Origin: Candidatus Gastranaerophilales bacterium
GTDB taxonomy: Bacteria > Cyanobacteriota > Vampirovibrionia > Gastranaerophilales > Gastranaerophilaceae
Assembly: GCA_947587615.1 (NCBI GenBank)
Contig: CANPYC010000019.1
Coordinates: 1-37,326, forward strand
Direction of reading: 5' to 3'
Length of the DNA: 37,326 nucleotides
The notes under the pieces were generated by a model that made no database searches, was not told the origin of the DNA, and saw nothing but the letters and a program-made list of their open reading frames with translations. The translations under genes and the position numbers were made by a program. This document shows positions 1 to 37,326 of this stretch, in pieces. Numbering within the stretch: position 1 is the stretch's first letter; the number at the start of each line of letters is the position of its first letter.

Positions 1-35
1 TTTTTGCTATTTAACTATAACATAAATATAAAAAA

Positions 36-1562
36 TTAATCATTCTTTACATTCAGCATAAAAGAAAAAGGAATAAGTATAAAAGCAATTGTTGCAAAAA
101 TCAAAAATGTGTCAACATAAGCCAACAACCTTGATTGCGTGAGCATTGATTTATACAAAAAAGAATTGGCTTTAATTGTTGCAAATGTTGTTGATTGGCA
201 AGAAAATATATGCACCAAAGAAGAAAATTTATTTTGAAAAATCAGACTAAAATTTGACAAATTATGCACCAGATAATTTTGATGAATTTGCGCACCTCTT
301 GCAACAAATGTTGAAGAAATTGAAGCAACAACAGCCATTGTTGTACTTTTACAAAGGTTATGCAAACTTGCGCCGTTTGTAAGTTCGCTTTTTGGTAAAG
401 TGCCCAAGGCAAGAGCCGATACGGGAATAAAAATTAAAATTATCCCAATTCCCATCAAAAGTTGCGGAATTGCAATATATGCCATTGAAACAGCTAAATT
501 CAAATTAACAAAAAATAAAGTCGATATCCCGAGAAAAAGAAATCCGCAAGCTATTAAAATTCTGCTGTCAATAATTTTTAAAAGCCTATTTATAAGTAAC
601 ATCATAATAACGGAAGATACAATTCTTGAAGCAAGTGCGTACCCCGTTAAAATTGCATTATAACCCATCAAATTTTGCAGAAATTGAGGAATAAGAACAA
701 TTGTTGAAAAAACAAGCATATTAACCGAAGCACTCAGAATTGTTCCTATTAAAAAATTTTTATCTTTAAAAAGTCTTAAATTAATTAAAGGAATTTTATA
801 TTCAAGCTCCCAAACGATAAAAAAAGCTAAAGCTACTACGCTAAACCCTGCAAGCCATGATATCCAAGCACAATCAAACCAGTTATATTGCTGACCTTTA
901 TCCAAAACTACCTGCATGGATAACAACCACAAAACTAAAGCTATCATGCCGACAAAATCAGTCTTTTCAACTTTTTTTCTTGTTTTAATTTCATCAATAT
1001 TTGCATGCACAAGAGAAATTGATAAAATTCCGACCGGTATATTTATATAATAAATCCACTGCCAATCGGTATTATCAACAATTAAACCGCCAAAAGTCGG
1101 GCCGAGTATGGCAAAAATCATAACAGCCAAACCATACAGGCTCATTGCAACCCCCTTTTTATCGGGAGGAAAAACACTCAGCAATATTGCCTGAGAAACC
1201 GGAGTCATAGGGCCTCCGCCGATTCCTTGAATAAGCCTTCCAAAAACCATTGTATTTAAATTCGGAGCTATTGCGCAAATTAAAGAACCAACCGTAAAAA
1301 TCGTTATAAAAACTTTTAAAAGGAGTTTTCTTCCCATTAAATTTTCAAGCCAGCCTGTCATAAGAATTAAACAGGCATTAGCAATCATATAAGAAGTTAT
1401 AATCCAGTTAGCTTCATCAACGGTTGAACCAAAGTAACCTGATATATGAGGAATGGCAACATTTGTAGCAGATGTTGCAAGACATGCAAAAGAAGTCGGC
1501 AGTAATATTGAAAGAGCAATAAGCCAAAGAGGCGAAGTTTTTTGTTTAACCGCTTGCTGCAC
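36..1562 (-). CDS. emrB: EmrB/QacA-type MFS drug exporter (DHA2 family)
   Basis: 508-aa inner-membrane proton-driven exporter of the major facilitator superfamily; the length and hydrophobicity fit the 14-helix DHA2 family. Visible motifs are the loop 2-3 motif A (GWLENLMGRKLLL), 'RLIQGIGGGPMTPVSQAI' and antiporter motif C (GLAVMIFAILGPTFGGLI). The start codon is GTG at 1562, directly after the TAA stop of the upstream emrA-like gene (1563-1565), so the two are probably translationally coupled. With the membrane-fusion protein and the divergent TolC-like factor it should form a tripartite pump moving amphipathic compounds across both membranes. The substrate cannot be read from the sequence. 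Confidence 0.92.
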   Translation of the reverse strand: MQQAVKQKTSPLWLIALSILLPTSFACLATSATNVAIPHISGYFGSTVDEANWIITSYMIANACLILMTGWLENLMGRKLLLKVFITIFTVGSLICAIAPNLNTMVFGRLIQGIGGGPMTPVSQAILLSVFPPDKKGVAMSLYGLAVMIFAILGPTFGGLIVDNTDWQWIYYINIPVGILSISLVHANIDEIKTRKKVEKTDFVGMIALVLWLLSMQVVLDKGQQYNWFDCAWISWLAGFSVVALAFFIVWELEYKIPLINLRLFKDKNFLIGTILSASVNMLVFSTIVLIPQFLQNLMGYNAILTGYALASRIVSSVIMMLLINRLLKIIDSRILIACGFLFLGISTLFFVNLNLAVSMAYIAIPQLLMGIGIILIFIPVSALALGTLPKSELTNGASLHNLCKSTTMAVVASISSTFVARGAQIHQNYLVHNLSNFSLIFQNKFSSLVHIFSCQSTTFATIKANSFLYKSMLTQSRLLAYVDTFLIFATIAFILIPFSFMLNVKND

Positions 1563-2525
1563 TTACTTCACCTTAACTTTAGGAACGCTTGACATACCGG
1601 GAACTATATTATATTGTGATATATCTTCTTTAAAGATAATTTTAACAGGAACTCTTTGAACAATTTTTACATAGCTTCCAACAGCATTCTCGGGCGGAAA
1701 CAAGCTTGCTTTTGAACCCGTTGAGCGCTGGATACTGTCAACTTCACCCAAGAATTTTTTATTAGGATAAGTATCTATTTTGATTTTAACACTCTGACCT
1801 TTTTTCATGTTTGCAACTTGTGTTTCTTTAAAGTTTGCAACTACCCACATTTTATCGCTAACAATTGAAAATAAAGGTTGTGCGGTTTGAATATAGTTGC
1901 CTTTTTCAACGCTTCTGTTGGTAATAAGCCCGTCAGTTGGAGCATAAATTTTTGTATAGGATAAATTCAGCTCATCCTCTTTTACTTTTGCTTCAAGTTT
2001 TTTAATATTTCCTTTTATTTTTTCAAAATTAGCGCTAGCCATCCGATTTAGTGCATTTGCACTTGAAAGCTTTGTTTTTGCCGCTTCATAGTCTTGAGTT
2101 GAAGCAATACCTTTTTCTTTCATAAGTCTGTATCGTTCATAATCATTTTTTGCAAATTCAAGCTCGGAAAAACTTTTTTGCATTTCATTATCCGCAACAA
2201 TCAGAGCAGATTTTGCCTCTTCAAGAGCGCCTTTTGACTGTTCAAGTTTTGCCTTATAATCGCTATCATCAAGAACAAGGAGTAAATCTCCCTTTTTAAC
2301 CTGCATATTATCATCAATTTTCAGCTCTTCAACCTGACTGTTAACCCTTGAAGCCATTGTAACAATATGACCTTCAACAAAAGCATCATCCGTTGATTTA
2401 TAGTATATGCCTCTGATTGAAAAAAATATTCCGCAAATAAGGAAAAATACGGCGCTAATGCTTGGCACAAGCACCCTTTTTTTCAGATATTCGGGTCTGT
2501 TGTCTGTTGTTAATTCTTCGCTCAT
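1563..2525 (-). CDS. emrA: EmrA/HlyD-type membrane fusion protein
   Basis: 320-aa periplasmic adaptor. A short cytosolic N-terminus is followed by one membrane anchor (about residues 18-38), then a barrel-sandwich half-domain (STDDAFVEGHIVTMASRVNS), a long alpha-helical hairpin (about residues 80-185, rich in A/K/E), the second lipoyl half (YAPTDGLITNRSVEKGNY) and a beta-barrel domain ('VVANFKETQVANMKKGQ'). This is the EmrA/HlyD layout. It links the inner-membrane MFS pump to a TolC-like channel. The gene abuts the emrB-like gene without spacing and is divergent from the tolC-like gene. It is somewhat shorter than E. coli EmrA (about 390 aa), mainly in the hairpin and C-terminus. Confidence 0.9.
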   Translation of the reverse strand: MSEELTTDNRPEYLKKRVLVPSISAVFFLICGIFFSIRGIYYKSTDDAFVEGHIVTMASRVNSQVEELKIDDNMQVKKGDLLLVLDDSDYKAKLEQSKGALEEAKSALIVADNEMQKSFSELEFAKNDYERYRLMKEKGIASTQDYEAAKTKLSSANALNRMASANFEKIKGNIKKLEAKVKEDELNLSYTKIYAPTDGLITNRSVEKGNYIQTAQPLFSIVSDKMWVVANFKETQVANMKKGQSVKIKIDTYPNKKFLGEVDSIQRSTGSKASLFPPENAVGSYVKIVQRVPVKIIFKEDISQYNIVPGMSSVPKVKVK

Positions 2526-2559
2526 AATAAAAATCTTTTATAAAAATTGTTTTTTAGTT

Positions 2560-2581
2560 ATAATAGGTTATAGCCGATTAT
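2560..2581. promoter_or_regulatory. Imperfect palindrome in the divergent emrAB / tolC promoter region
   Basis: The 82-bp gap between the divergent emrA-like and tolC-like starts contains ATAAT-a-GG-TTATAG-CC-g-ATTAT, an imperfect inverted repeat centred near 2570. Its position suits an operator controlling both directions, for example for a MarR- or TetR-type regulator. No such regulator gene is in the window, so the role is inferred. Confidence 0.3.
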
Positions 2582-2607
2582 ACAATAAAAAAATTAATTA
2601 AGACAAT

Positions 2608-3957
2608 ATGAAAAAAATATTTTTTTTATTAGCTATACTTTTAGCGCTAACAACAAAAGCTTTAGCAACAAGCGAAGATATTAATATCTCCTGGTGGGAA
2701 AAGTTTAAAGACGACAACTTAAAGGAAGATTTGCTGATATTAAGCGAAAACAACTATGATTTAAAAAATGCTTCTTTAATTGTTGAACAAAACAAACAGT
2801 TAACAAAAATGCAGCTTGCTCAAGAGCTTCCTTTTGCCTACTTCAGCGCCGATTTAAACCGTGACTTGCAAGGTGCAAGGCAGCAATTCGGTCAAATGTC
2901 CATTCCGAAGTATTCTCAATATAACTATTACATTCCGCTTACAATGGCTTACGAGCTTGATATTTGGGGTTTAAATCACTTTAAAACAAAAAGTATAAAA
3001 CAGCTTGAAACAATTTCTCTCGAAGCAAAAAGGGCTTCTTATATTACTCAAAGCTCGGATTTTGCACTTGATTATTTTAATTTAATTAAAGCAAACGAAT
3101 TTTTAGTGCTTCAAGATGAAATAATCAAAACGCAAAAAGAAATTTTAAACAAAACAAAAGAAAAATATAAAATCGGCTTGTGCGATATCAACAGTGTTCT
3201 TGAAGAAGAAAATATCCTAAACGGTTATATTGAAGAAAAAAACACAACAAAGAACACCCAAAAAGCACTCAGGGAAAAACTTAAAGTTTATTTATCAACT
3301 TATGAGGACGATATAAAAATAAATACCTTTGATAAAGTGACAATTTTAAAAGACATCCCAAGCGAGTATTCTTCTCAAATTATTGAAAACAGACCCGACT
3401 ACAAGCAGCAAGAAGCCTATCTTAAAAAAATCGGCTTTGATATAAGTGCTCTTAAAAGAGAGTTTCTGCCAAAATTTTTAATTACGGGTCAAATCGGTTT
3501 AAATGCTTATCATCTTGATTCACTTTTCAATTCTGCTTCTCAGTTGTTCAATCTCGGTATTGCGCCAAGCTGGGATATATTCTCGGGCGGCAGAAAATTG
3601 GCAAATTTAAAACTCAAAAAATATGAGTATGAAGCCTGCTTGAATGATTATCAAAAAACAATGCTAAACGGAATTAAAGAAGTTAATTCAAGCCTTTTTG
3701 AATACAACAGCGCAATAGCCAATCTTGATAAAACTCTTGAAAGATTAAACAACCAAAATAAAATTCATAATCTTGCGCTTGATAAAAGCAAAATCGGCGC
3801 TTCAAGCACGCTTGACACGCTTTATTCAAAAAAAGCGCTGCTAAATATTAAAAAAGAATATGTATCAAATAAAATTAATGTAATAACAACAATAATAACT
3901 CTTTACAAAGCTTCGGGAGGAGTTGACTTGTATAAATTAGCGGATAATAATTTATAA
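2608..3957 (+). CDS. TolC/NodT-like outer-membrane efflux channel
   Basis: 449-aa outer-membrane factor. Residues 1-20 are a signal peptide (MKKIFFLLAILLALTTKALA). The mature protein starts with the OEP-family pattern 'SWWEKFKDDNLKEDLL' followed by 'ENNYDLKNASLIVEQ', and shows the two-fold repeat of long coiled-coil helices typical of TolC, with the second half beginning near 'ENRPDYKQQEAYLKKIG' and 'PSWDIFSGGRKLANLKLKK'. The lipobox Cys common in NodT-type lipoproteins is not seen. It is divergent from the emrAB-like genes and is the natural third component of that pump. The Shine-Dalgarno sequence is weak. Confidence 0.88.
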   Translation: MKKIFFLLAILLALTTKALATSEDINISWWEKFKDDNLKEDLLILSENNYDLKNASLIVEQNKQLTKMQLAQELPFAYFSADLNRDLQGARQQFGQMSIPKYSQYNYYIPLTMAYELDIWGLNHFKTKSIKQLETISLEAKRASYITQSSDFALDYFNLIKANEFLVLQDEIIKTQKEILNKTKEKYKIGLCDINSVLEEENILNGYIEEKNTTKNTQKALREKLKVYLSTYEDDIKINTFDKVTILKDIPSEYSSQIIENRPDYKQQEAYLKKIGFDISALKREFLPKFLITGQIGLNAYHLDSLFNSASQLFNLGIAPSWDIFSGGRKLANLKLKKYEYEACLNDYQKTMLNGIKEVNSSLFEYNSAIANLDKTLERLNNQNKIHNLALDKSKIGASSTLDTLYSKKALLNIKKEYVSNKINVITTIITLYKASGGVDLYKLADNNL

Positions 3958-4088
3958 TTTTTTATTTTACATATTGCCGATAAATATAGCGTTTATATTA
4001 AAAAACCTGTTATAAAATGCCGTTTTGTGGAATGTTATTACTATCGTAATACAATTGGAGCTATGGCAGTCGTGGAAGCAGGTAGATT

Positions 4089-4373
4089 ATGATTTTAGAA
4101 TTTAAAGTAGATGAATTATCAGTTCAAAGCGCTTGGCTTAAAACTTTATACGATTTAGTCGAAGAGTTGAACTGTAAAAGTCAAACCTTTATGGAAGAAA
4201 AGTACAACACGAACAGAAACTGTTTTGCCCCTGTTCGTGTAGTTAAAATATTCGGTTCTAATACAATCTTGAGCTGGTTAAAACTGAGAATGGAAAGATA
4301 TAATCATTTTATCGATTCTCTTAACTCTCAAGACGTTTTTTCCGCTTCATTTATTGAAGAAGAAGAAAACTAA
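4089..4373 (+). CDS. Small hypothetical protein, 94 aa
   Basis: I do not recognise this family. The 94-aa product is soluble and mixed-charge, probably largely helical, with no signal peptide or membrane segment and an acidic C-terminal tail (IEEEEN). A purine-rich ribosome site (GGAAGCAGG) lies just upstream of the ATG. Its last four bases overlap the end of the convergent bL25-like gene. The good start, ordinary amino-acid composition and tight packing support a real gene. No function can be inferred. Confidence 0.7.
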   Translation: MILEFKVDELSVQSAWLKTLYDLVEELNCKSQTFMEEKYNTNRNCFAPVRVVKIFGSNTILSWLKLRMERYNHFIDSLNSQDVFSASFIEEEEN

Positions 4374-4651
4374 ATCGCAACAAATTCAACGTTTAAATAT
4401 TCGCTTGTTGCATAGTTAACTTGCAGCTCTTGAATTTTTGCGTTAATTTTTTCGCCGTTTAAATTCAGTTCCCAATTGCCTTCTTTATTGTTTCTGTATG
4501 CCATTTCAAATTCATGGGTGTTGATTTGAATGTTTTTTGCTTCCATTCCTTTGCCGTATACAGAACCGGGCAGGAAGCCTGCTTGTCTGATTTGACGAGG
4601 GTTTTTGCCTTCTTCTCTGTTTGTTGCGGTAAGTGTTGTAGTATTAAGCAT
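4370..4651 (-). CDS. rplY: bL25-like 50S ribosomal protein, short form
   Basis: 93-aa protein matching the N-terminal 5S-rRNA-binding domain of bL25/TL5/CTC: 'GKNPRQIRQAGFLPGSVYGK' is the family signature ('R.lR..G.iPaviYG'), followed by 'NIQINTHEFEMAYRN', and it ends in the 'LNVEFVAI' strand. The length equals E. coli L25 (94 aa), so the longer C-terminal CTC domain is absent. It has a strong Shine-Dalgarno sequence (AAGGAG) before the ATG. It is convergent with the preceding small ORF (4-bp overlap) and divergent from folP. It would bind 5S rRNA in the central protuberance of the 50S subunit. The sequence is fairly divergent, so a bL25-domain paralogue remains possible. Confidence 0.78.
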   Translation of the reverse strand: MLNTTTLTATNREEGKNPRQIRQAGFLPGSVYGKGMEAKNIQINTHEFEMAYRNNKEGNWELNLNGEKINAKIQELQVNYATSEYLNVEFVAI

Positions 4652-4723
4652 TTTATTCTCCTTGACTTAATTTTATGATTTATATTTAATAATGTATTAT
4701 AATTATATTGGCTAAACAAAAAA

Positions 4724-5887
4724 ATGCAATTTATATCAAAAACAGTTTCAAAAAAATTTATAAAAAATGAAATGTCGCTTATAGGTTTTGATGACAGCTA
4801 TATTGATTGCGCCGTTCAAAAACATTTATTCTTATCAATTAAAATTTTTAACACAACTCCTCAACAAGCAACAATTATTAAGCAAGCAGCTCTATCATCC
4901 GGATGCGATTGCGCCGTTAATAAAGGGGTAATTGATTGTTCAATAGGTTATTCGGACTGTATTTTATCAGGAACAGTCGCACAACTTACAACGGTTGCAA
5001 AAAAACTTTTAAAACAGCCTTTTTCCCTTGCAAATTTATCGGATACAATCTTAGAGCAAATAAATCTTGCGCTATTACCTCCAAACGCAACAAAATTAAT
5101 GGGAATATTAAATCTTACTCCCAACTCTTTTTCAGATGGCGGCGAATTTGTTGAAATAAATAAAGCAATTAATCATGCAATTGACATGATAGAACAAGGC
5201 GCAGATATAATTGATATCGGCGCACAATCAACAAAACCAAAGGCGGATTTAGTCAGCGTTGTTTATGAAATTGAAAAAGTTGTACCTGTTGTAACCGCTC
5301 TTAAAACAGCCTATCCCCAAATTCAAATAAGCGTTGATACAATGACGCTCGGTTGCGCTAAAGCTGCAATAGATAGCGGAGCAGATATTATTAACGATGT
5401 CAGCTCTCTTAAAAACCCCGAATTTGCTAAACTTTGCGCTTGCGCTAATAAAAAATTGGTGGTTATGCACTCAAGAGGCGACTCAAAAACAATGGATGAG
5501 CTTACAGACTACAACAATATAATTGATGAAATTTATCTTGATTTACTCGAGAAAACAAAGCTTGCCCAAGCTCAAGGACTTAAAAAAGAAAATATAATAA
5601 TTGACTTAGGTTTTGGTTTTGCAAAAACAATTGAGCAAAATTATACTCTTTTAAATCGAATAAATGAATTTAAATCTCTCGGATACCCGATTTTAGCAGG
5701 TTTATCAAGAAAAAGATTTCTTCAAGACACAATTAACACAAAAGAGCCTAAAGACACAGACATTATAACCGCAATTGCAACAAGCCGCTTAATTGAGCAA
5801 GAAGTTGAATATATAAGGGTGCATAACGTTGAATTATCAAACCAGGCAAGATTATTTAGCGAAAGATTAAACAATAATCTATTCTGA
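4724..5887 (+). CDS. folP: Dihydropteroate synthase, long form
   Basis: 387-aa enzyme joining 6-hydroxymethyl-7,8-dihydropterin pyrophosphate and p-aminobenzoate to dihydropteroate in folate synthesis. The TIM-barrel catalytic part begins near residue 124 with 'LMGILNLTPNSFSDGG', then 'DIIDIGAQSTKP', 'DVSSLK', 'VVMHSRG', 'IIDLGFGFAKT', 'LAGLSRKRFL' (SRK phosphate-binding loop) and 'IRVHNV'. The first 120 residues are an extra domain ('AALSSGCDCAVNKG...LSGTVAQL') absent from the 280-aa E. coli enzyme but of a kind found in long-form DHPS of some other bacteria. It stands alone between bL25 and the convergent epimerase. The ATG at 4724 has only a weak ribosome site. Confidence 0.95.
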   Translation: MQFISKTVSKKFIKNEMSLIGFDDSYIDCAVQKHLFLSIKIFNTTPQQATIIKQAALSSGCDCAVNKGVIDCSIGYSDCILSGTVAQLTTVAKKLLKQPFSLANLSDTILEQINLALLPPNATKLMGILNLTPNSFSDGGEFVEINKAINHAIDMIEQGADIIDIGAQSTKPKADLVSVVYEIEKVVPVVTALKTAYPQIQISVDTMTLGCAKAAIDSGADIINDVSSLKNPEFAKLCACANKKLVVMHSRGDSKTMDELTDYNNIIDEIYLDLLEKTKLAQAQGLKKENIIIDLGFGFAKTIEQNYTLLNRINEFKSLGYPILAGLSRKRFLQDTINTKEPKDTDIITAIATSRLIEQEVEYIRVHNVELSNQARLFSERLNNNLF

Positions 5888-5909
5888 TTTTAAAATTAAA
5901 ACATTCCGC

Positions 5910-6830
5910 CTATTTTTCATCATAAAGCTTAAGCTTATTCAACCCGACTTCAAGCTCTGTTTGTTTTAGTTCAAAATTGAAAATCTTTTTAATTTTGTCA
6001 TTTGCTAAAATGCTGTCTTTAATATCTCCGACACGCTCGGGTAAATATAGGGGCTGTTTTTTATATTCATAAATTTTTGACATGGTATTAAATAAATCAT
6101 TAAGCTTAACGCCTTTATTTGTCGAAAAATTAAATATTTCATTCTTTACATCAACTTCAAGAGCCATAGCGCAAATTTGTGCAATATCTTCAACATATAC
6201 AAAATCTCTAATCTGATTGCCGTCGCCATATATACATATTTGCTCATTTTTTTTCATAGCTTTATCAAATATTGCAATTACTCCGCTTTCTTTTGAAGAC
6301 TTTTGACGGGGCCCGTAAGCGTTGGAAAATCTGAAAATAATATATGGAACATTTGAAAGTTGAATATATTTTTCCATTGTTAGCTTAGATAAGCCATAAG
6401 GCGACATCGGCTCTTTTTGGTGTTCTTCATCAATCGGTAAATAAGAAGGATTGCCGTAAACCGCAGCAGATGAAGCCGTTATAAATTTTTTTATATTATA
6501 TTTTTTGCACAACTCCAACAGTTTTATTGAGGATAAAATATTAATATTCGCATCATACTCAGGATAAGACAAAGAATAATTTACGCTTGTTTGAGCGGCT
6601 AAATGAATAACATAATCAGGTCTTTCATTTTCAAAAACAGTATTTAAATCATCACATTCTAAGCTAAGCTTGTAAAAATTTAAATTTTTACAATTTGCAA
6701 GGTTTAACTTTGAACCCGAGGATAAATTATCCAAAACAACAATCTGATATTTTTTTAAAGATAAAACATCAACGATATGAGAACCTATAAACCCCGCCCC
6801 GCCTGTTATCAGAACCTTGTTTTTAAACAC
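5910..6830 (-). CDS. NAD-dependent sugar epimerase/dehydratase (GalE-like)
   Basis: 306-aa short-chain dehydrogenase of the extended type. The Rossmann motif GGAGFIG is at residues 10-16, followed by 'VVLDNLSSGS', the 'HLAAQTSV' loop, the catalytic 'SSAAVYG' and the YxxxK pair Y145/K149 (YGLSK). The 'GDGNQIRDFVYVEDIA' block is typical of UDP-glucose 4-epimerase and UDP-GlcNAc/UDP-glucuronate epimerases. It probably supplies a nucleotide sugar for surface glycan. It starts with GTG inside the last codons of the upstream glycosyltransferase (8-bp overlap), with AAGGAG about 10 bases upstream. The exact sugar cannot be told from the sequence. Confidence 0.9.
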   Translation of the reverse strand: MFKNKVLITGGAGFIGSHIVDVLSLKKYQIVVLDNLSSGSKLNLANCKNLNFYKLSLECDDLNTVFENERPDYVIHLAAQTSVNYSLSYPEYDANINILSSIKLLELCKKYNIKKFITASSAAVYGNPSYLPIDEEHQKEPMSPYGLSKLTMEKYIQLSNVPYIIFRFSNAYGPRQKSSKESGVIAIFDKAMKKNEQICIYGDGNQIRDFVYVEDIAQICAMALEVDVKNEIFNFSTNKGVKLNDLFNTMSKIYEYKKQPLYLPERVGDIKDSILANDKIKKIFNFELKQTELEVGLNKLKLYDEK

Positions 6831-7803
6831 GCTTTTTAGCTTCTCCTTTTTTATTTTTTATTTTTATCTTAAATCCAAAAATCGTAATAACAGTATGTAT
6901 TTTAGTCGGACTTTGTTTAATCGAAAATATGTTTTCAAAAAAATTGTTCTTTAACGGTAAAGGAATATAAGATGTATATTGTCCTAAAAGATTATCGATT
7001 TTTTCTCTGTAATCGCTTTGGTTAATATAAGCATTGGTATTTACAAGAATAGGAACAAAAACAGCCATGGAAGAATTTTTATTCTCTTGTGTAAAATATT
7101 GCAAGTTATATATTTTCTCCAGCATAAACAAGCTGTCATCAATTCTCTTTTTTTCTTTTATAGGATCAGGATTTAAACAAATTGAATTTTGATTTACTCT
7201 ATAATAATAACGAACCTTATTTGTATAAGTAACCTTTTTGCTTTCAAGCAAAAGCTGCGCTAAGACAGGATTATCTTCCCAGTATCTTTTTTCAATAAAA
7301 CGATTAGAGCTAAAGAGCGATTTTTTAAACAACTTTGAACAAACAGAACCGTTTGTGACAAGGCTCATTTTTTCTTGAAAGTCATTTAAAGCAGTAATAT
7401 TATTATATTTATCAACATCAACAAATTTTGAATCATCTGCTCTTGTTAAGACTCCGCAAGCAATATCAGCGTTATTTGTTTCACAGGAATCAACCAAAAT
7501 TTCATAAAAATTATTATCAAGCCAATCATCGGAATCTAAAAAGCCCAAATAATCACACTGCGCATGTTCTATTCCCGTATTTCTTGCGCCTCCAAGCCCT
7601 TTATTTTGTTGATTTATAATTTTAATTTTATCATTTTGCAAAGAATTTAAAAAGTTCAAAGTGGAACTATCGGTTGAGCCATCATTCACAATCACTGTTT
7701 CAATATTTTTATATGTTTGATTTAATACAGAATTAACGGCATGTTCAAGATAATTAACTTTTTCATTGTATACGGGAATAATTACACAAATTTTCTTACT
7801 CAT
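6823..7803 (-). CDS. Family 2 glycosyltransferase
   Basis: 326-aa GT2 enzyme with a GT-A fold: 'ICVIIPVYNE' start, 'IETVIVNDGSTDSS' (nucleotide-binding DG), 'GLGGARNTGIEHAQCDYLGF' and the metal-binding 'LDSDDW', then the acceptor-side 'YWEDNPVLAQLLL'. It transfers a sugar from a nucleotide donor, probably to a lipopolysaccharide or capsule acceptor at the inner face of the membrane. The C-terminus is short and basic (KIKIKNKKGEAKKRV) with no clear membrane span. It overlaps the downstream epimerase gene by 8 bp, so the pair forms a two-gene operon that probably acts on the same glycan. Donor and acceptor are unknown. Confidence 0.9.
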   Translation of the reverse strand: MSKKICVIIPVYNEKVNYLEHAVNSVLNQTYKNIETVIVNDGSTDSSTLNFLNSLQNDKIKIINQQNKGLGGARNTGIEHAQCDYLGFLDSDDWLDNNFYEILVDSCETNNADIACGVLTRADDSKFVDVDKYNNITALNDFQEKMSLVTNGSVCSKLFKKSLFSSNRFIEKRYWEDNPVLAQLLLESKKVTYTNKVRYYYRVNQNSICLNPDPIKEKKRIDDSLFMLEKIYNLQYFTQENKNSSMAVFVPILVNTNAYINQSDYREKIDNLLGQYTSYIPLPLKNNFFENIFSIKQSPTKIHTVITIFGFKIKIKNKKGEAKKRV

Positions 7804-7930
7804 TATTTACTACAATTACCATTTTTATTTTACTAAGTTATAGCATAACATAAATTCATCTTAACATAGGCTATTTTTAACAAACTTAATTAAAATATTT
7901 CATTAAATTTACAAAATATATTACCTAAAG

Positions 7931-8290
7931 CTACTTATAACATATAGCGCTTGCCGTTGCGTATTCTTTAGTATGAGATATTGATATTTTTATATTTAAC
8001 TCGGGATATTTTTCAAGATTAATGTATGGTACACCCGAGTCCTTGTTTAAAATTTCTATTTCTTTAAGAGATATTCTTCCAATATTAAATTCAGATAATG
8101 CCTTATACACTGCTTCTTTAGCGCAAAACCTTGCGCATAAATGCATGGCAGGCTTACTTTTTGAAAAACAATACTCCAGCTCGTTTTGAGTAAATATATA
8201 ATTTAGAAAACGTGCGCTGTTTTCAAGCGTTTTATTTTCAAATCTTTTTATTTGTTCAATATCAACTCCTATGGAAATATTAAAACTCAT
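7931..8290 (-). CDS. acpS: Holo-[acyl-carrier-protein] synthase
   Basis: 119-aa phosphopantetheinyl transferase that moves 4'-phosphopantetheine from CoA to a serine of apo-ACP, activating fatty-acid synthesis. Family motifs are 'IGVDIEQIKRF' (Mg-binding D10) and 'RFCAKEAVYKAL' (E59 and K63), with the C-terminal 'ISISHTKEYATASAI'. The length matches AcpS (about 120-126 aa). A good ribosome site (AAAGGA) lies just before the ATG. It follows the DtxR-like gene by 36 bp on the same strand and is probably co-transcribed with it. Confidence 0.93.
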   Translation of the reverse strand: MSFNISIGVDIEQIKRFENKTLENSARFLNYIFTQNELEYCFSKSKPAMHLCARFCAKEAVYKALSEFNIGRISLKEIEILNKDSGVPYINLEKYPELNIKISISHTKEYATASAICYK

Positions 8291-8326
8291 AACATCCTTT
8301 TTCTTTAATTATATAATAATTTCAAT

Positions 8327-8839
8327 TTATTTAGAACAACAATTTTTACACCCGCCGCAACTTGAAGCGCAGTCTTTACACTTCTTTGAAATTTGCCCGT
8401 CTTTAAGACTATGTTTACAGCTATTTAACCATTTAGGCTCCTTGCAAGAGCATTGCTTCATAAAATCAAGAAAATGTACAAATTTTATTAAAACATCTTT
8501 TGTCATTGAATATTCAATAGCACTTGCATTTTTATCAGCAGAAGTTTTTTCTATTTCTAAAACTTGGTTTAAAAAATTTGAGATGGTATTATGACGATAT
8601 AATTTTAATTGTATGTATTCTATCCCCTCTTTAGTTAGAGTAATATTTCCGTAAGGTATGTAATTTATAAACCCTAATTTTGCTAAAGTCTTTATTGCAT
8701 TAGCGCTTGAAGCGCCTCCGATACCTAAATAATTTGAAACATCTTTAACAATGATATTTGAATTATTTTTTGAAATATCATAAATAGCAAGCAAATATTT
8801 TTCCAAGCTTTCGCTTAATTTTTTTTCATTTTCTTTCAT
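8327..8839 (-). CDS. DtxR/MntR-like regulator with Cys-rich C-terminal tail
   Basis: 170-aa protein. Residues 8-75 are a DtxR-type winged helix ('SLEKYLLAIYDIS', 'VKDVSNYLGIGGASSANAIK', 'LGFINYIPYGNITLTKEG'), followed by the dimerisation helices ('YRHNTISNFLNQVL', residues 81-94). Where DtxR has the metal-binding ACxxEH block this protein has ASAIEYSM, so the Cys and His ligands are replaced by Ser and Tyr. After residue 129 the usual SH3-like domain is replaced by a tail with nine Cys (130, 132, 141, 154, 157, 161, 164, 167, 168), several as CxxC. It may therefore sense metal or redox state through the tail. It lies 27 bp downstream of a membrane-protein gene and 36 bp upstream of acpS. Confidence 0.8.
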   Translation of the reverse strand: MKENEKKLSESLEKYLLAIYDISKNNSNIIVKDVSNYLGIGGASSANAIKTLAKLGFINYIPYGNITLTKEGIEYIQLKLYRHNTISNFLNQVLEIEKTSADKNASAIEYSMTKDVLIKFVHFLDFMKQCSCKEPKWLNSCKHSLKDGQISKKCKDCASSCGGCKNCCSK

Positions 8840-8866
8840 AGTTAAGTTATACCATAAAACCGATTG

Positions 8867-10384
8867 TTAAGCTTGTTTTGATAAAAATTTAATAAAAACA
8901 TCGGGAGTATTTTTGCCTAAAAAGGGATTGGGTGAAACCCCTGTATTTACGGGGTTTTTAATTGTTTCATTATTATCTTTTTTATGTTTTGTCATCCAAA
9001 TATTTAATTTTGGAAGCAATACCCCAAGCATAATTGCAGAGTATGCAATACCTGAAATTTGAGCAATGTTGAGTTTTTTTAGATTTTGTTTAACATCTCC
9101 TCCTTGAGCTATTATTTCTTTTTGAGATTTTAGAGAAACATCTTTTAGCCAATGTTTTACACCTTTACCTTGTTTTGAAATATTAAACAGGTTTGTTTGC
9201 TTAGAATCAAGCATTTGCCCAACGCCTTTTGCTACAAAACCGCCCAAAACAAGCCAGTTCAAAAATCCTAAATAATCTCTAACGTTTGTTTCTCTTAATT
9301 CCGTTGAATCTTTAGAAGCAAATATTCTGCCTAAAATCAAAGTCCCATAAATTGTTTTAATGGCATTGCCGCCTGTTGCAGCGCCTGTAAATTCCAGTTT
9401 ATTAATTAAATCGGTTGGTTTTTTAAGCCCCATAACTTTAGATAACATTAATAAAAATACACCTGCGGATAGCATTTTTTTAGCCAGCAATCCTTTTTCA
9501 ACCCCTTTATTATTTTTATCTTTAACATTATTTTCATAATCGTTTTCACCTACAAAATTATCAATTCCCGTTCTCTTCTTTGTTAATTGTCTGTTTATAT
9601 ATTGATTTGAGATAGCTAACAGCATTGAAGCAGGTATTGCAAGAGCAATTTTTGAGTTATTTAAAAACTTTAATTTTTTAATTATTTCGCTTGCTTCACT
9701 ACCTTTTTTAAAGAATATATTTTTACCTGCATCAACCGTATCTCTTAAAATATGGGTTAAATTTGCGCTAAACTCTTTATTGCCCGATTTTAAAATGATA
9801 TTGTTATCAGCTCCCAAAAGCTTGATGATTTCATCTTGCACATTTGACAAGGTTTTTTTAACCGTCTTTTTATCCGTATCTTCAGTTATTAGTTTTGTAA
9901 GCGTTTGTTTTATACCTGTTGTTTTTTCTTTAGCAACAGATTTAAAAGTTTTATATTCATCTCCGACAAGCCCTGTCATTGAATTTAATACACCGTCAAC
10001 AAAACCAATCGGTGTTTTATCGCTTTTTGAAAAAATCTCTTTAAATGTTTCAAGTCCGTTATTTGTTATCCAGCTTGAAGCGTTTGTTTTAATATTTGGT
10101 TTATGTAATTTATTTAATAATTTTGTTGATAGAATTGCAAAAACGGTTGCACTGAATTCGGCGATAAATGTTCCTGTGTATTCTCTAAAACCCATCTCAA
10201 TTCCTGCTTGCTTACCTCTGTTTTTAGTTTCTATTATTGTTCTTGGGGTATCCATTGCAAAAATATCAACAAAAGAAGCGTTAAGCATATCATTATTATT
10301 TAAAGTATAAAGCGCTTTCGGTAACGGCGCCAAATTAATTCCTTTATAATTTAGGTTGGTCGTTGTTTTGGTATTTATTTTCAT
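8867..10384 (-). CDS. Hypothetical multi-pass membrane protein with N-terminal YKG motif
   Basis: 505 aa from the ATG at 10384, chosen because AAAAGGA sits 8 bases upstream; an upstream extension of 23 codons is open but has no ribosome site. I do not recognise the family. The N-terminus (MKINTKTTTNLNYKGINL) carries the short FKG/YKG-type motif seen in several other proteins of this window. About five hydrophobic helices are visible ('FIAEFSATVFAILSTKLL', 'IALAIPASMLLAIS', 'MLSAGVFLLMLSKVMG', 'LGFLNWLVLGGFVAKG', 'ISGIAYSAIMLGVLLP'), separated by basic, Lys-rich soluble stretches. It is upstream of the DtxR-like gene on the same strand. A role in the envelope is likely; nothing more specific can be supported. 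Confidence 0.75.
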   Translation of the reverse strand: MKINTKTTTNLNYKGINLAPLPKALYTLNNNDMLNASFVDIFAMDTPRTIIETKNRGKQAGIEMGFREYTGTFIAEFSATVFAILSTKLLNKLHKPNIKTNASSWITNNGLETFKEIFSKSDKTPIGFVDGVLNSMTGLVGDEYKTFKSVAKEKTTGIKQTLTKLITEDTDKKTVKKTLSNVQDEIIKLLGADNNIILKSGNKEFSANLTHILRDTVDAGKNIFFKKGSEASEIIKKLKFLNNSKIALAIPASMLLAISNQYINRQLTKKRTGIDNFVGENDYENNVKDKNNKGVEKGLLAKKMLSAGVFLLMLSKVMGLKKPTDLINKLEFTGAATGGNAIKTIYGTLILGRIFASKDSTELRETNVRDYLGFLNWLVLGGFVAKGVGQMLDSKQTNLFNISKQGKGVKHWLKDVSLKSQKEIIAQGGDVKQNLKKLNIAQISGIAYSAIMLGVLLPKLNIWMTKHKKDNNETIKNPVNTGVSPNPFLGKNTPDVFIKFLSKQA

Positions 10385-10790
10385 TTGTTCATTCCTTTTA
10401 ATTAATGCTAAAGTCGGCTGTATATATAAAATAGGCAAAATAGCCTTAAACAAATGTTTAAGGACTATAAATAAAGTAAAAATTTATTGCATTAAATTGC
10501 ACTAATGGTGCTGCACTAAAGCTAAGTCCTTAAATATAATAAGAACTTGCAACAACAAATTTGTACTTTAGAAAGATTTAAATTAATCATATTTTTATTA
10601 TTCAATAAATAAATTTATTGTCAATAGCCAAATGTTTAAAAACTTCAATATTTGCAACATGTTAGGGTATAGCATAACATTTATTATTAAAATCAACTCG
10701 AAAAAAACTTATAAATCAACAAACCTGTATATGGTATTGCAGCTGTTTCAGTGCTGATAATTTCAATTTTTAAATAATTTATAAAATAAT
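10385..10790. other. Intergenic stretch with palindrome and candidate promoter
   Basis: About 400 bp of AT-rich sequence with no credible gene. At 10444-10463 lies the palindrome CCTTAAACA-AA-TGTTTAAGG. Read on the minus strand, TTGTTT at its edge is followed about 18 bases later by TTATAT, a plausible promoter for the 505-aa membrane-protein gene, so the palindrome could be an overlapping operator. Near 10771-10791 there is an AT-only inverted repeat just after the stop of the repeat-protein gene, too weak to call a terminator with certainty. I see nothing else in the stretch. Confidence 0.4.
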
Positions 10791-11207
10791 TTACTTATAA
10801 CTTCCGACTTTTCTTCCGTATTTATCATACTCGGTTATTCTGCCTGATGAATCTTTTTTAAATGAACCTGTTTTTTGTCCGTATTTATCATATTTTATTG
10901 TTACGCCGTTTGAATTTGTTTTATAAGTGCCGACTTTTGCTCCATATTTATCATATTGAGTAGTAGTTGAGCCTGTTGTTTTATAACTTCCCGTTTTAGC
11001 TCCGTAGCGGTCGTATGAATTATAGCCCGAGGAAGTTTGTTTGAAACTTCCTGTTTTTGAACCATATCTGTCATATTGGTTAATGGTTGAGCCGTTTTGT
11101 TTGAATGAGCCTGTTTTTTGTCCGTAAACATCATAAGAATTAGTATTGCATAGAGCAAAACTTGCAGTTATAAAAAATAAAAATAATGTAAGTAAAAATT
11201 TTTTCAT
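10791..11207 (-). CDS. Secreted YDxYGxKxGSxK tandem-repeat protein
   Basis: 138 aa from the ATG at 11207, chosen because it is preceded by AGGTG and opens a clear signal peptide (MKKFLLTLFLFFITASFALC); 34 upstream codons are also open but look spurious. The whole mature protein is six copies of a 20-21 residue repeat, consensus YDkYGxKtGSyKxxxxgxtx, the last copy ending at the C-terminus. The period and the aromatic-Gly pattern recall MORN-like beta-hairpin repeats, but it is not a standard MORN sequence. It is likely exported to the periplasm or beyond, where the repeats would form an extended beta structure. The function is unknown. Near-identical repeats invite copy-number change. Confidence 0.8.
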   Translation of the reverse strand: MKKFLLTLFLFFITASFALCNTNSYDVYGQKTGSFKQNGSTINQYDRYGSKTGSFKQTSSGYNSYDRYGAKTGSYKTTGSTTTQYDKYGAKVGTYKTNSNGVTIKYDKYGQKTGSFKKDSSGRITEYDKYGRKVGSYK

Positions 11208-11425
11208 TATTATAGCACCTATAATCTGTTTCCTGCCGATAAACATATTTTCTTTAGACAATTCTTCTAATTCAACTCCTAATACACAACATCTTGCATA
11301 TAATGCCATACTTCTTTTTAAGTCATTTAGTTGTTGTTTTTAAGAATTATTTTAGTTTATCATCCACGTATATAATGCTAACACAATTAAAACTTATCAG
11401 GTAATATCTTTTTATAATACCTATG

Positions 11426-11755
11426 TTATTTTAAAATCTTAATTGTTTTAATAATTTTCAAGTATGCGTCGATTTCTTTTGATGATGAGAGGTAAATTTC
11501 TTTTATCAGTTCATCTCTTTTAGGATTTTTAAGCTCTGTAGAGCTGATACCAAACTCCAATAAGGAAACATTTAAAACATCTAATAACTTTAAAAAACTG
11601 TTTAATGTCGGGGTTTGTAAGCCTCTTTCAATATTGCTTAAATTTTTTTCAGTCATTCCAATTTTTTCAGATAATTCAGCTTGTGTTAAATTTGCTTTTT
11701 CTCTTAGTTGTTTAATCTTTTTCCCGATAAATTTTTTATCATCATAAAGAACCAT
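11426..11755 (-). CDS. XRE-family helix-turn-helix regulator
   Basis: 109-aa DNA-binding protein with one Cro/C1-type HTH at about residues 10-65: 'IGKKIKQLREKANLTQAELS' then 'KIGMTEKNLSNIERGLQTPT' and 'FLKLLDVLNVSLLEF'. The C-terminal 40 residues are helical with no recognised domain. A ribosome site (AAGGAA) lies 10 bases upstream of the ATG. It is divergent from the type III R-M operon, and the shared intergenic region holds a 22-bp direct repeat that is a natural operator. It may control the R-M genes like the C proteins of type II systems; that role is inferred. Confidence 0.88.
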   Translation of the reverse strand: MVLYDDKKFIGKKIKQLREKANLTQAELSEKIGMTEKNLSNIERGLQTPTLNSFLKLLDVLNVSLLEFGISSTELKNPKRDELIKEIYLSSSKEIDAYLKIIKTIKILK

Positions 11756-11786
11756 AGTTATTATTCCTTATTATTAATTCAAAATT

Positions 11787-11831
11787 ACCTTATAAATAAT
11801 GACTTAATAACCTTATGAATAATAACTTAAT
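11787..11831. promoter_or_regulatory. Tandem 22-bp direct repeat, candidate XRE operator
   Basis: Two copies of a 22-bp sequence beginning ACCTTAT, with AATAAT in the middle and ending ACTTAAT, lie at 11787-11808 and 11810-11831. They differ at only two positions and have a 23-bp period (about two helical turns). A weaker third match (CCTTATTATTAAT) lies at about 11766-11778, next to the regulator start. Sited between the divergent XRE and mod genes, they look like operators for the regulator. Confidence 0.5.
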
Positions 11832-11941
11832 TAAATAATAGAAATATATAATACTATTTATAATTTTTATGGTAGCATGCTCATGTTTTATAATACTTTT
11901 TTTAAAAAAGTATTGTTTATGATAAAGAGTTAAAGGCGGTA

Positions 11942-13819
11942 ATGTTGGAAAGTTTGATTGAACAGCTTCCTAAAATTGTAGCGGAAGGTAAAAAAGAAGT
12001 AGAAAAGATTATGGAACGCTTAGAAAGCGAAAACCATATAGGATTGCAGACCAATGAATTAGTCCTGCCCGTTAGAAAAGAAGCAAATTTATTCAGAGGT
12101 AAATATCAAGAAATAGATGGACAAAATTGGTTTAACAGGCTTTGTTACGGAGATAATTTGCTTGTTATGCAAGCACTTTTGTCAGGTGATGAAGCAACGG
12201 GATTACCTTCAATGCGAGGTAAAATTGACTTAATTTATATCGACCCGCCTTATGATTCAAAAGCGGATTACAGAACCAAAATAACCCTTCCTGATTTGGA
12301 TTTAGAGCAAAAACCAAATGTTATGGAACAGTTTGCGTATTCTGATACTTGGAAAGACGGGACTGTATCTTATCTTAAAATGATGTATCCGAGATTGTAT
12401 TTGATGAGAGAGTTATTATCCGAACAAGGCTCGATATATGTACATTTAGACTGGCATGTCGGACATTATGTGAAATTATTGCTTGATAATATATATGGAA
12501 AGAATAATTTAAAAAATGAAGTAATTTGGCATTATAAAAGATGGACAAGTCCGACAAATATACAATATCAAAAAATGCATGATACGCTTTTATTTTATTC
12601 AAAAAGCAATAATAATTTATTTAATATAATAAAAGAAAAATTATCAAAGCCAAAAAAACAAAATGCAAATGATGGCAAGGGGAAATCCTTAAGAGATAAT
12701 GATGGAAATGTAATATATCATATTCAGGAAGATAGAGTTATTGATGATGTTTGGGATTTGCCGATATTAAATCCTCAAGCCAAAGAAAGAACAGGATACC
12801 TAACTCAAAAACCTGAAGCACTTTTAGAAAGAATAGTAAAAGCCTCCTCTAACGAAAATTCAATAGTAGCAGACTTTTTTGCAGGCTCGGGTACAACAGG
12901 GGCTGTTGCGGAAAAACTTGGCAGACGCTGGATAATGTCTGATTTTGGCAAGCCTGCAACAATGATTATGAGAAAAAGACTTATTGATAACGAGGCAAAG
13001 CCATTTTTGTATCAAGCAATAGGCGACTATCAAAAAGAAGTTTTCGCCTCAACAAAAGAATTTAAAAGAATTGGCGATTTATCGCAAGTTGTTTTAAACT
13101 TATTTGGGGCAATTCCATTTTTTGATGAAGATTCACCAAAAAATTTAGGACAATTAAAAGGTTCAAGAACTCTTGTATACGTTGATAGTCCTAAAAAAAT
13201 GACAGGCGCAGCAACAATTAAAAAAGCCCTTGAACTAAAAGAAAGTTTTATGGGCGGATGGAATAAGGTTATAATTTTAGGTTGGAATTTTGCTTTTGAT
13301 ATAGCAAATATTTTGAAAGATATTGACCGCAATAAATTAGAAGTTTTGGTTATTCCGCCCGATTTATTAACTAAACTATCTAAAAACAGCAGTTATCAAC
13401 AACTCTTAAAATCAGGAGCAATAAGATTTTCAACACTTCAATATCTGACGATTAAAGAACCTAAAATAAACCCATATTCAAGCGATGTCGAAGAATTGGA
13501 AGTTGAACTGGATAATTACGTACTTTTATCCCCTGATGCTCTTCCTTTAGATGATAAATATAAAGCAAAATTATCAGAGCTTATTGCAAAAGACCCTCTG
13601 GCACTTATTGAATATTGGAGTATTGACCCTGATTATGACGGCGAAACTTTTAGAAGCAAATGGCAAGATTATAGAGAAAATATTGCAAATGATGGCGATC
13701 CTTTAAGAGTAGTAAGAAAAGCAACAATTGAAGTGCCATGTAAAGATAACAGACAAATTTGCGTTAAAGCAGTTGATGTATTTGGCTTTGAAAGTGTCGT
13801 GGTAAAGGAGGTATCTTAA
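11942..13819 (+). CDS. mod: Type III restriction-modification DNA methyltransferase subunit (Mod)
   Basis: 625-aa adenine-N6 methyltransferase that also gives the type III complex its sequence specificity. Motif order is the beta class: catalytic DPPY at residues 101-104 ('[16 protein letters not shown]'), then a target-recognition stretch, '[16 protein letters not shown]', and the AdoMet-binding FAGSG at 313-317. The C-terminal third ('[18 protein letters not shown]') is typical of Mod. Its length is close to that of EcoP15I Mod. A strong ribosome site (AAAGGCGG) precedes the ATG. The res gene starts one base after the stop, so the two form an operon. No simple-sequence phase-variation tract is seen in this mod gene. 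Confidence 0.95.
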
Positions 13820-13820
13820 A

Positions 13821-16724
13821 ATGTCAACATTATTAAACACAGGAACAAAAGACATCCCTTTAAAATTTGCTTCACAACTTTCAAACATGGTAAATCAAGA
13901 GTGGGAAAGCGGAAGCTTTATCGAAAAGGTTACCCCGATTACACAAGATTTATTAAGGTATTGGTTTAATCCTGTATTTTGCGAAAGAACAATAAATTTT
14001 CATACAGGACAAAAACAAGCAATTCTCAATGCAATATATTGCCATGAAATTTTAAAAACCGATTCAATATTATCAATGTATCAACAAGCAAGCGAAGATT
14101 TATTAACTCCCGACTTTTTTAATTATATAAAGGATGATAAATACAACCATCCGAAATATTGCGTCAAAATGGCAACAGGAACAGGCAAAACATTTGTTTT
14201 AAATGCACTTTTAATATGGCAGTATCTAAACGCTAAATATATGGAAAATATAACCGAAATTAAATTTAGCAAAAACTTTTTACTTGTCGCCCCCGGTTTA
14301 ATTGTTTATGAAAGATTATTAGATGCTTTTTTAGGAAAAGAAAAAGAAGACAGAACAAGGGATTTTGAAACCTCGGACATAAAAAGAAATGTTGATTTGT
14401 TTATTCCTGAAAGATATCGTCAAACTGTTTTCAATTTTGTTCAAAATAATGTAGTAAAAAAAGACGAAATCGGCAGAAAAATTACAGGTGACGGGTTAAT
14501 TGCAATAACCAATTGGCATTTATTATCCGGTGAAAATGAAGATAAAGAAGACAATATTGAAGTATCACCGCTTGAAAATCCCGAAAAAACAATAAAAGAG
14601 TTATTGCCGATAACCCCGGGGCTTACAGCAGGACATGATTTAAATACTATTGATAACAGGTATTTAAACGGCGATGAAATAAATTATTTGAAATCATTAC
14701 CTGATATTTGTGTATTCAATGATGAAGCACATCACATCCACGAAAATAAACAAAATGGTATTATACAAGAAGTTGAATGGCAAAAATCTTTAAATTATAT
14801 ATCGGAAAACAAGAAAAGAAATTTTATACAAATAGATTTTTCTGCAACTCCTTTTGATGTAACCGGTTCGGGTCAAAAAAGAACGAAACATTATTTTCCG
14901 CATATAATTGTAGATTTTGACTTAAAAGAAGCTATAACAAAAGGGCTTGTTAAAACTATTGCAATAGATAAAAGAAAAGAAATTGCAACAATAGAAAATG
15001 AAAATCTTGATTTTAAAGCAATAAGAGAAGGGAACAATGTCATAGGATTATCAGACGGGCAAAGATTAATGCTAAGAGCGGGTCTTGAGAAATTGCGCAT
15101 ATTGGAAGAAGAATTTACCAAAACAGATAAGAATAAACATCCAAAAATGCTAATCATGTGTGAAGACACAAAAGTTTCACCGTTTGTTTGTGAATTTTTA
15201 GAACAAGAAGGCTTAGCACAAGATGATATTATGCGGATTGACTCCGATAAACAAGGTTCAGTTAAACCTGATGAATGGTTAAATATAAAACAAAAGTTGT
15301 TCAACATTGATAAAACATCAAGCCCAAAAGTTATTGTATCGGTTTTAATGCTAAGAGAAGGATTTGACGTATCAAATGTATGCACAATAGTTCCGCTTCG
15401 CTCATCTCAAGCTCCAATTTTATTAGAACAAACAATAGGTCGAGGGTTAAGGCTTATGTGGAGAGAGCATGATTATGATGATATTAAAGCCGAAAATCTT
15501 AAAAAAATGCTTATTGATAAACAAAGCCCTCAAAATTATCTTGATATATTGAGTATCATTGAACATCCTGCATTTATACAATTCTACGATAATTTAGAAA
15601 GCGGAATGATTGTAGAAGAAAAAGATATGCCAAAAAGAGAAAATATCTTGGGCGATATTATAAATGTCGGACTAAAAGAAAATTATAAAGATTATGATTT
15701 TTATATACCTCGTATTAGTTGCGACAAAGAAGAGATATTAACTCTCGGTAATATTAATTGTAATAATATGAATAAATTTAGCTGGACATTTGAACAGCTA
15801 AAACAAATGATTAAAAATTACGGCAGTGAATGTTTTTATTCGGAAGAAATAACTGCAAAAACTCGCTTTGGAGATTATAGAATATCGCAGCAATTATTTA
15901 GTGCAAATAGTTACAATGAATTTTTATCAAGATTATTGCAGGCTGTAACAAATAATATTGCAAGGGCAGGCGGGCATTCTTCATTCCCTGTTATGCAGAT
16001 AAATCAAGTATCGCTTGTTAAAGTAATAGACGATTACATAAGAACAAAACTGTTTAATCAAGCATTTGACCCTTACATTGATGACAACTGGAGAGTTTTA
16101 ATGATAGCTCGTACAGGAATTATTGAACATATTATGAAAGAAGTATCAACTTCTTTATATGAAATGCAAAACAATGTATCAACAGTTGATGCTGTTGTTA
16201 AAAAAGAATATTTTTCGCAAGTTGAAACATTAAAAATGAGAGAAAATTTTGCTTTGGATATAAGAAAATCAATTTATAAAAAAACACAGTACCCATCTAA
16301 CAAAGGCGAGTTTGAAAAAGAATTTTTATTGTTTGCAGATAAAGATAGTGAAGTAGAACGGCTTTTAAAAATAAACGAAAACTATCATACTTTTGCTCAT
16401 ATAAGATATATAAGAACCGACGGGCTTTTATCTTCTTATTATCCGGATTTTATTTTAAAGATTGGCGCAAATATATATTTTGCAGAAACAAAATCCCAAA
16501 AAGATGTAAACGACCTAAACGTAAAACAAAAACAAATAAGTGCAATTGATTTTTGCAAAAAAATTAACGAGCTTCCAAACGAAAACAGGATGTATAGTAC
16601 ATGGTCATACTCAATACTTGATGATATAACTTTTTATGCAATGAAAGATAAAGGTGCAAATACAAAAGACTTGCTTGAATATTGTAAAATAACAAACGCT
16701 AAAATATACGGACAGTTATTTTAG
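13821..16724 (+). CDS. res: Type III restriction enzyme subunit (Res), helicase-nuclease
   Basis: 967-aa superfamily 2 ATPase and nuclease that works with Mod to translocate or slide on DNA and cut away from unmethylated sites. Walker A is at residues 117-124 (MATGTGKT), the Walker B DEAHH box at 301-305, motif III SATP at 341-344, and motif VI is 'EQTIGRGLRL'. The C-terminal PD-(D/E)xK nuclease is visible as 'YYPDFIL' (about 873-879) and 'FAETKSQKD' (E889, K891). All expected motifs are present, so it should be active. It starts one base after mod, with a perfect AAAGGAGG ribosome site inside the end of mod. Confidence 0.95.
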   Translation: MSTLLNTGTKDIPLKFASQLSNMVNQEWESGSFIEKVTPITQDLLRYWFNPVFCERTINFHTGQKQAILNAIYCHEILKTDSILSMYQQASEDLLTPDFFNYIKDDKYNHPKYCVKMATGTGKTFVLNALLIWQYLNAKYMENITEIKFSKNFLLVAPGLIVYERLLDAFLGKEKEDRTRDFETSDIKRNVDLFIPERYRQTVFNFVQNNVVKKDEIGRKITGDGLIAITNWHLLSGENEDKEDNIEVSPLENPEKTIKELLPITPGLTAGHDLNTIDNRYLNGDEINYLKSLPDICVFNDEAHHIHENKQNGIIQEVEWQKSLNYISENKKRNFIQIDFSATPFDVTGSGQKRTKHYFPHIIVDFDLKEAITKGLVKTIAIDKRKEIATIENENLDFKAIREGNNVIGLSDGQRLMLRAGLEKLRILEEEFTKTDKNKHPKMLIMCEDTKVSPFVCEFLEQEGLAQDDIMRIDSDKQGSVKPDEWLNIKQKLFNIDKTSSPKVIVSVLMLREGFDVSNVCTIVPLRSSQAPILLEQTIGRGLRLMWREHDYDDIKAENLKKMLIDKQSPQNYLDILSIIEHPAFIQFYDNLESGMIVEEKDMPKRENILGDIINVGLKENYKDYDFYIPRISCDKEEILTLGNINCNNMNKFSWTFEQLKQMIKNYGSECFYSEEITAKTRFGDYRISQQLFSANSYNEFLSRLLQAVTNNIARAGGHSSFPVMQINQVSLVKVIDDYIRTKLFNQAFDPYIDDNWRVLMIARTGIIEHIMKEVSTSLYEMQNNVSTVDAVVKKEYFSQVETLKMRENFALDIRKSIYKKTQYPSNKGEFEKEFLLFADKDSEVERLLKINENYHTFAHIRYIRTDGLLSSYYPDFILKIGANIYFAETKSQKDVNDLNVKQKQISAIDFCKKINELPNENRMYSTWSYSILDDITFYAMKDKGANTKDLLEYCKITNAKIYGQLF

Positions 16725-16979
16725 ATGTCTAAAAAAGATGATTTTTAAATCAGAATAGTTTTAGTTCAAGCATTGTAAATATAGCACCGCTTATATGGCG
16801 TGATTTTAGTAAATATTTAATATCTGAAGGGTGTTTTTAAAGTGTAAATATTTTAGTTGACTGCGTATTAAATAAAAATTGCATTACAAAGTTGTGTGAA
16901 AATAAAATATTTTAATAAACATTACTTGAAGCTCATAGAGTTAAGAACAATTTTAGCATATTATTTTATTCAACTAAAG
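16725..16979. other. Non-coding stretch with a decayed reading-frame fragment
   Basis: Directly after res, an ATG opens MSKKDDF and then stops. A shifted frame continues at 16751-16840 with protein-like sequence containing 'NIAPLIWRDFSKYLI' before a stop. This looks like the remains of a small gene broken by an indel. I do not recognise it. The rest of the stretch is AT-rich, with broken frames that may be the decayed N-terminus of the integrase relic that follows. Confidence 0.35.
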
Positions 16980-17582
16980 AAGTGCTAAAAAACAAACATT
17001 TATAAATTTGCTTATTTTTGCAGGTTTTAGCAGGAGTGAAATTATGGGTTTAAAGCGGAATAAAATTGATTTTAAAAATAGTCTTATTACTATTGATGCT
17101 AATTAGCTATATTTTAAAGAAAAGGAATATATGAAGATACAGCCAAGATAGAACAATAAAAATAAGCCCGGCTATTCAAGTGATGAATATTTTAAAAGCA
17201 TATAGAAAAAATATAAGAGCAAAAGACTTGTATTAGGCTCATAGCGGCATGATACAATTTTTTTGCTCAAGAAAAACGATAAACCAATATGCCCTGACAG
17301 CTTAAAGGATTGTTGTTATAAATTTACTAAAAAGTATATTCAGATTAAAGAAAAAGAAAACAAGCCAAAATCTCAACAAATTATTTATTATCGCATATAA
17401 ATTCACACGCATTGAGCGATATGTAAACGAGTATACATATATTAAACGGTGTTATTTAACAACTGTTAGTAAATAAATAGGACACGCAAAAAACAAGCAC
17501 TACCGCAGACATATATAGTCATTTAATGAAAAAAGCTGATGAAAGTGCTTCAAATACTTTAGAAGACATTTTATTAAATTAA
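16980..17582 (+). pseudogene. Decayed phage-type tyrosine integrase
   Basis: No intact frame, but pieces of a tyrosine recombinase follow in the right order across several frames. 'GFSRSEIMGLKRNKIDFKN' (17023-17091) matches the conserved first-arginine region ('G.RrgEilgLkW.dIDf'). Then come 'GIYEDTAKIEQ', 'TIKISPAIQVMNILKAYRK' and 'NDKPICPDSLKDCCYKFTKK'. Near 17430-17490 'YLTTVSK*IGHA' matches the conserved 'tVskrLGHa' block, and the last piece 'TTADIYSHLMKKADESAS' carries the catalytic tyrosine and ends at a normal TAA (17580-17582). At least five stops or frameshifts separate the pieces, so it is inactive. It lies between the type III R-M genes and the 3' end of tRNA-fMet, the usual place for an integrase of a tRNA-targeting element. 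Confidence 0.8.
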
Positions 17583-17729
17583 AAAACAAGCATAGATTAT
17601 TTATAAAATTTATAATAAAAATTTAAGATTGTTGAATTATAATTGAATTATTGTCCATTTAAGTACTAAAAAAGAGCTTCAAAATCGCTGAAACTGTCTT
17701 ATATTAAATGGTTGCATGCTCCGGATTTT

Positions 17730-17839
17730 ACAAGGCGAACCACCGCAGCTAAGCGAGGATGTGTGAGCCTGTACCCGTAGCGATAGCGAAGTGGAACAAG
17801 GCGAACCACCGCAGCTAAGCGAGGATGTGTGAGCCTGTA
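17730..17839. repeat. Two copies of a 44-bp GC-rich direct repeat
   Basis: An identical 44-bp unit beginning ACAAGGCGAACCACCGCAGC and ending GAGCCTGTA occurs at 17730-17773 and 17796-17839, separated by a 22-bp GC-rich spacer (66-bp period). Its base composition is far from the AT-rich surroundings. This is probably a dispersed intergenic repeat present elsewhere in the genome. It shows no gene, tRNA or transposase. Confidence 0.8.
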
Positions 17840-17880
17840 TAAGTAAGCTCAATAAAAAACCTTTCAAATGGAAGGAATAA

Positions 17881-17904
17881 TTAAAAAGTCCCCAACGGGG
17901 GACT
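17881..17904 (-). terminator. Rho-independent terminator after tRNA-fMet
   Basis: On the minus strand the tRNA is followed by AGTCCCC / GGGGACT (7-bp stem, 4-nt loop, 17887-17904) and then a run of five T. This is a classic intrinsic terminator immediately downstream of the tRNA 3' end. Confidence 0.85.
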
Positions 17905-17907
17905 AAA

Positions 17908-17984
<77 letters not shown>

Positions 17985-18217
17985 ATATTAAATTATAATT
18001 TCTATCTGCAAATTTATTTAATTATAAAACTTAAATGTCTTACAATTAATATTATTATACGCTAAATATAAAAAATCAAGCCTTTATTAAAATTCATAGC
18101 ACAAAACAAATTTTACTTTAAAACACTGCAAATAAAAAGGTAATATAGTTAGATGCATCAATTTATAAATAATTGTTTTACAAGCTCTCTAAAATTTTAT
18201 TAACCGACAAAACAAAC

Positions 18218-18243
18218 AAAATGCCGAGTGCATGCTCGGCATT
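18218..18243 (-). terminator. Terminator after rplR (end of ribosomal operon)
   Basis: Perfect 10-bp inverted repeat AAATGCCGAG / CTCGGCATTT with a 6-nt loop, 35 bp after the rplR stop. On the minus strand it is followed by a T-rich run (TTTTGTTTGTTTTG). It shows that the transcript truly ends at L18 rather than continuing into S5. Confidence 0.8.
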
Positions 18244-18277
18244 TAATAATATTTTAACAATAATTCAAAAACATTAA

Positions 18278-18640
18278 TTAGAATTGTAAGCCCGCTTCAC
18301 GAGCAGCTTCAGCCAATGCTGCAACTCTGCCATGGAACAAAAAGCCGCCTCTATCGAACACTACGCATTCAATTCCTTTAGCAAGCGCTTTTTTAGCAAC
18401 ATCAGCACCAACTATTTTAGCAGCTTCAATATTACCGCCGTGTTTTAAATTAAGTTCTTTAACCTTTGAAGATGAAGAGCATAATGTTACACCATTTACA
18501 TCATCAATTACTTGAGCGTAAATATGTTTTGTTGAGCGATAAACTGCTAAACGAGGGAATTGTGCGTCACCCGATATTTTAAGACGTACACGTCTGTGTC
18601 TTTTTCTTGTTTGTTCTTTTCTGTTGATTGTTTTAATCAT
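18278..18640 (-). CDS. rplR: 50S ribosomal protein uL18
   Basis: 120-aa 5S-rRNA-binding protein of the 50S central protuberance. It shows the basic N-terminus ('[13 protein letters not shown]'), '[19 protein letters not shown]', '[12 protein letters not shown]' and the conserved end '[20 protein letters not shown]'. The length is standard. A GAAAGGAA ribosome site precedes the ATG. It is the last gene of the cluster: rpsE, rpmD, rplO and secY, which normally follow, are missing, and a terminator comes instead. The 220-bp gap to rplF is unusually long for this operon. Confidence 0.97.
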
Positions 18641-18860
18641 TTTAATTTCCTTTCACCAAAACTAATTCCCGTTTTTAGGTTAGTTTATATTGGCAATTTT
18701 ACTGTAACTTCGTTTGATATTAATATATCGTTTTAAGTTTAATTATTTATATATGACATCTGTTATATATGATGAATATAGCTCTTAAACCGACATAACA
18801 TTCTTTAAACTTATACTGCGCCAAAAAAGCATAATACAAGTTAAAGTTTGTTTTAAATTA

Positions 18861-19400
18861 TTATTTTTTACCTGCCTTGCCGACTTTTCTTGCAATATAT
18901 TCGCCTTCATATTTAACACCTTTACCTTTGTAAACTTCAGGCGGACGTTTAGAGCGAATTAATGCTGCAACATCACCAACAAGCTGTTTATTTGAGCCTG
19001 TAACGGTAACTTTTGTATTAGCTTCAACAGAAATTGTAATACCTTTTGGAGCTTCAATTATTACGGGGTGTGAATAGCCTAAAGAAAGATTAATTGATGT
19101 ACCTTGCATTTGAGCACGATAGCCAACACCAACAATTTCTAATTTCTTTTCAAACGGGGTTTTAACACCAATAATTGCATTTGATATCAAGGTTCTAAAT
19201 AAGCCGTGAAGGCTTCTTGATTTTCTGTCTTCAGCAATTCTGTTTACAATTACTTCTTTATTTTCAATTTTTACTTCGATTTCAGAAGGAAACTCAACTG
19301 ATTCTGTCCCTTTTGGACCTTTAGCAGTCAAGACATTGCCTTCTACTTTTACTTCAACTCCATCAGGAATTGTAATTGGTAATTTACCTATTCTGGACAT
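18861..19400 (-). CDS. rplF: 50S ribosomal protein uL6
   Basis: 179-aa protein at the base of the L7/L12 stalk near the GTPase centre. Signatures are the start 'MSRIGKLPITIPDGVEV', the 'NVLTAKGPKG' repeat element, 'YRAQMQGTSINLSLGYSHPV' and the C-terminal 'RPPEVYKGKGVKYEGEYIAR'. Full length. It is separated from rpsH upstream by 139 bp and from rplR downstream by 220 bp, whereas these genes are usually within a few dozen bases. AAAGGAG lies before the ATG. Confidence 0.97.
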   Translation of the reverse strand: MSRIGKLPITIPDGVEVKVEGNVLTAKGPKGTESVEFPSEIEVKIENKEVIVNRIAEDRKSRSLHGLFRTLISNAIIGVKTPFEKKLEIVGVGYRAQMQGTSINLSLGYSHPVIIEAPKGITISVEANTKVTVTGSNKQLVGDVAALIRSKRPPEVYKGKGVKYEGEYIARKVGKAGKK

Positions 19401-19538
19401 TTTTTCTCCTTTTGCTTTTATTATACTAAGCGGGAACGCATCGCACTATGCGATTTAACCCTTTTTACTTTTATATTATTTTTTAGATATTAAATTATTT
19501 TAATTGTATTTAATTTAACTAAAGTTTAGGCGATTTAA

Positions 19539-19934
19539 CTACCATACATAGCAAAGAACTTCGCCGCCAAGCTTGTTTTCTCGAGCTTGTTTTTCGTTCA
19601 TAAGACCTTTTGATGTTGAAATTATAGCGCAACCCATGCCATCAAAAACTCTGGGCATATTTTTTGCCTTAGAATAAACTCTTAAGCCGGGTTTAGAAAC
19701 TCTTTGGAGCCCTGTAATAACACTTTGAGAATTAACATATTTCAAAGTTACGTTGATAAATTTAAAGCCGTCTTTTTCTTCTACTGTGTAGCAGTCTACA
19801 TAACCTTCGTTTCTAAGAACTTTGATTAGTTCTTCTTTTAATTTTGAGTATGGCATTGAAACAGATTCATGTTTAACCATATTTGCATTTCTAATTCTGG
19901 TTAGAGCGTCAGCTATCGGATCATTGATTGTCAT
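19539..19934 (-). CDS. rpsH: 30S ribosomal protein uS8
   Basis: 131-aa 16S-rRNA central-domain protein, and in E. coli the translational repressor of the spc operon. Seen are 'DPIADALTRIRNA', 'YSKLKEELIKVLRNEGYV', 'RVSKPGLRVYSKAKNMPRV', the conserved 'ISTSKGLMNEKQAR' and the 'GGEVLCYVW' end. Full length. The ATG has AAAGGAAA just upstream. Here S8 is the first gene of a separate transcription unit: a terminator after rpsN and 1.2 kb of non-coding sequence lie upstream, so it must have its own promoter. Confidence 0.97.
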   Translation of the reverse strand: MTINDPIADALTRIRNANMVKHESVSMPYSKLKEELIKVLRNEGYVDCYTVEEKDGFKFINVTLKYVNSQSVITGLQRVSKPGLRVYSKAKNMPRVFDGMGCAIISTSKGLMNEKQARENKLGGEVLCYVW

Positions 19935-20006
19935 TTTATTTCCTTTCTACTTGCAAGAACTTGTCTTGTAGTTTAGTGTACATTAAGCTCATGATGAGCA
20001 ATTTTA

Positions 20007-20035
20007 ATAATAATTTAAACAAAAAACAAAAGCAA
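20007..20035 (-). promoter_or_regulatory. Candidate promoter for rpsH-rplF-rplR
   Basis: On the minus strand TTGCTT (20030-20035) and TATTAT (20007-20012) are 17 bases apart, about 70 bases upstream of the rpsH ATG. The -10 matches consensus at 5 of 6 positions, the -35 only weakly. A promoter is needed here because a terminator follows rpsN, but in AT-rich DNA this exact site is uncertain. Confidence 0.35.
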
Positions 20036-20128
20036 TGATTTTGTAAATTTTTATGAAATTAATTGCAAATTAATTCTTTTAGCGATTTTTACAATAATGC
20101 CAAACACATAAAAAAGCAAGGGTTTAGA

Positions 20129-20451
20129 ATGCAAAGTATAAATTTTGGTGCAAATTTTATAAAAGCGGAAAAAATAATACTATAACCCAAATAATGCCAA
20201 CAGTCTTTATTTATCAACAACAATTACTGATAGCAACAGGGGTTTTAGTGCAGAAATAGCCGCACAAAAGCAAAAATGAAAAATTCAGACCGTGCAACCC
20301 TTAAGGTATTTGTTTTGAATCCGATAAAACAGGCGACTCTTATAAAAAAGCTTATTCTGACGCAAATCAATACTTGAAAAAATTAGCAAAGTATACATCT
20401 AATCAAAATTTGCAGGATAATATTAATTCAAAATATAGTTATATAGCGTGA
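20129..20451 (+). pseudogene. Decayed gene of the NFG/FKG N-terminal-motif type
   Basis: An ATG at 20129 opens MQSINFGANFIKAEKIIL and then meets a stop. Protein-like pieces continue in other frames: 'NRGFSAEIAAQKQK', 'DRATLKVFVL', and 'ESDKTGDSYKKAYSDANQY' running on to a TGA at 20449-20451. Several indels separate them, so the gene is dead. The opening resembles the FKG/FGA N-termini of other hypothetical proteins in the window. It sits, on the opposite strand, in the 1.2-kb insertion that splits the ribosomal cluster between rpsN and rpsH. Confidence 0.5.
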
Positions 20452-21083
20452 ATTTCAAAAATTGGTCAAAATTAGCCGATATGATTTTTATTCGGTATAA
20501 ATTAAAATGAATAAATTTAAAGTATAATTCTTAAACCTTGAATTTATGGGGTTTGGGTTATTATGTTTATTTTGAGCCTTTGGACTTTTGTGTTTGGATT
20601 TTTTGGACTTATAATTTTTAGATTTATAATTTCATAGTCTTTGGGTTTTAAACTTGACATCATAATACTGCACCCTATCCGCCCGTCATTATGCCAAGCC
20701 TTCCCGCTCGTCATTACTTCGGGTTACAGCTAGGGTATAATTTTAGCAAGTCGTCTATTCGAGTGCGGCTTATAAAAAAACTAAAACCAAGCCGTAGGGC
20801 GGGCTTCAGTCCACCAAGCTCTAAGTTTAAAAACTTCGTAAGTCAGATATTTTGAGACGGTAGACTAAAGTCTACCCTACAATTATAATTCCTTGCCGTA
20901 GTAGTTTGGTATACGTGGCTCTAAAATAAAATCTACCATCTTGAAACTGACGTTTGCAATGACGGTATGGGGGTTTAGGTGTTATTACAATGAGTTTGGT
21001 TATTGTTTTCATAATTAAATTTTTAGAAAAGTTTTTTAAAGTTTTTTAAAAACCAAACAAGCAAAGCAAAAAGTTTTCAACAA
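20452..21083. other. Non-coding debris between rpsN and rpsH
   Basis: No credible gene on either strand. The stretch contains low-complexity TTTGGACTT-like variants (about 20560-20650), GC-richer patches (about 20680-20820) unlike the surroundings, and an imperfect inverted repeat at 20794-20880. It looks like accumulated dispersed repeats. Confidence 0.5.
20794..20880. repeat. Imperfect inverted repeat, REP/MITE-like
   Basis: A 22-bp end starting GTAGGGCGGGCTTCAG (20794-20815) and an opposite end finishing AGTCTACCCTAC (20859-20880) match at about 17 of 22 positions when one is reverse-complemented, with 43 bp between. The 'GTAGGGTGGACTxxAGTCCACC' pattern resembles dispersed palindromic repeats found in many bacterial genomes. 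No transposase is present. Confidence 0.6.
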
Positions 21084-21130
21084 ATTAAAACGTTCTATCA
21101 AAGTTAATTTTTCCGATAGAACGTTTTAAT
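21084..21130 (-). terminator. Strong hairpin terminator after rpsN
   Basis: A perfect 16-bp inverted repeat, ATTAAAACGTTCTATC and its complement, with a 15-nt loop, begins 20 bp after the rpsN stop. Read on the minus strand it ends with TTTTAATTTGTT. It should stop transcription inside what is normally an unbroken operon. Confidence 0.75.
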
Positions 21131-21149
21131 TTTTTGTTAAAGTTTACCA

Positions 21150-21356
21150 TTACCAGGATGACTTTGTAACACCGGGTAACAAGCCTTGATGTGCCATTTT
21201 TCTTAGGCAAATTCTGCAAAGACCAAAGTCCCTATGAAACCCATGAGGTCTTCCGCAAACAGAACAACGATTATGAAGTCTTACTTTAGGATATTTTCCT
21301 TTAGCAGCAAGAGCTTCTCGTCTTTGTTCTTTGTTTATCATTGCTTTTTTAGCCAT
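21150..21356 (-). CDS. rpsN: 30S ribosomal protein uS14, zinc-binding type
   Basis: 68-aa head protein of the 30S subunit. It is the zinc (C+) form, with two CxxC pairs in '[20 protein letters not shown]' (Cys 31, 34, 47, 50), and ends '[10 protein letters not shown]'. It is a few residues longer than the usual 61-aa form because of the N-terminal '[19 protein letters not shown]' stretch. The GGAGAA ribosome site is good. It follows rplE in the normal spc order but is then cut off from rpsH by a terminator and 1.2 kb of debris. Confidence 0.96.
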
Positions 21357-21407
21357 TTTATGATTTTCTCCTATTGTTTTTTGGTTTATATTTTATACGT
21401 TTGTTGC

Positions 21408-21962
21408 TTATTTAGTTTTAAATGGCATACCTAAATGTCTTAATAAACTTCTTGCTTCATCGTCGCTATGAGCTGTTGTGATGATTGAAACATTCATACC
21501 CTTAACGATATCAATTTCATCATAGTGAATTTCAGGAAACAGAGATTGTTCTTTTAAACCAAAAGTATAGTTACCTCTGCCGTCAAAGCTTTTTGGACTT
21601 ACACCTCTAAAGTCACGGATACGAGGAAGTACAACGCAAACTAATTTTTGGAAAAAGTCATACATTCTCTCCCCTCTAAGAGTGACCATTGCACCAACAG
21701 GCATGCCTTCTCTTAATTTATAAGATGCGATTGATTTTTTAGCTTTTGTAGATAGAGCCTTTTGACCTGCAATTTTAGTTAATTGATTTACGATTGATTC
21801 AGCAAGCTTTGAGTTGTGCGAAGCTTCGCCAACACCCATATTAAGAACAATTTTAGACATTTTAGGAATTTGCATTTCATTTTTATATGAAAATTCTTCC
21901 TTTAATTTTGCTCTTACTTCGTTAACATAACGGTCTTTTAAATTACCGGTACTTTTTGACAT
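21408..21962 (-). CDS. rplE: 50S ribosomal protein uL5
   Basis: 184-aa 5S-rRNA-binding protein. Conserved blocks seen: '[16 protein letters not shown]', '[20 protein letters not shown]', '[19 protein letters not shown]', '[20 protein letters not shown]' and the end '[12 protein letters not shown]'. Full length. It lies 100 bp downstream of rplX and 51 bp upstream of rpsN on the same strand, in standard order. AAAGGG precedes the ATG. Confidence 0.97.
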
Positions 21963-22062
21963 TATTTTATCCCTTTACTTAGCCTTTGAAATTCTTGTGA
22001 TAATTTAATTATATTTTAAACTTTAACACCTGTCGAATTTCAATGCCCCACTTTAGCGTGGT

Positions 22063-22413
22063 CTATACATCAATTACTTCACCGCATTTAGCGCAAACAC
22101 GCACTTTTTTGCCATCTTTAACTACTTTTTTAACTCTTGTAGCTTTTTCACAAGACGGGCAGCAAATCATAACTTTTGAAGCGTTTATTGGCTTAGCAAC
22201 TTTATTTAATCCGCCTTGAACACCGGCCATCGGATTTGCTTTCTGTGCTTTTGTAACAACATTTACACCGTCAACAAGAATAGTTCCTTTTGCAGTGTCT
22301 ACGCTTTTAACGTTTCCTTGTTTACCTTTATCTTTGCCCGAGATGACAATAACACGGTCACCAACTTTTGTGTGAAGTTTTTTATTTGCCAAAGATTTAT
22401 TATTTTCAGCCAT
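22063..22413 (-). CDS. rplX: 50S ribosomal protein uL24
   Basis: 116-aa early assembly protein of the 50S subunit. It contains the KOW motif 'GDRVIVISGKDKGKQGNVKS', followed by 'DGVNVVTKAQK'. The C-terminal extension carries CPSC (85-88) and CAKC (107-110), a zinc-ribbon-like pair seen in many bacterial L24 proteins. It is slightly longer than E. coli L24 (104 aa). It lies between rplN (21 bp upstream) and rplE. Confidence 0.96.
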   Translation of the reverse strand: MAENNKSLANKKLHTKVGDRVIVISGKDKGKQGNVKSVDTAKGTILVDGVNVVTKAQKANPMAGVQGGLNKVAKPINASKVMICCPSCEKATRVKKVVKDGKKVRVCAKCGEVIDV

Positions 22414-22434
22414 TTTTCTATTTTCCTATTTTGA

Positions 22435-22803
22435 TTATATTACCTCAGGAGCCAGAGAAATGATTTTCATAAAGTTCTTTTCTCTAAGTTCTCTTGCAAC
22501 CGGGCCAAAAACACGAGTTCCACGAGGTGAACCGTCTTTATTAATAATAACTGCCGCATTATCATCAAATCTGATAACAGAACCGTCATTACGTTTAATA
22601 TCTGCTTTTGTTCTAACAACAACGGCACTTACAACATCAGATTTTTTGACAGGCATTCCCGGATTTGCGTCTTTAACAGCGGCAACAATTACGTCGCCTA
22701 CGCTTGCATATTTTTTATTACTTGAGCCCATAACACGAATGCAAAGAAGTTCTTTTGCACCTGTATTATCAGCAACTTGTAATCTGGTTTCTTGTTGTAT
22801 CAT
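22435..22803 (-). CDS. rplN: 50S ribosomal protein uL14
   Basis: 122-aa protein at the subunit interface. Signature blocks: '[20 protein letters not shown]', '[19 protein letters not shown]', '[20 protein letters not shown]' and the end '[19 protein letters not shown]'. Length is standard and conservation high. It follows rpsQ by 22 bp on the minus strand. Confidence 0.98.
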
Positions 22804-22825
22804 AACTTAACTACCTTATATTTAA

Positions 22826-23071
22826 CTACTTGGCAACGCTTACAACTTTATCTAATGTCCAACGGATAGAACCGGAGAGAGGTTTAGATTCAACAATTGT
22901 AACAACATCGCCTACATGGCATTGATTCTTTTCATCACGAACTTTAAAATTCTTAGTGAAAGTCATCGTTTTTTTATATTTTTTATGAGCTTTATGTTCA
23001 GCAACTTCAACAACAATTGCTTTTTCCATTTTATCGCTCACAACGCAACCTTGTTTTACTTTTTTAGGCAT
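22826..23071 (-). CDS. rpsQ: 30S ribosomal protein uS17
   Basis: 81-aa OB-fold protein binding 16S rRNA helix 11. Seen: 'KQGCVVSDKMEKAIVVEVAE', 'HKKYKKTMTFTKNFKVRDE', 'CHVGDVVTIVESKPLSGSIR' and 'WTLDKVV'. Standard length. It lies 11 bp after rpmC in the normal S10/spc order, with AAGGAAA before the ATG. Confidence 0.97.
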   Translation of the reverse strand: MPKKVKQGCVVSDKMEKAIVVEVAEHKAHKKYKKTMTFTKNFKVRDEKNQCHVGDVVTIVESKPLSGSIRWTLDKVVSVAK

Positions 23072-23082
23072 TTTATATTTCC

Positions 23083-23280
23083 TTATGCTTGTTGTTCTTT
23101 TTGTCTTAAAATAGTTTTCATACGTGCGATTTCAATTTTTTTATTTTTGATTGAAGCAGTGTTTTCCAACTGTTTTAATTTATTATGACCCATTCTTAAA
23201 GTAAATAATTCTTTTTTTGAGTTAAGAATTAAATCTTTAAGTTCATCTATGGTTTTTTCTTTTATTTCTTGAAGTTTCAT
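23083..23280 (-). CDS. rpmC: 50S ribosomal protein uL29
   Basis: 65-aa two-helix protein near the nascent-chain exit tunnel. It shows the family start 'MKLQEIKEKTIDELKDL' and the signature 'ENTASIKNKKIEIARMKTIL'. It is 6 bp downstream of rplP and 11 bp upstream of rpsQ, and certainly part of the same transcript. Confidence 0.95.
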   Translation of the reverse strand: MKLQEIKEKTIDELKDLILNSKKELFTLRMGHNKLKQLENTASIKNKKIEIARMKTILRQKEQQA

Positions 23281-23286
23281 TTTTAC

Positions 23287-23691
23287 CTACTTTTCTACTA
23301 CTTTTAATTTAATAGGCATTTTTTGAGCAGCTAAAGTTAAAGCTTCAACAGCTTCTTCACGAGAATCAAAAGTAACTTCAAATAAGATTCTGCCCGGTTT
23401 TACAACAGCTACCCAATACTCAGGATTACCTTTACCTTTACCCATACGAGTTTCAGCAGGTTTTGCGGTTATCGGTTTATCAGGGAATATTTTAATCCAA
23501 ACATTACCGCCACGTTTGATTTTTCTTGTGATAACACGACGTGCAGCTTCTATTTGTCTTGAAGTAATCCAGGCAGGTTCAAGAGCCTGCAAACCGAATT
23601 CACCAAATTCAAGAGAACAACCTCTTGTTTCGGTTCCCTTCATATTGCCTTTCATTTTTTTGCGAAACTTTGTCTTTTTAGGCATTAACAT
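23287..23691 (-). CDS. rplP: 50S ribosomal protein uL16
   Basis: 134-aa protein of the A-site and peptidyl-transferase region. Blocks: '[20 protein letters not shown]', '[20 protein letters not shown]', '[20 protein letters not shown]', '[20 protein letters not shown]'. Two nearby starts exist (MLMPKK or MPKK). The first ATG is preferred because GGAG lies 10 bases before it, against 16 for the second. It is 30 bp downstream of rpsC. Confidence 0.97.
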
Positions 23692-23721
23692 TGTTATATT
23701 TCTCCTAATTTACTTCTTAAG

Positions 23722-24468
23722 TTAAGCCTGCTCGCTTTGAGCTTCTTGTTGTTCTTGACGTTTAGCTCTGCGTTGAAAACGAGTGTTTTCTTTTGCTGCA
23801 GGTTTTTTAATTTTAATATTTTGATCGGCTTTTTCACCGGGCATTAAGTCACCTTTGAACACCCAAACTTTAACACCGATTTTACCCATTACGGTATCAG
23901 CTTCCGCAAAACCGTATTGAACATCAGCTCTAAGGGTTTGCAGAGGTATTCTGCCTTCTTTTGCCCATTCCGAACGAGCAATTTCAGCACCGCCCAAACG
24001 ACCGGATACCATAACTTTTATACCTTGAACACCTGCACGCATTGTTCTTTGCATTGCCTGTTTCATAGCACGTCTGAATGCGATACGTTTTTCAAGTTGG
24101 AGGGCAATATTTTCCGCAACCAGTTGAGCATCAACATCAATTCTTGCAACTTCAACAACATCGATTGTAACTGCCTGAGTTTTGATTAACTTTTGAACGG
24201 CAACTCTCAATTCATCAATGCCTTGTCCGCCTCTGCCAACAACGATACCCGGTTTAGCCGTAACTACCGTTATGTTGATATTATTAGCTTTTCTTGCAAT
24301 ATTGATTCTTGATACACCGGCTGTATATAATTTTTTCTTGATAAATTTTCTGATTTTATCGTCTTGCGCAATATTAAATGCGTATTGACCTTTTTTAGCA
24401 AACCATGTTGAAACCCATGGCTCAATTATGCCTACTCTAAATCCGGTCGGATGTGTCTTTTGTCCCAT
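23722..24468 (-). CDS. rpsC: 30S ribosomal protein uS3
   Basis: 248-aa head protein at the mRNA entry site. The N-terminal '[13 protein letters not shown]' is followed by a KH type 2 domain ('[20 protein letters not shown]', with the GxxG loop GRGG), then the S3 C-terminal domain ('[20 protein letters not shown]', '[20 protein letters not shown]', 'VKVWVFKG') and a charged tail '[16 protein letters not shown]' that is a lineage-specific extension. It is 9 bp downstream of rplV. Confidence 0.97.
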
Positions 24469-24477
24469 GTTTTTCTC

Positions 24478-24813
24478 CTAGTCCTTTGCTACTTTCACTG
24501 TTAAATGAGCTGTTCTTTTTAATCTCTTATACATTCTGCCTTGAGCACGAGGTCTTACACGTCTGTATGTAGCTGCTTCATCGGCAAAAATTTCAGAAAT
24601 TTTAAGAACATCAGCCGTTGCACCAAATTTTTCCGAAGCGTTTGCAATGGCAGCATTTAAGTTCTTTTCGACAATACGGGCAGCGAAGTAAGGCATATAT
24701 TTAAGCATTCTTTGAGCTTCACTTGCTTTTTTACCACGGATAAGATTAATCACTCTGCGGATTTTCCTAACCGTCATTTTAATATCTGTTTGTTTTGATA
24801 TAGCTTCTTGCAT
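24478..24813 (-). CDS. rplV: 50S ribosomal protein uL22
   Basis: 111-aa protein lining the exit tunnel, the site of the macrolide-relevant hairpin. Seen: 'RKIRRVINLIRGKKASEAQR', 'ARIVEKNLNAAIANA', 'IFADEAATYRRVRPRAQGRM', and 'RLKRTAHLTVKV'. Length is standard. It lies 18 bp after rpsS and 9 bp before rpsC, in the standard S10 operon order. Confidence 0.97.
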   Translation of the reverse strand: MQEAISKQTDIKMTVRKIRRVINLIRGKKASEAQRMLKYMPYFAARIVEKNLNAAIANASEKFGATADVLKISEIFADEAATYRRVRPRAQGRMYKRLKRTAHLTVKVAKD

Positions 24814-24831
24814 TTTTCTATTTCCTTAAAG

Positions 24832-25110
24832 TTATTTTTTCTTAGCTGTCTTATCAGCGGCATGACCTCTGAAAGTTCTTGTTAGTGCAAATTCACCTAA
24901 TTTATGTCCAACCATTTGTTCGGTTATATAAACAGGAACATGAGTTTTACCATTGTGAACCGCAATTGTGTGACCAAGCATGTCAGGCACAATCATAGAA
25001 GCTCTTGACCAAGTTTTGATAACTTTCTTTTCGTTTTTTTCATTCATGCTGTTAATCTTTTTTTGTAAAGATTCATGAACGTATGGACCTTTTTTTAATG
25101 AACGAGCCAT
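24832..25110 (-). CDS. rpsS: 30S ribosomal protein uS19
   Basis: 92-aa head protein contacting S13 and tRNA. Highly conserved: '[19 protein letters not shown]', '[20 protein letters not shown]', '[19 protein letters not shown]', 'TRTFRGHA'. Length matches the family. It is 17 bp downstream of rplB, with AAAGGAGA before the ATG. Confidence 0.98.
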
Positions 25111-25127
25111 CTATTTATGTTCTCCTT

Positions 25128-25955
25128 TTATTTTTTTCTTCTTCTTACTATCAACTTACTTGAAGCTTTTTTCTGATTACGAGTTTTGTAACCGAGAGCA
25201 GGTTTACCCCAAGGAGTTTTTGGATTGCCGCCGGGCCCTGTCTTACCTTCACCACCACCGTGCGGGTGATCAACAGGGTTCATTGTAACACCACGAACAG
25301 TAGGTTTAATACCTAAATATCTCGTTCTTCCGGCTTTTCCGGTTGATAGGTTTTTGTATTCGGAGTTACCTAAAACACCGATTGTTGCATAACAATCTTT
25401 TCTAACCATTCTCATTTCTGATGATGGAAGTTTAACGGTAACATAATTTCCTTCTTTAGCCATAACTTGAGCGGCATTACCTGCACTTCTTGCCATTTTA
25501 CCGCCTAAGCCGGGTCTTAATTCAATGTTATGAACCATTGCACCAAGAGGAATAGCATCTAAAGGAAGAGCATTTCCTGTTTGAATATCAACTTCAGGTC
25601 CTGAAATTATTTTATCGCCTACATTGAGCCCTTCAGGACAAAGAATATATCTTTTTTCACCATCAATATAGTTAACAAGACAAATTCTTACATTTCTGTT
25701 TGGATCGTATTCAATTGTCATTACAGTACCTTGAATACCGATTTTGTCCCTTTTGAAATCAATTACACGGTATGCTCTTTTATGACCGCCGCCGATATGA
25801 CGAGTTGTTATTCTGCCTGTATTGTTTCTTCCGCCTGATTTAGTTAAAGATTTAACCAAAGATTTTTCAGGAGCAGAAGCGGTAATTTCTTTATAGTCCG
25901 GTCTTGTCATACCACGTTGACCGGGTGAAGTCGGATTAATTTTACGATTTGCCAT
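25128..25955 (-). CDS. rplB: 50S ribosomal protein uL2
   Basis: 275-aa core protein needed for subunit association and peptidyl transfer. Typical blocks: '[19 protein letters not shown]', '[19 protein letters not shown]', '[14 protein letters not shown]', '[20 protein letters not shown]', and the invariant C-terminal '[19 protein letters not shown]'. Full length. It begins 4 bp after rplW ends, within a tight L4-L23-L2 run. Confidence 0.98.
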
Positions 25956-25959
25956 AGTC

Positions 25960-26268
25960 TTATACTCCTGTCAATTCTTCAATCGGATCACCGACTATTG
26001 TAACAATAGCCTTTTTACCGGATTGTGTTCTGCCAAATTTCATGCCCATTCTTTTTTGATGAGAAGGCATATAAACCGTTCTAACTTTCTTAACCTTGCG
26101 GTTTGGATAAGCTAACTCAACAGCTTGAGCTATCTCAGTTTTTGAAGCATCTTTATTTACTTCAAAAGTATATGTATTATTAACAGTGCCTACCATAGAC
26201 TTTTCAGTAATGATTGGTTTTTTAATTACACTGTATAATTTTTCTTTGTTGGTATTTTTATTTGTCAT
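25960..26268 (-). CDS. rplW: 50S ribosomal protein uL23
   Basis: 102-aa protein at the exit tunnel, the docking site for trigger factor and SRP. Seen: '[15 protein letters not shown]', '[20 protein letters not shown]', '[14 protein letters not shown]', 'GKKAIVTI'. Its ATG shares one base with the TAA stop of rplD (TAATG), so translation is coupled. Confidence 0.97.
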
Positions 26269-26918
26269 TATTTTGCCAACCTTTCAGTGATAAAGTTGAT
26301 TGTTGCTTCAGTTGTAATAATTGTATCAGCGTCAACAATATCTTTAACATTTAAGTTTGATGGTAATAATAATTTAACGCTTGGAATATTTCTTGCCGAT
26401 AATACCAGATTTTTGTTTTCATCACTTGTTAAGTCGGCAATAATTAAAATTTTACCTTTTGCATTTAAGTCTTTTAAAACTTTTGCCATAACTTTTGTTT
26501 TAGGTTCGGTGATTTCTGAAAAATCTTTAACAATTGTTATGATATCAAGTTTTGCACTTAGTGCGGATTTAAGAGCTAATTTTCTTGCTTTTTGAGGCAG
26601 AGAAGTTTCATAGCTTCTTGGTTTAGGTCCAAAAATTACGCCACCGCCTCTGAATAGAGGGCTTCTTAATGAACCTGCACGAGCTCTGCCTGTGCCTTTT
26701 TGTTTCCAAGGTTTTTTACCGCCGCCTGATACTTCAGCTCTTGTTTTGGCGCAAGCTGTACCTGCTCTGCCATTATTTAATTGTCTTTTAAGAGCTAAAT
26801 ACATAACGTGCATATTTGGTTCAACTCCAAATACTGAGCCTTCTAAATTCATTTGACCAAGTTCGGAACCTTGAGTTGATAAAATTTTAACTGTTTTATT
26901 TTCTGTATTTTTTGTCAT
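26268..26918 (-). CDS. rplD: 50S ribosomal protein uL4
   Basis: 216-aa protein reaching into the exit tunnel; in E. coli it also represses the S10 operon. Blocks: 'GRAGTACAKTRAEVSGGGKK', 'PWKQKGTGRARAGSLRSPLF', 'GGGVIFGPKPRSYETSLPQK', 'LALKSALSAK'. Full length. The tunnel-loop region is intact. It is 9 bp downstream of rplC. Confidence 0.97.
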   Translation of the reverse strand: MTKNTENKTVKILSTQGSELGQMNLEGSVFGVEPNMHVMYLALKRQLNNGRAGTACAKTRAEVSGGGKKPWKQKGTGRARAGSLRSPLFRGGGVIFGPKPRSYETSLPQKARKLALKSALSAKLDIITIVKDFSEITEPKTKVMAKVLKDLNAKGKILIIADLTSDENKNLVLSARNIPSVKLLLPSNLNVKDIVDADTIITTEATINFITERLAK

Positions 26919-26927
26919 CTTGCACCT

Positions 26928-27563
26928 CTAATTCCATTTAGTCCTAGCAGGTTTAATAGTAACCAATTTACCTTCAGGGCCCGGAATAGCACCTTTTATA
27001 AGCAATAAGTTTTTATCGGCTATAACTTTTGCTACGGTGAGTTTGGTAACCGTAACTTTTTCGTTACCCATATTGCCTGCCATTCTTTTACCCTTTACAA
27101 CACGGCTCGGGGTAGTACCTGCGCCGATTGAACCGGGTTCTCTATGGTTTTTAGAACCGTGCCCCATAGGACCTCTTGAAAAATTGTGTCTTTTAACGGT
27201 ACCTTGAAAACCTTTACCGATTGAACGACCTGTAACATCAACTTTTTGAACATTGTCAAGAACTTCTAAAGAAATTGTTTGACCAACTTCATATTTTGAA
27301 GCGTCATCAACTCTAAATTCTTGTAAATGTCTAAAGTTTTCAAGATTATTTTTCTTAAAATGACCAATTTGTGCTTTAGTTAAGTGTTTTTCTTTTGCGG
27401 GTATAACACCGACTTGAATAGCATTATAGCCATCTGTTTCGGTTGTTTTAACCTGAGTTACAACAGCTTTTGCAACAGCAACAACGGTAACAGGAATACA
27501 TAATCCTGCTTCGTCATATATTTGTGTCATTCCAAGTTTTGTTCCAATAACACCTAATGTCAT
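26928..27563 (-). CDS. rplC: 50S ribosomal protein uL3
   Basis: 211 aa from the ATG at 27563, which opens the family start 'MTLGVIGTKLGMTQIYDEAG' and has AAAGG seven bases upstream. An extra 23 codons in frame upstream are not supported. Core blocks are 'GKGFQGTVKRHNFSRGPMGH', 'HREPGSIGAGTTPSRVVKGK' and 'RMAGNMGNEKVTVTKL'. It binds near the peptidyl-transferase centre and starts 50S assembly. The 159-bp gap to rpsJ is longer than usual and holds a partly palindromic sequence (27582-27606) just upstream of the ribosome site. Confidence 0.97.
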   Translation of the reverse strand: MTLGVIGTKLGMTQIYDEAGLCIPVTVVAVAKAVVTQVKTTETDGYNAIQVGVIPAKEKHLTKAQIGHFKKNNLENFRHLQEFRVDDASKYEVGQTISLEVLDNVQKVDVTGRSIGKGFQGTVKRHNFSRGPMGHGSKNHREPGSIGAGTTPSRVVKGKRMAGNMGNEKVTVTKLTVAKVIADKNLLLIKGAIPGPEGKLVTIKPARTKWN

Positions 27564-27722
27564 GTTAAACCTTTCTGTTGTGAGAGCTACTTTTAAAAGC
27601 TTTCTCTTGAGTACTTGCAGACTTTGTTTCATTTTTAATTATTATTAAAATTTTTTGAAACTCTGTCTTTCTAAATAGATCACATTAATATTAAATTGTC
27701 ATGTGTCTTTTAATGAAGCAAA

Positions 27723-28040
27723 TTAAAGTTTTACTTCAATATCAACCCCTGAAGGAAGATCCATTCTTGATAATTCTTCAGTTGTTTGTTGTGTTGGTTC
27801 ATAAATGTCGATAATTCTTTTATGAGTTCTCATTTCGAAGTGTTCACGAGATTTTTTATCAACGTGAGGCGAACGAAGAACACAATATACTCTGCGTTTC
27901 GTAGGCATTGGAATCGGCCCTGATACTGAAGCGTCAGTTCTTTTTGCAGTGTCTACAATTTTTTGAGCAGAACTATCAATTAATTGATGGTCGTATGCTT
28001 TTAGACATACTCTAATTCTTTGTCTTTGTTGTGTGCTCAT
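27723..28040 (-). CDS. rpsJ: 30S ribosomal protein uS10
   Basis: 105 aa from the ATG at 28040 ([18 protein letters not shown]), with AAAGG just upstream. A 50-codon in-frame extension has no S10 similarity. Blocks: '[20 protein letters not shown]', '[20 protein letters not shown]', '[20 protein letters not shown]', '[10 protein letters not shown]'. It is a head protein and also the NusE antitermination factor. It is the first gene of the cluster in this window; fusA/tuf are not upstream, and the neighbour is instead a divergent accessory gene. Confidence 0.97.
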
Positions 28041-28090
28041 TTTACCTTTATTACCTTTATTTAAAGTCTGATACTTATAGCATATAAAAG

Positions 28091-28117
28091 CGTATAATAA
28101 ACAAAAAACGTCGTCAA
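28091..28117 (-). promoter_or_regulatory. Candidate promoter for the S10 operon
   Basis: On the minus strand TTGACG (28112-28117) is followed 15 bases later by TATACG (28091-28096), about 50-75 bases upstream of the rpsJ ATG. The -35 is a good match; the spacing is short. Another AT-rich -10 (TATAAG, near 28075-28085) is possible. The operon must start in this 250-bp gap because the next gene is divergent. Confidence 0.35.
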
Positions 28118-28294
28118 TATGTTTTTGAGGTTTTTTATAATATTTACATTTCTTTAAAAACACTAAAGAAATTTTTTTGCACTGAAGCAATTTATTTTTC
28201 TGTTTTTTTACTTTTCTTAATAAAAAACATAATTTTTAGCAATTTTTTCCTTTCACAATCTTAATTAACCTATCACTAATAGTTAGGAATTTTT

Positions 28295-30178
28295 ATGCAG
28301 CTATCAAATATTAATTTATTCAAGATAAATTCTTTAAATCCTTCATACAAATCAAAATTTTCAACAAACCCCTTTAAGTTTATTAATTTCAAAGGCAATT
28401 TAAAAGAAGATAAAGTTGAACTATCAACATCCGCTGAAAGAAGCGACATTGAAGCCAAAAAAGCTGCCGCTCAAAAAAAAGTCGAAAATAAAACCAGAAC
28501 CTTTAAAAAAACCATTATCACCAACCAAAAAATTATAGAAGAACTTAAAGCAACAAGAAATGTTCTTGAAAATTTACTAAAAGATGAAAAAATAAGAGCT
28601 GAAATTAAAAAAATATCTGAATTGAATTTAGATAGTCCTGATGACGAAAAACTTGATAAAGCAATTAATTCAATTGTAAAACAAGTCTGCGCCAATAGGC
28701 AAAATTATGGCACTTTCCAATCAAATCTTAAAGATATTATTCTTGCGCTTCAAAAAAATAATTGGGATTTTGATGATAAAAATATATTTAGCGCAATTGA
28801 AGAAAAAATAGAAAAACTTCAAGAATATATAAATCACATTTCTTCATTCTATGTTGAACCCTATGAAAGAAAGCTTGAAATATATTTTAAAGAGCTTGAA
28901 GCAGGTTCAATCTATGCAGATTGTTTTGAGCCGCTTACAGATGAGAAAACAATCCACAAAAATTTGAAAGAAAAAAATATACAAGATAGACTCACTGTAT
29001 CGGAGCTCTTATCCGACTGCGGAACAAATACCCATAAGATGACAGAAGCAGAAAGTATCCAAAAAACTCTTGAAGATGAAGGATTAATTAAATATAAAAC
29101 AATCGGCGAAGCTCAAATTGTTGATTTAGACGATAAAACAACAAAAAAGACAATGGAGTTTTTATCAGAAAAACAAGGAAAACTAAAAACCCCCTCAAGA
29201 CTTCAAAAAGAACTAGGGCTCACCAGCAGCGCATTTAGTTCGGTACATTTTAATTTTGTTGATTTTAAGACAAAAAAACCTATACATTTAATTGATTTAA
29301 CAGATGAAGCTTCGGTTAAATCTTTAGAAAAACTTAACAGATTTATTTGCAAAAAATCCAAATATTTCTGGGACGGAAATACCTCTAAAAAACCAATACT
29401 TGCCCCTGCTTCGCACCTTGAGAGGCTCGGGTATGGAACAGTACCAATGCTTAGAAAAATGGTACAAGACGGCTATTTAAAAGGCAGAGTTGATATTGTT
29501 GATACATCCGAAGGTAAAAAATACAGAACTCAAATTGAAACAACCGACATATATAATTATAAAAAATTAATAAATTTAAAAGAAAAAAATCCCGCACTTA
29601 TAACATTTGAAGCTCTTGCAAAAGAACTTGGAATAACTAAAGCTGAGCTTATGCAATCAATTATGGCAGATGAAGCGGAAATTATGCCTCAATGCCTATT
29701 TTGCTATGATAGAGAACATAAATTCATCAACAAAACTACACCAAAAAACAAAGAATTTATTCAAAAGAAATTATTTGAAAAAGAACTTTCAGCCCAATTA
29801 AAAGAAAATGAAAGAAAACAAAAAGAACTTGAAAGAATTAAAAATAAAGATATCCATTCAAAAATGCTTTCAATGAGAATGAAACTCGTTTGGTATTTTT
29901 GCCCTGACACAAGAGAAAACGCTTCTAAGATGGCAGAAAATAACGGGTATTTGTGTGAATTATTAGCAAAAGATAGAGAGAAAGAAGAACTGACACAAAA
30001 AGAACAAATAATAGTAAACAGTTATCGAAAACAAGTCTGGGAAAAAAGCGGCACACAAGAACTTAGGGCAGCTTTCAAAAAAGCGGATGAAGTTTTAGAA
30101 AAATATTATAAATATGGTATAGATTCAATTGAAGATGAACAAATTAAAGAAATTATCAAAATGTATGAAACAAATTAG
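28295..30178 (+). CDS. Hypothetical protein: FKG N-terminus, coiled coil, four HTH-like repeats
   Basis: 627 aa, unrecognised family. The N-terminus contains INFKG (residues 30-34), the short motif shared with other proteins of this window. Residues 50-200 are Lys/Glu-rich helices, probably coiled coil. Residues 232 to about 492 hold four degenerate repeats of about 65-70 residues, each opening like a helix-turn-helix: 'LTVSELLSDCGTN', 'KTPSRLQKELGLTSSAF', 'APASHLERLGYGTVPML' and 'ITFEALAKELGITKAEL', followed by a beta-like strand and a Lys-rich helix. Residues 500-627 are helical again. No signal peptide or membrane helix. AGGA lies upstream of the ATG. The repeats suggest nucleic-acid or protein binding; that is inference. 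Confidence 0.72.
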   Translation: MQLSNINLFKINSLNPSYKSKFSTNPFKFINFKGNLKEDKVELSTSAERSDIEAKKAAAQKKVENKTRTFKKTIITNQKIIEELKATRNVLENLLKDEKIRAEIKKISELNLDSPDDEKLDKAINSIVKQVCANRQNYGTFQSNLKDIILALQKNNWDFDDKNIFSAIEEKIEKLQEYINHISSFYVEPYERKLEIYFKELEAGSIYADCFEPLTDEKTIHKNLKEKNIQDRLTVSELLSDCGTNTHKMTEAESIQKTLEDEGLIKYKTIGEAQIVDLDDKTTKKTMEFLSEKQGKLKTPSRLQKELGLTSSAFSSVHFNFVDFKTKKPIHLIDLTDEASVKSLEKLNRFICKKSKYFWDGNTSKKPILAPASHLERLGYGTVPMLRKMVQDGYLKGRVDIVDTSEGKKYRTQIETTDIYNYKKLINLKEKNPALITFEALAKELGITKAELMQSIMADEAEIMPQCLFCYDREHKFINKTTPKNKEFIQKKLFEKELSAQLKENERKQKELERIKNKDIHSKMLSMRMKLVWYFCPDTRENASKMAENNGYLCELLAKDREKEELTQKEQIIVNSYRKQVWEKSGTQELRAAFKKADEVLEKYYKYGIDSIEDEQIKEIIKMYETN

Positions 30179-30237
30179 CAAATTTAATTTTTTTCAGGCA
30201 TTATATGTAAGCTGATAAAAATTAAAAGGATATTTTA

Positions 30238-31425
30238 ATGAAAATCAACACAGTTAGAAGCTTTAATCTTATTCAAAATAAATATTCAAATACCGACAAA
30301 ATTTATTCCAACGAATTAAAAACCGCTCAATCAAGCTCGCTTGAAGCTTTAGCAAATTATAACAAAAGCCAAATAACTTTAAATTTTAAAGCTAAGAAAA
30401 ATAATTCAGCTCAAAACAGGTTCAAAAAAGAAGAAATCGAAGAAATATTTAAAAATATAACTAAAGATAATATTAAAGCTTTTAACACTTTGGCTGATAC
30501 GAAAGACTATAAAGGTTCTTACAGATTTAGCTCAAAAGCTGTTGATGCAATCCTTGCTAAAGTCGGGGATGAAAATTCGGATATGCTAAAAACTTTAATT
30601 ATAGCAAAAGATGACGAAGGTAAAACAAGACTGAGATGGAGAGATTTTCCTCATATTCTTCAATATTTAAATAACGATAATAAAGACACCCTTGAAATTC
30701 TTCTTAATGAAAGAAATGAAAATAACGAGGACAGATTTAGCTGCTATGGTATAGGCGAAATTTTAAGAAGAACAAATGCCGAAAATAAACCCGCACTTTA
30801 TACTCTGCTGGAAGCAAAAAACAAGAATAAAACAGCAAGATTTAGCGAAGAAGAAATTGTACATATTCTAAAATATACAAACAAAGATAATTTAAACTTG
30901 ATTGAAAAATTGCTAAACGAAAAAACTAAAGAAGAAAAATCCTCAAATTTTAGATTCAACAGCAATGACATAGCTATAATTCTTCAAAATACAACATCGG
31001 AAAATAAAATGCAATGCGCTCAATTAATTGACGAAAAAAATATTTTCAAAAAACCAAGATTTAACACTACCGATATTTGCGCAATTCTTCAAAGCTTAAC
31101 AAGTGAAAATAAAGAAGCGCTGAATTTAATGCTTGATACAAAAACAAAAGAAGGAAAACCAAAATATAGCGCAGGAAGTCTTGTCCTTGTTTTAAAGAGT
31201 GTAACGGGAGAAAACAAAGATAAATTGGCTATGTTGATTAATGCAAAAGATAAAAATAATGATGACAGGTTTTTTGCTCCGCAAATTAAAGAAATATTAT
31301 CTGTTTTAACCGATAAAAATAAACATAAGCTTAATTTTCTGCTTGAGTCAAAAGACAAAAACGCAAATCCCAGATACAGCGCAACAAAAATTATATCAAA
31401 ACTGGAAAAATACAATAATAATTAA
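30238..31425 (+). CDS. Hypothetical alpha-solenoid protein with 35-residue repeats
   Basis: 395 aa, unrecognised family. After an N-terminal 50-residue segment ending in TLNFKAKKN (the FKG-type motif) comes an array of nine and a half repeats of almost exactly 35 residues, from residue 60 to the end. The consensus is 'xRFsxxxIxxILxxxTxENK' followed by 'xxLxxLLxxKdkxxx'. Each unit should form two helices, so the whole is an alpha-solenoid. The 35-residue length equals that of pentatricopeptide repeats, but the consensus differs. AAAAGGA lies upstream of the ATG. It follows the 627-aa gene by 59 bp on the same strand and may be co-transcribed. It could be a binding scaffold or effector; no function is proven. 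Confidence 0.75.
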   Translation: MKINTVRSFNLIQNKYSNTDKIYSNELKTAQSSSLEALANYNKSQITLNFKAKKNNSAQNRFKKEEIEEIFKNITKDNIKAFNTLADTKDYKGSYRFSSKAVDAILAKVGDENSDMLKTLIIAKDDEGKTRLRWRDFPHILQYLNNDNKDTLEILLNERNENNEDRFSCYGIGEILRRTNAENKPALYTLLEAKNKNKTARFSEEEIVHILKYTNKDNLNLIEKLLNEKTKEEKSSNFRFNSNDIAIILQNTTSENKMQCAQLIDEKNIFKKPRFNTTDICAILQSLTSENKEALNLMLDTKTKEGKPKYSAGSLVLVLKSVTGENKDKLAMLINAKDKNNDDRFFAPQIKEILSVLTDKNKHKLNFLLESKDKNANPRYSATKIISKLEKYNNN

Positions 31426-31482
31426 AACATTTATGCTTAAAAACCTTTAAAGTGTTAACGGCTAAAGTTTTTAATTAATGTC

Positions 31483-32586
31483 TTAAACTATTTTATATCC
31501 CTGTATAAACTTTTGAGGCAAATATTCACCAATTGTTGTAACAATAATATTATTTTTTAAATTCAAAATAAGAAGCGTATCGCAGTTTGCATATTTTTGT
31601 CTAATTCTGCCCAAACTTTTAATTGAAACAACACCGTCTTTATAACCTGTTTTTGTTGTTTCATCCCCAAAACAGGATATCGCCTTAATTCTAATACCTT
31701 CCCCTTTTTGCTCGATTGCGTTTGCGCAAGCCAACTCCAAGGGTTCAAGAAACCATCTTTTAGTCCAATCAATTTTTGAAGCACTATAAATATCATTATC
31801 AACCAAAATTGAAGCTGAAACATTCTGAGTTGAAATATTTGAAAAATTCTTTTTTCCGTAATTTTCATAAGCACTTTTTATTAAATTTTCAATATCATAT
31901 TGTGAAATATTGAAATATTCCATAGCGCACAGTGCTTTTTTAGTATATTCGATTTTTGACAAATTTAAATTTTTATTGTCGCATAAGTGGTTTTTATAAG
32001 GCAAAAGGCTCAATAATTTCGAAGCCTTTAAACATAAAATATTATCTTTTTTTTCAAATGAGAAAATTAACGTTTCATTATCAAAATATCTGTTTGTATT
32101 AAACCATGAAAGACAATCTTCACAAGGTATTATTGATTCTTTTGTTTCATTGAGGTCTATACTTTGAACCATGCAAATATATTTAATTTTAAATTTAAAC
32201 TCGCCTGTTCGGTTAAGTGAATATTGATACAACGCTTTATTATACAAAGAAACAATAGCCGAGCGCTCGGCGCAGATTGAAGAAATATCGTTTCTTGTGT
32301 TGTTAAAATTTGCTCCAAGAGCCCAATTATTATTTTCATCACAAACATTTGCCCCAAAGCCTCTGTTTGTAATATTTCCCGCTTCAATATTGGCAAGTGC
32401 GAGTTTATGGGCTTCAAGCATTTTTTCAACAATTAAATATTTTTTATTTATCGGTAAATCAACATCATCACAAACAATTGGCATGTTTAAAACGTCAATT
32501 CCGTATTGTTGAATTAAAGGAAAATTATTATTAGATTTTTGATTTAGTGAAGATATGTTCTGATTTTCTTTTAAATTAATGGTCAT
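31483..32586 (-). CDS. Tandem cytidine-deaminase-fold protein, second domain degenerate
   Basis: 367 aa. The first domain (about residues 50-195) keeps the zinc deaminase signature: C105-A-E107 in 'SICAERSAIVSLYNKA' and PCEDC (154-158) in 'IIPCEDCLSWF', and ends with an LLP motif. A second half (about residues 210-367) has the same fold pattern ('VSASILVDNDIYSASKID', 'ELACANAI', end 'YLPQKFIQG'), but the catalytic Glu is Asn (C287-A-N289) and no PCxxC is left. This resembles E. coli Cdd, which also has one active and one dead domain. It may deaminate cytidine or a related base; the divergent sequence leaves the substrate open. It is convergent with the solenoid gene. Confidence 0.78.
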   Translation of the reverse strand: MTINLKENQNISSLNQKSNNNFPLIQQYGIDVLNMPIVCDDVDLPINKKYLIVEKMLEAHKLALANIEAGNITNRGFGANVCDENNNWALGANFNNTRNDISSICAERSAIVSLYNKALYQYSLNRTGEFKFKIKYICMVQSIDLNETKESIIPCEDCLSWFNTNRYFDNETLIFSFEKKDNILCLKASKLLSLLPYKNHLCDNKNLNLSKIEYTKKALCAMEYFNISQYDIENLIKSAYENYGKKNFSNISTQNVSASILVDNDIYSASKIDWTKRWFLEPLELACANAIEQKGEGIRIKAISCFGDETTKTGYKDGVVSIKSLGRIRQKYANCDTLLILNLKNNIIVTTIGEYLPQKFIQGYKIV

Positions 32587-33015
32587 ACTTTAATAAAACA
32601 GCTAAAAAAATTTTTTGCAACAAAAAATTAAAAATATATATGATATATGAAAAATTTAATCCGCTTGATTTGCAAGCGGATTAACCCAAGTCTAGTAGTT
32701 TACCTAAATAAAAACTTTTTTATTGTTAATAATCTTAAAAATTTTTCACATTCCTTATTTACTATTCCTACTTTCCTTGAAAACTAAGCCACCACTCCTT
32801 TCAAAAGGGTTTGTTAACTTCTCTATGTTTTAATTCTAGGCTTGTTCAATTTTTTTAGCAATAGTGATTAATGTTAAAAAATTTTTACATTGGCTCAATT
32901 TAGCACATATTTTCTTAAAATTAAACTTAACAAACTTAACATTTAACTTTTTTATTGACAATCTAAAAATGCTTGCCAAATCTTGCTTTATTGCATGCTA
33001 AATGCCAAAGATTAA
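32587..33015. other. Gene-poor AT-rich stretch
   Basis: I see no supported gene in these 430 bp. It contains a perfect hairpin at 32657-32683 (listed separately) and, on the minus strand, an AAAGGAG near 32807 that is not followed by an open frame longer than a few codons. The left part probably holds the promoter of the deaminase-like gene; the right part is the region downstream of the possible 40-aa peptide gene. Confidence 0.4.
32657..32683 (-). terminator. Perfect hairpin, likely terminator
   Basis: TAATCCGCTTG and its exact complement, 11 bp, with a 5-nt loop. On the minus strand the stem is followed by AAATTTTTC, giving a modest T run. It could end a minus-strand transcript coming from the 40-aa peptide gene. 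No plus-strand T run follows. Confidence 0.5.
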
Positions 33016-33138
33016 CTATAATTTAATTTCTTTTAAGAATTTTTCAAAATCCACTGTTTCACTGTATGAACATGTACCATTGCCCTGTAAATCTTTTAAG
33101 GGAAGTTCTTTTTCAAGTGTTAAATTTTCTTTTTTCAT
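33016..33138 (-). CDS. Possible small peptide gene, 40 aa
   Basis: On the minus strand an ATG at 33138 is preceded by a good ribosome site (GCGAGGC, 6-7 bases away) and opens a 40-codon frame ending in TAG: charged start 'MKKENLTLEKELPLKDLQGN', then 'GTCSYSETVDFEKFLKEIKL'. It has one Cys, no signal peptide and no transmembrane segment. It lies alone in a 780-bp gap, with a terminator-like hairpin downstream. The charged leader, the 'GNGTCSYS' centre and the isolation would fit a precursor or signalling peptide, but no modifying or export genes are adjacent. It could also be an ordinary small protein or chance. Confidence 0.45.
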   Translation of the reverse strand: MKKENLTLEKELPLKDLQGNGTCSYSETVDFEKFLKEIKL

Positions 33139-33382
33139 AATTTGCCTCGCAATTATATTTTGTATTTTCTATATATCTATAAAGTATTTATAAAGTATAT
33201 AATTGCCATAAAAAACAAATATTTTACATTTCTTCATAAATAATAATTAATGCTCTAAATATGGCTTAAAATATTAATATTTTAACGGCTTTCAAAATGA
33301 TAAAATTAAACAGTTAATAATCATTTTAAATTTAATTTATTTATGTTAAAATCTTTTTAAATACCCTGGTTTGGAGATATTG
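33139..33382. other. AT-rich intergenic region upstream of the phase-variable glycosyltransferase
   Basis: 244 bp without a gene, between the possible peptide gene and the glycosyltransferase start. It must hold the promoters of both. A direct repeat ACTTTATA (twice near 33180-33195, seen on the minus strand) and several TATA-like boxes are present, but none stands out enough to call. Confidence 0.3.
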
Positions 33383-35073
33383 ATGGTTTATACCGCAAAA
33401 CCGAAAATTTCTGCAATTATTCCCGTTTATAATTCGCAACAATATTTAAAAAATTGCTTAGACAGTATCTTAAATCAAGATTTACAAGAGCTTGAGCTTA
33501 TTTGCGTAAACGACGGTTCAAGCGACAACAGTTTGAATATTTTAAACGATTATGCCAAAAAAGATTCAAGAATTAAAATATTAAATCAGCAAAATCAAGG
33601 TCAAGGGGCTGCAAGAAATAAAGGTATCAAAGCTGCAAAAGGCGAATATCTGATTTTTGTCGATTCAGATGATATGATTGAAAGTTCTTCTATAAGAGGG
33701 GGGGGTTAGGAAAACTTTACAACTTTGCAAAGTTAAACAATGCCGAAGTTGTTTGGTTTGATACAAAGTATTATTATGAATGCTCCCAAAAAACAGTCGA
33801 AGAAAAATTTTGCGATAAATTATCAAAACAGCTGCACAAAAACTACAACAATCTTCAAGTTTTTAATTTTAACGATTTTGAAAATAATTTTTCAATTTTT
33901 CACTGCGCCGTATGGAACAGATTATTTAAGACAGATTTTATTAAAAAAAATAATATTTATTTTCCCTGTGCAACACTTGGAGAAGATTCAATATTTTCAA
34001 TTATGACTTCTCTTTTGTGCAATAAAATATATTATTATCCGAAAATTATTTACACATACAGGCTAAGAAGCGGCTCTTCCTATAATTGCCCGACACCTGA
34101 TATTTCTAAAATGTTTTATCTTTTAGATTTTCTTGAAGATTTTCTTAAAGCAAACAATTTATATGAAAAAAATCAAGAACAATTAAATAAATACAAAATA
34201 ACCGTTGGTGTTATTAACTATAACTTAACTCCGATAAAGTTAAGAAACGAATATATTAAAACCTGTAAGAAACATTTTTCATCAAGCGTTTATAAGAAAT
34301 TTTTAAACACAATTCAAGAAAAAAGAAATTTCCTGCAAAACATATTTTCAATAAAAAATGATTATCTGTACAACATAAAATATAAAGTTGTTAAATTATT
34401 CGGTCTTACATACTCTTTTGAAGCTAAAGACAAAAAAGCGCCTTGCTACGAAGCAGAAGCAAGATTTCAAATAATACCGAGCAATAAAGATAATGAAAGC
34501 GCAATAATTTTAACAATTGATAAACAGATAGATAATTTAAATATTTTTAATTCATTAATATCACATCTGTCAAAAGACAAAAATTACGATATTATTATTC
34601 TTGAAGATGAAATCTCTTCAACAAATAAAGATGAGTTAAAAAAAGTCTTGCCAAATAATTTAAATTTGAAATTTTTTGATATGAATAATTTTATTAAAAC
34701 TCATTTTGCAAAAATAAAATTAAAAGCAGATAAATCATACCCTTATTCAATATTTTACAAATATTTCATACCTTTTATAACACAGTATTATAAAAAAGTT
34801 TTATACATAAATAAGGATATTAACAAAAGTATCAACAAATTTTTAAATATTGATTTCATGGGCAATGAAGCCGTAGCTCTATTTGAGACAGATAGCAAAC
34901 CTCAAAGACTTTATTGTGATGATATTATATTATTCAATATTTCACAAATTAATTTGGATGATTATTTGAAAAAAATTTTAAATGAGTTTCATAATAAAAA
35001 AATTAAAAGTTCAAATAAAGATATTTTAAATAAAGTTTTTAGCGGAAAAATAAAAAATATCATATCTGAATAA
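33383..35073 (+). CDS. Two-domain GT2 + GT8-like glycosyltransferase, split by a G8 tract (phase OFF)
   Basis: As read, the frame from ATG 33383 (GGAG six bases upstream) runs 108 codons and stops at 33707-33709, just after a run of eight G (33698-33705). Adding one G, or removing two, restores one continuous frame to 35073, about 563 aa. Domain 1 is GT2: 'ISAIIPVYNSQQYLKNCLDS', 'ELICVNDGSSDNS', 'GAARNKGIKAAKGEYLIFVD', DSDD, and past the tract 'CAVWNRLFK', 'LGEDSIFS' and 'IIYTYRLRSGS'. Domain 2 (from about residue 370) resembles GT8: 'SYPYSIFYKYFIPFITQYYK' then 'VLYINKDINKS', where the usual DxD first Asp is Asn, so it may be weak or inactive. The likely role is surface glycan assembly, switched on and off by tract slippage. 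A sequencing error in the homopolymer is the main alternative. Confidence 0.82.
33698..33705 (+). repeat. Poly-G (G8) mononucleotide tract inside a glycosyltransferase gene
   Basis: Eight consecutive G in an AT-rich coding region, between AAGA and TTAGG. The tract sits after the codons for SSSIR and encodes Gly-Gly-Gly in the ON frame. With eight G the frame hits TAG at once; with nine or six it reads through to the rest of the gene. This is the arrangement of slipped-strand contingency loci. Confidence 0.85.
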
Positions 35074-35111
35074 TTTATCAGACTAAACCCCAATATGCCC
35101 CCTTGTAAAGA

Positions 35112-35567
35112 TTACTTTGTTTTTTTCTTTTCTTGCGCCATTTTACAAGCAACATAGGGAGTAATTATTCTTTTTGCAAAGACTGAAGCAATTATAAGGG
35201 TTGAAAAAGCACTAAGAGCATTTTTTGCATTTTTCAGCTCTGCTCCATCTAATTTTTTAAAAAATTTATCGGAAAAGAAATTTTGAAATCTTTCGCTTGA
35301 AACCAAAAAACCCGCTCCAAGCTGACTGATTGTTGTTGCAACTCCTGAAGCTGCGTCCATTTTTGCAGTGTATATTTTTTTATCCTCTTCAATTAAATTA
35401 TTTTTCAGAGTATTTCTAACCCTTAGAGCATAAGCAAAAACATCTTTTGATACACTTGTTAAAAGAAGTGTTCTTGCGAGAAATTTAGAGTCGACTGAGC
35501 TTCTTTTGATATGTTGTTTAATTATATTTGAATTTGTAATATCGGATACGATTTTTTGTATTTTCAT
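35112..35567 (-). CDS. Small hypothetical membrane protein, 151 aa
   Basis: Unrecognised. The N-terminal 50 residues are soluble and basic. Two hydrophobic segments follow ('GVATTISQLGAGFLVSS', about residues 75-91, and 'ALSAFSTLIIASVFAKRIIT', about 117-136), with a Lys-rich tail 'KMAQEKKKTK'. Its ATG overlaps the stop of the upstream 242-aa gene (ATGA), and a GGAAAG ribosome site lies inside that gene, so the two are translationally coupled and probably work together in the membrane. Confidence 0.7.
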   Translation of the reverse strand: MKIQKIVSDITNSNIIKQHIKRSSVDSKFLARTLLLTSVSKDVFAYALRVRNTLKNNLIEEDKKIYTAKMDAASGVATTISQLGAGFLVSSERFQNFFSDKFFKKLDGAELKNAKNALSAFSTLIIASVFAKRIITPYVACKMAQEKKKTK

Positions 35568-36292
35568 TTATTTTTCTTTCCAATATTTGCCATAAATTTT
35601 TTCATATCAGGTTTTAGGATATTATGCACGAGTTTTTGGTGAGTATGTTCATAGTTATAGACTTTTTTCATAACTTTCGGATGAATATAATTTTCAATTG
35701 CACACAAAAGCGGTGTTAAAACAAGGGCAAACAAAAAACAAATTCTGTTTTTTAAGTGAAATTGATTTTTATAAGCCGCTTCAAACTTACTAAACGCTAA
35801 ATTCAGCTTGTCTTTAGTTGTTTTATTATTAACGGTTTTAATAAAATCACAAAATTCAGAGGCTATATTTTTTGAATAGCCTTGTTCTTTAATTTTTTGC
35901 GCTAAATTATTGTTTAATTTTAATTCTTCAAGCAATTTGATAAAATCTTCCTTGAATTTTTTTTGATTATATGAAAAATCGGAATTTTTTTTATCAAAAA
36001 AACCTTTATCGGCTGCCTTTTCAATAATTTTTGAACCTACAAGCAAAACAGGAACTTCAAGAGCAAGTTGAATTACAGCCGCAACAGGGTTTTTAAAAGC
36101 GGAGTACTCCTTCTTTTCTTTGGGCTCTTTACTTACTTTCATAATAACAGCGGGAACTATAACCGCTTTTCCTAAAAAATCACAGCCAATACTAAGCGCT
36201 TCACCGATTTCACCCGTTTTTGCAATGCGTTTTATAATACAACCCTTAAAGGAAGTTTTATTAGCATTTGAAACAGAATTAATTATATTCAT
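35564..36292 (-). CDS. Hypothetical membrane protein with FKG motif, 242 aa
   Basis: Unrecognised family. The N-terminus MNIINSVSNANKTSFKGCII contains SFKG at residues 14-17, like other proteins here. Hydrophobic segments are at about residues 38-52 ('FLGKAVIVPAVIMKV'), 70-90 ('PVAAVIQLALEVPVLLVGSK') and 185-205 ('ICFLFALVLTPLLCAI'), with a soluble helical region (about 100-180) between them. It forms a coupled pair with the 151-aa gene (4-bp overlap) and is divergent from the 132-aa membrane protein gene. The envelope location is inferred from the hydrophobic helices only. Confidence 0.72.
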   Translation of the reverse strand: MNIINSVSNANKTSFKGCIIKRIAKTGEIGEALSIGCDFLGKAVIVPAVIMKVSKEPKEKKEYSAFKNPVAAVIQLALEVPVLLVGSKIIEKAADKGFFDKKNSDFSYNQKKFKEDFIKLLEELKLNNNLAQKIKEQGYSKNIASEFCDFIKTVNNKTTKDKLNLAFSKFEAAYKNQFHLKNRICFLFALVLTPLLCAIENYIHPKVMKKVYNYEHTHQKLVHNILKPDMKKFMANIGKKNK

Positions 36293-36537
36293 CTCAATAT
36301 TTTATATTCTTCTCAAGTGTATTAAAAACCCTGAAATTTAAATTTTGTTCATTTTGTTTTATTTAAGTTAAAACAATTTAATAAGCTGAAAAATTTAAAT
36401 AATATTAAATTTTGTAAATAAATAGTTGTGTTTAGTAAAACATAATTATTTAGATGTTTTATTTAAGCGTAATTAAAAATAATTCGCTCAATCTTTAAGA
36501 TATTGCCAATAATATAAGAATCAGAAAGGTAAATTTT

Positions 36538-36936
36538 ATGTCCGACTATACTGTTTATGAAAATTCAAATCCTGTAATATCGCCTGTTAGAGCTGATGGA
36601 AAACAGGAAATTGGTGTTCATGACTACGATAGCGGAAATAGAAGATATATTATTACCGATAGCAAAAATGTTGATGAATTTATATCTAAAAGAAAAAATG
36701 AACTTAAAAAAGCAAATATTCTTGGGGCTGCCGTTATTTTAGCTTCGGTTGCATCGGGTATTTTAATCGGTAAAAATACTTCTAAGAGACTTAATAAAAA
36801 TTTTGAAGAGTTTGAAGTTTTTGACAAAGTATTTGGCGGCTTTTTCGGTCTGATGGCAGGTTCGGTTGCAAACGTCTTTATAAATCGTTCTGCCGACAAA
36901 AAAGTAACCCAAGAATTTATAGAAAAAAATAAATAA
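36538..36936 (+). CDS. Small hypothetical membrane protein, 132 aa
   Basis: Unrecognised. The first 55 residues are polar ('SDYTVYENSNPVISPVRADG'). They are followed by two hydrophobic helices, 'ILGAAVILASVASGILIG' (about 61-78) and 'VFGGFFGLMAGSVANVFI' (about 98-115), separated by a charged loop, and a short charged tail. The glycine-rich helices suggest a hairpin in the inner membrane. A good ribosome site (AGAAAGG) lies before the ATG. It is divergent from the 242-aa gene across 245 bp. No FKG motif is present. Confidence 0.7.
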   Translation: MSDYTVYENSNPVISPVRADGKQEIGVHDYDSGNRRYIITDSKNVDEFISKRKNELKKANILGAAVILASVASGILIGKNTSKRLNKNFEEFEVFDKVFGGFFGLMAGSVANVFINRSADKKVTQEFIEKNK

Positions 36937-37115
36937 TCTTTAAATAATATCCCTATTACTATTTAAATTTAATATTTTTGAAACTTTTATTTAAACTCAT
37001 ATTCCCATAAAAAAGTTTCAGAATAATGGTTAACTGCCTGTCTGCATTAAGTTTAAATTTAAAAAGTTTTGCAACTTCTAATTTAATTCCCCTTTTTTTG
37101 TAGGGTTTTAGAATT

Positions 37116-37325
37116 TCATACAGACGCTATAGCGTCATTAAAGGAAAAAGAAAGCTCAAGAGGGTTTTTATTTAGCCCTTTATTTATGTTTTTTAAATCA
37201 AATATTTTTAATTTATCTCTATCACAAACATACAATTTATTTTTATAAGCAGCCATTGCAGCAGGTTTATAAAGAGTCTTCTTATCAATCAGGGTTTTAA
37301 ATTTCCCTTTTTTGTAATAGAGAAT
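37116..37325 (-). CDS. C-terminal end of a beta-propeller-like protein (partial)
   Basis: An open frame enters from the right edge and ends at TGA (37116-37118), giving the last 69 residues. 'YKPAAMAAYKNKLYVCDRD' followed by 'KLKIFDLKN' looks like one NHL/Kelch-type propeller blade ('P.giA....g.lYV.D....I.vfd'). The start and most of the gene lie outside the window. A perfect 14-bp palindrome GACGCTATAGCGTC falls in its last codons. The blade assignment is from pattern only. Confidence 0.55.
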   Translation of the reverse strand: MLYYKKGKFKTLIDKKTLYKPAAMAAYKNKLYVCDRDKLKIFDLKNINKGLNKNPLELSFSFNDAIASV

Positions 37326-37326
37326 A

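Follow-up and report, generated by a model that had tools for sequence, protein, structure and literature searches.

A DtxR/MntR-fold protein with a cysteine-rich tail, predicted to control sulphur and iron-sulphur genes in Gastranaerophilales, and a poly-cysteine attenuator ahead of its partner gene

A protein of the DtxR/MntR fold that combines a dismantled metal site with a cysteine-rich tail is encoded in the stretch of DNA analysed here (the window, 37,326 nucleotides of contig CANPYC010000019.1 of Candidatus Gastranaerophilales bacterium). This protein, c0, is probably a regulator of sulphur, cysteine and iron-sulphur (Fe-S) genes that uses a predicted operator and a sensory tail, its partner gene c1 being further placed under an independent poly-Cys attenuator. 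In the mechanism that we propose, c0 would keep the winged-helix and dimerisation domains of MntR and no longer use the classical site to sense Fe/Mn. It would bind a near-palindrome, TGTTATGSTATACCNWAACAT, ahead of itself or of the c1 operon, and in relatives it would also target bioB, mnmA, cysK, OAH sulfhydrylase (OAHS) and nadA, with the tail (C-x-C...C-x-x-C core) as a sensor, most likely through a bound Fe-S cluster. In the window the operator would act on c1-c0, after which the poly-Cys leader would serve as a second, independent switch. When Cys-tRNA is plentiful the leader would be fully translated and a terminator would form; ribosomes stalled at the Cys codons would let an antiterminator form, c1 would then be made under cysteine shortage, and it would probably help the cell obtain cysteine or sulphur. 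The attenuator, the operator and the partner gene are what gives the finding of a Cys tail its meaning.

The c0 gene (8327..8839, minus strand) codes for 170 amino acids and is the one c0-like gene of the source genome in a protein search with E up to 1. Pfam recognises both DtxR-family domains over cut-off (PF01325 and PF02742, residues 7-64 and 69-137), the AlphaFold2 model, derived from a 48-row alignment, has a mean pLDDT of 87.7, and Foldseek places MntR structures at the top of its matches with E about 1e-5. By Pfam and Foldseek, c0 thus has the winged helix and the dimerisation domain that define the superfamily fold. Its function is another matter. Alignment with PDB structures places MntR D8, E11, H77, E99, E102 and H103 (in what we take to be the MntR numbering) on K14, L17, H83, S106, E109 and Y110 of c0, so that two of the six metal ligands are kept, and the NCBIfam models of MntR score far under cut-off. 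The remnant of the classical site is the motif ASAIEY (residues 105-110; 8510..8527, minus strand), identified from the MntR alignment and from column counts; a preliminary description of this DNA had read it as the counterpart of ACxxEH, and the structural alignment bears this reading out. Neither the SH3-like third domain nor the C102/E105/H106 site of DtxR and IdeR is found, since c0 ends in a Cys tail and carries ASAIEY. A Pfam scan with E up to 1 found no Rrf2 domain in the protein. Downstream by 36 bp on the same strand lies acpS (holo-ACP synthase; 7931..8290, minus strand), a gene without evident link to sulphur that is perhaps co-transcribed with c0.

The cysteines of c0 stand at residues 130, 132, 141, 154, 157, 161, 164, 167 and 168, exactly as first described, and nowhere else in the protein. 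With the background rate of the window (40 Cys in 3,684 residues of eight other large open reading frames), a simple binomial gives a probability of about 5e-10 for at least nine Cys within the last 41 residues. Conservation among relatives delimits in this tail (residues 130-170; 8330..8452, minus strand) a core made of C130-x-C132, P135, W137 and C154-x-x-C157, followed by variable Cys: near-invariance is limited to four of the nine, at 130, 132, 154 and 157. The AlphaFold2 model has helices at 136-147 and 152-160, with block means of 83, 88 and 74, and 47 for the last ten residues. In the PDB, none of 35 sequences matched by a profile (E 0.001) covers the tail, the matches stopping at profile position 128 or before. 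Two-domain MntR proteins have no SH3-like domain, and the closest relatives of c0 are of this type (PDB chains of 139-155 residues). The tail was therefore added rather than swapped in, and the initial view that it had replaced an SH3-like domain is not supported.

How the loss of ligands relates to the tail can be followed in relatives, of which a c0 protein search found matches in 86 of 146 genomes. We scored 71 distinct DtxR-like rows from fetched loci, separating 15 rows of type A from 56 of type B, the latter, to which c0 belongs, being the rows with three or all four of the core Cys. All 15 type-A rows have the equivalents of E11, H77, C102, E102 and H103, with D8 in 12/15 and N in the other 3/15; they have no tail, and C154/C157 are found in 0/15. 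In type B, D8 and E11 are kept in 0/56 (two rows being gapped at those columns), and the H103 column holds Y in 46/56, H in 6/56 and F in 4/56. The tail residues C130, P135, W137, C154 and C157 occur in 56/56 type-B rows and C132 in 54/56, figures to be read as biased for the half of the rows (28/56) that were retrieved with a CxEPKW pattern scan, the other 28/56 coming from whole-protein searches. Because type B is defined by its core Cys, half collected with CxEPKW, and because alignment A1 (22 rows) was chosen by eye for tails, the independent part of the comparison is the contrast in the ligand columns, drawn from loci many of which are related to one another. In a tree computed with the tails trimmed, type B forms one clade with support 100/98 and two outgroup proteins fall among type A, for a tree with few columns and long outgroup branches. 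Loss of the classical site together with gain of the Cys tail is a family trait of type B.

The old site has not vanished altogether: E at the E99 equivalent in 11/56 type-B rows and H at the H77 equivalent (H83 of c0) in 44/56 indicate that it is partly retained, and E109 is kept in 54/56. Together with the MntR fold, the conservation of H83 and E109 is what one would expect if c0, with its altered ligands, still served Mn/Fe/Zn homeostasis as MntR-family regulators do, its sulphur neighbours being then inherited synteny; we regard this as improbable, in view of the distribution of neighbours and operators described below.

In a 339-genome sample of the phylum, the long hits among the matches listed (above about 140 bits) come from 19 genomes, all Gastranaerophilales; also among the matches listed are G052, of the same order, with 123 bits (the L024 subtype), and, outside the order, G166, G174, G181 and G184 with weaker matches (E 1e-15 to 1e-17). 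Plasmid records gave 28 matches to a c0-like query, reaching residue 135 at most and none the tail; with an L024-subtype query the 15 listed of 75 matches end by residue 148, none being seen to reach the tail. Cys-tailed DtxR-like proteins (CPRxG...W...C..C) are present in Desulfobacterota. A plasmid record of Vescimonas (Clostridia; L212) has, divergent from nifS, a short gene for a DtxR-like protein whose ligands look classical. Directly downstream of type-A MntR-like genes (L198-L200, L203, L204, L208-L211) there is often a gene for a protein of about 330-380 residues, three of whose starts look alike by eye. The idea that type B replaces Rrf2 regulators did not hold as a rule, as full-length Rrf2 proteins are rare in the family of the window whether type B is present or not, and the two occur together in G051 and G031; the source genome has no full-length Rrf2 match, its single partial one (31 bits, just over cut-off) covering 45 residues of a 386-residue frame.

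The genomic context of type B points to sulphur. We compared 49 loci, the window and 48 contigs with relatives found in the CxEPKW scan, 45 of which have an upstream gene. Divergently from the c0/c1 unit lies mnmA in 14 cases, bioB in eight, nadA in three, cysK in two and OAH sulfhydrylase in one; a sulphur or Fe-S gene thus occupies this position in 28/45 loci, as against 5/394 control genes, in a count that skips c1 and gdsl and in which Pfam identities were checked on representatives. Two further loci have bioB upstream in the same direction as the unit, and 17/45, the window included, have no divergent sulphur gene. Beyond the 49-locus set, three type-B loci (L189, L190, L194) have mnmA upstream and divergent, in L194 ahead of c1; L191 has thiF and cysK one gene further out, L192, L193 and L195 have none, and in the L187 region no DtxR-like frame was found. 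These last four type-B loci, L191, L192, L193 and L195, form a subclade whose regulon may differ. They lie beside a 5'-nucleotidase-like frame, three of the four with an IlvE-like aminotransferase and two with a protein of about 455 residues faintly like c1 (all by eye). A GDSL/SGNH hydrolase gene accompanies c1, cysK and OAHS in 14/49 loci (for example L034, L039, L053). The order in G092 looks like an ancestral one: c0, c1, a site with two mismatches to the operator consensus, then in the opposite direction gdsl, a thiS-like frame (by eye), mnmA, thiF, bioB and cysK. By contrast with type B, none of 16 type-A loci has such a sulphur or Fe-S neighbour directly adjoining, as judged by eye, bioB lying a few kb off in five; this speaks against inherited synteny as the origin of the association.

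A near-palindrome is common to the intergenic regions concerned, with consensus TGTTATGSTATACCNWAACAT. A pattern scan of the genome and of its relatives found it almost confined to the regions upstream of c0, c1, bioB, mnmA, cysK, OAH sulfhydrylase and nadA, unlinked copies included, so that the regulon and operator called for at the outset now have a candidate ahead of sulphur and Fe-S genes. The predicted operator of the window, TGTTATGCTATACCCTAACAT (10659..10679, minus strand), has 0 mismatches and is the only place in the source genome with fewer than three, its two-mismatch reverse reading falling on the same place; two other places have three mismatches, and the reversed control pattern has one match. 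Its 15-base core, GSTATACCNWAACAT, occurs with at most one mismatch at 41 sites in the 627,035 bases of the 49 loci. Forty of the 41 stand ahead of c0, c1, bioB, mnmA, cysK, OAHS or nadA (counting up to 400 bp upstream of the start and up to 60 bp into the gene), the last one lying behind c0 near a contig end. Raw core matches number 56, against none with the pattern reversed and 1, 2 and 1 with three shuffled versions of it. A core site precedes c0 or c1 in 35/49 loci, some of which are cut at contig ends, and scanning the sense strand of c1 and OAHS upstream regions gave a site with at most one mismatch in 29/33. The c1 of G058 has a site with four mismatches only. Distribution and regulon are in this sense well supported by sequence. 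The strong sites unlinked to c0, before c1 (G086, G012), bioB (G014) and OAHS-cysK-gdsl (G056), are a further argument against a c0 that would have stayed an Mn/Fe/Zn regulator among sulphur genes inherited by synteny.

We assign the operator to c0 by co-occurrence and position, and infer from these that c0 binds it. Since this tie is positional and phylogenetic, the site might belong to another factor, with c0 as a mere member of the regulon. That seems unlikely to us, as the full pattern with at most one mismatch is present in 11 of 146 genomes, and these coincide exactly with the 11 whose type-B proteins are closest (six more have only two-mismatch sites, the reversed control giving eight genomes at two mismatches or fewer). 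Moreover, the c1 upstream regions of 11 genomes in which no type-B gene was found have no site, their best matches having 6 to 8 mismatches. With c0 as the preferred owner of the operator, position gives some indication of the sign of regulation. Sites ahead of bioB, mnmA and cysK are no more than about 50 bp from the start codon, a position that suggests repression by occlusion. Ahead of c1 or OAHS, both promoter and site were readable in 18 of the 33 regions, and the site stands 32-34 bp upstream of the -35 box in 16 of these (22 and 45 bp in the others); at c1 this suggests an action on its own promoter, where activation or another mode is possible. In the source genome, where bioB and a cysK homologue have no operator site, the regulon may be c1-c0 alone.

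The partner gene c1 (8867..10384, minus strand, with its ATG at 10384) ends 27 bp upstream of c0 on the same strand and encodes 505 residues without a single Cys. Neither Pfam nor NCBIfam gives it a match over cut-off, PHROGs gives it none at all, and no fold match in the PDB is significant (best E 0.058). From a few hydrophobic stretches and predicted helices (pLDDT 77), it is probably a membrane protein of no recognised family. It has a large set of homologues: matches above 560 bits exist in 24 of 146 genomes, while weaker paralogues (about 90-310 bits), several of them in tandem, are found in many others. Depletion in Cys is general: 26 c1 proteins contain 10 Cys in 13,403 residues, 18 of them having none, against 1.13% Cys in 110 other large frames at the same loci, of which four have none. 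Per 100 residues, Cys is likewise scarce in OAHS (0.29) and CysK (0.27), but not in BioB (3.47) or MnmA (1.63); c0, in contrast to c1 of the same presumed operon, is Cys-rich. Upstream of the operator, on the same strand, the window has a frame of YGxKxGSFK-type repeats (10791-11309, minus strand) and then, on the plus strand (11942-16724), two adjoining large frames that resemble a type III restriction-modification system by eye (DPPY methylase, helicase-like).

Between operator and c1 lies what reads as a textbook cysteine attenuator. A promoter-like TTGACA - 16 - AATAAT (10597..10624, minus strand) stands 34 bp from the operator core. The window scan found one such promoter-like site against a mean of 3.5 in shuffles, so the match by itself carries little weight and its support comes from the fixed spacing in relatives. 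The ATG of a short leader frame, MINLNLSKVQICCCKFLLYLRT followed by a stop codon (10522..10590, minus strand), is about at the expected start of transcription, and the frame is perhaps leaderless. Three tandem Cys codons within it (10549..10557, minus strand) precede segment 2, TTTAAGGACT (10525..10534, minus strand), the 5' arm of the antiterminator. Further on, segment 3, AGTCCTTAAA (10457..10466, minus strand), can pair with segment 2 or with the 3' arm of the terminator; this intrinsic terminator, CCTTAAACATTTGTTTAAGG, has a T-rich tail (10436..10463, minus strand). Folding of the free leader RNA gives the 1:2 pairing and the terminator. With the RNA covered to just past the Cys codons, the antiterminator 2:3, of 10 bp, forms and the terminator does not; with the stop codon covered, the terminator forms. 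Tandem Cys codons in a short frame are thus combined with mutually exclusive structures placed so that stalling decides between them, an anatomy well supported by sequence, from which read-through would be expected at cysteine shortage.

Comparison of loci strengthens this picture. At least three Cys in a row are found before 25 of 27 c1 genes, at least two before 26 (L064 having CCAC), and L032 is a miss, where a stop precedes the Cys codons by eye. Among control genes the run occurs in 5/432, or in 2/432 with the c0 3' end excluded, and one of these is again a leader before OAHS-cysK, in L051. Terminator and antiterminator are both predicted in 23/26 loci against 0/260 shuffles, and the sequences of their arms co-vary between loci. 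Rfam has no match to the window leader. In the source genome the leader pattern occurs at 0 mismatches in the window only, its 24 weaker matches being counted as chance against 16 for the reversed pattern. The c1 of G086 has an operator and no poly-Cys leader was found there. Among c1 orthologues from the 11 genomes in which no type-B gene was found, the leader is present in 6/11 and the operator in 0/11, and three c1 paralogues, like the bioB and cysK of the source genome, have neither. In G051 and G056, the two genomes with close type-B proteins and no c1 match, it is OAHS-cysK that is preceded by the operator, a poly-Cys leader and a stable hairpin followed by a run of T. This exchange of c1 with OAHS-cysK, the attenuator and the depletion of c1 in Cys together suggest that c1 is made for conditions of cysteine shortage, and a role of c1 in sulphur supply is likely.

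What does the tail sense? The preliminary description had proposed something else than Fe/Mn at the classical site (zinc, copper, an Fe-S cluster or redox state). The departure from Fe/Mn is supported by ligand loss going with tail gain and by a gene context of sulphur, cysteine and Fe-S rather than Fe/Mn transport. As for the ligand, we favour an Fe-S cluster, by analogy with IscR and CymR, because Fe-S enzymes and suppliers of sulphur would be targeted together; zinc, persulphide and redox sensing are the alternatives, and nothing that we came across points to copper. In one of these alternatives, the tail binds structural zinc and the protein senses sulphide, persulphide or O-acetylserine/homoserine derivatives, or is a thiol redox switch. 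The same regulon fits, CxC and CxxC pairs also characterise Zn(Cys)4 sites and dithiol switches, and C132 is lost in 2/56 type-B rows; the presence of the Fe-S enzymes BioB and NadA among the targets would not be explained by itself, though both consume sulphur. We hold this to be a real but lesser possibility. The Fe-S reading in its full form, a DtxR-fold protein rebuilt as a sensor of Fe-S or sulphane sulphur that does the job of IscR or CymR, in an operon with a near-Cys-free membrane protein for sulphur acquisition and under double control by operator and poly-Cys attenuator, is one that we put forward tentatively.

We know of no earlier branch of the DtxR family that has left metal homeostasis for the control of sulphur or Fe-S genes. 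If true, this would be the first, and a clear case of metal ligands traded for cysteines in evolution. The distribution of the operator, the poly-Cys attenuator before c1 or OAHS-cysK and the near-Cys-free c1 are new here. An uncultured gut lineage is thereby given a cysteine regulon that can be tested, c1 becomes a candidate for a new sulphur-uptake protein, and a complete cysteine attenuator is added beyond the groups with leaders described in the excerpts cited below. Among the open-access papers listed by literature searches, judged by title and opening lines of abstract, none is recognisably on a Cys-tailed DtxR protein as a regulator of sulphur or Fe-S genes.

Among known systems, the nearest in structure are MntR of B. 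subtilis, B. halodurans and E. coli (PDB 2ev6, 6kta, 2h09) and DR2539 (8pvt), which match c0 in fold, with winged helix and dimerisation domain, and are of similar length to residue 128 or so; c0 differs in the replacement of four of the six metal ligands, in its 40-residue Cys tail and in its sulphur-type regulon. DtxR and IdeR are homologous to it in their first two domains at the level of the family, whereas c0 lacks the SH3-like domain and the ACxxEH motif. IscR and CymR, of the Rrf2 family, use Cys-based sensing to control Fe-S, cysteine and thiolation genes; the family is unrelated and the likeness to c0 is by analogy only. As to the leader, poly-Cys frames are described ahead of actinobacterial cys and cbs genes in excerpts of PMC1262725 (also Canestrari 2020, as cited in parts of PMC9094748 and PMC13236596), the former reporting, in the portion concerned, no conserved terminator hairpins in mycobacteria, while uORFC-8-2 precedes a cysteinyl-tRNA synthetase gene and has a run of U such as an intrinsic terminator would show (excerpt of PMC8632094). 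As far as these excerpts go, the leader of the window resembles theirs in its run of Cys codons, its short, perhaps leaderless frame and the control of cysteine genes, and differs from them in belonging to Gastranaerophilales, in preceding c1 or OAHS-cysK and in combining an explicit antiterminator with an upstream operator.
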